IMG/VR virus record: IMGVR_UViG_3300025679_000015
Location: 1-37,668 of that record
DNA: 37,668 nt
Origin: a virus
Reading direction: 5' to 3' (one strand)
Shown: positions 1 through 37,668 of the stretch, in pieces
Numbering within the stretch: position 1 is the stretch's first letter
How the letters are laid out: each line of letters starts with the position of its first letter
The notes under the pieces: model-generated
Told to the model about the DNA's origin: nothing
The model's database searches: none
What the model saw: the letters and a program-made list of their open reading frames with translations, nothing else
Made by a program: the position numbers and the translations under genes

Positions 1-248
1 GAGTGATAGGAGGCGTTGCCGGCCATCTGCGCCCATGACTGGAAGCCGCCGTCTTTGTACTGCTCCACCACACCGGTCTTGGCCACCCAGAAGTGTGACA
101 GGACCGAGTTGGCGGGGTTCGCCATGTAGCGGGCGAGTGAGTTGTTGCCCTGCTGGACGTGCAGGACGAGCCCGAGGGAACCGTTGAGCGGGCGCGTGGC
201 GTAGGGGACGGGGTGTTGCGCGGCACCCGGGTATAGGAAGGTGACCAT
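1..248 (-). CDS. Endolysin, N-acetylmuramoyl-L-alanine amidase (3' end cut by window)
   Basis: The 82 visible codons resemble the start of a type-2 (zinc) amidase that cuts the amide bond between MurNAc and the stem peptide. After a short leader (MVTFLYPGAAQHPV) comes the segment GLVLHVQQGNNSLARYM, where LVLHVQQG matches the first beta strand and the first zinc-ligand His. It is followed by SHFWVAKTGVVEQYKD, matching the family's 'S-H-[FY]-x-[VI]-x-x-x-G-x-[IV]-x-Q' segment, and then WAQMAGNASYHS. The ATG is preceded by AGGAG at good spacing and lies only 7 bases after the holin-like gene, as expected in a lysis cassette. The remaining zinc ligands and any wall-binding domain lie left of the window. 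The family call is from motif memory, without alignment. Confidence 0.82.
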   Translation of the reverse strand, partial: MVTFLYPGAAQHPVPYATRPLNGSLGLVLHVQQGNNSLARYMANPANSVLSHFWVAKTGVVEQYKDGGFQSWAQMAGNASYH

Positions 249-255
249 CGCTCTC

Positions 256-768
256 CTACGGTTTCAGGGCTGCGTAGACGCCGAGGATGGCGACTAGCAG
301 CAGCAGTGCGCTGATGATGACTGTAGCGGTGGCCCGGCTGGTTGTGCCCGATTCGGACACGTTCGCCTTCACGCCTTGCGCCTCGTACTGGGCCCGGCGC
401 AGGTCCTGGATGTCTTTCTGGATCGGTTCGAGCGCCGCGGCGAGCCCAACGGCTGTTTGCTGCCTGGCGGCCTCAACCTGCCCGCGCAACGCCTCCGCTG
501 AGGCTGCGACCTGGCCTGCGAGGATCGCCGCCGCGCCGACGTCGACCGCGCGTATCGCGTTGATACGTGCCGTCTCGGCGTCGCGTAGCTTCTCCTCATA
601 TTCGGCGCGCAGCACCGCCTGCTCGGTCAGGCGCTGGCTGTCGAGCTCGCGCAGGTCGTCGAGCCGTTTGACGTTGAGTTCGACGAGCTCGCGCACATTC
701 GTGGTCGGGTCGACAACCGTCTGCCCTGATGCGTCGACAGCCGGACCCGGTGGGGTGTTTCTGGCCAT
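256..768 (-). CDS. Coiled-coil membrane protein, holin-like (170 aa)
   Basis: This protein has a Pro-rich N-terminus, a long charged helical region at about residues 25-135 that is rich in Ala, Glu, Arg and Gln and is probably a coiled coil, and one C-terminal membrane segment at about 146-168 (TVIISALLLLVAILGVYAAL) ending in KP. Its ATG overlaps the upstream TGA as TGATG, so translation is probably coupled. Its place between another coiled-coil/membrane protein and the endolysin suggests a role in holin or lysis control. The layout with the membrane segment at the C-terminus resembles XhlA-like or Rz-like accessory proteins more than a multi-span pore. The lysis role rests on position and topology; no family-specific motif was recognised. 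Confidence 0.7.
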   Translation of the reverse strand: MARNTPPGPAVDASGQTVVDPTTNVRELVELNVKRLDDLRELDSQRLTEQAVLRAEYEEKLRDAETARINAIRAVDVGAAAILAGQVAASAEALRGQVEAARQQTAVGLAAALEPIQKDIQDLRRAQYEAQGVKANVSESGTTSRATATVIISALLLLVAILGVYAALKP

Positions 769-1163
769 CAGGGTAGGTCGCAGACGACGTGGGAGTTCAC
801 CAGTTGTGGATGCGTGCATACTGGGCGGCTGCCGTGGTCCCAGGAGATGACCGATGCGGCAATAGCGCCAATAAGGGCGACGACGATGCCGGTCCACAGT
901 TGGCGGCGTTCACGGGCACGGCGGGTCGCTTCCGCTTTCAGGTCAACAACCTCATCGGCGATCCGTTCATCGGTTTCCTTCAGGTAGGCGTATTCGCGGT
1001 CCCATGTTTCACGGTTCGCCTTGTAGACGTCTTTTGCAACCACGTCGTCACGCCACGTAGCCATGTCGGTGCGGATGCCAGCGATGTCACCGGTGATGGT
1101 GTCAAGTCGGGTCAGGATCTCTCCGTCGCTCAACGCGCCACCTCGGCGGGCGTCATCGGTCAT
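768..1163 (-). CDS. Coiled-coil/transmembrane protein, XhlA-holin-like (131 aa)
   Basis: Residues 12-88 form a charged helical region (LTRLDTITGDIAGIRTDM, then several Lys/Glu heptad-like stretches). This is followed by one membrane span at about 90-107 (TGIVVALIGAIAASVIS) and a short tail with two Cys. The architecture matches XhlA/hemolysin-type holin accessory proteins and is common just before phage endolysins. The ATG has AGGA a few bases upstream. A gap of about 70 bases separates it from the baseplate gene at 1237, and no strong hairpin was found there. With the next gene and the amidase it forms the lysis end of the late operon. An alternative is a virion-attached membrane anchor. Confidence 0.65.
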   Translation of the reverse strand: MTDDARRGGALSDGEILTRLDTITGDIAGIRTDMATWRDDVVAKDVYKANRETWDREYAYLKETDERIADEVVDLKAEATRRARERRQLWTGIVVALIGAIAASVISWDHGSRPVCTHPQLVNSHVVCDLP

Positions 1164-1236
1164 CGCTTCCTGTCCACTACGCCGGCGTCGACAGTCACGG
1201 ATCTGATCGTAAACCCGGCACCGAGCACACTGATGA

Positions 1237-2346
1237 TCACAACGCGCCGGCCAGCGACTGGTACAAGATCGAGAGCAGGTCCTGCCCGATGCACCCAGCC
1301 GGGGTCAGCGTCAAAACGTCGGGGTCAGCGGCGTATTCGGTTTCGGTGACCAGCATCTGCAGCGGCCCCTGGGCGAGCAGGTGCGAATGGTCGGGGTCGA
1401 CGTCATAGACGGTGACGATGCAGCCGGCGCGAACCGTCCCAAGGTCGACCGGCCCGCCGTATTGGTTGTGTGAGGTGCCGCTGACCGCGCGGAGCTGCCC
1501 GTATTGGACCGAGAGGGTGTTGGTGTAGGACGGTGCGGCGAGGTTCGCGGTCAGCCAGTTGCTCAGGTACGTCGCCGCGGTCCCCGAGCTCAACGTCCCG
1601 AGGCCGGTCATGTCGTAGAACCCTTCGATGTGCCCCCACTTGGCGATCGCGTCGGTGTGGGTGGTGTCGGTGATGACGACGGTGGCCGATCCGTTGTTGT
1701 AGAGGCCGACCGCCTGGGTGTAGCCGACCATCTGCGGCGTCAGGGGTTGGGGTGCGCGCAGGACATATGACGGGGCGGTGGGCAACGCGGCCATAGAACA
1801 CACCCCGAGCGGGCTCAGCGACCACGCCTGTGCGAGCGCGCTGCCGACCGCGTCGAACGCGCCGTTGATATCGGTGCTGCCCGACGCGGCAGTGCCTGCA
1901 GTCGGTAGCGTCCCGGCCTTCGTCCACGGCAGCCCGCGGGCGATCGCCTGCGTGACGACCGCGTCGAGGTTGTAGGCGTTGCCACCGGACTCCACCGCCA
2001 TGAACCCGCCCGAGCCTGTCGCCGACACGACCGCGGCTGCGAGCCCCGGGCCTTGTAGTTGCCACGGCTCGCCGCGGGTCGCCTGACCTAGCGACCCTTG
2101 GAAGCGGATCGCGCCACCGGACTGGATGACGGCTTTGCGTCCCAGGTTCAGCCCCAGGTGTGACAGCAGCGGATCAACGGACAGATTCGACTGCCAGTTC
2201 GTGTCCCCACCGGGGTAGGAGGTGCGCCACACCAGGCCGCTGACCGCGCTCGGCTGCCCCGGGACGAGCCGGTCGAGGAAGATGCGCCGCCCACCACCGG
2301 GGTCCTCGGTGTAAAGCAGCGCCGGCGCGGACCTGGTGAGCGCCAT
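1237..2346 (-). CDS. Minor tail / baseplate protein (369 aa)
   Basis: This is a beta-rich protein of the size and position of a siphovirus tail-tip (Tal-like or second minor tail) protein, immediately downstream of the distal-tail-like gene. The start overlaps the previous stop as TAATG. The segment near residues 20-55 (RRIFLDRLVPGQPSAVSG, then W-R-T-S-Y-P-G-G-D) looks like the N-terminal domain of actinophage minor tail proteins. A Gly/Ala/Thr-rich middle (about 100-190) follows. The C-terminal part contains GCIVTVYDVDPDHSHLLAQG, a beta-sandwich-like stretch. No peptidase motif was seen. The exact family is not recognised; the assignment rests on synteny and general composition. Confidence 0.7.
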   Translation of the reverse strand: MALTRSAPALLYTEDPGGGRRIFLDRLVPGQPSAVSGLVWRTSYPGGDTNWQSNLSVDPLLSHLGLNLGRKAVIQSGGAIRFQGSLGQATRGEPWQLQGPGLAAAVVSATGSGGFMAVESGGNAYNLDAVVTQAIARGLPWTKAGTLPTAGTAASGSTDINGAFDAVGSALAQAWSLSPLGVCSMAALPTAPSYVLRAPQPLTPQMVGYTQAVGLYNNGSATVVITDTTHTDAIAKWGHIEGFYDMTGLGTLSSGTAATYLSNWLTANLAAPSYTNTLSVQYGQLRAVSGTSHNQYGGPVDLGTVRAGCIVTVYDVDPDHSHLLAQGPLQMLVTETEYAADPDVLTLTPAGCIGQDLLSILYQSLAGAL

Positions 2347-4565
2347 TAAGCTGCGGTCCGCTCGCCCAGGTACCGGTCGTAGTAGGAGACGGATACCCCG
2401 CCGGGGGCGCCGTCGATCGCGAACGCGAGCAGGTAGTTATCGACACCGCCGTCGACACTCATCGCCCCCGACACCTGCACCCCCGACAAGCCGAGCAGCG
2501 ACGTCGCATCGGAGCGGTCTGGTGCGGTGCCGGCGAACACGTCACCCATGCCGTACGCGGTTGCCTCATCGACCCAGATGATCGGCGCTGCGGTCATCGT
2601 CGGCACCCACACGAGGAACCCGCGGGTGTCGACCAGGATGAGGTCGGTGCCGGTGAACGCGAAGTCGTAGGTCACATTGCCGGCCTGGTTGGGGACGTCG
2701 ATCAGCGGCAGTGTCAGGTCACCGAAGTCCCCCCAATGTGTGCCGCCGGCGACGGCGGTCGCAGCTAGTGTCGCGGTCGCGACGCTGGTGCCGTTCACTG
2801 ACTGGGTGACGGTCATGGCTGCGGCGGTGGCGATGTTGGAGGAGTTGACGCCGATCACCCGGTAGGTGCCGGCGAACGGTGACGGTGCCGTGGTGGTCGC
2901 GTGACCGGAGGTGACACCGAGCAGCATCGGGGTGTTGATCGAGGTGCCGGCCGGTGCGCGGGCGAGGAGGAAACCGCTGATCGTCGGCCACGGCGTGCCA
3001 GCAGCGAACGCGCTCGACGTGCCAACTGTGAGCATCACCTCATCGACGTAGTGCAGTTCACCGAACGATCCGCCGCCGACGTCGACATTGATCTGGCATG
3101 CGACGGCCGCAGCAGGTGCGGTCCCTGTGATGTGCACCCGAGTCCAGCCGCTGGTGGTGTCGTTGACCGGCGTGGCCTGCATGTTGCCGACGTTGGTTCC
3201 GCCCGCGTCGAGCCAGATCACGGTCACATAACAGCCGCGCACGTTCGCACCCGAGCGGAACGACGCGGCCATCGTGTAAGTCAGCCCACCTGTTACGGGC
3301 CAGCGGGTGGTCGACTCGGCGACCATTGTTCCCGATCCGTTGCTTTGCAGCCGCATCGAGTGGGTGCCGTCTAGCGCCTGGGTGGTCGACTGTGTGACGG
3401 TGCAGGTGCTCGCGACCTGCACCCACGATCCGACACCAGACTCGAACGATGCGTCGGCGGCGGTGAGCAGGTTGATGCCGCGAGATATCTGGATCGATGC
3501 GGGCGCGCGGGCGTCGCCGAGGATCCCGCCGAGTTTGAACACGGCGCCGTTAGTGGTCGAAGCGACCGAACCGAGGCCAGGGTAGGCGCGCAGCATCCCC
3601 AGGTAGAACGTGGTCGCGTTGAAGTTGTTGCCCTGGTACTGGTTGAGCCAAAGCTGCCAGGACACGATCGCGGACAGATCGATCGTCGCGCCCGTCAGGG
3701 AGAATGTGACGTACTGCCAGCCCGACGCCGGGTTGGTGCTGTAGACGGTGAATAGTTGGCTCGCGGCTGAGGAGTCGGTGAGGAGAAGCTGCGCATACTT
3801 TTGGAACCCGGTGCTTGAGGAGAACCCGAAGTCGATCACTGGGCAGCCCGCCAAATCCCAGGTGCCGGTCACGGGGCCGACCATCACAGCCAGAGCGGCC
3901 GCCGCGAACCCGGGGCGCCAGAAATCGGCGTCGGCGCGCATGCACGTCGTGCCGTCGATCCCTGGTGGGCTCGACTGCGGGCCATAGGCGTTGCCGACTG
4001 TCGCGAATGGCACGTCCGAAACGTCCCCGTAGTAGTTCGTCTGGTCGCTGGGGGTGTAGTACACGTATTCGGTGCCTTGGGTGAAATCGCCGAGCTGCAC
4101 CGATGTCGAAGAGCCAGCAACGACCCGCTGCAACGGGGAGCGACCGAATGGCAGCGCGAGCATGCTGATGTTGACGATCCGCCAGCCCTGCGCCTCAGAC
4201 TTACGTGACCACGTGGTATCAACCTGCCCGCGGAACACGTCGAAGATCAGCGGCAGGCCCCCCGCGGGGGTGTATTGCAGTGTCGTCGGCAGGCTTGAGT
4301 TGACGATGGCGCGCAGCGCCGAATCGGCTTGGGCGAGGGCGAGCCGGTTCGGGGCGTAGATCGCGATTTGCAGCTTGATGGTGCGGTTGTCGGTGAAGTC
4401 GCCGGTGACGTAGGAACCCATCGTCAGTTGCGCTTGCACGACCTGGGTGATGGCCTGCGGATCCCCCAGCCCACGCTGCCCGTCGGTCACGTTGTAGGGC
4501 GCACCCGCGCCACCAAGTAGCTCGAGCTGACCGGCGAGGATCAGGCTGTCACCATTAATTGACAC
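2346..4565 (-). CDS. Distal tail-like minor tail protein with carbohydrate-binding domain (739 aa)
   Basis: Residues 1-150 resemble the distal tail (Dit) N-terminus of siphoviruses: a beta-rich domain with TIKLQIAIYAPNRLALAQA and GWRIVNISMLALPFGRS. A galactose-binding-like/CBM_4_9-type jelly roll is seen at about residues 365-515, with LLTAADASFESGVGSW at its start, SMRLQSNG, and YVDEVML at its end, a typical layout for this fold. This suggests the tail tip binds a surface glycan. The start is GTG and overlaps the tape-measure end by 11 bases. A nearby TAATG is in another frame. The gene lies directly after the tape measure, where Dit is expected. The sugar-binding role is inferred from the fold pattern. 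Confidence 0.75.
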   Translation of the reverse strand: MSINGDSLILAGQLELLGGAGAPYNVTDGQRGLGDPQAITQVVQAQLTMGSYVTGDFTDNRTIKLQIAIYAPNRLALAQADSALRAIVNSSLPTTLQYTPAGGLPLIFDVFRGQVDTTWSRKSEAQGWRIVNISMLALPFGRSPLQRVVAGSSTSVQLGDFTQGTEYVYYTPSDQTNYYGDVSDVPFATVGNAYGPQSSPPGIDGTTCMRADADFWRPGFAAAALAVMVGPVTGTWDLAGCPVIDFGFSSSTGFQKYAQLLLTDSSAASQLFTVYSTNPASGWQYVTFSLTGATIDLSAIVSWQLWLNQYQGNNFNATTFYLGMLRAYPGLGSVASTTNGAVFKLGGILGDARAPASIQISRGINLLTAADASFESGVGSWVQVASTCTVTQSTTQALDGTHSMRLQSNGSGTMVAESTTRWPVTGGLTYTMAASFRSGANVRGCYVTVIWLDAGGTNVGNMQATPVNDTTSGWTRVHITGTAPAAAVACQINVDVGGGSFGELHYVDEVMLTVGTSSAFAAGTPWPTISGFLLARAPAGTSINTPMLLGVTSGHATTTAPSPFAGTYRVIGVNSSNIATAAAMTVTQSVNGTSVATATLAATAVAGGTHWGDFGDLTLPLIDVPNQAGNVTYDFAFTGTDLILVDTRGFLVWVPTMTAAPIIWVDEATAYGMGDVFAGTAPDRSDATSLLGLSGVQVSGAMSVDGGVDNYLLAFAIDGAPGGVSVSYYDRYLGERTAA

Positions 4566-7182
4566 GGGCTAGGACTCCCTTGCTCGGCGTGGTGGCGGCG
4601 CGTAGCTGCGGGGTCTTTGCTGCGGTCGAGATCGCGGTGCCCACATGCGCGCCGGTGGCCGCGGGTGCTGCCGCGAGGAGGTCACGGATCTGGGCGAGCA
4701 GGCTCGTCTCCTGCGTGCCGTACTTGTCCATCGCGGCCTGGTAGCCGTAGGTGCCGCCCAGCGCGGTGATCTGGCTGTTAACCGCGTTGAGCTGCCCGAT
4801 GGTGCCCGGTGCGCTGTTGACCAGTGCGTCGAGGACCGACAGCGAGGAGGGGCCAGCGGCGATGAACTGCTGCACGAACGCAGGCGATAATCCCATCTGC
4901 CCAGCCTTTTTGATGTCGGCGACGAACTTCTGATCGGTGAACAGCGTGTTCATGGCGGAGCCGACGGTCTGGGACTGTTGCGTTGTTGTGGAGCGGCCTT
5001 GGGCATCCATGTAGATCGACGTGTAGGTGCCGACGGTCGGGGCGCCGGTCACGTTGTAGGCGAGCGACGCCGCGGCTTGCTGCCCGAAGGCCAGCGCGGA
5101 GGAGAAGATTGATTCGAGTGCGGTGCCGAGGGTTTGGGCTTGCCCGGTCAGTTTCTGGTTGATGTTGGTGAACGCTTGGGTGAGCGGGTTGGTGCCGGTG
5201 GTGATCCCTTGCGCGAGTGACTGCATCAGGTTCAGCCCGAGGATCGCGGCGAGGCCTTGCGCGTTATTCGCTGCCGCAGTCACAGCGGCCGACGGCGCAC
5301 CGGACCCGCTCAGACCACCGGGGACGCCCGACGCGTCAGCGGGCGCTGCGCCGGTGCCCAGTTTGAAGGAATTCATCTCTGCGTTGAACTGCGCCAAGAT
5401 GCTACTAAGCGGGCTCGCCGGGGCAGCCGATGCAGCGGGAGCGCCGTAGCCGTTGACGACCTGCGGGTTGATGGAGTTGAACGGCGCCGATGACGTGGTA
5501 GCGACACCGATCAGGGCCGCGGCGGCGGCGACGTTGTGCAGGTCAGTGATCGCCGTGTTTGCGAAGCTGTCGAAGCTAGCTGCAGCGTCTTTCAACCCAG
5601 AACCAAGACCCGGCACCCACGAGAACGCAGCGGCGGCACCATGCAGGATGCCGCCGAAACCGGCCTCAACGGCTTGCACGAAATCGGCCATCAGGTTCGC
5701 TATCACGCCGATCGCGTCGCCGAAGAACTCGGGCCACGCCTGGAAGAACGACCGCACGTAAGGCAGCGCAACGTTTAGCGCCTGCACAATGTCGTCGATG
5801 GCTCGCAGCATGAACGCACCAACGGGTGCGAGGTCGATGATGAGATTCAGGGCCAGCATGCCGATGTCACCGAGGGTCTTGACCAGCAGCGGCCCGTTGG
5901 TCTGCATGTAGGCGATGAAGTTCCGGAACCCGGCCGTCCCATCCAATGCGGCAGCCCATTTCGCGAACGAGTTAGCTGCGTTGTCGAGGCCACCGACGAA
6001 CAGATTCGTGAGTGGGGTGAATGCCTCCATGATGGAGATGACACCCGCGCCGAACTTCGCGAAAATGTCAGCGAACGAAAGAATGATCGGCCCGGCCTCG
6101 GTCGCGACCCAGGAGAAGAACGCCTTACCAGCTGGGGATGCGAGGGCGGCGACGAACTCCTTCGCCACCAAGTTGACGGCGATAGCGCCAGCAGCGATAA
6201 CGGGCGTGATTTCGGGCAGCACCTTCGCGAGCCCCGACGCGGCGGTTTGGAACAGTTCGAGGGTTTGCGGCTGGAATGCCTCAGCGAAGGATTTCCACTG
6301 ATCGGATAGCGATTTCATCGCAGTCGCGAGCGCGATCGTGGGTGCGCCGATCTGCTGCACCAGCGCGGCCTGCTTCGCGAGCGCATCGTTGCGAGCGGGC
6401 GCCGTCGTCGCGTCGTTGACGGCCTTCTGCGCCGCAAGAAGTTCCTGGCTCGCCGTGGTCGCGTTGGACAGGTTCGTCATCGCAACCGCACCGAAACCGC
6501 CCAGAGCCAGACCACCAGCGGTGAACGATGAAGCCAACGCGACCGCACCCGTGATGAGCGACCCGCCGACTGGCGCAAGCAGCGGCACCAGACCAGCGAT
6601 CGCTAAACCGAATGGGCCTATCGCCGACGCGGCACTGCCGAACGCGCCCGCGAGGCCACCTCCGCCGCTCTCGGCACCTCCCGCGCCACCACCGGCAGCA
6701 CTCCCCCCGCCCGCGAGCGAACCGCCGACTCCATCTAGCGATACCTTCAACGCCGCAAGTTGCGCCTCAGCGGTTACGACACCCTCAAGATTGATCTTCG
6801 GGTTCGCTGTCGTTCGCCCGATGCGCAGCAACGACGCCTCAATGCCCAACAGGTCAGCTTGCGCCTTGTCGGAGTTGACGTTAACGCGGGCCGCATAAGT
6901 CTTAGCCTGCAGATCTGTGAGACGCACACGTACATCTGCGAGGCGAAGGAGCGCCGCGGCCGTGTCAGCGCTGATCTTGACTGTGGCCGGTTTCGTTGAT
7001 TCGTCAACTTTCGCCCGCACATCCTCGCTGAACCCTGTAGTGTCAGCGCCGATCTTGACGAAGCGGCCGCGCGCGTCACGTGGCCGAGTCGCCTCCTCCA
7101 CCTTCGCGTCGAGGTCCTCAGTAAACCCAGTCGTATCAGGGGTGATCCTGACAGTCGCCTTCGCGAGCTCGTCAGCCACCAC
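4555..7182 (-). CDS. Tape measure protein (875 aa)
   Basis: This protein sets tail length and occupies the tail lumen. The evidence is its size, an Ala/Gly/Leu-rich helical composition, large hydrophobic stretches (about residues 190-240 and 325-400), and its position directly after the frameshifted tail chaperones. The N-terminus carries three related units, ITPDTTGF, IGADTTGF and ISADTAA, each followed by an Asp/Glu-rich helix. At the family rule of about 0.15 nm per residue the tail would be roughly 130 nm, which is an inference. The start is GTG (GTG GTG GCT), overlapping the end of the frameshift product by 11 bases, so the GTG three bases further in is also possible. No lytic transglycosylase motif was found. 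Confidence 0.9.
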   Translation of the reverse strand: MVADELAKATVRITPDTTGFTEDLDAKVEEATRPRDARGRFVKIGADTTGFSEDVRAKVDESTKPATVKISADTAAALLRLADVRVRLTDLQAKTYAARVNVNSDKAQADLLGIEASLLRIGRTTANPKINLEGVVTAEAQLAALKVSLDGVGGSLAGGGSAAGGGAGGAESGGGGLAGAFGSAASAIGPFGLAIAGLVPLLAPVGGSLITGAVALASSFTAGGLALGGFGAVAMTNLSNATTASQELLAAQKAVNDATTAPARNDALAKQAALVQQIGAPTIALATAMKSLSDQWKSFAEAFQPQTLELFQTAASGLAKVLPEITPVIAAGAIAVNLVAKEFVAALASPAGKAFFSWVATEAGPIILSFADIFAKFGAGVISIMEAFTPLTNLFVGGLDNAANSFAKWAAALDGTAGFRNFIAYMQTNGPLLVKTLGDIGMLALNLIIDLAPVGAFMLRAIDDIVQALNVALPYVRSFFQAWPEFFGDAIGVIANLMADFVQAVEAGFGGILHGAAAAFSWVPGLGSGLKDAAASFDSFANTAITDLHNVAAAAALIGVATTSSAPFNSINPQVVNGYGAPAASAAPASPLSSILAQFNAEMNSFKLGTGAAPADASGVPGGLSGSGAPSAAVTAAANNAQGLAAILGLNLMQSLAQGITTGTNPLTQAFTNINQKLTGQAQTLGTALESIFSSALAFGQQAAASLAYNVTGAPTVGTYTSIYMDAQGRSTTTQQSQTVGSAMNTLFTDQKFVADIKKAGQMGLSPAFVQQFIAAGPSSLSVLDALVNSAPGTIGQLNAVNSQITALGGTYGYQAAMDKYGTQETSLLAQIRDLLAAAPAATGAHVGTAISTAAKTPQLRAATTPSKGVLARVN

Positions 7183-7878
7183 GCACCACCGAGAACCGAT
7201 TCAGCTGCGTCACAATGTCGATCACGTCAGCCAACTCCTCTCCCTCATCAGCACCAACCTGCGCGGCAGCGGTAGCCGCGTCGGCGTCGACCAGTTCCTG
7301 CTCCAACGACGCCCGCGCCGGCACCCAATCAGGGTTCGGGCCGGCGAACGCGAACCGGATCGCATCAACACGGTCCGACCATGTCGCGTCCTCCACCAGC
7401 AGCCCGTAGGCGACGTCGAGCATCGCCTCCGCGCTCAGCCGGTCGACGCCCTTCGGGTGGTGGCCCGCGAGGATGAGCCGCCCGCGGACTTCGCCCTGGT
7501 GGTTGAGCGTCCAGTCGAAGAGCGCACGGGCGGCACCGTAGGGCGCCCCGTAAGCGACCCGAACACAAAGGTGATGATCGGCGTGAGGATCGCCAGCGTC
7601 ACCTTGGAGTCAGGTGCGCGCAGCATCACCATGAACGCCTCCACCTGCGCCGGCACGATGACCGCCTCAAAGAACGGGCCGACCTCGATCGCCGTCTCCT
7701 GCGGATTACCCGCAGCTGCGATCAGCCGCTGAATCATCGAGAACGGCACATCGTCGCGGGAGCGCACCGACCACGTCTTACCTGCCAGCTTGAACGTGCA
7801 CGACGGGCCACGCCCCGCGACACCCTTACGAGCCTCGGCGTCGAAATCCTTAAACGCCGGCGCCACCCTGCCCGCCAT
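7172..7878 (-). CDS. Tail assembly chaperone fusion gpGT (by -1 frameshift)
   Basis: A second open frame, one base back from gpG, runs to a stop at 7172 and has no good start of its own at the junction. It reads GAPYGAARALFDWTLN, then LSAEAMLDVAYGLLVEDA, ending RFSVVRGG. The second part has the acidic helical character of gpT-type chaperone tails. A -1 shift near 7546-7549, where a GGGG run lets the glycine tRNA re-pair on GGG, would give a fusion of about 234 residues with the junction LTG|APYG. The layout of gpG, overlapping gpT and then tape measure is a conserved siphovirus signature. The exact slip site is uncertain because no canonical X_XXY_YYZ heptamer is present. Confidence 0.72.
7435..7878 (-). 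CDS. Tail assembly chaperone gpG (147 aa)
   Basis: This is the unshifted product of the tail chaperone pair that loads the tape measure for tail tube assembly. Residues 1-115 are the folded part: FKLAGKTWSVRSRDDVPFSM is a typical gpG N-terminus, followed by helices including AILTPIITFVFGS. The last ~35 residues, rich in Ser, Thr and Arg, are low-complexity and probably only the out-of-frame read-through of the gpT region. The start overlaps the stop of the major tail gene as TAATG. It lies between the major tail protein and the tape measure, the canonical position. Confidence 0.82.
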   Translation of the reverse strand: MAGRVAPAFKDFDAEARKGVAGRGPSCTFKLAGKTWSVRSRDDVPFSMIQRLIAAAGNPQETAIEVGPFFEAVIVPAQVEAFMVMLRAPDSKVTLAILTPIITFVFGSLTGRPTVPPVRSSTGRSTTRAKSAGGSSSRATTRRASTG

Positions 7879-8483
7879 TAGGACTGCTCGAACGGGTCGA
7901 AGATGGTCCGTACGAGCGCGAGCCCACCCGAGGGAACCTCAAGAGTGAACACGTTGTTGATCGTGTTCATCGCGTTGCCCTTCTTGTGCGACCCGGTGAT
8001 CGCGCCCGTCTGCAGACACTTGCGGTAAATCTTGCGCTGCATGTTGTTCGGCAACGCAGTGGTCGTGCCAGCCTTCGGGATCGCGTCCCAGCCGATCATC
8101 ACCCGCGTCTCAGACCCGAACGGCACCGGCTCAACCCACATCGACCCGTCGGCGTTGAAACCCGACGCGCCGGCGTACAGGCTCGAGCCGATCCCCGCGT
8201 TGTAGGCGAGCAGCAGGTTGCGTGCGGTGATCTGCGCCAACGCGAACGACACCGTGACGACGCGGCCGGTCGCGATGTTGGTGACCGGGTCGAGTTCTTC
8301 CTCGACGGTGATCGGGGCGAACGTCGGGGCGAACGAATCAGATGTGCCGCCGGTGGTGTAGCCCAGCGCAACCCAGCCTGCTGGCCACGCGCCTGTCACA
8401 GCTGTTGGTTCGGTCGTGCCCAGCGGTGCCGCGTACAGCGTGCCAGGCCCGACGTCGATCTCGGTGGGATCAAACGCTGCCAT
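7878..8483 (-). CDS. Major tail (tube) protein (201 aa)
   Basis: The N-terminus (FDPTEIDVGPGTLYAAPLGTT) is the pattern typical of actinophage tail tube proteins, where a short structural gene begins by defining a 'tail tube value' strand. GYTTGGTSDSFAPTF and ITVEEELDPV, followed by a beta-rich core, also fit the family. The ATG is preceded by a strong GAAGGAG site, consistent with a highly expressed virion protein. It sits between the tail terminator gene and gpG. The 69 bases upstream hold GC-rich sequence with only a weak short inverted repeat (GCCC/GGGC). If the glycosyltransferases upstream act on virion proteins, this protein is a possible substrate along with the capsid. Confidence 0.83.
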   Translation of the reverse strand: MAAFDPTEIDVGPGTLYAAPLGTTEPTAVTGAWPAGWVALGYTTGGTSDSFAPTFAPITVEEELDPVTNIATGRVVTVSFALAQITARNLLLAYNAGIGSSLYAGASGFNADGSMWVEPVPFGSETRVMIGWDAIPKAGTTTALPNNMQRKIYRKCLQTGAITGSHKKGNAMNTINNVFTLEVPSGGLALVRTIFDPFEQS

Positions 8484-8552
8484 TCCCTACTCCTTCGTTC
8501 TGCCCCTGGGGGCTGCGGGTTCTGCTCGCGTGGTTGACGCGTGCGGGTCGAG

Positions 8553-8999
8553 CTAGTTGGGGCGGATCGTGAACAGTGAATCGACCAGGTACCTTGCCGC
8601 CCCAGCGTCGGGGTCAGCAGATGGCACCACGTTGGTGACCTCAGCGTTGAGCACACACGTGCTTCCGCTGCCGATCGGGCCGTACAGGTCGTGCAGGAAC
8701 GACTTGATCGCGAGCACGATCGCCGTCACGTCAGCGAACGTGCCGGCGCCCATGTTCGACTTGTCACCGATCCGCGGCCGGCCCCAGATATCCCAGGCGA
8801 CGCGCCGGTTCTCCACCGGAACTTCCCCGCCGTCGGGGCCGCCGCCGGTGTCATAGATCCGCACCAGCGGCCACACCGGCTTATCAGGCATCGCGAAGAA
8901 CACGCGGCGACCCAGCAGGGCCGGGAGGATCGCGCCGCGGGCCTCGATGCGCAGGTCACCGAGCAGGTCAGGGAATGTGGTCACCGTCTGAATGCTCAT
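8553..8999 (-). CDS. Tail terminator protein (148 aa)
   Basis: This is probably the tail terminator (lambda gpU/HK97 gp10-neighbour type), which caps the tail tube and joins it to the head. The size, the order (connector, stopper, gp10-like, this gene, major tail) and the N-terminus with a helix followed by PLVRIYDTGGGPDGGE and VAWDIWGRPR all fit. The region ADVTAIVLAIKSFLHDL is the long helix of the fold. The start overlaps the previous stop as ATGA. The function is assigned mainly from gene order. Confidence 0.7.
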   Translation of the reverse strand: MSIQTVTTFPDLLGDLRIEARGAILPALLGRRVFFAMPDKPVWPLVRIYDTGGGPDGGEVPVENRRVAWDIWGRPRIGDKSNMGAGTFADVTAIVLAIKSFLHDLYGPIGSGSTCVLNAEVTNVVPSADPDAGAARYLVDSLFTIRPN

Positions 9000-9448
9000 T
9001 CGCGTGCCGCCTCAAGGCTCGGGCGCAGGAAGGGGCGCGGCTCGAGGTAGCGGGTGCCTTCCTCGAGCCAGATCGCGTAGTTGACGCCAGGGATCGCTGG
9101 GTTACCACCGGATCCGATCTCGGCGTATAGCGACGACCCGAACAGGGCACCCTGGGGGTCGAGGGCAACAACGTGGCCGATGGTCGCCCGCAGTCGGCCC
9201 GTGTCGGTTGCCGGCGGCATCCCCGGTGCGCTCGCCTGATGCGGTACGCGAGCGCGACCGACCCGCAGCCGACCAGCCTTGTCGCGCCAGAACGTTGTGG
9301 TGTAAACCCGGCCGCCGCCATGCATGCTCAGCAGCCGCTTCTGCGCGTTCTCGACGTTGAGCGCGCGCCGCTCGAGGTCACGGCCGACCGGACCCTCGGG
9401 GTCGTTGAGGAGGAAATCCAGTGCCGTCTCATCGATGTCGACACTCAC
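8996..9448 (-). CDS. HK97 gp10-like neck/tail completion protein (150 aa)
   Basis: The C-terminal half has NYAIWLEEGTRYLEPRPFLR, which matches the 'Y-x-x-x-x-E-x-G-T-x-x-x-x-P-x-P-F-L-x-P' signature of gp10-like neck proteins, so the family call is fairly safe. The N-terminal half is a helix (LERRALNVENAQKRLL) followed by a basic stretch. The gene starts with GTG in a GTGA overlap with the stopper gene and ends in an ATGA overlap with the terminator gene. The protein probably helps attach tail to head. Confidence 0.82.
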   Translation of the reverse strand: MSVDIDETALDFLLNDPEGPVGRDLERRALNVENAQKRLLSMHGGGRVYTTTFWRDKAGRLRVGRARVPHQASAPGMPPATDTGRLRATIGHVVALDPQGALFGSSLYAEIGSGGNPAIPGVNYAIWLEEGTRYLEPRPFLRPSLEAARE

Positions 9449-9777
9449 CCGGCACCGACTACCTGGCGCAGCGCACCCGTCACAAAGTCAAACCCGAGGC
9501 CGCCGGTCGCGCGAGCCCACACCAGGATGTACTTCTCGCCGGTCATCTCATCCTGCACGAGGTCGTCGCCTTTGAAGTCGAACGGGTCACTAGTGAATCC
9601 GAAGGTGAACACGCGCCGGTTACCGACACTCAGATTCGCCGAACCCGACGGTGCGCCGACCGTCGCCCGCAGCTCACGCATCACCGGCTCACGGTCAGGC
9701 AGCGGGTCATAGCCGTCGCGGGTCTCATCTTGTGGCAAACGCCACACCGTCACCGTGGTCCCGGCAAGGGGCGTCAT
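9445..9777 (-). CDS. Head closure / head-tail stopper protein (110 aa)
   Basis: This small beta-barrel-like protein reads TTVTVWRLPQDETRDGYDPL at the start and GEKYILVWARATGGLGFDF near the end. Size and position between the connector and the gp10-like gene match the head closure (SPP1 gp16/HK97 gp7-like) protein. The chosen ATG overlaps the previous TGA as ATGA. A longer form starting four codons upstream is possible but would overlap more. The function is inferred from order and general features. Confidence 0.68.
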   Translation of the reverse strand: MTPLAGTTVTVWRLPQDETRDGYDPLPDREPVMRELRATVGAPSGSANLSVGNRRVFTFGFTSDPFDFKGDDLVQDEMTGEKYILVWARATGGLGFDFVTGALRQVVGAG

Positions 9778-10388
9778 GCGCGCTGCCACCCGCGCACCAT
9801 CCGCTTGCGGTACCCCTTCAGATCCCGTTCGATGCTGGAATCCATCGCGATAAACGGCGACAGATCACCAGCAACAGATAGGCCACCGATGCTCGCCGAC
9901 GTCGCCCCCACCGGCATCCCGACCAGCGCGACGGGGTGCAGGATCAGCCACGCCACGCGGGCGATCGCCCGGGCCACCTTCTGCGGCACCTGCGCAGTCG
10001 GCCCGTCGGTGGTGCCGTACGGCTGGAAACCGCCCATGTAGGTCACCACCGTCTGCGGCGGGATCGCACCCATCCAATCCCCCGCATTGACCAAAGCGGG
10101 CACCGGCAGGAACACGCCCAGGTAGATGCCGGCGCCTTGGATCGACTGCGGCGCCAAACCGGACGGGGTGCTCACGGTGTCGACGGGAGTGTTCGTCGGG
10201 TAACACACCCCGGTCCGATACACATACAACGTCTCGGTGAACTGCCCGTAAAGGAACGACCGCTTGCAATGCTCATCGACCAGGCTCGCGGCGCTGTTCA
10301 ACGCCGCCTGCAGGTCAGCGTCAACGGTCAGCGTGTCCTTGGTGATCTGCCGGTACCCGGCGATCGGCATGATCGTCTCATCGCTCAC
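9774..10388 (-). CDS. Head-tail connector / adaptor protein (204 aa)
   Basis: This is a helical adaptor of the gp6/gp15 type that docks beneath the portal. The N-terminus contains ADLQAALNSAASLVDEHCKR, the standard first helices ('...A...AS..ID..C.R'), followed by a beta hairpin region and a long helical end with VARAIARVAWLILHP and SSIERDLKGYRKRMVRGW. The start is GTG in a GTGA overlap with the preceding small gene. It follows the capsid region and precedes the stopper gene, the normal position. Confidence 0.78.
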   Translation of the reverse strand: MSDETIMPIAGYRQITKDTLTVDADLQAALNSAASLVDEHCKRSFLYGQFTETLYVYRTGVCYPTNTPVDTVSTPSGLAPQSIQGAGIYLGVFLPVPALVNAGDWMGAIPPQTVVTYMGGFQPYGTTDGPTAQVPQKVARAIARVAWLILHPVALVGMPVGATSASIGGLSVAGDLSPFIAMDSSIERDLKGYRKRMVRGWQRA

Positions 10389-10582
10389 GGCGACACCTGC
10401 GGATCGGCTAGTTTCGGGTCCGCATACGGGTAGGACTCAACCGACCAGTTCCCGCCGGCCGGTTTCGGTGGCTCGATCGGCACCAGCCCCGAATGGTGAC
10501 CCGGGTCGACCTCGACTGGTTTCGGTGCGTCGGTGACCTTCGGCGTTCTAGGTGTCGACCGGTACCGCATCTTGGCTGCCAT
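10385..10582 (-). CDS. Small basic/Pro-rich protein after capsid (65 aa)
   Basis: The 65-residue product is Pro-rich (PRTPKVTDAPKPVEVDPGHH, EPPKPAGGNW) and no family is recognised. It is the first gene after the capsid terminator hairpin and is coupled by GTGA to the connector gene. Small Pro-rich proteins in this place in actinophages are usually listed as hypothetical and may be head decoration or spacer proteins. Upstream of its ATG only a weak ribosome site (GAGGCGGTG) is seen. Confidence 0.6.
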   Translation of the reverse strand: MAAKMRYRSTPRTPKVTDAPKPVEVDPGHHSGLVPIEPPKPAGGNWSVESYPYADPKLADPQVSP

Positions 10583-10609
10583 AGGTCACCGCCTCTCACA
10601 AGATTGGAG

Positions 10610-10643
10610 GGGGTGCCCCACACCCCGAACCGTGGGGCACCCC
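10610..10643 (-). terminator. 12-bp hairpin terminator after the capsid gene
   Basis: GGGGTGCCCCAC (10610-10621) and its perfect complement GTGGGGCACCCC (10632-10643) enclose a 10-base loop. The hairpin lies 25-60 bases after the capsid stop and before the next gene. On the transcribed strand it is followed by CTCCAATCTT rather than a clean U-tract, which is common for GC-rich actinobacterial terminators. It probably ends or attenuates the capsid transcript so that the capsid gene is expressed above its neighbours. Confidence 0.75.
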
Positions 10644-10667
10644 TGCTCACCAACCGGACAACCCGGA

Positions 10668-11978
10668 TTAGGAGAGCTGAACGGTCGTGAACAAGTCAGG
10701 CCGCCAAACCGCCAAACCGACCCGCTCCTCGCAGAGCACCAGGATCTGGTTGCTCAGCGCGTAGGTGGAGTGCTGGGTGAAGATTTGGATGTTGACACCC
10801 TCACGGTCGAGGATCATCGCCCCGTGGGCGAAGTCACCGATCAGCGCCGAGCCCTTGACGTACGCACGTGAGCGGACTGTCGGCAGACCCCACACGGTGA
10901 GGCTGTTCAACATTTCCATCGAGTACGGGATGCCGGCGTCGAATGTGCCGGAACCGCCTGCGGCGCGCTTGGTGAACATGTTCCACGCGTCGACCGGGTT
11001 CAGGACGCAGCCGCTCGCGGTGCCGTCGACGTTTTCGATGTCGGCGATCGCCATGCCGATGCTCTGCGCGTACTCACCGGAGACCGGTGTGGTGGTCTGG
11101 ATCCCGGGCACGTTCTTGATGCCCTGAATGTTGGGCCACGTGCCCGATCCGGCGATGAACTCCTGGTCTTCCTTGAACTTCACCAGGTACGGCAGCCGCT
11201 GGTTGATGTAGGCGACGACCAGCGGGGCATCCGACCACAGCTGCTTGGACGGCGACAGTGACACGGCGAGCACTGTCGGTGCGGCGACTTCGCCGACCAT
11301 CGACAGCGACGCGTCGGGCTTGGTTGCGGCTTCCGCCACGGCCGAGGCGCCGAGCTCGTTGCCGGTCGGGTTCAGTTCCCGCACGTACGGGATCTGTGCC
11401 AACGTCGTCGGCTGGGACGGGATCAGGTCGCGCATCGACAGCCGCGCATGACGCGGGATCGGTGCGATCGGCTGCCCCACCGGCAACAGACTGTTGACCG
11501 CGGTCGAACCCGGCGTGCCCGGTCCCGATGTGGTGTCCCACTCTGAGATCGCGCGGGTGCCGTAGTTCGGGTCGATGTAGCCTTCGAGGTCGAACCCGGC
11601 GACGGGCACGTTGATGTTGCCGTCGCGCATGCCGTGATCGACCCACTCCTTCATCCCGGCGGCGTCCATGATCCGCTCGCCCAACGTCCGCTTGGCCCGC
11701 TCGCCGTGGATGCCGAGCGCTCCGGAGGGTGGGAGGTTCTTGCGGTCCTCGTCGGCTTGGGTCGCAGCGGCACGCGCCCGCTCCAAACCGTCCTGGTGCC
11801 GTGCGAGGGTGAACACGGCGTCGAGGACGTCAACTTCGCTGAGCAGGTCCCGCATCTGCTTGCTGTTCTCATCGGACCGTTCGCCTTCGGAAATCTCCGA
11901 CAGGCCGGCGCGCAACTCGGCGCCGCGGACGGCGAGCTCTTCCAGGCTTGCTTCCTTGTACGCAAAAGTGGTTGTCAT
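10668..11978 (-). CDS. HK97-fold major capsid protein (436 aa)
   Basis: The N-terminal ~100 residues are a charged coiled-coil (ASLEELAVRGAELRAGL and more), the delta-domain scaffold normally removed by the prohead protease. The HK97-fold core follows, with VNSLLPVGQPIAPIPRHARL, then PSKQLWSDAPLVVAYINQRL, EDQEFIAGSG, and a C-terminal VNIQIFTQHSTYALSNQILV with W-R-P-D-L-F at the end, all typical of HK97-type capsid proteins. The chosen ATG has a possible site AAAGGCG. A second in-frame ATG 7 codons upstream is also possible. A 5-bp hairpin (11984-11996) sits just before the start. The gene is flanked by a UUCG hairpin upstream and a strong terminator downstream, so it probably has its own expression level. 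Confidence 0.92.
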   Translation of the reverse strand: MTTTFAYKEASLEELAVRGAELRAGLSEISEGERSDENSKQMRDLLSEVDVLDAVFTLARHQDGLERARAAATQADEDRKNLPPSGALGIHGERAKRTLGERIMDAAGMKEWVDHGMRDGNINVPVAGFDLEGYIDPNYGTRAISEWDTTSGPGTPGSTAVNSLLPVGQPIAPIPRHARLSMRDLIPSQPTTLAQIPYVRELNPTGNELGASAVAEAATKPDASLSMVGEVAAPTVLAVSLSPSKQLWSDAPLVVAYINQRLPYLVKFKEDQEFIAGSGTWPNIQGIKNVPGIQTTTPVSGEYAQSIGMAIADIENVDGTASGCVLNPVDAWNMFTKRAAGGSGTFDAGIPYSMEMLNSLTVWGLPTVRSRAYVKGSALIGDFAHGAMILDREGVNIQIFTQHSTYALSNQILVLCEERVGLAVWRPDLFTTVQLS

Positions 11979-11983
11979 CGCTT

Positions 11984-11996
11984 CGCCTTTCAGGCG
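11984..11996 (-). promoter_or_regulatory. Small hairpin over the capsid ribosome site
   Basis: CGCCT-GAA-AGGCG on the transcribed strand forms a 5-bp stem with a 3-base loop, five bases before the capsid ATG. It covers the AGG that would serve as the ribosome site. It could tune capsid translation or simply be chance in a GC-rich leader. Confidence 0.3.
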
Positions 11997-12053
11997 CATG
12001 GGATTAGTGGTCCCGCGCTCGCGAGCAATCGGCGTCAGCGACAAGCGGGTCAT

Positions 12054-12069
12054 CACCGCCGAAGCGGTG
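12054..12069 (-). terminator. UUCG-tetraloop hairpin upstream of capsid
   Basis: On the transcribed strand CACCGC-TTCG-GCGGTG forms a 6-bp stem closed by a UUCG tetraloop, one of the most stable RNA loops. It lies about 28 bases after the stop of the 62-residue gene and about 75 bases before the capsid start. No U-tract follows, so it may be an RNA stabiliser, processing barrier or partial terminator. Confidence 0.5.
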
Positions 12070-12096
12070 GACGTTCGTTCAAGGGGAACGGTAGCA

Positions 12097-12285
12097 TTAC
12101 GGACGGGCTGCGGGTACCCACGCCCGTCTCGGCGTAGCAGCGGGCGTGTCGGTTCGATGGCCCGTTGCGACCCCCGCGAGGTTCAGCACGTACCTACGGA
12201 AGGCCAGCACTCTGCTGACCGTCACTATGAGTCGTGCGCGGAACTCGGGCGATAGCGGCTCTTCGGGAAACTCGGTGTCTGCCAT
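12097..12285 (-). CDS. Small protein between glycosyltransferase and capsid (62 aa)
   Basis: The predicted protein has an acidic start (MADTEFPEEPLSPEFRARL), a helix (IVTVSRVLAFRRYVLNLAG) and an Arg/Pro/Ala-rich tail. No family is recognised. It is separated from the glycosyltransferase by 25 bases holding TATATA and ends before the UUCG hairpin that precedes the capsid gene. It may be a small capsid accessory or a leader gene. The start is the first in-frame ATG after the upstream stop, and the ribosome site (AGGT directly before the ATG) is poor. Confidence 0.5.
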   Translation of the reverse strand: MADTEFPEEPLSPEFRARLIVTVSRVLAFRRYVLNLAGVATGHRTDTPAATPRRAWVPAARP

Positions 12286-12288
12286 ACC

Positions 12289-12294
12289 TATATA
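12289..12294 (-). promoter_or_regulatory. Possible -10 element (TATATA) ahead of the capsid unit
   Basis: TATATA stands out in a GC-rich genome and lies three bases before the ATG of the 62-residue gene and 17 bases after the preceding stop. No convincing -35 hexamer was found at 17-18 bases. It would give a nearly leaderless transcript covering the small gene and the capsid gene, which is bounded downstream by the strong hairpin at 10610-10643. This is a weak call. Confidence 0.22.
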
Positions 12295-12310
12295 CGCAAA
12301 CGTGTGACAC

Positions 12311-12970
12311 CTACCACGGTTGCCAGCCCCACTTGTCGACGTAGCGCTGCCGGTCGACCACCGCATGCGCCTGCGACTGCTCGCTCGGCGGGTTATCGGC
12401 GTGGCTGATCCCGAGCCCACCGATCAGCCCAACGCCGTGCGCGAGGTGCTGCGCCTCGAAATCACAGTCGCTGTACCACCAGCGGAACTGCGGGTCGAAC
12501 CTGATCCCGAGCTCACCGGCGACCATGAAACACGGCCCCGGGACCCGGTTGAACACGTCACGACGGCCACCGCCGTAGTTGACCAGCACATCACCGGCCG
12601 CGACGCGCCCGTGCAGGTCAGGCCCGACCATCCCCAGGCCGCGTTCGCGTAGCTCGGTGCGCATCGACGCCAGCGCGAAACCATCGCAGCCCTGCACATC
12701 CGAGGACAAGCACGCCACCTCATACGGGTCATCGCCAGCCAGAGCCGCGATCCAACCCAGGCCGAGGTTCATCCACTCACCGAACAGCATGCCTGGGCGG
12801 TCGAAGATCAGCAGCGTGGCCGCGAGCCCTTCAAGATCGGCGACGCGGAGGGTGTCTGGTCGTGTCGTGACGATCACGACCCGGTTAGCGGCCACCCCTG
12901 AGAGTTTGATCGTGTCGCGCAACTCGGCGGCCCGCGACCCGGTGCAGGGGATCAGCAGCCACGTCGTCAT
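12311..12970 (-). CDS. Putative GT-A glycosyltransferase (219 aa)
   Basis: The N-terminus (MTTWLLIPCTGSRAAELRD) and VVIVTTRP are a nucleotide-sugar-binding Rossmann start. EVACLSSDVQGCDGF holds an S-D-V in place of the metal-binding DxD. The second half has VPGPCFMVAGELGIRFDPQF, then W-W-Y-S-D-C-D-F-E, a pattern of GT2-type enzymes where the acceptor loop and an acidic DxDF motif lie. It starts with ATGA overlapping the previous small gene. It is the last of the sugar-related genes before the capsid gene, so the virion is its likeliest target. The donor sugar cannot be told. Confidence 0.65.
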   Translation of the reverse strand: MTTWLLIPCTGSRAAELRDTIKLSGVAANRVVIVTTRPDTLRVADLEGLAATLLIFDRPGMLFGEWMNLGLGWIAALAGDDPYEVACLSSDVQGCDGFALASMRTELRERGLGMVGPDLHGRVAAGDVLVNYGGGRRDVFNRVPGPCFMVAGELGIRFDPQFRWWYSDCDFEAQHLAHGVGLIGGLGISHADNPPSEQSQAHAVVDRQRYVDKWGWQPW

Positions 12971-13155
12971 AGCTGCGTGTACGGCACTTTTAACAGTTCC
13001 GCCTCCCCGGCTATTAGCTCCTCGCCGGGGCCAATCATCAGCGCAGCCACCTGCTCAGCGACGTCCTGGCTGACCTCCCAGAATCGCACCGTGGCGACAC
13101 CCTCACCAGGCGCAGCGTCCTCGGTGTGGCCGACCATGACCGAATAGGTCGTCAT
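12967..13155 (-). CDS. Small protein in the glycosylation cassette (62 aa)
   Basis: This 62-residue protein (start TTYSVMVGHTEDAAPGEG, then VRFWEVSQDVAEQVAALMI) has a beta start and an amphipathic helix with an acidic end. No family is recognised. It overlaps the cytidylyltransferase stop by ATGA and the following glycosyltransferase start by ATGA, so it is translated with them. A role as a partner or a small regulatory subunit is only a guess. Confidence 0.62.
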   Translation of the reverse strand: MTTYSVMVGHTEDAAPGEGVATVRFWEVSQDVAEQVAALMIGPGEELIAGEAELLKVPYTQL

Positions 13156-13691
13156 CGCGTGCCGGACTTTCGGACGCGGTCCTTCACCTCGGTGCTGCTG
13201 ATCGACCCCGGGGGCCGCGGCACGTACAGCAGCGAAATCCCGCGTTCGTTGAGGTAGTCCTGCGTTACGGCCAGCTGCGCGTAGTAGTCCTTCTGGTACT
13301 GCGCCCAATCCTGGCCGATCACCAGATAGTCGGGCCACACCTGCTCGATGACGACCTTGGCGTCCTCGTTGCCGGTATTCTCGATCACATCATCGACGTA
13401 ACGGCACGAGGCGATGATGACCATCCGCTCGTGCAGCGTCTGAGGCGGACGGTCCTTGAACCGGCCGGCGAAGTCGTCGCTGTTGACCGATACGACGACC
13501 TTGCCGCCCGGGCCGGCGAGTTTGCGGCACTGTTGGAACAGGAACACGTGCCCGCTGTGAAACAGCGAGAAGGTGCCCATTGTGAGGACCGTCGTCGGTC
13601 GCGGCGGTATCGGGTGCAGTTCGTAGCTTGAGGCACCGTCGCCGGCTCCGTAGAGCACTCTGCCGTCGTAGGTCAACTGCTCGCCGCTCAC
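13152..13691 (-). CDS. TagD-like cytidylyltransferase (179 aa)
   Basis: This is a nucleotidyltransferase of the HIGH superfamily, close in pattern to glycerol-3-phosphate cytidylyltransferase, which makes CDP-glycerol from CTP. Motifs (numbered from the GTG): GTFSLFHSGH with the HxGH at about 45-48, SVNSDDF, ERMVIIASCRYVDDVI at about 89-104, DYLVIGQDW, and PRPPGSISSTEVKDRVR with the ISSTxxK motif at about 164-170. These match the TagD layout in order. The start is taken as the GTG in a GTGA overlap with the upstream glycosyltransferase. It probably supplies an activated glycerol or sugar to neighbouring transferases. ADP-heptose-type or other substrates cannot be excluded. Confidence 0.83.
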   Translation of the reverse strand: MSGEQLTYDGRVLYGAGDGASSYELHPIPPRPTTVLTMGTFSLFHSGHVFLFQQCRKLAGPGGKVVVSVNSDDFAGRFKDRPPQTLHERMVIIASCRYVDDVIENTGNEDAKVVIEQVWPDYLVIGQDWAQYQKDYYAQLAVTQDYLNERGISLLYVPRPPGSISSTEVKDRVRKSGTR

Positions 13692-14479
13692 CGGTACACC
13701 TTGAGGTCGTGGCCGCGGCCCTCGACGGGTCCGATGCTCATCGGGTAGTGCTGGGCGACGCAATCCTCGCGGACCCACGTCGGGAAGCCGAGCGCGGTCG
13801 CGTCGTTGTCGTAACACGGGTCATCGGTCAGGCCCAGATCGGGGTCGGTGCGCCAGCGGAGCCGGTTGAACAGGTCGCGGGCGACGAGCAGGAACCCGGC
13901 CGTGTTCATGTGCTGGGTGATACGCCAGTCCCACACCTCGCAATCGCAGGTCGCGTCAGGGTCGAGCCCGTAGAAGCCGCATCCGTCTATGTGCGGAAGC
14001 GCCGACACGTCAACGCGTGGCCCTTCGAGGATGTAGGTCGGGACGCGGCCGCCGACGATCGGGTAGTAGACCTGCAGCAGCTTGGTCAGTGCGTCGCCGG
14101 GGATTGAGGTGTCGGCGTCGGCGAACAGCACGTGGGACGCGCCGTTGTCGACGGCCCACTGAGTGATCAGGTTGCGGCTGGTGCAGATCCTTACGAGTCT
14201 GTTGCCGGTGGTGACGCTCGCGCGGCCGTCGTCGTAGGAGAACGTCAGCAGGTTGTTCGGGTGCAGCCCTTTGGCGTCCATCAGGTCAAGGACCGGCTTG
14301 AACACTTCAAGGCCGCGCGCGTCGAGTTCGAGGACGAGCAGCCAGTGGACGTCGGACCCGGCGCCGTCGGCGCGCATGTGTGAGTCGCGGATTTCTTCGG
14401 CGTGGTCGAGCCAGGAGGCGTAGTAGCCGGGTTCGGGGCCGATCTTCCACGCGGGTAGTTCTGAGGCTACGACGATCAT
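13688..14479 (-). CDS. GT2-like glycosyltransferase (263 aa)
   Basis: This is a GT-A fold enzyme with a clear metal-binding DxD motif, ASHVLFADADTSIP at about residues 114-127. It is preceded by RICTSRNLITQWAVDNG, the helix that normally comes before DxD. Later, PIVGGRVPTYI and a loop with Cys/Asp residues (PDATCDCEVWDW) precede NTAGFLLVARDLFNRL, the typical 'G-x-x-x-x-R-R' type region. The C-terminal D-D-P-C-Y-D-N-D is acidic. It likely moves an NDP-sugar to a virion or surface acceptor. A short hairpin lies just before its ribosome site (AAAGGA), and it ends with a GTGA overlap with the cytidylyltransferase. Confidence 0.75.
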   Translation of the reverse strand: MIVVASELPAWKIGPEPGYYASWLDHAEEIRDSHMRADGAGSDVHWLLVLELDARGLEVFKPVLDLMDAKGLHPNNLLTFSYDDGRASVTTGNRLVRICTSRNLITQWAVDNGASHVLFADADTSIPGDALTKLLQVYYPIVGGRVPTYILEGPRVDVSALPHIDGCGFYGLDPDATCDCEVWDWRITQHMNTAGFLLVARDLFNRLRWRTDPDLGLTDDPCYDNDATALGFPTWVREDCVAQHYPMSIGPVEGRGHDLKVYR

Positions 14480-14492
14480 GGTCGGTCCTTTG

Positions 14493-14507
14493 TTCGGGGT
14501 GCCCGAA
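14493..14507 (-). terminator. Short hairpin upstream of GT2-like gene
   Basis: TTCGGG and CCCGAA form a perfect 6-bp stem with a 3-base loop between the stop at 14522 and the ribosome site of the GT2-like gene. No U-tract follows. It could be a weak terminator or a translational spacer, and the call is tentative. Confidence 0.35.
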
Positions 14508-14521
14508 TGCTACGCGCCGGA

Positions 14522-15106
14522 CTAGCCCGCTGTCAGCACGCCATTGGTCAGAAACCCGTGATAATCCCCAGCTTGGATCGAACCCCCACCAGCGGCGCAC
14601 GTCAGCCCGTTCTTGTCGACCGTGACTGGTTCGGTCAGCGGGTCACCGTGACGGACCCAGCAACGGTGCGCATAGTCGTAGGGCATCGTGCAGTTGCTGG
14701 CCCTCGAATCGATCGTCCACTGCGACCCGTTGGGGCAGACGACGGTCAGCTGTGGCCCTTCGGCGAATAGGTAGGACGGCGACCGGCACGGCAAAGTCGG
14801 ATCCGCTGACGACGGGCCGCGGTAGTGGCTCGGGTTCGCGGCGAACGACGCGCGCACCGATGAGAGGCTCTCCTCGGTGTAGCCCGACCAATCATCGGGG
14901 CCGGTCGGCGGCGCGCTGCTTTGGCGCATCTCCTGAAACCACATCGCACCCGGTGGCAGCTGGTGATGCCATTCGATCTGTGTCGCGATGATTTCGCCGG
15001 TGTCGATGCGACGCCAGTCGTGCAGGGTGTCATCCGATGCGCCGTTGCGGATCGATGTTTCGTTGCACCGCTCGACCATGAACGTCGGTGTCGCAGGATA
15101 GGTCAC
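14522..15106 (-). CDS. Conserved-looking phage protein of unknown function (194 aa)
   Basis: The C-terminal half has a striking mix of Cys, Trp and His: LTVVCPNGSQWTIDSRASNC, then YDYAHRCWVRHGDPLTEP, then LTCAAGGGSI and DYHGFLTNGV. A 'GSI...YHGFL.NG' end is familiar from small unknown-function proteins of actinobacterial phages. The N-terminal half is mixed. The start is GTG in a GTGA overlap. It has no signal peptide and no visible catalytic motif. It lies at the edge of the glycosylation cassette and could be unrelated. Confidence 0.7.
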   Translation of the reverse strand: MTYPATPTFMVERCNETSIRNGASDDTLHDWRRIDTGEIIATQIEWHHQLPPGAMWFQEMRQSSAPPTGPDDWSGYTEESLSSVRASFAANPSHYRGPSSADPTLPCRSPSYLFAEGPQLTVVCPNGSQWTIDSRASNCTMPYDYAHRCWVRHGDPLTEPVTVDKNGLTCAAGGGSIQAGDYHGFLTNGVLTAG

Positions 15107-15540
15107 TGGTCGCGCACCACGCCACGAAACGACGTCCGCACGTCAACGTCGGAGCCGAGCTCGTGCACGACGTAGGGATTGCGGCCCGGGCCATGATTCG
15201 GGGCATAAGGCCGATCGCCGCCGACCGCGAAGAACTCCATCGCCTCGTGAAGTTCGACAAGACAGAACTGGTCGAACAGCCACCGCAACCACGTCCGGGC
15301 ATCATAGGCAGCCGGGGGCACCGGCATGTAGTGGTACACGCCGTAGGTCTGACCGCGCTCGGGGTGATAGGAGTCGTAGCCCATTGTGCAGATGACCAGC
15401 GTCAAGCCTTCGCTGCCCTGTCCGCGATCGAGGTCTCGGAGCGTCACAGTCCAGTTCGGCCGGTAGGCCGTCTGCGCCACCAGGTCGGCGAGAGCCTGCG
15501 GGTATGGCGCGATCTGGCGATTCTCAGCGGACTCGGTCAT
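15103..15540 (-). CDS. Hypothetical phage protein (145 aa)
   Basis: The protein contains WTVTLRDLDRGQGSEGLTLV and MGYDSYHPERGQTYGVYHYM, then ARTWLRWLFDQFCLVELHEA. These aromatic segments resemble a small, often seen but unnamed actinophage protein family. The last part, YAPNHGPGRNPYVVHEL, ends in an extended tail. The ATG at 15540 is the first in-frame one after the previous stop, giving 145 residues. A longer form would run through the previous gene. No function can be assigned. Confidence 0.68.
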   Translation of the reverse strand: MTESAENRQIAPYPQALADLVAQTAYRPNWTVTLRDLDRGQGSEGLTLVICTMGYDSYHPERGQTYGVYHYMPVPPAAYDARTWLRWLFDQFCLVELHEAMEFFAVGGDRPYAPNHGPGRNPYVVHELGSDVDVRTSFRGVVRDQ

Positions 15541-15554
15541 GCCGTTAATCGTAG

Positions 15555-15764
15555 CTACTGAGGCTGGGAAACCCTCGGGTCCGTCACGAACGGCGCGGCA
15601 ACAGTCGGCGCGGCGCACTCGTGCGGACCCCACTCGCCCAGCACAGCCTGCTTGACTGGCGTCGGGTTGCTGCCAGGCGGCGCGACCGCAACGACCCGCA
15701 GGTCACGGTCCTGCCCGCAGTCCTCGCACTTGACCTTGCCGTCGAATAGCGCCTTGGTTGTCAT
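15555..15764 (-). CDS. Small zinc-ribbon-like protein (69 aa)
   Basis: VKCEDCGQDRDLRV gives a CxxC knuckle, and GPHECAAP gives H and C about 30 residues later, so one zinc may be bound. The rest is Pro/Ala/Val-rich. It starts with ATGA overlapping the GT4 stop. Zinc-ribbon small proteins recur in this genome (33769, 34620, 35788). The function is unknown. Confidence 0.65.
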   Translation of the reverse strand: MTTKALFDGKVKCEDCGQDRDLRVVAVAPPGSNPTPVKQAVLGEWGPHECAAPTVAAPFVTDPRVSQPQ

Positions 15765-16861
15765 GCGTGCACCCTACCCTTGATCGTTGACTCCCACGCA
15801 TCAGCCCACAGCTCGCCCCACTGCTCATACGTCTGCAACGCCGCGGCCGCCCGCGCCCGCCCAGCAACCTCAGCCCGATAATCGTCACCGGCAGCGAGCG
15901 CGCCGAGCTCGCGACGCCAATCCGCCGCCGTGTCAGCCAGCACACCAATCCCATGCGACACCAGACGCCGGTTATCCGGTGTCGGTGACACCACCGCCGG
16001 CACCCCCACCGACGCGAACTCCAACGACTTCAGCGCGCTCTTCGCCCGACCGAACCTCGTCGCAGCGAGCGGCACCATCCCCACCGCGACCCTGGCCAGC
16101 TCACGCGGATACGCAGCGAACGGCACCCACACACCAAGCGACGACACCGCAGGCACCCCCAACGCCGCAGCGGCGCCGCGACCCGGGCCGACGATATGCA
16201 CCCCCCACCGGTCGTGATCCTCCAACGCGCCGCGCAGCCCGGGCGCTGCGACCTGCAGATCACCGGGGTGCGTATCAACGCTGCCCGACCAGCCGAACGT
16301 GCGCTCAAGAGGCTCAGCTGCCGTGATCGCCAAATAGGAGGCCGGGACCATGTTCGGGAGCACCACCGCACGCCCGTGGCCGTAGCGGTCACGCAACGCC
16401 GGCGTCGAGACCGTCACAAGGTCCGCGAGGGTCGCGGCGCGCATGATCCAATCCTTGTTCGCCCACTCATGGGCCAGCTGGCAGTTGGATCGGCAACGCC
16501 GTGTGTGGTGCGGGGAGTAGGTGGCGTGCGCGCCGTTGTCGAGTGGGATCGCCTCAAAGTCGTCGTCTAAGTCGACGACGACCTTCACGCCAGCCTTCTG
16601 CAGGTGCGGGATGATCTCGGCCCAATGCGCACGCACCGGCCGGTTGATGACCACCACGTCGGCGTCGGGTGCCTGCTCGAGGCCGATACAGCGCGCCTCG
16701 TACGGCGGCATCTTCCCTGTCCACTTGCGGTCCCATTGCGCGAGCGGCCCGACCTGGTCGATGACGACGTCGACCCCTTGCGCGGCGAGGGCGAACGCGG
16801 GGAACTTCATCCGGTACCAGCACGAGGCGTCGTCGTTCGCTGGCCACACCAGCACCCTCAC
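15761..16861 (-). CDS. GT4-like glycosyltransferase (366 aa)
   Basis: This is a GT-B fold enzyme. The N-terminus RVLVWPANDDASCWYRM is the first Rossmann strand and loop of GT1/GT4 enzymes. DADVVVINRP and VKVVVDLDDDFEAIP follow. A second Rossmann half begins near TFGWSGSVDTHPGDL. The strong signature is RFGRAKSALKSLEFASVGVP, which matches the GT4 donor-binding 'K-x-x-L-K-x-x-E-x-x-A-x-G-x-P' motif with the Glu. It starts with GTG in a GTGA overlap with the 96-residue gene; an in-frame GTG two codons earlier is also possible. It is the first of the sugar-transfer genes after the protease. Confidence 0.82.
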   Translation of the reverse strand: MRVLVWPANDDASCWYRMKFPAFALAAQGVDVVIDQVGPLAQWDRKWTGKMPPYEARCIGLEQAPDADVVVINRPVRAHWAEIIPHLQKAGVKVVVDLDDDFEAIPLDNGAHATYSPHHTRRCRSNCQLAHEWANKDWIMRAATLADLVTVSTPALRDRYGHGRAVVLPNMVPASYLAITAAEPLERTFGWSGSVDTHPGDLQVAAPGLRGALEDHDRWGVHIVGPGRGAAAALGVPAVSSLGVWVPFAAYPRELARVAVGMVPLAATRFGRAKSALKSLEFASVGVPAVVSPTPDNRRLVSHGIGVLADTAADWRRELGALAAGDDYRAEVAGRARAAAALQTYEQWGELWADAWESTIKGRVHA

Positions 16862-17148
16862 GGCCACCGCTCAAGGTCGCGCGCGCGGACGATGAACTGC
16901 AGATCCCACCAGTTATGCGACACCCATTCCGAGCCGTCATACATCGTCAGGAGGATGCAACCCTCTGGTGCCGTCTCGATCCAAGTGTTGAAGAGTACCG
17001 ACGTCGAGCGAATCGAACCGTTGTCGAGTAGGTCCACAGACAGGCCAGCCGCGGCGCGCATGACCGGCACGCCGTCGGTGTCGGGGCGAATGTCGATGAG
17101 CGAGTCGAACACCGGCTCGGTGGAGACGCGTATCGGCAGCGCGGTCAT
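16858..17148 (-). CDS. Hypothetical protein upstream of GT4 (96 aa)
   Basis: This 96-residue protein is beta-rich, with TGFxxL-like strands (PVFDSLIDIRPDTDGV, AAAGLSVDLLDN) and a Trp-rich end (YDGSEWVSHNWWDL). No family is recognised. The stop overlaps the glycosyltransferase start as GTGA, suggesting linked translation. It follows the protease gene by about 107 bases. A capsid-associated or acceptor role is a guess only. Confidence 0.6.
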   Translation of the reverse strand: MTALPIRVSTEPVFDSLIDIRPDTDGVPVMRAAAGLSVDLLDNGSIRSTSVLFNTWIETAPEGCILLTMYDGSEWVSHNWWDLQFIVRARDLERWP

Positions 17149-17255
17149 GACGGTTCTACTGCGGTATAGGTGCTGGTGGTCACGGTAACCCCCAAGATCG
17201 GCCGGAAATCTTCGGTTAAATCTAGCCCCTCAAACGAGGTGCCGAAACATGCAAG
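17149..17255 (-). promoter_or_regulatory. Gap before the glycosyltransferase cassette
   Basis: This 107-base gap is richer in A/T than its flanks (GGGCTAGATTTAACCGAAGA on the transcribed strand). It holds TAGATT, a TANNNT-type -10 candidate, and short inverted repeats CCTC-GTTT-GAGG and AAGAT/ATCTT. No good -35 partner was found at standard spacing. A promoter for the cassette is possible but unproven. Confidence 0.25.
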
Positions 17256-18497
17256 CTAGCCGACGCGGATGCTGCGCAGTCGGCGCCGGGCCACCTCAAT
17301 GTCGAGCAGCTCATCGGCGCCGTCATCGACACTGCGCCCACCAGAATCGCCGGCAACCTCCACCCCGGTGCGCTTCGCGGCCGTCTTGATCGCAGCCTTC
17401 ACCTTCGCCAGATCCTCGGCACTGTAAAGCGCCGCGTTCTTCTCCTGGTTGATGAACGCCCACGCGCTCTTGACATGCGCGGCGGTGTCGATCGGGTACC
17501 GCTTCTGCTTGTCCTTCTGATACCCGGGGTCGGCGTAGGTCACGTCGCCGAACGGTTCGCCTTTCGCGGCACGCTCAGCCTCGAGCTCGGCCGCGGCCGC
17601 CCGCGCAGCGTCGATGGTGTCAGCGTCCGCGCCGTCGTCAGGGTCAGGCAACCCCAGCGCCTCGAGCAGCTCATCGGCGGCGACGTCAGCCGCATGCAAC
17701 AACTGTGCGACCTGCCCCACCCCGGGCGGCAGCGTCGACAGGTCAAGGCCGTCGATGATGGCGATCGCGGCGTCGACCGCGCCGTCGATCGCCTGCGCGA
17801 GCTCAGCCGGTGTCGCGTCGTCATCCTGCCCGTCGCCGTTGCCGGTTTCGTCGTCGTTGTGTGAGGTGACGGTGCCATCGTTGCCGACCGTGATCGTGAT
17901 CGACCGATGACCAGCCGCGAGCGCCTGGTGCAACGCCGCACCAACCGCATCCGCCGCCTCAGTGTCGGGCGCCTGGATGATCTCGCCGTCGGCGTCGCGG
18001 ACGCTGATCGTGTGCGTGCCGACCACTGACGGGTCGACGACGGGGGAAACGTGGACTAGGCGGGCGCGCGTGAACTTGTTGACGCCGCGCTGGTTCGGGT
18101 CGGGCACGGTCTCCCCGTCGCGGAACTTGTACGACCAGCCTTGCAGGTGGCCGTCTTTCAGCAGCGACCAGCAGGCCCTCGCGGAGGGCACGTCGGCGAA
18201 GTCAGCGAACCGCATCGTCAGCTGCGCGCCGCGCTCTGTGCTGTTGCTGGTGTGGACTGAGCCGACGATGTTGGCGATGTTCCGCTCATCGTGGCCGAAC
18301 ACCATCGGGATCGTCCGCTCGCCCGCGCCGACCTGCTGCAGCGACTCGTCGCACCAGCCCGCGCCCCAGGTCGTGCGGTAGCTGTCGGGGGTGTCTGTGA
18401 AGGGGCAGACCATCGCCTCGACGAAATGCTGCCCGTTCTCCTCGAACGTGCGGGTGCCAGCGTCCTCCATCAGCACGGTGCGGAACTGAGGATCCAT
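17256..18497 (-). CDS. HK97-type prohead protease with C-terminal extension (413 aa)
   Basis: Residues 1-170 form the S78-type maturation serine protease that removes the capsid delta domain: MVFGHDER with catalytic His at about 69, and GHLQGWSYKFR with the catalytic Ser at about 122. The third position, usually Glu in 'xEVSPV', reads L-V-H-V-S-P-V here. After an acidic linker of about 100 residues comes FGDVTYADPGYQKDKQKRYP then VKSAWAFINQEKNAALYSAE and IKAAIKTAAKRTG-like helices. This is a DUF6582-like domain often fused to actinophage proteases. The ATG has AGGAG upstream. At 413 residues the protein is about twice the usual length. Confidence 0.88.
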   Translation of the reverse strand: MDPQFRTVLMEDAGTRTFEENGQHFVEAMVCPFTDTPDSYRTTWGAGWCDESLQQVGAGERTIPMVFGHDERNIANIVGSVHTSNSTERGAQLTMRFADFADVPSARACWSLLKDGHLQGWSYKFRDGETVPDPNQRGVNKFTRARLVHVSPVVDPSVVGTHTISVRDADGEIIQAPDTEAADAVGAALHQALAAGHRSITITVGNDGTVTSHNDDETGNGDGQDDDATPAELAQAIDGAVDAAIAIIDGLDLSTLPPGVGQVAQLLHAADVAADELLEALGLPDPDDGADADTIDAARAAAAELEAERAAKGEPFGDVTYADPGYQKDKQKRYPIDTAAHVKSAWAFINQEKNAALYSAEDLAKVKAAIKTAAKRTGVEVAGDSGGRSVDDGADELLDIEVARRRLRSIRVG

Positions 18498-18595
18498 CGT
18501 CGGTCTCCTGTCAGGTGACGGGCTGGCTGGTCTTGAGAGTACCCCCGGGGACGCTGGTGAGCCTAGAACCTGCCCGCAGGCGCGCCACGCCGATC

Positions 18596-18618
18596 GCTCA
18601 TACCCTCGAAATATGAGC
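18596..18618 (-). terminator. 7-bp inverted repeat after the beta-helix gene
   Basis: GCTCATA and TATGAGC form a perfect 7-bp stem around a 9-base loop, six bases after the stop of the tailspike gene. No U-run follows. It may be a weak terminator or an operator-type site ahead of the protease gene. Confidence 0.4.
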
Positions 18619-18623
18619 AGTTG

Positions 18624-21212
18624 CTAGACGGTGGCCCCGGCCGCGTTCTTCCAGACCGAGCCGTTCGACCAAATCGGAATGGCGAGGCTCGTGTCGTAGA
18701 ACTGCGCACCAGCGCCGACAGCCGCTGCCGAGGGGCGCGAACCGGTCACTGCTTGCCCGGTCTTGAGCGACCCGAGCCCCGTGGTACCGCCGACCGCTAA
18801 CACTCCAGCCGAATCTCGCACGAGGGCCAGATCGTAGGCGGTGCCGAAATAAATGCCGGTGCCGAGTCCTGCGGCTTGAATCTGGACGCCCGTTGACCCC
18901 GAGCCGAAGGTGACGGCTTTAGCGAAGTTGAGGGTGCCCCAATCGTCAGCGCAGACAATCTTCGATCCCCAGTTAGAAGACGGGGTGGCACCCATGCGAA
19001 CACCGATCGCGTGTGCCGTACCCAATGCGGGACAGGGCACCGTGTACGGCCCGGTACCCGTCGCGTCACCGGACGTGACAATCGTTTCCTCGTTGTTGCC
19101 GAGGTCGATCCGCACCGACGAACCACTGGGAATGAACCTGTCTGAAATAAACGACGTGGCACCGATCGACGTGGCACCCCCGAGGGTTGCGAGGATTACC
19201 GATCCACCGGACGGCCCGAATGTGATGCTCGGGAATCCGGTGGTTACATCGGTGCCGATCGACACTTCGGATGCGAACCCGCGGCTACCGGCGATCCGCT
19301 GGTAGCTGTCTACCCCTTGACCTCCAGCGTCGCCAGGGACACGGAAAGTACCCACTTGCCCCGTGGTGGCCTCTGCGATGGCCGCGACGGTGTGCAGAAG
19401 TGCGGCGGCTGCCGGGGAAGCGTTGGTGTTCGGCTCGAACATGACCGTGCGGCCAGACAGGTAAGCGACCGCCGCGTCGTTGACGGAGAACTCTTCACCG
19501 AACGGGCCATACACGGTCGCCGTGGTGCCCTTGATGGCGATCGTGACCCGGTACACGGTGCCATCGGTTGCCATCGGCCGACGCCAGTTACCGAACAGGA
19601 TGCCATTGTTTGTGGCGAAGTTCGCCTCTGTGTCTTGCCGCAACGCGACCCCGAACCCGTTTGGGCCGAAGTTGCAGTGGACCATATTCGCCAGCGACAG
19701 CGGCACATCTTTGGAGAACGCCATCGTCATCGACGCGATGGTCGGATCACCGGTGAACGACACTTCGCAACTGATCGACCGCGGCTGAACGGCGAGCGCC
19801 CCGTACAGGTAGCCGGTACCCGCCGAGTTGACGGCCCCCGATGTCACGGTCGGCGCCTGCGCACCCGTTGTGGCCCACGCGGGACCGATCAGCGGCGCGA
19901 TACCGGACGGGGAGCCGTTCACATACCCGCTGAAGTCGTCGTAGAGGCTAACGGTGGCGCGGCCGATCGGCGCATAAGTGTTGTCCTGGGTGGCGGGAAG
20001 GTTCAGTGACCACTTCGACCCGGTACCCGATGCGGTGCTCGCACCCGAACCCTTGACTACGTTGCCGGTGACGATGTTCCCGACACAGCCTGAACTTTCA
20101 ACGATCGCCGGGTTCGGGACCGCGTTGGTGTTGACGATGTTGTTGGCGACCGTGTTACCGGTGGACGTGGAGACGAGGCGGATTTCCTCGTATGTGCTGG
20201 TGGCCAACGAGTTTTGGTCGACCACATTTCCGGTGACGGTGCAGTAGTTGCAGTTCCCGACACGGATACCGGCCCCGGTGTTGCCGGTGACGCTGGCCCC
20301 GGTGACGGTAATCAGTGACGAGTTGTAGAGCGCAATCCCGTGGAGTAGGTTGCCGCGGTACGCGCCACCGATGACGGAACTGTCCTGCGTGCCGTCGTGG
20401 ATCGAGACGCCCTCGTTCGCGTTGCCCTGGGCGGTGCAACTGATCAGTTCGACCCGGTAGTGAATGATGCCCGTCTCACCGCAGCGGTAGCCGACCTGGT
20501 TGTTGTAGGCGGTGCAGCCGAGGAGTTTGATGTCGTCCGCGAGGATTTCAAAGCCGGACGAACTGTTGTTCGTCGTCCCGTCGATGCCGTTGTCGTGGGC
20601 GGTGCACTGGGAGAAGACTGCCCGGTTTACCCGAATGATGTCCCAGGCGTAGGACTTGCAGTTGCGGACCTCGACGCGGGTTGCCTGAATGTCATACGGG
20701 TACGGCTGGCCGGTCGCGCCGCCGACGTAGATGCCGTACTGCCGGTACGTCGAGTCCAGGGTGTGCAGGACGGTTTTGTTGCCATCGACCGTGAAGTCCC
20801 GCATTACGACGTTGTTGACCTGCGTCGATGAGGTGACGTTAATCCGCAGCGTGGGCAGGTCGTAGGTGTAGCCCGATCCGGACGTGTTGGCGGGCGAGAT
20901 GGATGGGTTCGGATCGTGCAGGAGGATAGTCGCGCCCATGCCCGCACCTGCGAGGGTCACGTTGCTGCCAAGCGAAATGTTGGCAACGACGTAAGTCCCG
21001 GCCTGTAGCTGGACCGTGCCGCCGCCTGCGGCGATACAGGCAGCGATCTTCGCTTGGACGTTCGCGGTGTCCGTTGCCCCTACACCGGTCGGTGCCGCGA
21101 CGCCGAACACCTGCGCATAAGTGCTGGGAAGCGCCAGCAGCGCATCGTCGATGGCGTTGTGGTCGGCGGTGTGCCCGGTGTCGCCGATGTTGTGCGTGCC
21201 AGTGATGGCCAT
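18624..21212 (-). CDS. Beta-helix tailspike-like protein (862 aa)
   Basis: TDTANVQAKIAACIAAGGGT at about residue 47 is the classic start of a pectate-lyase-3-type right-handed beta helix, the fold of phage polysaccharide depolymerase tailspikes. About 300 residues of short strands with N-T-G-N-type turns follow (VTGNTGAGIRV, VTGNVVDQN, NTVANNIVNT). A jelly-roll-like region lies at about 410-600. The C-terminus has QFYDTSLAIPIWSNGSVWKN, a motif found at the tips of many phage fibres. The start overlaps the previous stop as TGATG. It sits between portal and protease, an odd place for a tail fibre. Enzyme activity is not shown, as no active-site residues can be picked out. Confidence 0.8.
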   Translation of the reverse strand: MAITGTHNIGDTGHTADHNAIDDALLALPSTYAQVFGVAAPTGVGATDTANVQAKIAACIAAGGGTVQLQAGTYVVANISLGSNVTLAGAGMGATILLHDPNPSISPANTSGSGYTYDLPTLRINVTSSTQVNNVVMRDFTVDGNKTVLHTLDSTYRQYGIYVGGATGQPYPYDIQATRVEVRNCKSYAWDIIRVNRAVFSQCTAHDNGIDGTTNNSSSGFEILADDIKLLGCTAYNNQVGYRCGETGIIHYRVELISCTAQGNANEGVSIHDGTQDSSVIGGAYRGNLLHGIALYNSSLITVTGASVTGNTGAGIRVGNCNYCTVTGNVVDQNSLATSTYEEIRLVSTSTGNTVANNIVNTNAVPNPAIVESSGCVGNIVTGNVVKGSGASTASGTGSKWSLNLPATQDNTYAPIGRATVSLYDDFSGYVNGSPSGIAPLIGPAWATTGAQAPTVTSGAVNSAGTGYLYGALAVQPRSISCEVSFTGDPTIASMTMAFSKDVPLSLANMVHCNFGPNGFGVALRQDTEANFATNNGILFGNWRRPMATDGTVYRVTIAIKGTTATVYGPFGEEFSVNDAAVAYLSGRTVMFEPNTNASPAAAALLHTVAAIAEATTGQVGTFRVPGDAGGQGVDSYQRIAGSRGFASEVSIGTDVTTGFPSITFGPSGGSVILATLGGATSIGATSFISDRFIPSGSSVRIDLGNNEETIVTSGDATGTGPYTVPCPALGTAHAIGVRMGATPSSNWGSKIVCADDWGTLNFAKAVTFGSGSTGVQIQAAGLGTGIYFGTAYDLALVRDSAGVLAVGGTTGLGSLKTGQAVTGSRPSAAAVGAGAQFYDTSLAIPIWSNGSVWKNAAGATV

Positions 21213-21541
21213 CAGTAGGTGTCCCTCAGTGAGAAGATGGCCGAGTCATCCTCGGCGGTGACTGACAGGTCGATCGCGTGCGCGATGCAATCAATCGTCC
21301 CAGGCACCCAGTCACGGTTCGTTGCTGACCACCGAGCACCCGTGGACACCAGCGCCACCGTCACACCGAACCCGTTCGGGTGCGCCGACCTTGATGCCAC
21401 ATACCAGACCGTGTCACTCGACACCGTCGCCGGCATCGCGACCACCTGCGTCAGCGCGCTGTCGGAGTACACGGTCGGGCCGACGATGTTGACGGTGTGC
21501 GCGACCCCGTTGACCAGCACCGAGATAGCTCGAGAACTCAC
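21212..21541 (-). CDS. Hypothetical structural protein after the portal fusion (109 aa)
   Basis: The protein is beta-rich: AISVLVNGVAHTVNIVGPTV, YSDSALTQVVAMPATVSSDT, then AIDLSVTAEDDSAIFSLRDT. It may be a virion protein, such as a spike adaptor, because it is coupled by overlaps to the portal fusion (GTGA) and the beta-helix protein (TGATG). The start is GTG. No named family is recognised. Confidence 0.65.
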   Translation of the reverse strand: MSSRAISVLVNGVAHTVNIVGPTVYSDSALTQVVAMPATVSSDTVWYVASRSAHPNGFGVTVALVSTGARWSATNRDWVPGTIDCIAHAIDLSVTAEDDSAIFSLRDTY

Positions 21542-24500
21542 GGGCGCGATCCCTTCGCGGCGGGGACGTACATGGTCGTGCAGCGGCAGTTGACGAAGTC
21601 GGACGGAGGCGCTGTGCGCATGTCGCCCGGGTGATCCATAGCAAAGCCTCCCACCATGAACGGTTCGCCCAATGGTCGCACCTGGCCGTTCGCTTCCGCG
21701 TGAGCCTCCCGCGTCCGCGCGTCGGGGGTCGCCAGCCACTCCTTGGACGCCACTATGCCAGCTGGCAGGGCGGTCGCGTACGCGTCCTGCGCCGTGTTCA
21801 CAGCACTCATCGTTTCCGTTCTCGCGATCCGCTCGGCGCGCACGTTGTCGGCCTCATCGAACACGGCGCTGATCCGGTCAGCGATCGGTCGCATGCCTTC
21901 GCCAGCGGTCATGCCGTCGCTGATCGCGGCGTGGATCTGGTCGTAGGTGTCGCGGGTGACCTGATCGGCCAGCTTCGATACGCGGCCGGCGAGCGCCGTG
22001 CGAGCGGCACTGACCGCGTCGGGGAACACCGGCTGGCCGGGGGTGATCTGCTCAGCCAACCGCTGCGTCGTCAGCGTGCGAACCGTGGCGAACACCGGAT
22101 TGAGCGCCGTCTGCGTCTCATCAGCCCAATGCGCGACGTCGAACACCGCACCCGCGTCGATCGCCCCAGCCGCACCCTGGACACCACCAGGTTGCGTAGC
22201 GTCGGCGGGTTGCGCGGCGCGGGTCATCATCGCCGCGCCCCGCCGGCCGGTCAGCCTGCTCATGACCGCTTTGCGTTGCTTGGCGAACACCGCGGCCATC
22301 GCCTCAGCCATTTGTGGCTCAAGCACATCAGCGTGCTGCTTGACCAGTCGCCGGGTCTGCACCCGCAGCTGCCGACGGTTCGCGGGGACCAGACCTGCGG
22401 TGCGGGCGCCGACCTGCCGCGGGTTGACGAGGATCAGTCCATGCGCGGGCGCGGTGACGCCCTTGCCGCACACTTTGCAGCGGCGCCGGTTGGTCGTCGA
22501 GGATTGGAACGCGTGAGCCGCGGCGACCAGCCGCGGCGGGTTACCTTTTGGGAGCAGCAGTCCCGCCGATGAAGCCTCGGTCAGCGCGTCACGCTTGTGC
22601 GTCTCGCCAGGCGCGTGCCCCGGTCGCGCCCCGGTCGCGCGCATATGCAGGTTAGAGCAGAGACCCTTGACCTCACCGGGGTTGACGTACTTGCCGAGCT
22701 CAACCACGCATCGGTCGAAGTCGCCATCGGTGCCCCAGCCGATCTTCGCCGCGCCTTCCCCGTGCGCCCAATACTCCATGAGGCGCTCAGTTGCGACGGG
22801 CGCCTTCGCGGTCTTATTGACGCGGATCCCGGCGACCAGACGCTCGATCACGGTCACCGCGTCGCGGGCCTGCGCGGGCAGCACGCCACGATCACCTGAC
22901 AGGCCGGCAGCGTCGGCGGCGCGGTTCAGCTTCTGCTCGTGCATGTCCTTTTGCCACGGGCCGCTGGTGGTGTCGACGGTGCCGACCAGCGCCGGGATGG
23001 TGCGCTTACCTGCGCGGTCGAACGCGAGCGTGCGGTGGTAGCCGTCCGCGATCTCGAGCTTCCCCTCGCCGGTGTCGACGAGCACGACCGGGTCCATACT
23101 CTGCCCGTCCTTGACCGCGGCCGCGATCCCATCGACCTTGGACTGGTCGCGGCCACCGGGCCGGCGCGCCATCTTGATCTCATCGAGTGGCACCCCTGGG
23201 TCATATTTCCACGTCGCGGTTTTGACCCAGTCGAGCACGGTGCCGGGGTAGGCGTGCTCGAGGAGGTCGAGGACCTCAGCAGCCGGGACGGGCCCGGTCT
23301 TGAAGGTGGTTGCGGTCGCGCGGGAGAAGTTGCTGACCTTGTTTTGTCCTCCGGGCGCGTCGTCGACCGCCGGCAAGTTCTGCACCGGCTTGTCCGCAGG
23401 GCTTAACGGGGCGAGACCAACGTCGTTGCGCCAATCATCGGCGGTCGCCAGCCCTGCGGCGACCGCTGCGTCGGCGGCCATTGGGGCGAACACATTCGAC
23501 CCGGCGCGCAACGCTTCGACACCGGAGAAATCGAACCAGCACACGTTCCCGTCACCGAACCGCGGCGAGAGGAACTGGTTGATGTCGTCGCAAATCTCGG
23601 CGGCGATCTCCATGATGGGGCCGTCCCAAAAGTTCTTGGCCTCCTGGTTCGCGTTCTCATAGACCCTTTGTGTTGAGTCACCGAGCAGCGACATGGGGAC
23701 GCGCCACGCACGGAGCAGGTCCGCTTTGACTTCCTGCAGGATCGCCAGCACGTTCGCGTCGACCGGTGTGGTCGCCAAGTCGATGACCTGGATCGGCGGC
23801 AGGCCCTTCCCTGCGCCCGCAGCTGGGGTGCCGAGCGGATCATCCTCGTAGTAGCCGTGCAAGATCCGGCCGCCGTTGTCGTAGCCGGCGTATTCGGCGG
23901 CGAACTGGTCCTCCCAGGCGCGGCGCTCATCATCATCGGCGATGTCGGGGGTGATGACGAGTTTGCGGGCCGACAGCCCGTTCTTCGCCAGCGCCCACAT
24001 GTACCGGTCCAGGGCGATCTGCAGTGAGGCGGGCATCCCTGCGGCCATCAGCGCCGATTCGGGTTGCCGCCAGTCGATTTGGCCGGGGCGCCACGAGTAG
24101 AACACCTGGTCGGCGGTGAACGGGATCAGTCCGCTGGGCAGCATGTATTGGAACCCGTCGAACCAGCGGACGGACCCGGTACCGGACGGAATGGGGTTGA
24201 GGAACGGTGCGACGAGCGGCCAAATCGCGCCCGGGACTTTGGAGCCGGGCGGGCACACGGTTTCCCACGCCATCCGGCCTGCGATCAACCTTTGGATGAT
24301 CGACCAGATCGCCAGGTTACGGCTTGAGGTGGCAGGGTTGGGGCCGCACGGTGGTGGGCCAAGAAGTTTCGCGCCTTGGCTGCTGGTGTCGTAGTCGCCG
24401 GGCTTGTTCGGGTCGGCACCGAACCGGATCGGCAACGACCCGAGCGCGGTCGCGATCGTACGAACGGGTTGCATGATGTAGATCGACGCCTGGTAGCCGT

Positions 24501-24678
24501 TGCGGATCGCGGTCAGCCCATCCCATTCGGGGACTTGCGGCATGCCGGGGGTTGAGTACCAGACGTTTCCTGAGCCGCCTTTGGGGGGGGTGTTGTTGCC
24601 GGCGGGTGGTTTGGTGGTGACCGCTGGGGTGGGGGCGCGTTCACCTGACAGGCCAAGGACACGACCGAGGGCTGTCAC
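21538..24678 (-). CDS. Portal - ParB-like - MuF fusion protein (1046 aa)
   Basis: Residues ~55-430 are an HK97-type portal, the DNA entry ring (ANQEAKNFWDGPIMEIAAEI and WRVPMSLLG are typical). Residues ~495-566 look like a ParB/Srx-type domain: MARRPGGRDQSKVDGI, then MDPVVLVDTG, then EIADGYHRTLAFDRAGKRTI, where GYHRTLA matches the ParB 'G-x-x-R-x-x-A' motif. Residues ~630-690 carry a W-x-x-G-E-G-A-A-K-I segment seen in other actinophage head proteins, then a CxxC at 734-737. Residues ~945-1038 are a MuF/gp7 capsid-morphogenesis domain (AERIARTETMSAVNTAQDAY, then SDFVNCRCTTMYV). It starts with GTG in a GTGA overlap with the small membrane gene. Portal-MuF fusions are known, but the ParB-like insert is unusual. 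Confidence 0.88.
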   Translation of the reverse strand: MTALGRVLGLSGERAPTPAVTTKPPAGNNTPPKGGSGNVWYSTPGMPQVPEWDGLTAIRNGYQASIYIMQPVRTIATALGSLPIRFGADPNKPGDYDTSSQGAKLLGPPPCGPNPATSSRNLAIWSIIQRLIAGRMAWETVCPPGSKVPGAIWPLVAPFLNPIPSGTGSVRWFDGFQYMLPSGLIPFTADQVFYSWRPGQIDWRQPESALMAAGMPASLQIALDRYMWALAKNGLSARKLVITPDIADDDERRAWEDQFAAEYAGYDNGGRILHGYYEDDPLGTPAAGAGKGLPPIQVIDLATTPVDANVLAILQEVKADLLRAWRVPMSLLGDSTQRVYENANQEAKNFWDGPIMEIAAEICDDINQFLSPRFGDGNVCWFDFSGVEALRAGSNVFAPMAADAAVAAGLATADDWRNDVGLAPLSPADKPVQNLPAVDDAPGGQNKVSNFSRATATTFKTGPVPAAEVLDLLEHAYPGTVLDWVKTATWKYDPGVPLDEIKMARRPGGRDQSKVDGIAAAVKDGQSMDPVVLVDTGEGKLEIADGYHRTLAFDRAGKRTIPALVGTVDTTSGPWQKDMHEQKLNRAADAAGLSGDRGVLPAQARDAVTVIERLVAGIRVNKTAKAPVATERLMEYWAHGEGAAKIGWGTDGDFDRCVVELGKYVNPGEVKGLCSNLHMRATGARPGHAPGETHKRDALTEASSAGLLLPKGNPPRLVAAAHAFQSSTTNRRRCKVCGKGVTAPAHGLILVNPRQVGARTAGLVPANRRQLRVQTRRLVKQHADVLEPQMAEAMAAVFAKQRKAVMSRLTGRRGAAMMTRAAQPADATQPGGVQGAAGAIDAGAVFDVAHWADETQTALNPVFATVRTLTTQRLAEQITPGQPVFPDAVSAARTALAGRVSKLADQVTRDTYDQIHAAISDGMTAGEGMRPIADRISAVFDEADNVRAERIARTETMSAVNTAQDAYATALPAGIVASKEWLATPDARTREAHAEANGQVRPLGEPFMVGGFAMDHPGDMRTAPPSDFVNCRCTTMYVPAAKGSRP

Positions 24679-24845
24679 AGGGTGCGCTCCTTCCGTGCAT
24701 CGACGCGGGCGCTGACCTTACGGGCGAACGCTAGCCGCTCATCCTTGGGCATGCGGGCGATCAGGCGCGGCGTCGCACGAAATGTCGCCACACTGCTCCC
24801 GAGCGCAACCACGCACACGACCCCGAGGAACCAGACCAGCATCAT
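24675..24845 (-). CDS. Small membrane protein between terminase and portal (56 aa)
   Basis: A 56-residue protein with an N-terminal hydrophobic segment (MLVWFLGVVCVVALGSSVA) and a basic helical tail (IARMPKDERLAFARKVSARV). The start ATG overlaps the terminase stop (ATGATG) and the TGA overlaps the portal GTG (GTGA), so it fills the gap between these genes with no spare base. The tight coupling supports it being real. The function is unknown; a single-span inner-membrane protein is likely. Confidence 0.72.
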   Translation of the reverse strand: MMLVWFLGVVCVVALGSSVATFRATPRLIARMPKDERLAFARKVSARVDARKERTL

Positions 24846-26344
24846 GCGGCCACCTTCGGCTTGACGTGAACCACCATGCGGCGAGGACTAGGCACGTACT
24901 CACTGGGCCAGACGGCCTGCATCACCGCGTCACCCGAGTCGGTCGACCGCCCGATCCGCTTCTTGATCTCATCCTTGGTCTCGATCTGGATACGGCCACC
25001 CGAGGCGACACGCCAATGCGGGGCTGTCAGGTCGCCGAGCAGCAGATCGTCATCGGGGAGCGCGAGCGTCGGCGCAAATGCGGGGTCGAGCATCTCGCGC
25101 AGGTTCCACCAAGCGGCCGACCGGCAGTTGACGAAACCGAGTTCACCGCTGCGATCCAAACGGCGCGTACCCTCGCCCGCATTGAACGCGTCGACCGGGA
25201 CGTCATTCTCGCGCAGCTTGTCAACGACACCAGCGCCCATATTGAGCACATCGACTATCGCCTTGCCGCCGCCCGCACCGCGCAGAATGCCCTCAGCGCG
25301 CCCAGCCGTTTCCATCGTGCCTTCAAGCCTGGTGTAGCGCAGGGTATCGATGATGTGCCCGTGCAGCGGTGCCATCACAGTCTGGTCGCTGCCGTACCGT
25401 GCGACGTCGACCCCGACTGTCGTCAATGGGGGAAGCGGAGCGCCGCTGGTCTTCCACGCCTTCCAACGCTCCACCGCTGCCTCAATCCACGACAGCGGGA
25501 TCACCCCAGCCTCATCGGAGGTGTGGAACTCACCCAGCACACGGTTAGCGAACAGCGCCGAGTTCTCACCCCACTGCCGACGTCGCGCATCGACCCATTC
25601 GCGGGAAATACGGCCCGCGGTGATCGCCTCCTCGACAGTGACGTGCCGCGTCCACCAATCCTCAAGACCCTCCCGCTTGGTGTGGATCTCATAGAACCGC
25701 CCCGACGGCTCGCCAGGGGTTGAGAACGCCAGCGCGTACGCGTCGATGCTCTCCCCGTTCGCACCCGAGAACGCGCCCTCGGCGGCGTCGAACGTCGCCG
25801 GGATGATCGCCTTGGACTCATCGAAGATGTAAAGCACAAAGTCGGCGTGGACACCCTCGATCAGCGCCGGGTTGTCGGATGCGACAGCGAACGCCGACCC
25901 GCTCGCCAGCTTGATCGTCAACGTCAGCAGCTCGCTGCGCTCATTGAACGGGCCCCGGCCGACGACGTCCCAGCGGATACGCTTCGCCCACTTGCGGATC
26001 TCGGGCCACAGGTAGAACTCCAACTGCCGCCACGCGCCGGCGGTCGTCGCAACCTTCCAGTCAGCACGCAGCCAGTCCCGCGAACACGCAAACCACAGGA
26101 CCGCGAGCGCGTTGACCGTCGTCTTACCGAGCCCGTGTGGCCCGCGGACGGCGGCCCGGTGATATTCGGCGATCGCGGCGAGGATCTCGGCCTGGTAGGC
26201 GGTCAGACCGCCCGTGCCTGACCAGTCGATGCAGTCACGGGCGAACGCCTCGGGGCTACTCACCCACGCGGGCGCCGCCGCGAGTACCTCGGGCAGATTC
26301 CAGGCGGCCAATGCCGCGCGCTCAACTTCGGCGAGAAGGTTCAT
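24842..26344 (-). CDS. Terminase large subunit (500 aa)
   Basis: This ATPase/nuclease packages the genome into the prohead. Walker A is RGPHGLGKTT (about 67-76). Walker B is DFVLYIFDES (about 168-177). The nuclease domain has its three acidic residues in GVDVARYGSD (D313), KAIVDVLNMG (D365) and STDSGDAVMQAVWP (D472). The length of 500 residues is in the normal range. The start ATG overlaps the previous stop as ATGA. Its place upstream of the small membrane gene and the portal fusion is typical. The small subunit is not next to it (see the gene at 36114). Confidence 0.95.
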   Translation of the reverse strand: MNLLAEVERAALAAWNLPEVLAAAPAWVSSPEAFARDCIDWSGTGGLTAYQAEILAAIAEYHRAAVRGPHGLGKTTVNALAVLWFACSRDWLRADWKVATTAGAWRQLEFYLWPEIRKWAKRIRWDVVGRGPFNERSELLTLTIKLASGSAFAVASDNPALIEGVHADFVLYIFDESKAIIPATFDAAEGAFSGANGESIDAYALAFSTPGEPSGRFYEIHTKREGLEDWWTRHVTVEEAITAGRISREWVDARRRQWGENSALFANRVLGEFHTSDEAGVIPLSWIEAAVERWKAWKTSGAPLPPLTTVGVDVARYGSDQTVMAPLHGHIIDTLRYTRLEGTMETAGRAEGILRGAGGGKAIVDVLNMGAGVVDKLRENDVPVDAFNAGEGTRRLDRSGELGFVNCRSAAWWNLREMLDPAFAPTLALPDDDLLLGDLTAPHWRVASGGRIQIETKDEIKKRIGRSTDSGDAVMQAVWPSEYVPSPRRMVVHVKPKVAA

Positions 26345-26706
26345 GAGTCGTAGATCAGCACCCCAACCGGGGCCTTACCGAACCGCTGCTCAGGGGCGGC
26401 GTTGATCTGATACCACAACGCCACCAGCCCCGACGTCACCGGCCAGTTGATAGCACCAGCGGGACCCGCGAGAACGTCAAGGAACCAGGCGAGGTCATCA
26501 TTGTCATCAGGTCGCTGATGCCACGTGCCGGCCACGAAGGTCGTGCTGGTGTCAGGTTCGACACCATCAGCGAGCAGCGCGATGACACCGGGGAACTGTG
26601 AGGGGTCGAGGTTGCTGCCGTCGAACGCGAAGGTCTGCAGCGGCACCCCGACCCAGGTGGTGTCTTGGACAAAGATCCGCTGGGGCTGCGGCCGGTCGAA
26701 TCGCAT
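26341..26706 (-). CDS. Hypothetical protein upstream of terminase (121 aa)
   Basis: The protein has DTTWVGVPLQTFAFDGSNLD and LVALWYQINAAPEQRF with an aromatic, beta-rich pattern. No family is named. The ATG is preceded by GGAGG at good spacing, and the gene ends with an ATGA overlap with the terminase gene. It sits between the repeat-containing fibre protein and the terminase, so a structural role is possible. Confidence 0.6.
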   Translation of the reverse strand: MRFDRPQPQRIFVQDTTWVGVPLQTFAFDGSNLDPSQFPGVIALLADGVEPDTSTTFVAGTWHQRPDDNDDLAWFLDVLAGPAGAINWPVTSGLVALWYQINAAPEQRFGKAPVGVLIYDS

Positions 26707-26719
26707 CACAGCCTCCGAG

Positions 26720-28660
26720 TCATGAGTTGGCCAAGATTAGCCGAAGGTTCGGTGTCGAGACGGGTCCAGCTTGCCACGTGGTGGTCGGGCGCCCAGCGCG
26801 GACGCGCCACGCCGTCGCGGTGGCAGGCAGCGAGGTCATGTCGGTGGCGGGTGCGCTGTCGGACGCGAACACCCCAATCGAGGCTGTGAACGGCGCTGTT
26901 TCGTGGGCCGGTGCAGGGTCAGCCATGAACACGCCGAGCGCGGTGTTGGTGCTGGTCGAGTCGAAGCCACCCAGCCCGACGTCATGCGCGGAGACTGATC
27001 GGGCACCAGCGACACCTGCCGTGGTGTCGGTGGCGGGTGAACTATCGGCGACAACACGGGCGCCGCTAGTTGCCCTGGTCGCGGCGTCGCTCGCACCGGC
27101 CGTGTCCGCTGCGGTAGCGGACCCGAGCCGAAACGACGACGCGGGAGCGTCGGTGGCGTGCGCCGTGTCCGAGCAGGAGCGGCCCATCACGACGCCAGGT
27201 GTCGCGGTATCAGTCGCGGCCGCGGTGTCGACGGCGGCGGCGTGCAGGACCGCGCCAGATATCGAACCACTGTCAACAGCTGGGGCGCTGTCGAGCGCAG
27301 GGGTGGCCAAGATGATTGGGCTGCCGACAGCCGAATCGGTAGCGTGCGCCGTATCGGCAGTCGTGACCGAGCCCGGCCGCGATGACCCCACCGCAACATC
27401 AGTCGCGTGCGCCGTATCCGATGCGGTGACCGTACTCGAGCGGAACGTGCCAGCAGCGGTGTCGACGGCCGCCGCCGTGTCCGCGGTGGTGAGGGTGTAT
27501 TCCACGAACTGCTGCTGATCGGTGTCGCGGATCAGCACATCCTCAACGACCGAGACCGTCACCAAGGTCGCCCCGCCGAGCGAGCCGTACGTGTCGCCGT
27601 AAACGCCGAGGTACCTGTCAGACGTGCCGCCACCTGTGCCATCGGTGGCTGCCGCCGTGTCGGCTGCGGCCCGGGTGAACGCGCCAGCCTTAGTCGCCGT
27701 ATCCGTCGCCGCAGCCGTGTCGGGCGGTCCGCGGGTGAGCGCCGCCGAGAACGTGAGCGTTTCGGTCGCATGCGCAGCATCTGCGACAGCGCGGGTGTGC
27801 GCAAGCAGCGTTTTGACCGCCGAATCGGTCGCCGCCGCGGTGTCGGATGCAGTGACGTGCCGCCCCATCGCCGGCATCGCGACGTCCGTGGCATGCGCTG
27901 TATCCGATGCGGTCACGCTCGCGGTGCGCTGCTGCGTCAACGTCTCCGTCGCGTGCGCAGTATCCGAGCAGCTCGCGGTCATGACGGCCGGCCCGAGGGG
28001 ACCGATCAGCGTCGCCTGACTAGCGTGCGCGAACGCACCCACGTTCTTAGTCCAACCGCTGGTCGTGTTGGCGCTGCTGACATGCCGCACCAAAGTGACC
28101 GTCGCAGCCCCGGTGTTCTTGCCGGTCAGGCTGCCAGAGTGCCCAGTGATCGGCGACGCATCGTTGTCGTCGTACACACCCCACACCACCGACGCCGACC
28201 CCGCAGAAACGGTGATCGCGAGCTCGAACCGATACCAGTTGCCGGGGGTCAGCGCGATACCCGTCCCGGTCGCGATGATCCCGGTCGTGTCCTCCACGTA
28301 AGGGATGCCCGAGGAGTTGACCGACAGGCGGCATGCGGTGCCGCTCGCATTGCGAATGTCGATGATCCGATCCACCCCGGCCGGCAACCCGGCACCGTTC
28401 CACTGGTGCGCCGTCCTCTCCGCGCTGTGCGTTGCCTCGCTGACCACGTACTCCGCGAACGACCCCGTCGACCCGCTCGTGAACAGCCACGTCTCACCGC
28501 TGCCCTGACAACTGGGCACCGCGACGCCAGTGTCGGCGACAAGCGTCGCGCCTGTCCCCAACCCGATCGTCATCCCCGACTGGCCACCGGTCGAGGAGTT
28601 ACCCGACGTGATCGCGGTGCCGTCAGCCAACCCCTGCGGGAAGGTTCGCGCGGTCGTCAT
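26720..28660 (-). CDS. LamG-like protein with DTAHATD-type repeats, tail fibre-like (646 aa)
   Basis: Residues ~15-215 resemble a concanavalin/LamG-type lectin domain (GNWYRFELAITVSAGSASVV, then VYDDNDASPITGHSGSL). Residues ~228-610 are a chain of about 16 units containing a core such as SDTAHATD, ADTAAATD or DSAPATD, with a Ser/Thr/Val-rich strand between. One non-repeat insert (about 345-395) holds SDRYLGVYGDTYGS. The C-terminus ends LRLILANS. The start overlaps the previous stop as TGATG. The Ala/Thr/Asp composition and repeats suggest a fibrous virion protein. The carbohydrate role is inferred from the LamG-like part only. Confidence 0.7.
   Translation of the reverse strand: MTTARTFPQGLADGTAITSGNSSTGGQSGMTIGLGTGATLVADTGVAVPSCQGSGETWLFTSGSTGSFAEYVVSEATHSAERTAHQWNGAGLPAGVDRIIDIRNASGTACRLSVNSSGIPYVEDTTGIIATGTGIALTPGNWYRFELAITVSAGSASVVWGVYDDNDASPITGHSGSLTGKNTGAATVTLVRHVSSANTTSGWTKNVGAFAHASQATLIGPLGPAVMTASCSDTAHATETLTQQRTASVTASDTAHATDVAMPAMGRHVTASDTAAATDSAVKTLLAHTRAVADAAHATETLTFSAALTRGPPDTAAATDTATKAGAFTRAAADTAAATDGTGGGTSDRYLGVYGDTYGSLGGATLVTVSVVEDVLIRDTDQQQFVEYTLTTADTAAAVDTAAGTFRSSTVTASDTAHATDVAVGSSRPGSVTTADTAHATDSAVGSPIILATPALDSAPAVDSGSISGAVLHAAAVDTAAATDTATPGVVMGRSCSDTAHATDAPASSFRLGSATAADTAGASDAATRATSGARVVADSSPATDTTAGVAGARSVSAHDVGLGGFDSTSTNTALGVFMADPAPAHETAPFTASIGVFASDSAPATDMTSLPATATAWRVRAGRPTTTWQAGPVSTPNLRLILANS
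26831..27979 (-). repeat. Tandem DTAHATD-type repeats (about 16 units)
   Basis: On the plus strand these show as recurring GCGTGCGCCGT and TGTCCGATGCGGT-like blocks, encoding A-S-D-T-A-H-A-T-D, T-A-D-T-A-A-A-V-D, C-S-D-T-A-H-A-T-D and related cores at roughly 18-30 residue spacing. The same core, including GSDTAHASDVATG, also occurs in the N-terminal part of the neighbouring beta-helix gene at about 29.75 kb. Confidence 0.75.
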
Positions 28661-30099
28661 CAGTAGCCCCTGCTGTTGATGGCCACGAGGTTGTCCTTGT
28701 ACAGGTTGTCGCTGTACGTCGTGATCGAGCTAGTGCTGCTGTTCGGCGCGAAACACCACGTGCTGTTGCCGCCCGTGTTAGTCGACACCCCGGTCCAGCC
28801 GTGGCCGTCGCTCGCCCAACCGCCCTGGTTGTGCCCGAACCGGTTGTGGATCATTTCGGCGATAGTGATGTGCGCGCCGAGGGAGTTACTCGCGATGTTG
28901 ATGCAGAAGATCCCGCCGTCGAAGTCGTTGTAGCTGACCTTCACACCGCTGGTGATCTGAACGCCGGTGTTTTGGTTGACCTGCAGGCAGGAGTTGTTTT
29001 GGAAGTTGGGGCCGAACTCGCGAATGTTGTTCGCGCTGCCGTTGCCCGACGTCGCGGTGCTCGCGTTCCACGTCGCACCGTCGCCGAACGTCGGGTCAAC
29101 GAACCCGCGGAACGTGCACCCGATGATCTCCATGTTCTGACCGCCCTGAAACTGGCAGCAGTCGGAATGGCAAGGCCCAGGAGCGACACCGTTACGCTTC
29201 TGCCCACCGTCGGTCAGGTCCGCGCACAGGTCATGGACATAACAGTTGTAGTGGTAGGCGTTCGCGTTGTTCGGCTGCGCGCCGCTACCCGGGTTACGAG
29301 GCCCGAACCCGTCGATGGTGCGCCAAATTTCGCAACGCCACGCCGTGTAGTTCCCGCCGATCAGCCCGTTACCGTTGTTCTTCAACGTCGGGTTGAAGAA
29401 ACAGTCGAAGAACTTGACGCCGCTGATCAGCCCCGACGTGCACGTGACCAGCTGCGAGGCGGTGCTCGAGGAACCGCAGAACTCGCAACTGTAGAACGTG
29501 ACACCGGCTGCGGTGACCGTGACCGCACCAGTGAACTTCACGCCGATGATGATCTGGTTCGCGGTGGAGAAGATCAGGTTGCCGGATGCGAACCCCGCGG
29601 CGGTCTGCGACGTCAACGACCCGACCGCGATCTTGTGCACGCTGTACTGGCCGTTCGGGCCGACCTGCGTCCCCGCAGCGGTCGAGGCGATCGTCGCCGG
29701 CTGCCACAGTTCCTTCGCCGGCGCGATCGAGGAACCACCTACCGCACCGGTCGCAACATCGCTCGCGTGCGCCGTGTCCGAGCCGGTGCGCGCCAACCGG
29801 ATCGCGGTCGTCAACTGCTCGACCGTGGGTGCGCTATCCGCGGCGCCGCGGTGGCTCGCGATGAACTGCAGCAACCCGTCGTTGGCGATAGCAACATCCA
29901 TCGCCGCCGCGATCTTGCGGGTCGACGGTCCGATGACCGCGTCGAACGCCTGCGCCGCATCGCTCGCCGTCAGCAGATGCTTGCGGGCGGTGCTCATCGA
30001 CTCAATCGCGGTCGCGATATCGAACACCGTCTGCGACGTCGCGGACGGGAACCCGCTCTGCCCGATGTGAACCTTACGGACCCGCGTCAACGACGGCAT
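28660..30099 (-). CDS. Beta-helix tail fibre/spike-like protein (479 aa)
   Basis: The first ~120 residues contain repeat cores related to those of the next gene (LTASDAAQAFDAV, GSDTAHASDVATG). The rest has beta-helix-like short strands with many Cys and Asn (VTFYSCEFCGSS, ISGVKFFDCFFNP, MEIIGCTFRGF, VQITSGVKVSYNDF), as in pectate-lyase-like spike proteins. Unusually many Cys are present for a cytoplasmic phage protein. The ATG starts one base after the preceding stop; a longer form with 12 more residues is possible. It may be a receptor-binding spike or an adaptor for the next protein. No catalytic residue can be named. Confidence 0.7.
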   Translation of the reverse strand: MPSLTRVRKVHIGQSGFPSATSQTVFDIATAIESMSTARKHLLTASDAAQAFDAVIGPSTRKIAAAMDVAIANDGLLQFIASHRGAADSAPTVEQLTTAIRLARTGSDTAHASDVATGAVGGSSIAPAKELWQPATIASTAAGTQVGPNGQYSVHKIAVGSLTSQTAAGFASGNLIFSTANQIIIGVKFTGAVTVTAAGVTFYSCEFCGSSSTASQLVTCTSGLISGVKFFDCFFNPTLKNNGNGLIGGNYTAWRCEIWRTIDGFGPRNPGSGAQPNNANAYHYNCYVHDLCADLTDGGQKRNGVAPGPCHSDCCQFQGGQNMEIIGCTFRGFVDPTFGDGATWNASTATSGNGSANNIREFGPNFQNNSCLQVNQNTGVQITSGVKVSYNDFDGGIFCINIASNSLGAHITIAEMIHNRFGHNQGGWASDGHGWTGVSTNTGGNSTWCFAPNSSTSSITTYSDNLYKDNLVAINSRGY

Positions 30100-30100
30100 G

Positions 30101-30631
30101 TCAGGTGCCGCGCAGGTGATGAGCCCATTCGACAACCAGTTCCTGGTTCGCGTCCTTCGGAATCGGTGAACCGATCAACGCACGCGCGACCGTATGCCCA
30201 GCAGTCGACGTCGCATCAGCGAGCGCATCGTTGACCAACACAACCTCAGTCAACGGCACCACTGTTGTCGCGACCCCAGCCAACCACGTGCACTGGTAGG
30301 TGATCGACCACGACGTCACACCGGCGACCGTCACCTGCGCCGAGCTCGGGAACGTCGCATCGAACCCAGCATCGGAGCCGGTCACGTACGTGTCGAGCGC
30401 CGACCCCGCGCCGGCCTTGCCAGGTGTCGTCGACCCGGTGCCCAACTTCATGCCGGTCGGCACCGCCAGCGCACCCGCGATACCCGCGCCACGCTCCGCG
30501 TACATCTGATCCCCGACAGCGGTGACCAGATTGTGGGTAACGATGCACAGCAGCAGTTCACCGTTCGGGCCGAACTTGCGGACCGTGACGGTCCCGCTGA
30601 TGCCGAGCCCGCTAGCTGATCGGCGCCTCAC
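30101..30631 (-). CDS. Phage fibre/tip-like structural protein (176 aa)
   Basis: The core reads VRKFGPNGELLLCIVTHNLV, then GDQMYAERGAGIAG, MKLGTGSTTPGKAGAGSAL, FDATFPSSAQVTVAG and a C-terminal ATSTAGHTVARALIGSPIPK. This is a recognisable pattern of small siphovirus structural proteins at fibre tips, but the gene is not named. No ATG fits the core; the chosen GTG (reading V-R-R-R-S-A-S) overlaps the HNH gene end by 20 bases. The HNH gene may have been inserted at this point, leaving the original start altered. Confidence 0.6.
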   Translation of the reverse strand: MRRRSASGLGISGTVTVRKFGPNGELLLCIVTHNLVTAVGDQMYAERGAGIAGALAVPTGMKLGTGSTTPGKAGAGSALDTYVTGSDAGFDATFPSSAQVTVAGVTSWSITYQCTWLAGVATTVVPLTEVVLVNDALADATSTAGHTVARALIGSPIPKDANQELVVEWAHHLRGT

Positions 30632-31196
30632 GACGAGACCTGCCGAGTTTCTCGCCCGACGCCCAGCGCGCCTTCGCGACCTCCGAATTGCGGGCAACCA
30701 TCTTCGCCCTGTACTCGGGATCGCGCCACCGCGCACGAGACTGCTCCGCGAACGCGGCCTTTTGCTCGGGTGTGCGGTGGCGCGGCGCAACAGGGATGCG
30801 TTCGGTCGGCCGGACGCGCTGCCGCTTCCTCGTCCCGTGCTCCTTCTGCTCGATACGCTTGATCACGTTGCAGTTCGCACACAGCAGCGCGTAGCGGGTA
30901 CCGTCGTCGGCCATCACCGCACGGTAAAGCGCATTCTGACCTTGTCTCTTGGCTCTCTCGACCGCCCCGTCGCCGGCCACATGGTCGATCTGCAACGCAC
31001 GCGCATCGGCGAACCCGCACCGCTGACACTTGCCCCCGAGGTGAGCAAGCGCGCGGGCGCGCAGCGTCTGACTGGATTCGCCCTGCGTGACCGAGAAGCA
31101 CGCCACGCAATAGGCCGAAAGCCCGTCGGCACGGGCCTTGTTCCGGTAGAACTCGCCGATTTCCTTCTCGACCCCGCACCTCGGGCACCTCTTCAT
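30612..31196 (-). CDS. HNH homing-type endonuclease (194 aa)
   Basis: The N-terminus holds a zinc ribbon CPRCG...CVAC (C4, C7, C30, C33). The HNH fold follows: CQRCG (C57, C60), LQIDHVAGDG (D71, H72), and LLCANCNVIKR (C106, C109, N110, K113). The C-terminal part carries short DNA-binding repeats like NUMOD3 (RWRDPEYRAKMVARN, then ARWASGEK). The gene separates two fibre-like genes, and a free-standing homing endonuclease is the likely reading. The start ATG has GGAGG almost touching it. The gene has its own possible promoter (31203-31232), as often seen for mobile endonucleases in phages. Confidence 0.9.
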   Translation of the reverse strand: MKRCPRCGVEKEIGEFYRNKARADGLSAYCVACFSVTQGESSQTLRARALAHLGGKCQRCGFADARALQIDHVAGDGAVERAKRQGQNALYRAVMADDGTRYALLCANCNVIKRIEQKEHGTRKRQRVRPTERIPVAPRHRTPEQKAAFAEQSRARWRDPEYRAKMVARNSEVAKARWASGEKLGRSRREAPIS

Positions 31197-31202
31197 GCCT
31201 CC

Positions 31203-31232
31203 AGTGTAGGCGCTAGTTCAATAGAAGATCAA
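31203..31232 (-). promoter_or_regulatory. Possible sigma-70-type promoter for the HNH gene
   Basis: On the transcribed strand TTGATC (31232-31227) and TACACT (31208-31203) are 18 bases apart, a good -35/-10 pair with the actinobacterial TANNNT form. It lies directly between the stop of the fibre gene at 31234 and the HNH start at 31196. The -10 ends only 6 bases before the ATG, so the transcript would be nearly leaderless. Confidence 0.4.
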
Positions 31233-31233
31233 G

Positions 31234-31854
31234 TCAGTTTGTGACACTCTCGGTCACGGTCAGCTGGTCGCCGCTGGTGTTGAATGTCGCAGGAGCGCTC
31301 AAAAGTGTCTCGAACAGCATCTGCCCGGACAGCAGCGACGTGAAGATCCCCATCTTCGCGACCGTGACGGGCAGGCTGTCGGTGCCGTTCGCGGTGAACA
31401 CGGCGGTCAGCGTGTAGCTGGCGACGCCGGTCGTGTGAGCGTAGGCGCAGATCTTGCGGATCAGCCCACCGCCGGCGGTCGTGATCTCCGACGGCAGGGT
31501 CGTGTCCGTCGCGTTCGCGGCACCGCTGTCAGCCGTGAGTCCCATGAAGATCGCTGGCGCGCCGCCGCCGAGGATCTGATACACACCCGACGCCGGGGTC
31601 GAGCCGGCCGCGCCACCAGGTGTCGCAGGGTTGTACCAGCGGTCGACCGTAGCAACGGTCGACGTGTTGGACACGATCACACCGAACACGCCGGCCATGA
31701 CGATCACGTGACCGGCCCACTGGTTGGATGTCCACGCCTTACCCGTGTCGGACGCGGTGGTGCCGGTCGGGCTCGAGGTGGTTGTGCCTGTCACGCCGAC
31801 AATGTCGCCACCCATCTGGCGGGCTTGCGCATCATTGCCCACATTTACCTTCAT
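31234..31854 (-). CDS. Fibre-tip-like structural protein (206 aa)
   Basis: The protein is Thr/Ser/Gly-rich: TGTTTSSPTGTTASDTG, TVATVDRWYNPATPGG, IFMGLTADSGAANATDT, LIRKICAYAHTTGVASYTLT, and the C-terminal ATFNTSGDQLTVTESVTN. This last end is common in small siphovirus tail proteins. It resembles, in the order of its segments, the gene at 30101 on the other side of the HNH endonuclease, so the two may be distant paralogues. It starts with ATGA overlapping the previous gene. A virion tail-tip role is likely, without proof. Confidence 0.65.
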   Translation of the reverse strand: MKVNVGNDAQARQMGGDIVGVTGTTTSSPTGTTASDTGKAWTSNQWAGHVIVMAGVFGVIVSNTSTVATVDRWYNPATPGGAAGSTPASGVYQILGGGAPAIFMGLTADSGAANATDTTLPSEITTAGGGLIRKICAYAHTTGVASYTLTAVFTANGTDSLPVTVAKMGIFTSLLSGQMLFETLLSAPATFNTSGDQLTVTESVTN

Positions 31855-32360
31855 GCGGTCACCTCAGGCGATGAGGCGGCCTGAACTTCCGGCTTGAACC
31901 CTGCGTCGAGCGCCGCATCCGTCGGGTAGTCGGTTGGGAGCAGCTCCGAGACGGGCGGATCACCGGGTACGACACCCGCGGACTCGGAGGCCAGCGCCTC
32001 CGTTGGGCTCGGCCCGTCCCAACCCTCGGGGACACCAGACGGGCAGCCGAGCTCTTCGGCAAGCAGATCCTGCGTCGGGATCGACTCAGGCACCGCGACC
32101 CACGCCGGCGGTTCATGGGAATGCCGCACCCACAACCCGTCAGGCCCGGCGACCGCCGACAGGATCTGCAACCGCGAGTACCCGCCGTCACCGGTCGGGA
32201 CGGTCACGATCGTCACCCTCGACCCGTCGAGACGCGCGGCGCGTTCCTCGGTCAGCACCGCTCCGGACCCGTCAGGGTGCAGCTGCGGTTTGCCGTCGGC
32301 GTCGAGGACCGGCGCGTTCTGCCACGCTTTCGCGGCGGTGTTCCCGAGGAAGATGTGCAT
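31851..32360 (-). CDS. Hypothetical virion-associated protein (169 aa)
   Basis: The N-terminus (MHIFLGNTAAKAWQNAPVLD) is followed by a beta domain (SRVTIVTVPTGDGGYSRLQI, then LWVRHSHEPPAW) and then a long Pro/Glu/Asp-rich tail (TEALASESAGVVPGDPPVSE). The ATG has GGAGGT upstream. No family is recognised. It ends with ATGA into a fibre-like gene, so a structural role is reasonable but unproven. Confidence 0.62.
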   Translation of the reverse strand: MHIFLGNTAAKAWQNAPVLDADGKPQLHPDGSGAVLTEERAARLDGSRVTIVTVPTGDGGYSRLQILSAVAGPDGLWVRHSHEPPAWVAVPESIPTQDLLAEELGCPSGVPEGWDGPSPTEALASESAGVVPGDPPVSELLPTDYPTDAALDAGFKPEVQAASSPEVTA

Positions 32361-32425
32361 CAGCGACCTCCGTGCTCGACGGTTGACGGGGCAAAGCTAC
32401 CACCAGCAGCGCAGCGACACGCACA

Positions 32426-32462
32426 AGCGCCCCACCCCAGATAGACACCAGGATGGGGCGCT
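32426..32462 (-). terminator. 9-bp hairpin after the 86-residue gene
   Basis: AGCGCCCCA (32426-32434) and its complement TGGGGCGCT (32454-32462) form a perfect 9-bp stem with a 19-base loop just after the stop of the gene at 32476. The transcribed strand then reads TGTGCGTGTCGC, with no U-run. It is a probable terminator or attenuator between this gene and the fibre genes. Confidence 0.55.
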
Positions 32463-32475
32463 AGGGAGTAGCAGG

Positions 32476-32736
32476 TTACTCGTCGCGGCCAAACGCTTGA
32501 TCGCGCGCGCGGCGCAAAACGGCGATCAACTTGTTGATGTTCGTACGGTCGAGGGTGACGTACCATCCGGCCTGCTCGCGGGTGAACTGCTTACTCGGCT
32601 GCACGGATGCGATCTGGAAATACTCGGTGCCGCGTTGCCAGCGGACCTCGATCGCACCGTCGAAGATCGGGTCCTTGGTCTCGTCGTTGTCGACGTAGGC
32701 GGTCGGCTGGGTCGTGGCGACTGTCTCTTTTGGCAT
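32476..32736 (-). CDS. Hypothetical protein (86 aa)
   Basis: The protein starts PKETVATTQPTAYVDNDETK and contains EVRWQRGTEYFQIASVQPS, then GWYVTLDRTNINKLIAVLRR. This pattern is seen in small uncharacterised actinophage proteins. The second half is a helix with a basic face. An alternative start 6 codons upstream (MEAGST) exists; the chosen ATG has AGGT before it. It is followed by a hairpin terminator. Confidence 0.65.
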   Translation of the reverse strand: MPKETVATTQPTAYVDNDETKDPIFDGAIEVRWQRGTEYFQIASVQPSKQFTREQAGWYVTLDRTNINKLIAVLRRARDQAFGRDE

Positions 32737-32810
32737 GGTGCTACCTGCTTCCATCACGGAGGTTCCGCATCTCGCGGAGCGCACGGCATCACGCCAGCGC
32801 ACTGCCCAGA

Positions 32811-33362
32811 CTAGGTCGCGGCGGGCGGCGTGTACAGGTGCCAAACCCCACCCAAGCCGTCCCCGGTCGCAGGCTGCCCTGAGGTGTCGCCGCTGTAGGT
32901 GTACAGCGCGGCACCAGCCGGATCGTTGACGCCGGTCGCCGTCCATGCCGGGTCGATCGGCTGCGTCGGGTCGCCGCTGTACGTGTACTCCGGCAACGCC
33001 GCAGCAGGTGTCGGCGCAGGTGCGGGCGGGTTGATGACAGCGGTCGCGGCCTCGATCTGCGCAGCAGCAGCATCCTCGGCTGCCGTGTCAGCGGCGATGG
33101 CATCGTTCGCCGTCGCGAGCTGCGCCGTCAGGTCCGCGACCTGCGCCTCAAGCGCGGCGACCTGCGGATCCGGTGCACCTTTCGATGCCTCGAACGCGGC
33201 GATACCGGCAGCGAGGTCGGCGAGCGCCTGGGTCAGTTTGGCTGACGACATAGCAGTCTCCTCAAGATCGTCAAGGCGTTGCAGGATGGACGTGAGCAGT
33301 TCTTCGAGGTTCGCGGGACGGTCATCGTCGTCGTCTGAGTCGAACAAGCCCAGAATACCCAC
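32811..33362 (-). CDS. Coiled-coil protein with YTYSGD repeats (183 aa)
   Basis: An acidic start (LFDSDDDDDRP) is followed by a helical coiled coil at about residues 15-110 (NLEELLTSILQRLDDLEET, then KLTQALADLAAGIAAFEASK), a Pro/Ala linker, and a C-terminus with two similar beta units, YTYSGDPTQPIDPAW and YTYSGDTSGQPATGDG, ending VWHLYTPPAAT. The layout of a coiled coil plus small beta tip resembles a short fibre protein. The start is GTG with GGAG upstream; an in-frame ATG (MSSAKL) with GAGGAG 7 bases ahead, at about 33251, is a strong alternative. No function can be named. Confidence 0.62.
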   Translation of the reverse strand: MGILGLFDSDDDDDRPANLEELLTSILQRLDDLEETAMSSAKLTQALADLAAGIAAFEASKGAPDPQVAALEAQVADLTAQLATANDAIAADTAAEDAAAAQIEAATAVINPPAPAPTPAAALPEYTYSGDPTQPIDPAWTATGVNDPAGAALYTYSGDTSGQPATGDGLGGVWHLYTPPAAT

Positions 33363-33391
33363 GGCGGTCTCCGATCCCGATCGGTTGGTGA

Positions 33392-33431
33392 CGGCGCACC
33401 GGGCAACCTACGAGGGAACCCCGGTGCGCCG
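33392..33431 (-). terminator. 12-bp hairpin in the 33.4 kb spacer
   Basis: CGGCGCACCGGG (33392-33403) pairs perfectly with CCCGGTGCGCCG (33420-33431) around a 16-base loop. It separates the small-gene block from the fibre block. There is no U-tract on the minus strand. It is probably a terminator, and possibly an operator. Confidence 0.6.
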
Positions 33432-33433
33432 CC

Positions 33434-33489
33434 TTCCTGCCTGATCATGCCTCATCCGGCCAAGGATCATGCAGCAAGACAGGCAGGAA
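33434..33489 (-). repeat. 10-bp inverted repeat with two GATCATGC boxes
   Basis: TTCCTGCCTG (33434-33443) and CAGGCAGGAA (33480-33489) are perfect inverted copies enclosing two direct GATCATGC copies at 33443-33450 and 33465-33472, 22 bases apart (about two helical turns). The arrangement fits a protein-binding site near the start of the fibre block, next to the hairpin at 33392-33431. Confidence 0.45.
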
Positions 33490-33491
33490 AC

Positions 33492-33698
33492 TCAGATCGG
33501 CGCGTCGGCCGTCGCGTTCAGAACGTCGAGGAGAACGTCGATCTGGCCCTGAATCTCGATCTTCACAGAGGGGACCGTGGCGTCGAGTTTGCGGGTGCGT
33601 AGCTTCCCGAGCTCATCGGTGATCTGTTTGCGGTTCCACGCGTTCGTCGCCCGCTGGCCCATCGTCACGGCTCGGATTGTTTCACGTGTAACCGTCAT
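33492..33698 (-). CDS. Small helical protein (68 aa)
   Basis: The 68-residue protein starts TVTRETIRAVTMGQRATNAW and continues with LGKLRTRKLDATVPSVKIEI and a short acidic helix, suggesting a basic, perhaps nucleic-acid-binding helical protein. No family is recognised. It starts with ATGA overlapping the tiny gene before it and is the last of the chained small genes before the 33.4 kb spacer. Confidence 0.6.
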   Translation of the reverse strand: MTVTRETIRAVTMGQRATNAWNRKQITDELGKLRTRKLDATVPSVKIEIQGQIDVLLDVLNATADAPI

Positions 33699-33772
33699 CG
33701 CGGGCCTGGCTCGGGTCGGTCGTCGCGGAACGCCTTGAGGATCGCACGCCACCAGCGACGCAACAGCGTCAC
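33695..33772 (-). CDS. Mini-ORF, 25 aa basic peptide
   Basis: GTG with a GTGA overlap to the upstream stop, then VTLLRRWWRAILKAFRDDRP and a short Pro/Gly/Arg end, with a TGA overlapping the next ATG. It fills exactly the space between two chained genes. The Trp/Arg-rich first half could form an amphipathic helix. The coupling pattern favours a real micro-gene, but it could also be only a coupling spacer. Confidence 0.45.
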   Translation of the reverse strand: MTLLRRWWRAILKAFRDDRPEPGPR

Positions 33773-33975
33773 GAGTATGCGCCGTGTGTCGGGTAGGCCG
33801 AGCATTGGCCCTCGATGTAGACCTGCCCGTTGCCGAGGTCGGTCGTGACCGTTCGCCGAGGCGCGCCGCACGTCGAGCAGAATCCCCAGACAGCGCCGTC
33901 AGGCTTGCTCGGCCCGAGCGGAAACGTCGCCGGCGCGGTCACACGCACGACCCGGCGGCGTTCATCGGCGCTCAC
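33769..33975 (-). CDS. Small zinc-ribbon-like protein (68 aa)
   Basis: It contains WGFCSTCGAPRRTVTTDLGN and EGQCSAYP, with CxxC and a later Cys, so a partial zinc ribbon is likely. The chosen GTG start (VSADERRR) overlaps the 56-residue gene before it by 14 bases; later GTGs are possible. Its stop overlaps the next small gene's GTG (GTGA). The function is unknown. Confidence 0.58.
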   Translation of the reverse strand: MSADERRRVVRVTAPATFPLGPSKPDGAVWGFCSTCGAPRRTVTTDLGNGQVYIEGQCSAYPTHGAYS

Positions 33976-34132
33976 GCATCGGATGGCGGGGGCGCCTGCG
34001 AACCCACTCAGACCACGCTGCCGTAATCTGCCGCTCGTACTCTTCGCGGGAAATGGACCCAGCGCGGTAGAGGTCTTTCGCGCTAATGCGTGCCGCGTCA
34101 CGCTCCCAAGCGTGTTCCTGCGTTCGGCTCAT
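33962..34132 (-). CDS. SHOCT-like small protein (56 aa)
   Basis: A 56-residue protein starting with ATGA overlapping the upstream stop: MSRTQEHAWERDAARISAKD, then LYRAGSISREEYERQITAAW, ending in a basic stretch. The segment with AKDLYRAGSISREEYERQ recalls the short SHOCT helical domain ('L-x-x-L-x-x-x-G-x-I-t-x-e-E-y/f'). Its ATG was found by following the overlap chain. A short helical domain of unknown role. Confidence 0.6.
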   Translation of the reverse strand: MSRTQEHAWERDAARISAKDLYRAGSISREEYERQITAAWSEWVRRRPRHPMRERR

Positions 34133-34623
34133 ACGCACGACCCTGCGGCGAGCATCGCCAGGTCCTGCGCCGGGTACGCCTGCAGGTTCGGGACGACGTG
34201 CCCGAGTAGACCACCAGGGTCGTCGGCCTCGACCAGATGCCGAGACAGCATGAGCTCATGCAGGACCAGCGGCGTCGACACGTACCCGATCAGCAGATCG
34301 ATGCCGGCGCCGGCCGCAGGTGTCCACCGGGTGTAGCCGTCGTCGGCGGTCCCGTCGACCTGCAGCCAGCGGCTGCCAGCGCGTGCCGGCCAGATGACGA
34401 TGCTCAGCGCCGGGTTCGTGGTGTCGGGCACCTCAAGGTAGTGCTGGCCGGATGCGTTCGCGACCTGGTCGACCGCGGCCGCGACGATGCCGTGCTGGGC
34501 GTCGACCCCACCAGACACCGACCACGTCACCGGAGCGCACGCCTTCCACGGCGTCGAGGTCGCCGGTGTGAGACCGAGGAGCATCGCGAGCGCCATGATC
34601 GCGCCACCCACCAGGCCGATCAC
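34129..34623 (-). CDS. Secreted matrixin-like protein with degenerate metal site (164 aa)
   Basis: A hydrophobic N-terminus (GGAIMALAMLLGLTP) looks like a signal peptide or anchor. Then come WKACAPVTWSVSGGVDAQHG, typical of actinobacterial matrixin-like metalloproteases, and a beta core (ALSIVIWPARAGSRWLQVDG). The place where HExxHxxxxxH should occur reads LVLHELMLSRHLVEADDPGG, keeping the HEL but lacking the second His at the expected spacing, with H and DDPG following. So it is either inactive or uses another metal arrangement. The chosen start is the GTG overlapping the previous stop (GTGA); an in-frame ATG 5 codons upstream is an alternative. Confidence 0.62.
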   Translation of the reverse strand: MIGLVGGAIMALAMLLGLTPATSTPWKACAPVTWSVSGGVDAQHGIVAAAVDQVANASGQHYLEVPDTTNPALSIVIWPARAGSRWLQVDGTADDGYTRWTPAAGAGIDLLIGYVSTPLVLHELMLSRHLVEADDPGGLLGHVVPNLQAYPAQDLAMLAAGSCV

Positions 34624-34865
34624 CGGCGCGGATCCCATGTCGTCGGCTCATGACCGAGGAACATGATCAGTTCGCCGTAGCCGAACCCGCCGCGTTCGGC
34701 CATACGTTCCGCCGACTGACCCGATCCGTACTGAGCCGAATATCCGGCATATGTCTGCAAGTGCTCGGCCCAGCTGATCGATCCAGGACCTTTGCCAAGC
34801 TTCCGGCTAGCCTGCACGGGGGCACGCCGACCGCAGATGCACGTCGGGCAGTGCAGCTCGCTCAT
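34620..34865 (-). CDS. Small Cys-containing protein (81 aa)
   Basis: The N-terminus SELHCPTCICGRRAPVQASR has a CPTCxC knuckle that may bind zinc. The C-terminal part (SWAEHLQTYAGYSAQYGSG, GGFGYGELIMFLGH) is mixed. It starts with ATGA overlapping the previous gene and ends in a GTGA overlap with the matrixin-like gene. The function is unknown. Confidence 0.62.
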   Translation of the reverse strand: MSELHCPTCICGRRAPVQASRKLGKGPGSISWAEHLQTYAGYSAQYGSGQSAERMAERGGFGYGELIMFLGHEPTTWDPRR

Positions 34866-35077
34866 CGGTTGCGCCGGATCGTCGGGCCGAGCATCCGCTG
34901 CACCTCAGCGCCGGTCGCCATCGTGACCGACGCCAACACCACCGCGTCGCCATCCATGCGCCACACGACCTTGATCGACGTACGGCGGCGCAGCACGGCG
35001 AGCGCAAGATCCCATCGTGCGCGCCGTGGCCAGCGTGGGATCGGCAACGTCACCTCAAGGGCGTCCAGCCCGCTCAT
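34862..35077 (-). CDS. Hypothetical protein (71 aa)
   Basis: This protein starts with ATGA overlapping the upstream stop and reads SGLDALEVTLPIPRWPRRAR, then WDLALAVLRRRTSIKVVW, then DAVVLASVTMATGAEVQRML. It is beta-rich at the start with a basic helix. No family is recognised. It is part of the chain of small genes. Confidence 0.58.
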   Translation of the reverse strand: MSGLDALEVTLPIPRWPRRARWDLALAVLRRRTSIKVVWRMDGDAVVLASVTMATGAEVQRMLGPTIRRNR

Positions 35078-35268
35078 GATGGCCACTGGACGGGGCGGCC
35101 GAGGATCCGCAGCCAGTCACGTTCGTCGGCGAGCGCGTCGTAGATTGGGCTCGCCTCACTGTCGAGGTTGGCTACGGTACGTCCCGCAGCGAGGTTGTCA
35201 CAGACCGACAGCAGGTGCTTGATCACGCCGTTCGGGTCGAAGTAGGAACAGCGGCAGGCGCGGCTCAT
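35074..35268 (-). CDS. Hypothetical protein (64 aa)
   Basis: The ATGA start gives SRACRCSYFDPNGVIKHLLS, then VCDNLAAGRTVANLDSEASP and ERDWLRILGRPVQW. Two Cys lie near the N-terminus (CRC) and one later (VC). It is probably a helical small protein. The function is unknown. Confidence 0.58.
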   Translation of the reverse strand: MSRACRCSYFDPNGVIKHLLSVCDNLAAGRTVANLDSEASPIYDALADERDWLRILGRPVQWPS

Positions 35269-35543
35269 GGCTTGCGTCGCAGCAGCACGGTGGTTTCGCA
35301 GTGCCACAAGATCACGCGCGATTCGACTTCCCAGCCGTCACCCAGCTCGGCGACCTCCCGGTCGACGCGCTTACCAGATTGGGTGCGCGCGTAGTCGAAC
35401 ATCATCGTGCCGTCGGTTTGGGTCAGCGACACATCCGAGAACGTGACGGTCGCCTGCCGCAGGTCGGTGTCCGACTGGTCATACATCTGCTGCGGCGGGA
35501 ACGCGGCAGCCTCATCGAGGATCACATGGTCGGGGTTGCTCAT
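35265..35543 (-). CDS. Hypothetical protein (92 aa)
   Basis: The ATG at 35543 has a strong ribosome site AGGAGG at good spacing. The protein reads SNPDHVILDEAAAFPPQQMY, then DLRQATVTFSDVSLTQTDGT, then GWEVESRVILWHCETTVLL. It is beta-rich. A longer form starting at the TGATG overlap (35591) is possible. No family is recognised. Confidence 0.62.
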   Translation of the reverse strand: MSNPDHVILDEAAAFPPQQMYDQSDTDLRQATVTFSDVSLTQTDGTMMFDYARTQSGKRVDREVAELGDGWEVESRVILWHCETTVLLRRKP

Positions 35544-35590
35544 TTCGTCCTCCTGGCCGGTCGAGGAACTCAAGGCCGACAGTACGCGCA

Positions 35591-35791
35591 TCACGTGAGG
35601 TTCGACAAGACCACGAAATCGAGCGGTCGGTGGATGATCGGCATGACCAGCGCCCAATCCCGCAGCAGCAGCACGCTGTTGACGTTCCACCGCCCAGCCT
35701 GCTCCGCGATCACCGCGCGGGAGCAGCGCACCAGCTCGGCATCCCAGACCGGATCGATCCCACGCTCACGAACCAGATCGTCGTAGATCAC
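35591..35791 (-). CDS. Hypothetical protein (66 aa)
   Basis: The GTG start overlaps the preceding stop (GTGA). The protein is helical: IYDDLVRERGIDPVWDAELV, RCSRAVIAEQAGRWNVNSVL, ending LDFVVLSNLT. An in-frame ATG nine codons earlier exists but would overlap the previous gene more. The function is unknown. Confidence 0.58.
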   Translation of the reverse strand: MIYDDLVRERGIDPVWDAELVRCSRAVIAEQAGRWNVNSVLLLRDWALVMPIIHRPLDFVVLSNLT

Positions 35792-36117
35792 GGGAGCGTC
35801 GCAGGATGGCCACCGCATGGATTGAGCTCGCCGCAGACTGTGCATCGGCCACCCGTCGCACGCCAGCCGCTGATCAGGTTGCGGTCAACACGCGGCTCGG
35901 GTGCGCACGGCGGTGATTTCGGCGGCGGCGGGTCGGTTGGCACACTCCCAGCGCATTTCACGCCGCCCTTCGTGACCCGCTGCCACGGATCGCCATCGGC
36001 AGGATGATGATCGATCCACCACTGCCGATCCTCAGCTGCCTCGACCCTCCATGCGTGCAGCACCCAGCCGAAGCCGATGCCAAATAGCCAGAACCCGAGC
36101 ACGGCAACGAGGATCAC
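35788..36117 (-). CDS. Small membrane protein with Cys-rich end (109 aa)
   Basis: The N-terminus is one membrane segment (ILVAVLGFWLFGIGFGWVLH), then RVEAAEDRQWWIDHHPADGD, a Pro-rich stretch and GGRCTVCGELNPCGGHP, a possible zinc site with CxxC, C and H. The GTG start overlaps the preceding TGA (GTGA). It probably sits in the host membrane with the zinc end in the cytoplasm. The function is unknown. Confidence 0.62.
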   Translation of the reverse strand: MILVAVLGFWLFGIGFGWVLHAWRVEAAEDRQWWIDHHPADGDPWQRVTKGGVKCAGSVPTDPPPPKSPPCAPEPRVDRNLISGWRATGGRCTVCGELNPCGGHPATLP

Positions 36118-36854
36118 GACGGCACCGCCGGCGCCTCGAGCTCGGTCGCCGGAGGCGAACTCCCAGCCACCACCCCGCGCAACATGACCACCACCACCTC
36201 CCGAATCTGATCCCACCGCGCCGGCTCAAGCTGCCCCACCGACAACCCAACCGCCCGCAACACACCCTCGACCAGCCAACGCGTCCACGCCGACCACGCC
36301 GCACCCGTGTTCTGCGCCAAGCTCACCAGCGCATCGTCCACGTTCGTCGCCGAGCACACGCGGATCACCTCAAGCAGGTGCTTACGCTCCCGCTGGTACA
36401 GCTCAACCACGATCGGAATACCCGCCCGCGACACCGTCTCATCGTCAGCCGTGTTCCGCGCACCGGTACCACCAGACCGGCTCACCTTCGACTCCGTGCC
36501 CCACGACAACCCAGCCGCCGACAACTTCTGAACCTCCCCCCGCAGATACTCACAGTGACCAGCCGTCCACTGCAGCTCCTCCAACAGCGCCTCCGCCCGA
36601 CCGATATCCCGCCGCAACCCGAACGTCGTGATCACCTTGTCGAGCTGCTTAGTCGCCATCCGCCGGCGAGCAGCCACCTTCGCCGCCCGAGCCCTGCCAC
36701 CATGAAACGGGCACACCGACTGCCCCTCCATCGGCCACCGACGACACTGCCGGATGCCCTCGAGCTCACCAGCCAGGTTCCTTGGGAGAGCGTGCGCCGA
36801 GCACCTCCTCGGGTCGTGAACAGCGCCGCAGCGGTCGCAGGTTGGGGTGGTCAT
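36114..36854 (-). CDS. Zinc-knuckle DNA-binding protein, putative terminase small subunit (246 aa)
   Basis: The N-terminus has TPTCDRCGAVHDPRRCSAHA, a likely zinc ribbon, and CRRWPMEGQSVCPFHGGRAR, the C..W.....CP.HGG motif typical of actinophage terminase-small-subunit-like or related proteins. Long helices follow: AEALLEELQWTAGHCEYLRG and VVELYQRERKHLLEVIRV, with an acidic Pro/Glu end. The terminase large subunit is 10 kb away, so the packaging role is only suggested by family resemblance. The ATG at 36854 is taken; upstream GTG and ATG forms exist. Confidence 0.58.
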   Translation of the reverse strand: MTTPTCDRCGAVHDPRRCSAHALPRNLAGELEGIRQCRRWPMEGQSVCPFHGGRARAAKVAARRRMATKQLDKVITTFGLRRDIGRAEALLEELQWTAGHCEYLRGEVQKLSAAGLSWGTESKVSRSGGTGARNTADDETVSRAGIPIVVELYQRERKHLLEVIRVCSATNVDDALVSLAQNTGAAWSAWTRWLVEGVLRAVGLSVGQLEPARWDQIREVVVVMLRGVVAGSSPPATELEAPAVPS

Positions 36855-37123
36855 GGGTGTCTTGTCTCGGGTGGTGTGCCTGTCTCTAGGAGTGTGTGTG
36901 TCTCTATTACACACTCCTGTAAGGAGGGGACATGGGACAAGATGCGTTTCCGCAGGTCAGGGGCATGATCATTTGGTGTTGGGACAGGATTCTTGTCCCA
37001 AGGCTGTTTTGGGGGGTGTTTGGTGTGCGCCATTGTGCCTCTGACCTGCGGTGTCCCGTTGTCCCACGGGTTTCGTGAGACAGCCGTTGGGACATGGGAC
37101 AGGGGGTTAGTCGAGTTCAGCAT
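36851..37123 (-). CDS. Dubious ORF over the GGGACA box region (90 aa)
   Basis: This open frame overlaps the end of the ATPase gene and ends as an ATGA overlap with the terminase-small-subunit-like gene. It is low in complexity (SHVPTAVSRNPWDNGTPQVR, then KHPPKQPWDKNPVPTPND) and carries short repeats that follow from GGGACA boxes in the DNA. Any gene starting ATGA has a TGA in this frame, so the overlap alone proves nothing. More likely the DNA is non-coding regulatory sequence. Confidence 0.3.
   Translation of the reverse strand: MLNSTNPLSHVPTAVSRNPWDNGTPQVRGTMAHTKHPPKQPWDKNPVPTPNDHAPDLRKRILSHVPSLQECVIETHTLLETGTPPETRHP
36888..36918. repeat. 10-bp inverted repeat AGGAGTGTGT/ACACACTCCT
   Basis: AGGAGTGTGT (36888-36897) and ACACACTCCT (36909-36918) are perfect inverted copies with an 11-base spacer. 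The repeat lies just before the terminase-small-subunit-like gene and next to the GGGACA boxes, so it may be an operator or part of an origin or terminator. Confidence 0.5.
36927..37101. repeat. Cluster of eight GGGACA boxes (operator or iteron-like)
   Basis: GGGACA occurs at 36927, 36934, 36981, 37089 and 37096, and its complement TGTCCC at 36994, 37052 and 37060. The pairs GGGACATGGGACA at 36927-36939 and 37089-37101 are identical. TTGGGACA/TGTCCCAA (36979-36986 and 36994-37001) form an inverted pair. CCGCAGGTCAGGGGC (36950-36964) is matched in inverse at 37037-37051 with one change. Such density within 175 bases points to a protein-binding array. Confidence 0.6.
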
Positions 37124-37668
37124 CTGGGTGCCCTTCGTTGATGCGTTTCCATTCGTCGGAGTGGGTTTTGAGGCAGCGTCCGATGGTGGATCGGGAGACG
37201 TTGACGACCTCTTCGAGTTCGCGGATTGTCATCTGTTCGCCGAAGGCGTCGCGGGCGTGGACGATCATTTCCCAGAGGTTGGCTTGGGGGTCGTTGTTGG
37301 GCATCCACGGCCATTCGCCTCCTCGTTTCATCGCCAGGGGCCATTCGCGTTGGTCGCGTGCGCCGCGCCAGTGTTCGATGGTGCCGTCCTCGTCGAGCCA
37401 CAGGCCGAACTCGGGCCACCTCACCCATAGTGACGCTCCGTAGGGGCGGCGGGGTCTGCGGCGTTGGCCGGTTTGGGCGTGGGGGGCGTGGGTTTCGATG
37501 ATGATCGCGGCGCCGGTGGCGCGGACGCGGTCGAGTGCTTGGCTGACGGGGCGGGCGGTTTTTTCTTCGTTGGGGTCACCGCTGGCCATGCGGTACAGGG
37601 GGCCGGTGACGAACAGGTTGGGTCTGCTGGCGGCGATGAGTTGGTCGAGCCAGGTGCAGTCGGCGGGG
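37107..37668 (-). CDS. RepA-like AAA/RecA-fold ATPase, C-terminal part (5' end outside window)
   Basis: The visible 186 residues begin in frame at the right edge with TWLDQLIAASRPNLFVTGPL, then YRMASGDPNEEKTARPVSQA and ATGAAIIIETHAPHAQTG. These are the Walker-B strand region and following loop of RepA/DnaB-like AAA ATPases common in actinophage replication modules. A C-terminal part, LWEMIVHARDAFGEQMTIRE then NVSRSTIGRCLKTHSDEW, is a helix-turn-helix, probably for DNA binding. The Walker A motif and any primase part lie outside the window. The gene likely drives replication, and its end adjoins the GGGACA cluster. Confidence 0.82.
   Translation of the reverse strand, partial: PADCTWLDQLIAASRPNLFVTGPLYRMASGDPNEEKTARPVSQALDRVRATGAAIIIETHAPHAQTGQRRRPRRPYGASLWVRWPEFGLWLDEDGTIEHWRGARDQREWPLAMKRGGEWPWMPNNDPQANLWEMIVHARDAFGEQMTIRELEEVVNVSRSTIGRCLKTHSDEWKRINEGHPDAELD

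Follow-up and report, generated by a model that had tools for sequence, protein, structure and literature searches.

A set of predicted glycosylation genes lies between the prohead protease gene and the major capsid protein (MCP) gene of an uncultivated phage, from a group headed here as soil phages. The cassette is real, coherent and conserved; what appears to be new is its capsid-side slot, the pairing of transferases with a nucleotidyltransferase (NTase) being already known. Glycosylation of the virion is the best reading of these genes, and a fairly probable one. A related set is found in the same place in most relatives, which suggests that the phages decorate their own virions with sugars. 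Reports of virion glycosylation are, to our knowledge, limited to a few mycobacteriophages. A clade with absent, simple or elaborate islands makes it possible to ask what advantage particle decoration gives a phage outside an animal host, and the partner genes of the slot could allow prediction of sugar chemistry.

Layout of the cassette

The window analysed is a whole IMG/VR virus record of 37,668 bases, for which no near DNA match was found among phage records. Head genes on the minus strand follow the order terminase, portal-MuF fusion, beta-helix protein, S78 protease, cassette and MCP. A sequence-only reading had described a GT4-like, a GT2-like and a further GT-A-like enzyme together with a TagD-like cytidylyltransferase between protease and MCP; this gene content is borne out, with an HxGH NTase as the fourth enzyme, and all the open reading frames lie where that reading had placed them:

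17256-18497, minus strand: prohead protease (S78) with C-terminal DUF6582, the upstream border (Pfam Peptidase_S78 5.1e-7, DUF6582 1.1e-17)
16858-17148, minus strand: p96, small protein (open reading frame; GTGA overlap with GT4)
15761-16861, minus strand: GT4-like (GT-B type) glycosyltransferase (PHROG 7162 9.3e-27; Glyco_trans_1_2 1.7e-5)
15555-15764, minus strand: p69, small protein (open reading frame; ATGA overlap with GT4)
15103-15540, minus strand: p145, PHROG 1540, of unknown function (PHROG 1.2e-16)
14522-15106, minus strand: p194 (C-terminal match in L177/L178)
13688-14479, minus strand: predicted GT-A glycosyltransferase (GT2-like), 263 aa, DAD motif (AlphaFold model, VIA, conserved residues)
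13152-13691, minus strand: HxGH NTase; its phage family is marked by the signature GxDWA..DYYxQ (CTP_transf_like 2.9e-16)
12967-13155, minus strand: p62, small protein (open reading frame; ATGA overlaps on both sides)
12311-12970, minus strand: predicted GT-A glycosyltransferase, 219 aa (AlphaFold model, VIA)
10668-11978, minus strand: MCP, the downstream border (Phage_capsid 9.6e-20; PHROG 10 2.6e-28)

The GTGA/ATGA coupling and the HSGH, RYVDDVI, ISSTEVK and DAD motifs that had been pointed out are also present. Between p96 and the 219-aa GT-A gene there are eight junctions, of which six are overlaps and two (p69/p145 and p194/GT2-like) are not; the overlaps make co-translation of the cassette genes likely. 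The GT4 gene starts with a GTG at 16861 that overlaps the preceding stop, and another GTG is found upstream at 16867.

No credible homolog of the small genes p62, p96 or p69 is present among the fetched relative loci (designated by L numbers), and the notion that they represent conserved partners was rejected on this ground. A homolog of p145 is present in L060, a locus carrying GT4. The C-terminal 79 residues of p194, with the pattern CPNGxxWTIDxRASNC..., are 63% identical to a protein whose gene immediately follows that of the capsid in L177 and L178; p194 is a candidate virion or assembly component.

Two of the neighbouring head genes carry further matches. Portal and MuF are fused in a protein of 1046 aa (21541-24678) whose middle part is weakly similar to ParB (PHROG 1033, 7e-5), and long portal-MuF frames are found in several relatives as well. 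The MCP also matches a family 3 encapsulin shell model, at 5e-22 but under the cut-off of the model.

The predicted enzymes

The GT4 protein passes the Pfam Glyco_trans_1_2 cut-off marginally (25.3 bits vs 25), and its PHROG 7162 match (9.3e-27) is to a glycosyltransferase family; a sequence-profile search showed no related solved structures. The family is common in environmental phages (176 confirmed loci), and nearly every whole record searched has a single copy. Genes of the 219-aa family are found in 22 of 80 GT4 loci, half of these adjoining GT4, and in other phages head genes make up a minority of the genes adjoining GT4 relatives.

Neither the 263-aa nor the 219-aa protein has a significant match in Pfam or PHROG profiles. 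Relatives were therefore collected and AlphaFold structures predicted for both orphans, with comparisons by Foldseek and VIA-align. The models (pLDDT 87 for the 263-aa and 91 for the 219-aa protein) are clear GT-A folds over the whole length, with Z about 17. COLGALT1, a collagen galactosyltransferase, ranks first for the 263-aa model (VIA Z 16.8, rmsd 3.7, 213 aligned), where rows within one Z unit, including other kinds of transferase, are tied. For the 219-aa model, GalNAc-T2 (VIA Z 16.9, rmsd 2.8, 201 aligned), heparosan synthase, TarP and others are tied at VIA Z 16-17. Since the top matches are tied, the type of acceptor is not readable from the folds. In the alignments, the acidic metal-binding or catalytic residues expected of GT-A enzymes are conserved in both proteins: D123 and D219-D220-P221 are invariant in 11 relatives of the 263-aa protein, and D91, D168 and D206 in 24 of the 219-aa protein. 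A concern of the sequence-only reading, that the transferase-like proteins might lack donor-binding folds, is not substantiated in the two modelled proteins. The prediction that three of the enzymes transfer glycosyl groups has good support from the GT4 profiles, the two GT-A models and the conserved acidic residues.

What might the NTase make? It matches PF01467 CTP_transf_like (2.9e-16, 60.3 bits vs a cut-off of 21), HSGH representing the HxGH motif. TagD, the glycerol-3-phosphate cytidylyltransferase, shares this motif and is the nearest full-length solved relative of the phage NTase family, but it lacks the DYYxQ...WLDE part of an extra GxDWA..DYYxQ...WLDE segment common to the family members. 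Against the TagD equivalog TIGR01518 the phage enzyme scores 60.7 bits, far under the cut-off of 165.4 and nearly equal to its score with the HldE adenylyltransferase domain model (55.8 bits). When the family profile is compared with the PDB, PECT (6e-30) and GCT (4e-25) are found, with CCT and a bacterial phosphonate-pathway enzyme also among the best solved relatives, all ahead of the one LPS-core enzyme listed. With cytidylyltransferases as the best-matching solved structures, the product is more probably CDP-linked than ADP-linked, and glycerol is only one candidate. In the GTFDLFH motif, the Asp is changed to Ser in this protein alone of 89 sequences. The change may signify altered specificity or lost activity and, given this departure from the family at a near-universal residue, the enzyme may be altered or weak.

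Environmental phages commonly carry the NTase family as well (one scan confirmed 551 loci), and its neighbours in other phages include GT25, GT2 and GT4 transferases and epimerases; no LicD- or TagF-type transferases are among the families listed for these neighbours. The earlier proposal of a CDP-glycerol or glycerol-phosphate donor thus fares poorly: in view of the TagD score, the neighbour families and the unique Asp to Ser change, CDP-glycerol as the settled donor was rejected as unproven. The comparison does single out a widespread phage NTase family, often beside transferases, that has no known substrate.

The capsid-side slot in relatives

IMG/VR loci were fetched by capsid sequence alone and were not chosen for transferases; counts refer to the 22 loci where portal and MCP are both visible in the usual order. 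GT4 is found between portal/protease and MCP in 18 of these, and the other four have a short interval with no GT4. The distance from portal to MCP is 2.7-8.3 kb (median 5.8 kb) with GT4 and 1.5-2.4 kb without (n=4). Independent cases are fewer than 22 because of the near-duplicate pairs L182/L186 and L040/L194. For three further capsid relatives (L173, L179 and L183), neither portal nor GT4 has a match in the flank covered. In L187, GT4 and the protease are on the opposite strand, and the record of L175 has no GT4 in the slot but one elsewhere. The slot GT4s group together on the tree, with 4 changes vs 15.9 when shuffled, which argues that the slot is old.

The GT4 of L010 (1552-4047) holds an intein, with LAGLIDADG and intein-splicing domains, at a conserved KS loop. 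Inteins tend to sit in essential active sites.

The partners of GT4 vary among relatives and include GT-A enzymes, NTases, GDP-mannose dehydratase/epimerase (nucleotide-sugar enzymes) and methyltransferases. Some islands are simple, with GT4 alone (L182, L186), and elaborate ones also occur. Slots with both GT4 and an NTase are those of L006, L185, L189 and L196, and relatives of the 263-aa protein are in the slot of L012, L028, L177 and L190. Elsewhere, in L117, L123 and L140, relatives of the 219-aa protein (42-45% identical) directly follow GT4 and NTase. Among 61 proteins of the slot intervals, Pfam identified five of the dehydratase/epimerase type, along with several methyltransferases, PhyH oxygenases and GT2 domains. 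To judge from these matches, the recognisable slot genes mostly concern glycan chemistry and read as the parts list of a putative glycan pathway. An MT-A70 adenine methyltransferase is present in the protease-capsid island of L006 (7499-8041), just ahead of GT4.

No cultivated member of the group was found, the capsids of the isolates listed being at most 37% identical, and two capsid-profile scans of 84,980 species genomes for prophage relatives gave none. The TerL is nearest to those of phages of Actinoplanes and Streptomyces, which are Gram-positive hosts. No earlier description of the capsid-side slot was found in a limited literature search.

Putative target and known phage systems

The cassette probably constitutes a late-expressed glycosylation unit in the head-assembly operon. 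The most likely task of GT4 and the two GT-A enzymes would be to assemble a short sugar chain within the cytoplasm, and the NTase would supply one activated donor from a host phosphometabolite, probably either an alcohol phosphate linked to CDP or a nucleotide sugar. The most likely acceptor would be a virion protein made simultaneously (capsid, tail tube or spike), and the outcome a decorated particle of presumed benefit to the phage. Virion glycosylation is supported by the capsid-side position together with the glycan-pathway parts list in relatives; the link is circumstantial. The conserved place by the capsid gene in 18 of 22 relatives favours virion decoration over random insertion, but shared position could signify shared late transcription instead of a shared target.

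Which virion protein could carry the glycan? Modification of the mycobacteriophage type would place glycans at the C-termini of capsid and tail tube. MCP and tail tube protein have no Ser/Thr-rich tail, and the capsid and tail-tube proteins of mycobacteriophage Che8 are also without an obvious one. An acceptor signature at the MCP C-terminus was rejected, as the end residues fail to separate loci with GT4 from those without. Between portal-MuF and protease is an 862-aa right-handed beta-helix protein (18627-21212) with a virion-structural match at its C-terminal end and no homolog among the fetched loci; it is possible that this protein is a spike and the glycan acceptor. A 646-aa protein (26723-28660) is 26% Ser+Thr and carries degenerate protein-level repeats of the type DTAHATDTA; it has no Pfam or PHROG match, and its DNA tandem repeats are only trivial.

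The main rival to virion glycosylation is that the cassette modifies a host cell-wall polymer, a teichoic-acid-like glycan, in the cytoplasm, and so blocks further phage adsorption or keeps progeny from being lost on debris. TarP and TarS, the latter an enzyme of teichoic-acid synthesis, have folds like that of the 219-aa enzyme, but the TarP likeness is tied with many other GT-A enzymes. The relationship of the NTase to glycerol-3-phosphate cytidylyltransferase and the TerL affinity to phages of Gram-positive bacteria point the same way, but the cassette has no recognisable flippase or anchoring enzyme, and a head-operon position is unusual for host-surface modifiers. Wall-polymer modification is unlikely on balance. 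Or are the genes loose cargo, transferases for unrelated targets gathered in a tolerant gap and sharing no function? In favour of this, the partner genes differ strongly from one relative to the next, and the slot NTases, which have long branches on the tree, do not form a single supported clade. Against this, GT4 persists as a recurrent gene that clusters on the tree, a conserved loop of it hosts the intein in L010, and glycan chemistry predominates among the recognisable genes; loose cargo is quite improbable. Glycosylation of modified phage DNA bases against restriction, an activity that phage glycosyltransferases can have (Pyle 2024, as cited in PMC12619734), would fit with the MT-A70 gene in the slot of L006, but this explanation is very improbable, as 0 of 18 clade records (these being fragments) carry a thymidylate-synthase-family base hydroxymethylase, and apart from that MT-A70 the slots showed no recognisable base-modifying gene.

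Virion glycosylation, the preferred reading, can be extended to a capsid-side decoration island, in which an old GT4 and interchangeable partners rebuild the virion coat from one phage to the next, sometimes with a CDP-activated non-sugar unit from a phage-specific cytidylyltransferase family. This extension is speculative and rather unlikely; if true, the island product would be a virion phosphoglycan, unlike the simple glycan known so far.

The sequence-only reading had taken the donor enzyme beside the transferases to be the novel part, but such neighbours are already annotated in Arthrobacter phage Racecar and in the Streptomyces Stanwilliamsviridae phages Daubenski and Beuffert, and the pairing is therefore not new. 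Racecar gp174-gp179 (also Mimi, Talia1610 and Atuin) include, in a single stretch, a GT4 with 33% identity over the full length, other glycosyltransferases and an NTase (45%), with overlapping GT and NTase genes. Racecar, however, is a 194-kb phage whose cassette is among tRNA, RNA-ligase and recombination genes and not between protease and MCP, and by BLAST neither GT-A protein of the window is similar to its other transferases. Daubenski and Beuffert have the order GT - GT - NTase - small gene; the NTase is 39-46% identical, with an overlapping glycosyltransferase gene before it and an overlapping small gene after it. They differ in that no GT4 relative was found in the stretch, which is away from the capsid genes. 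A small gene after the NTase shared with these Streptomyces phages was considered and rejected, as no similarity is detectable. In Streptomyces phage Zuko a GT4 relative (28%) adjoins a UDP-glucose dehydrogenase near the terminase, and a relative of the 219-aa GT-A protein is also present; Streptomyces phage TurkishDelight has a glycosyltransferase between MCP and a tail protein; the positions are different, and no NTase is annotated in the stretches read.

In mycobacteriophages, modification of the virion with glycans by the phage's own enzymes is established (Freeman 2023, as cited in PMC12363180; PMC12619734), and in Che8, Corndog and Myrna phage-encoded transferases glycosylate capsid and tail tube, as described in PMC12363180. 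The phage described here likewise encodes its own transferases, three as predicted from sequence and structure. Che8 differs in gene arrangement: only a scaffold gene lies between its protease and MCP, and its named transferase is gp110.
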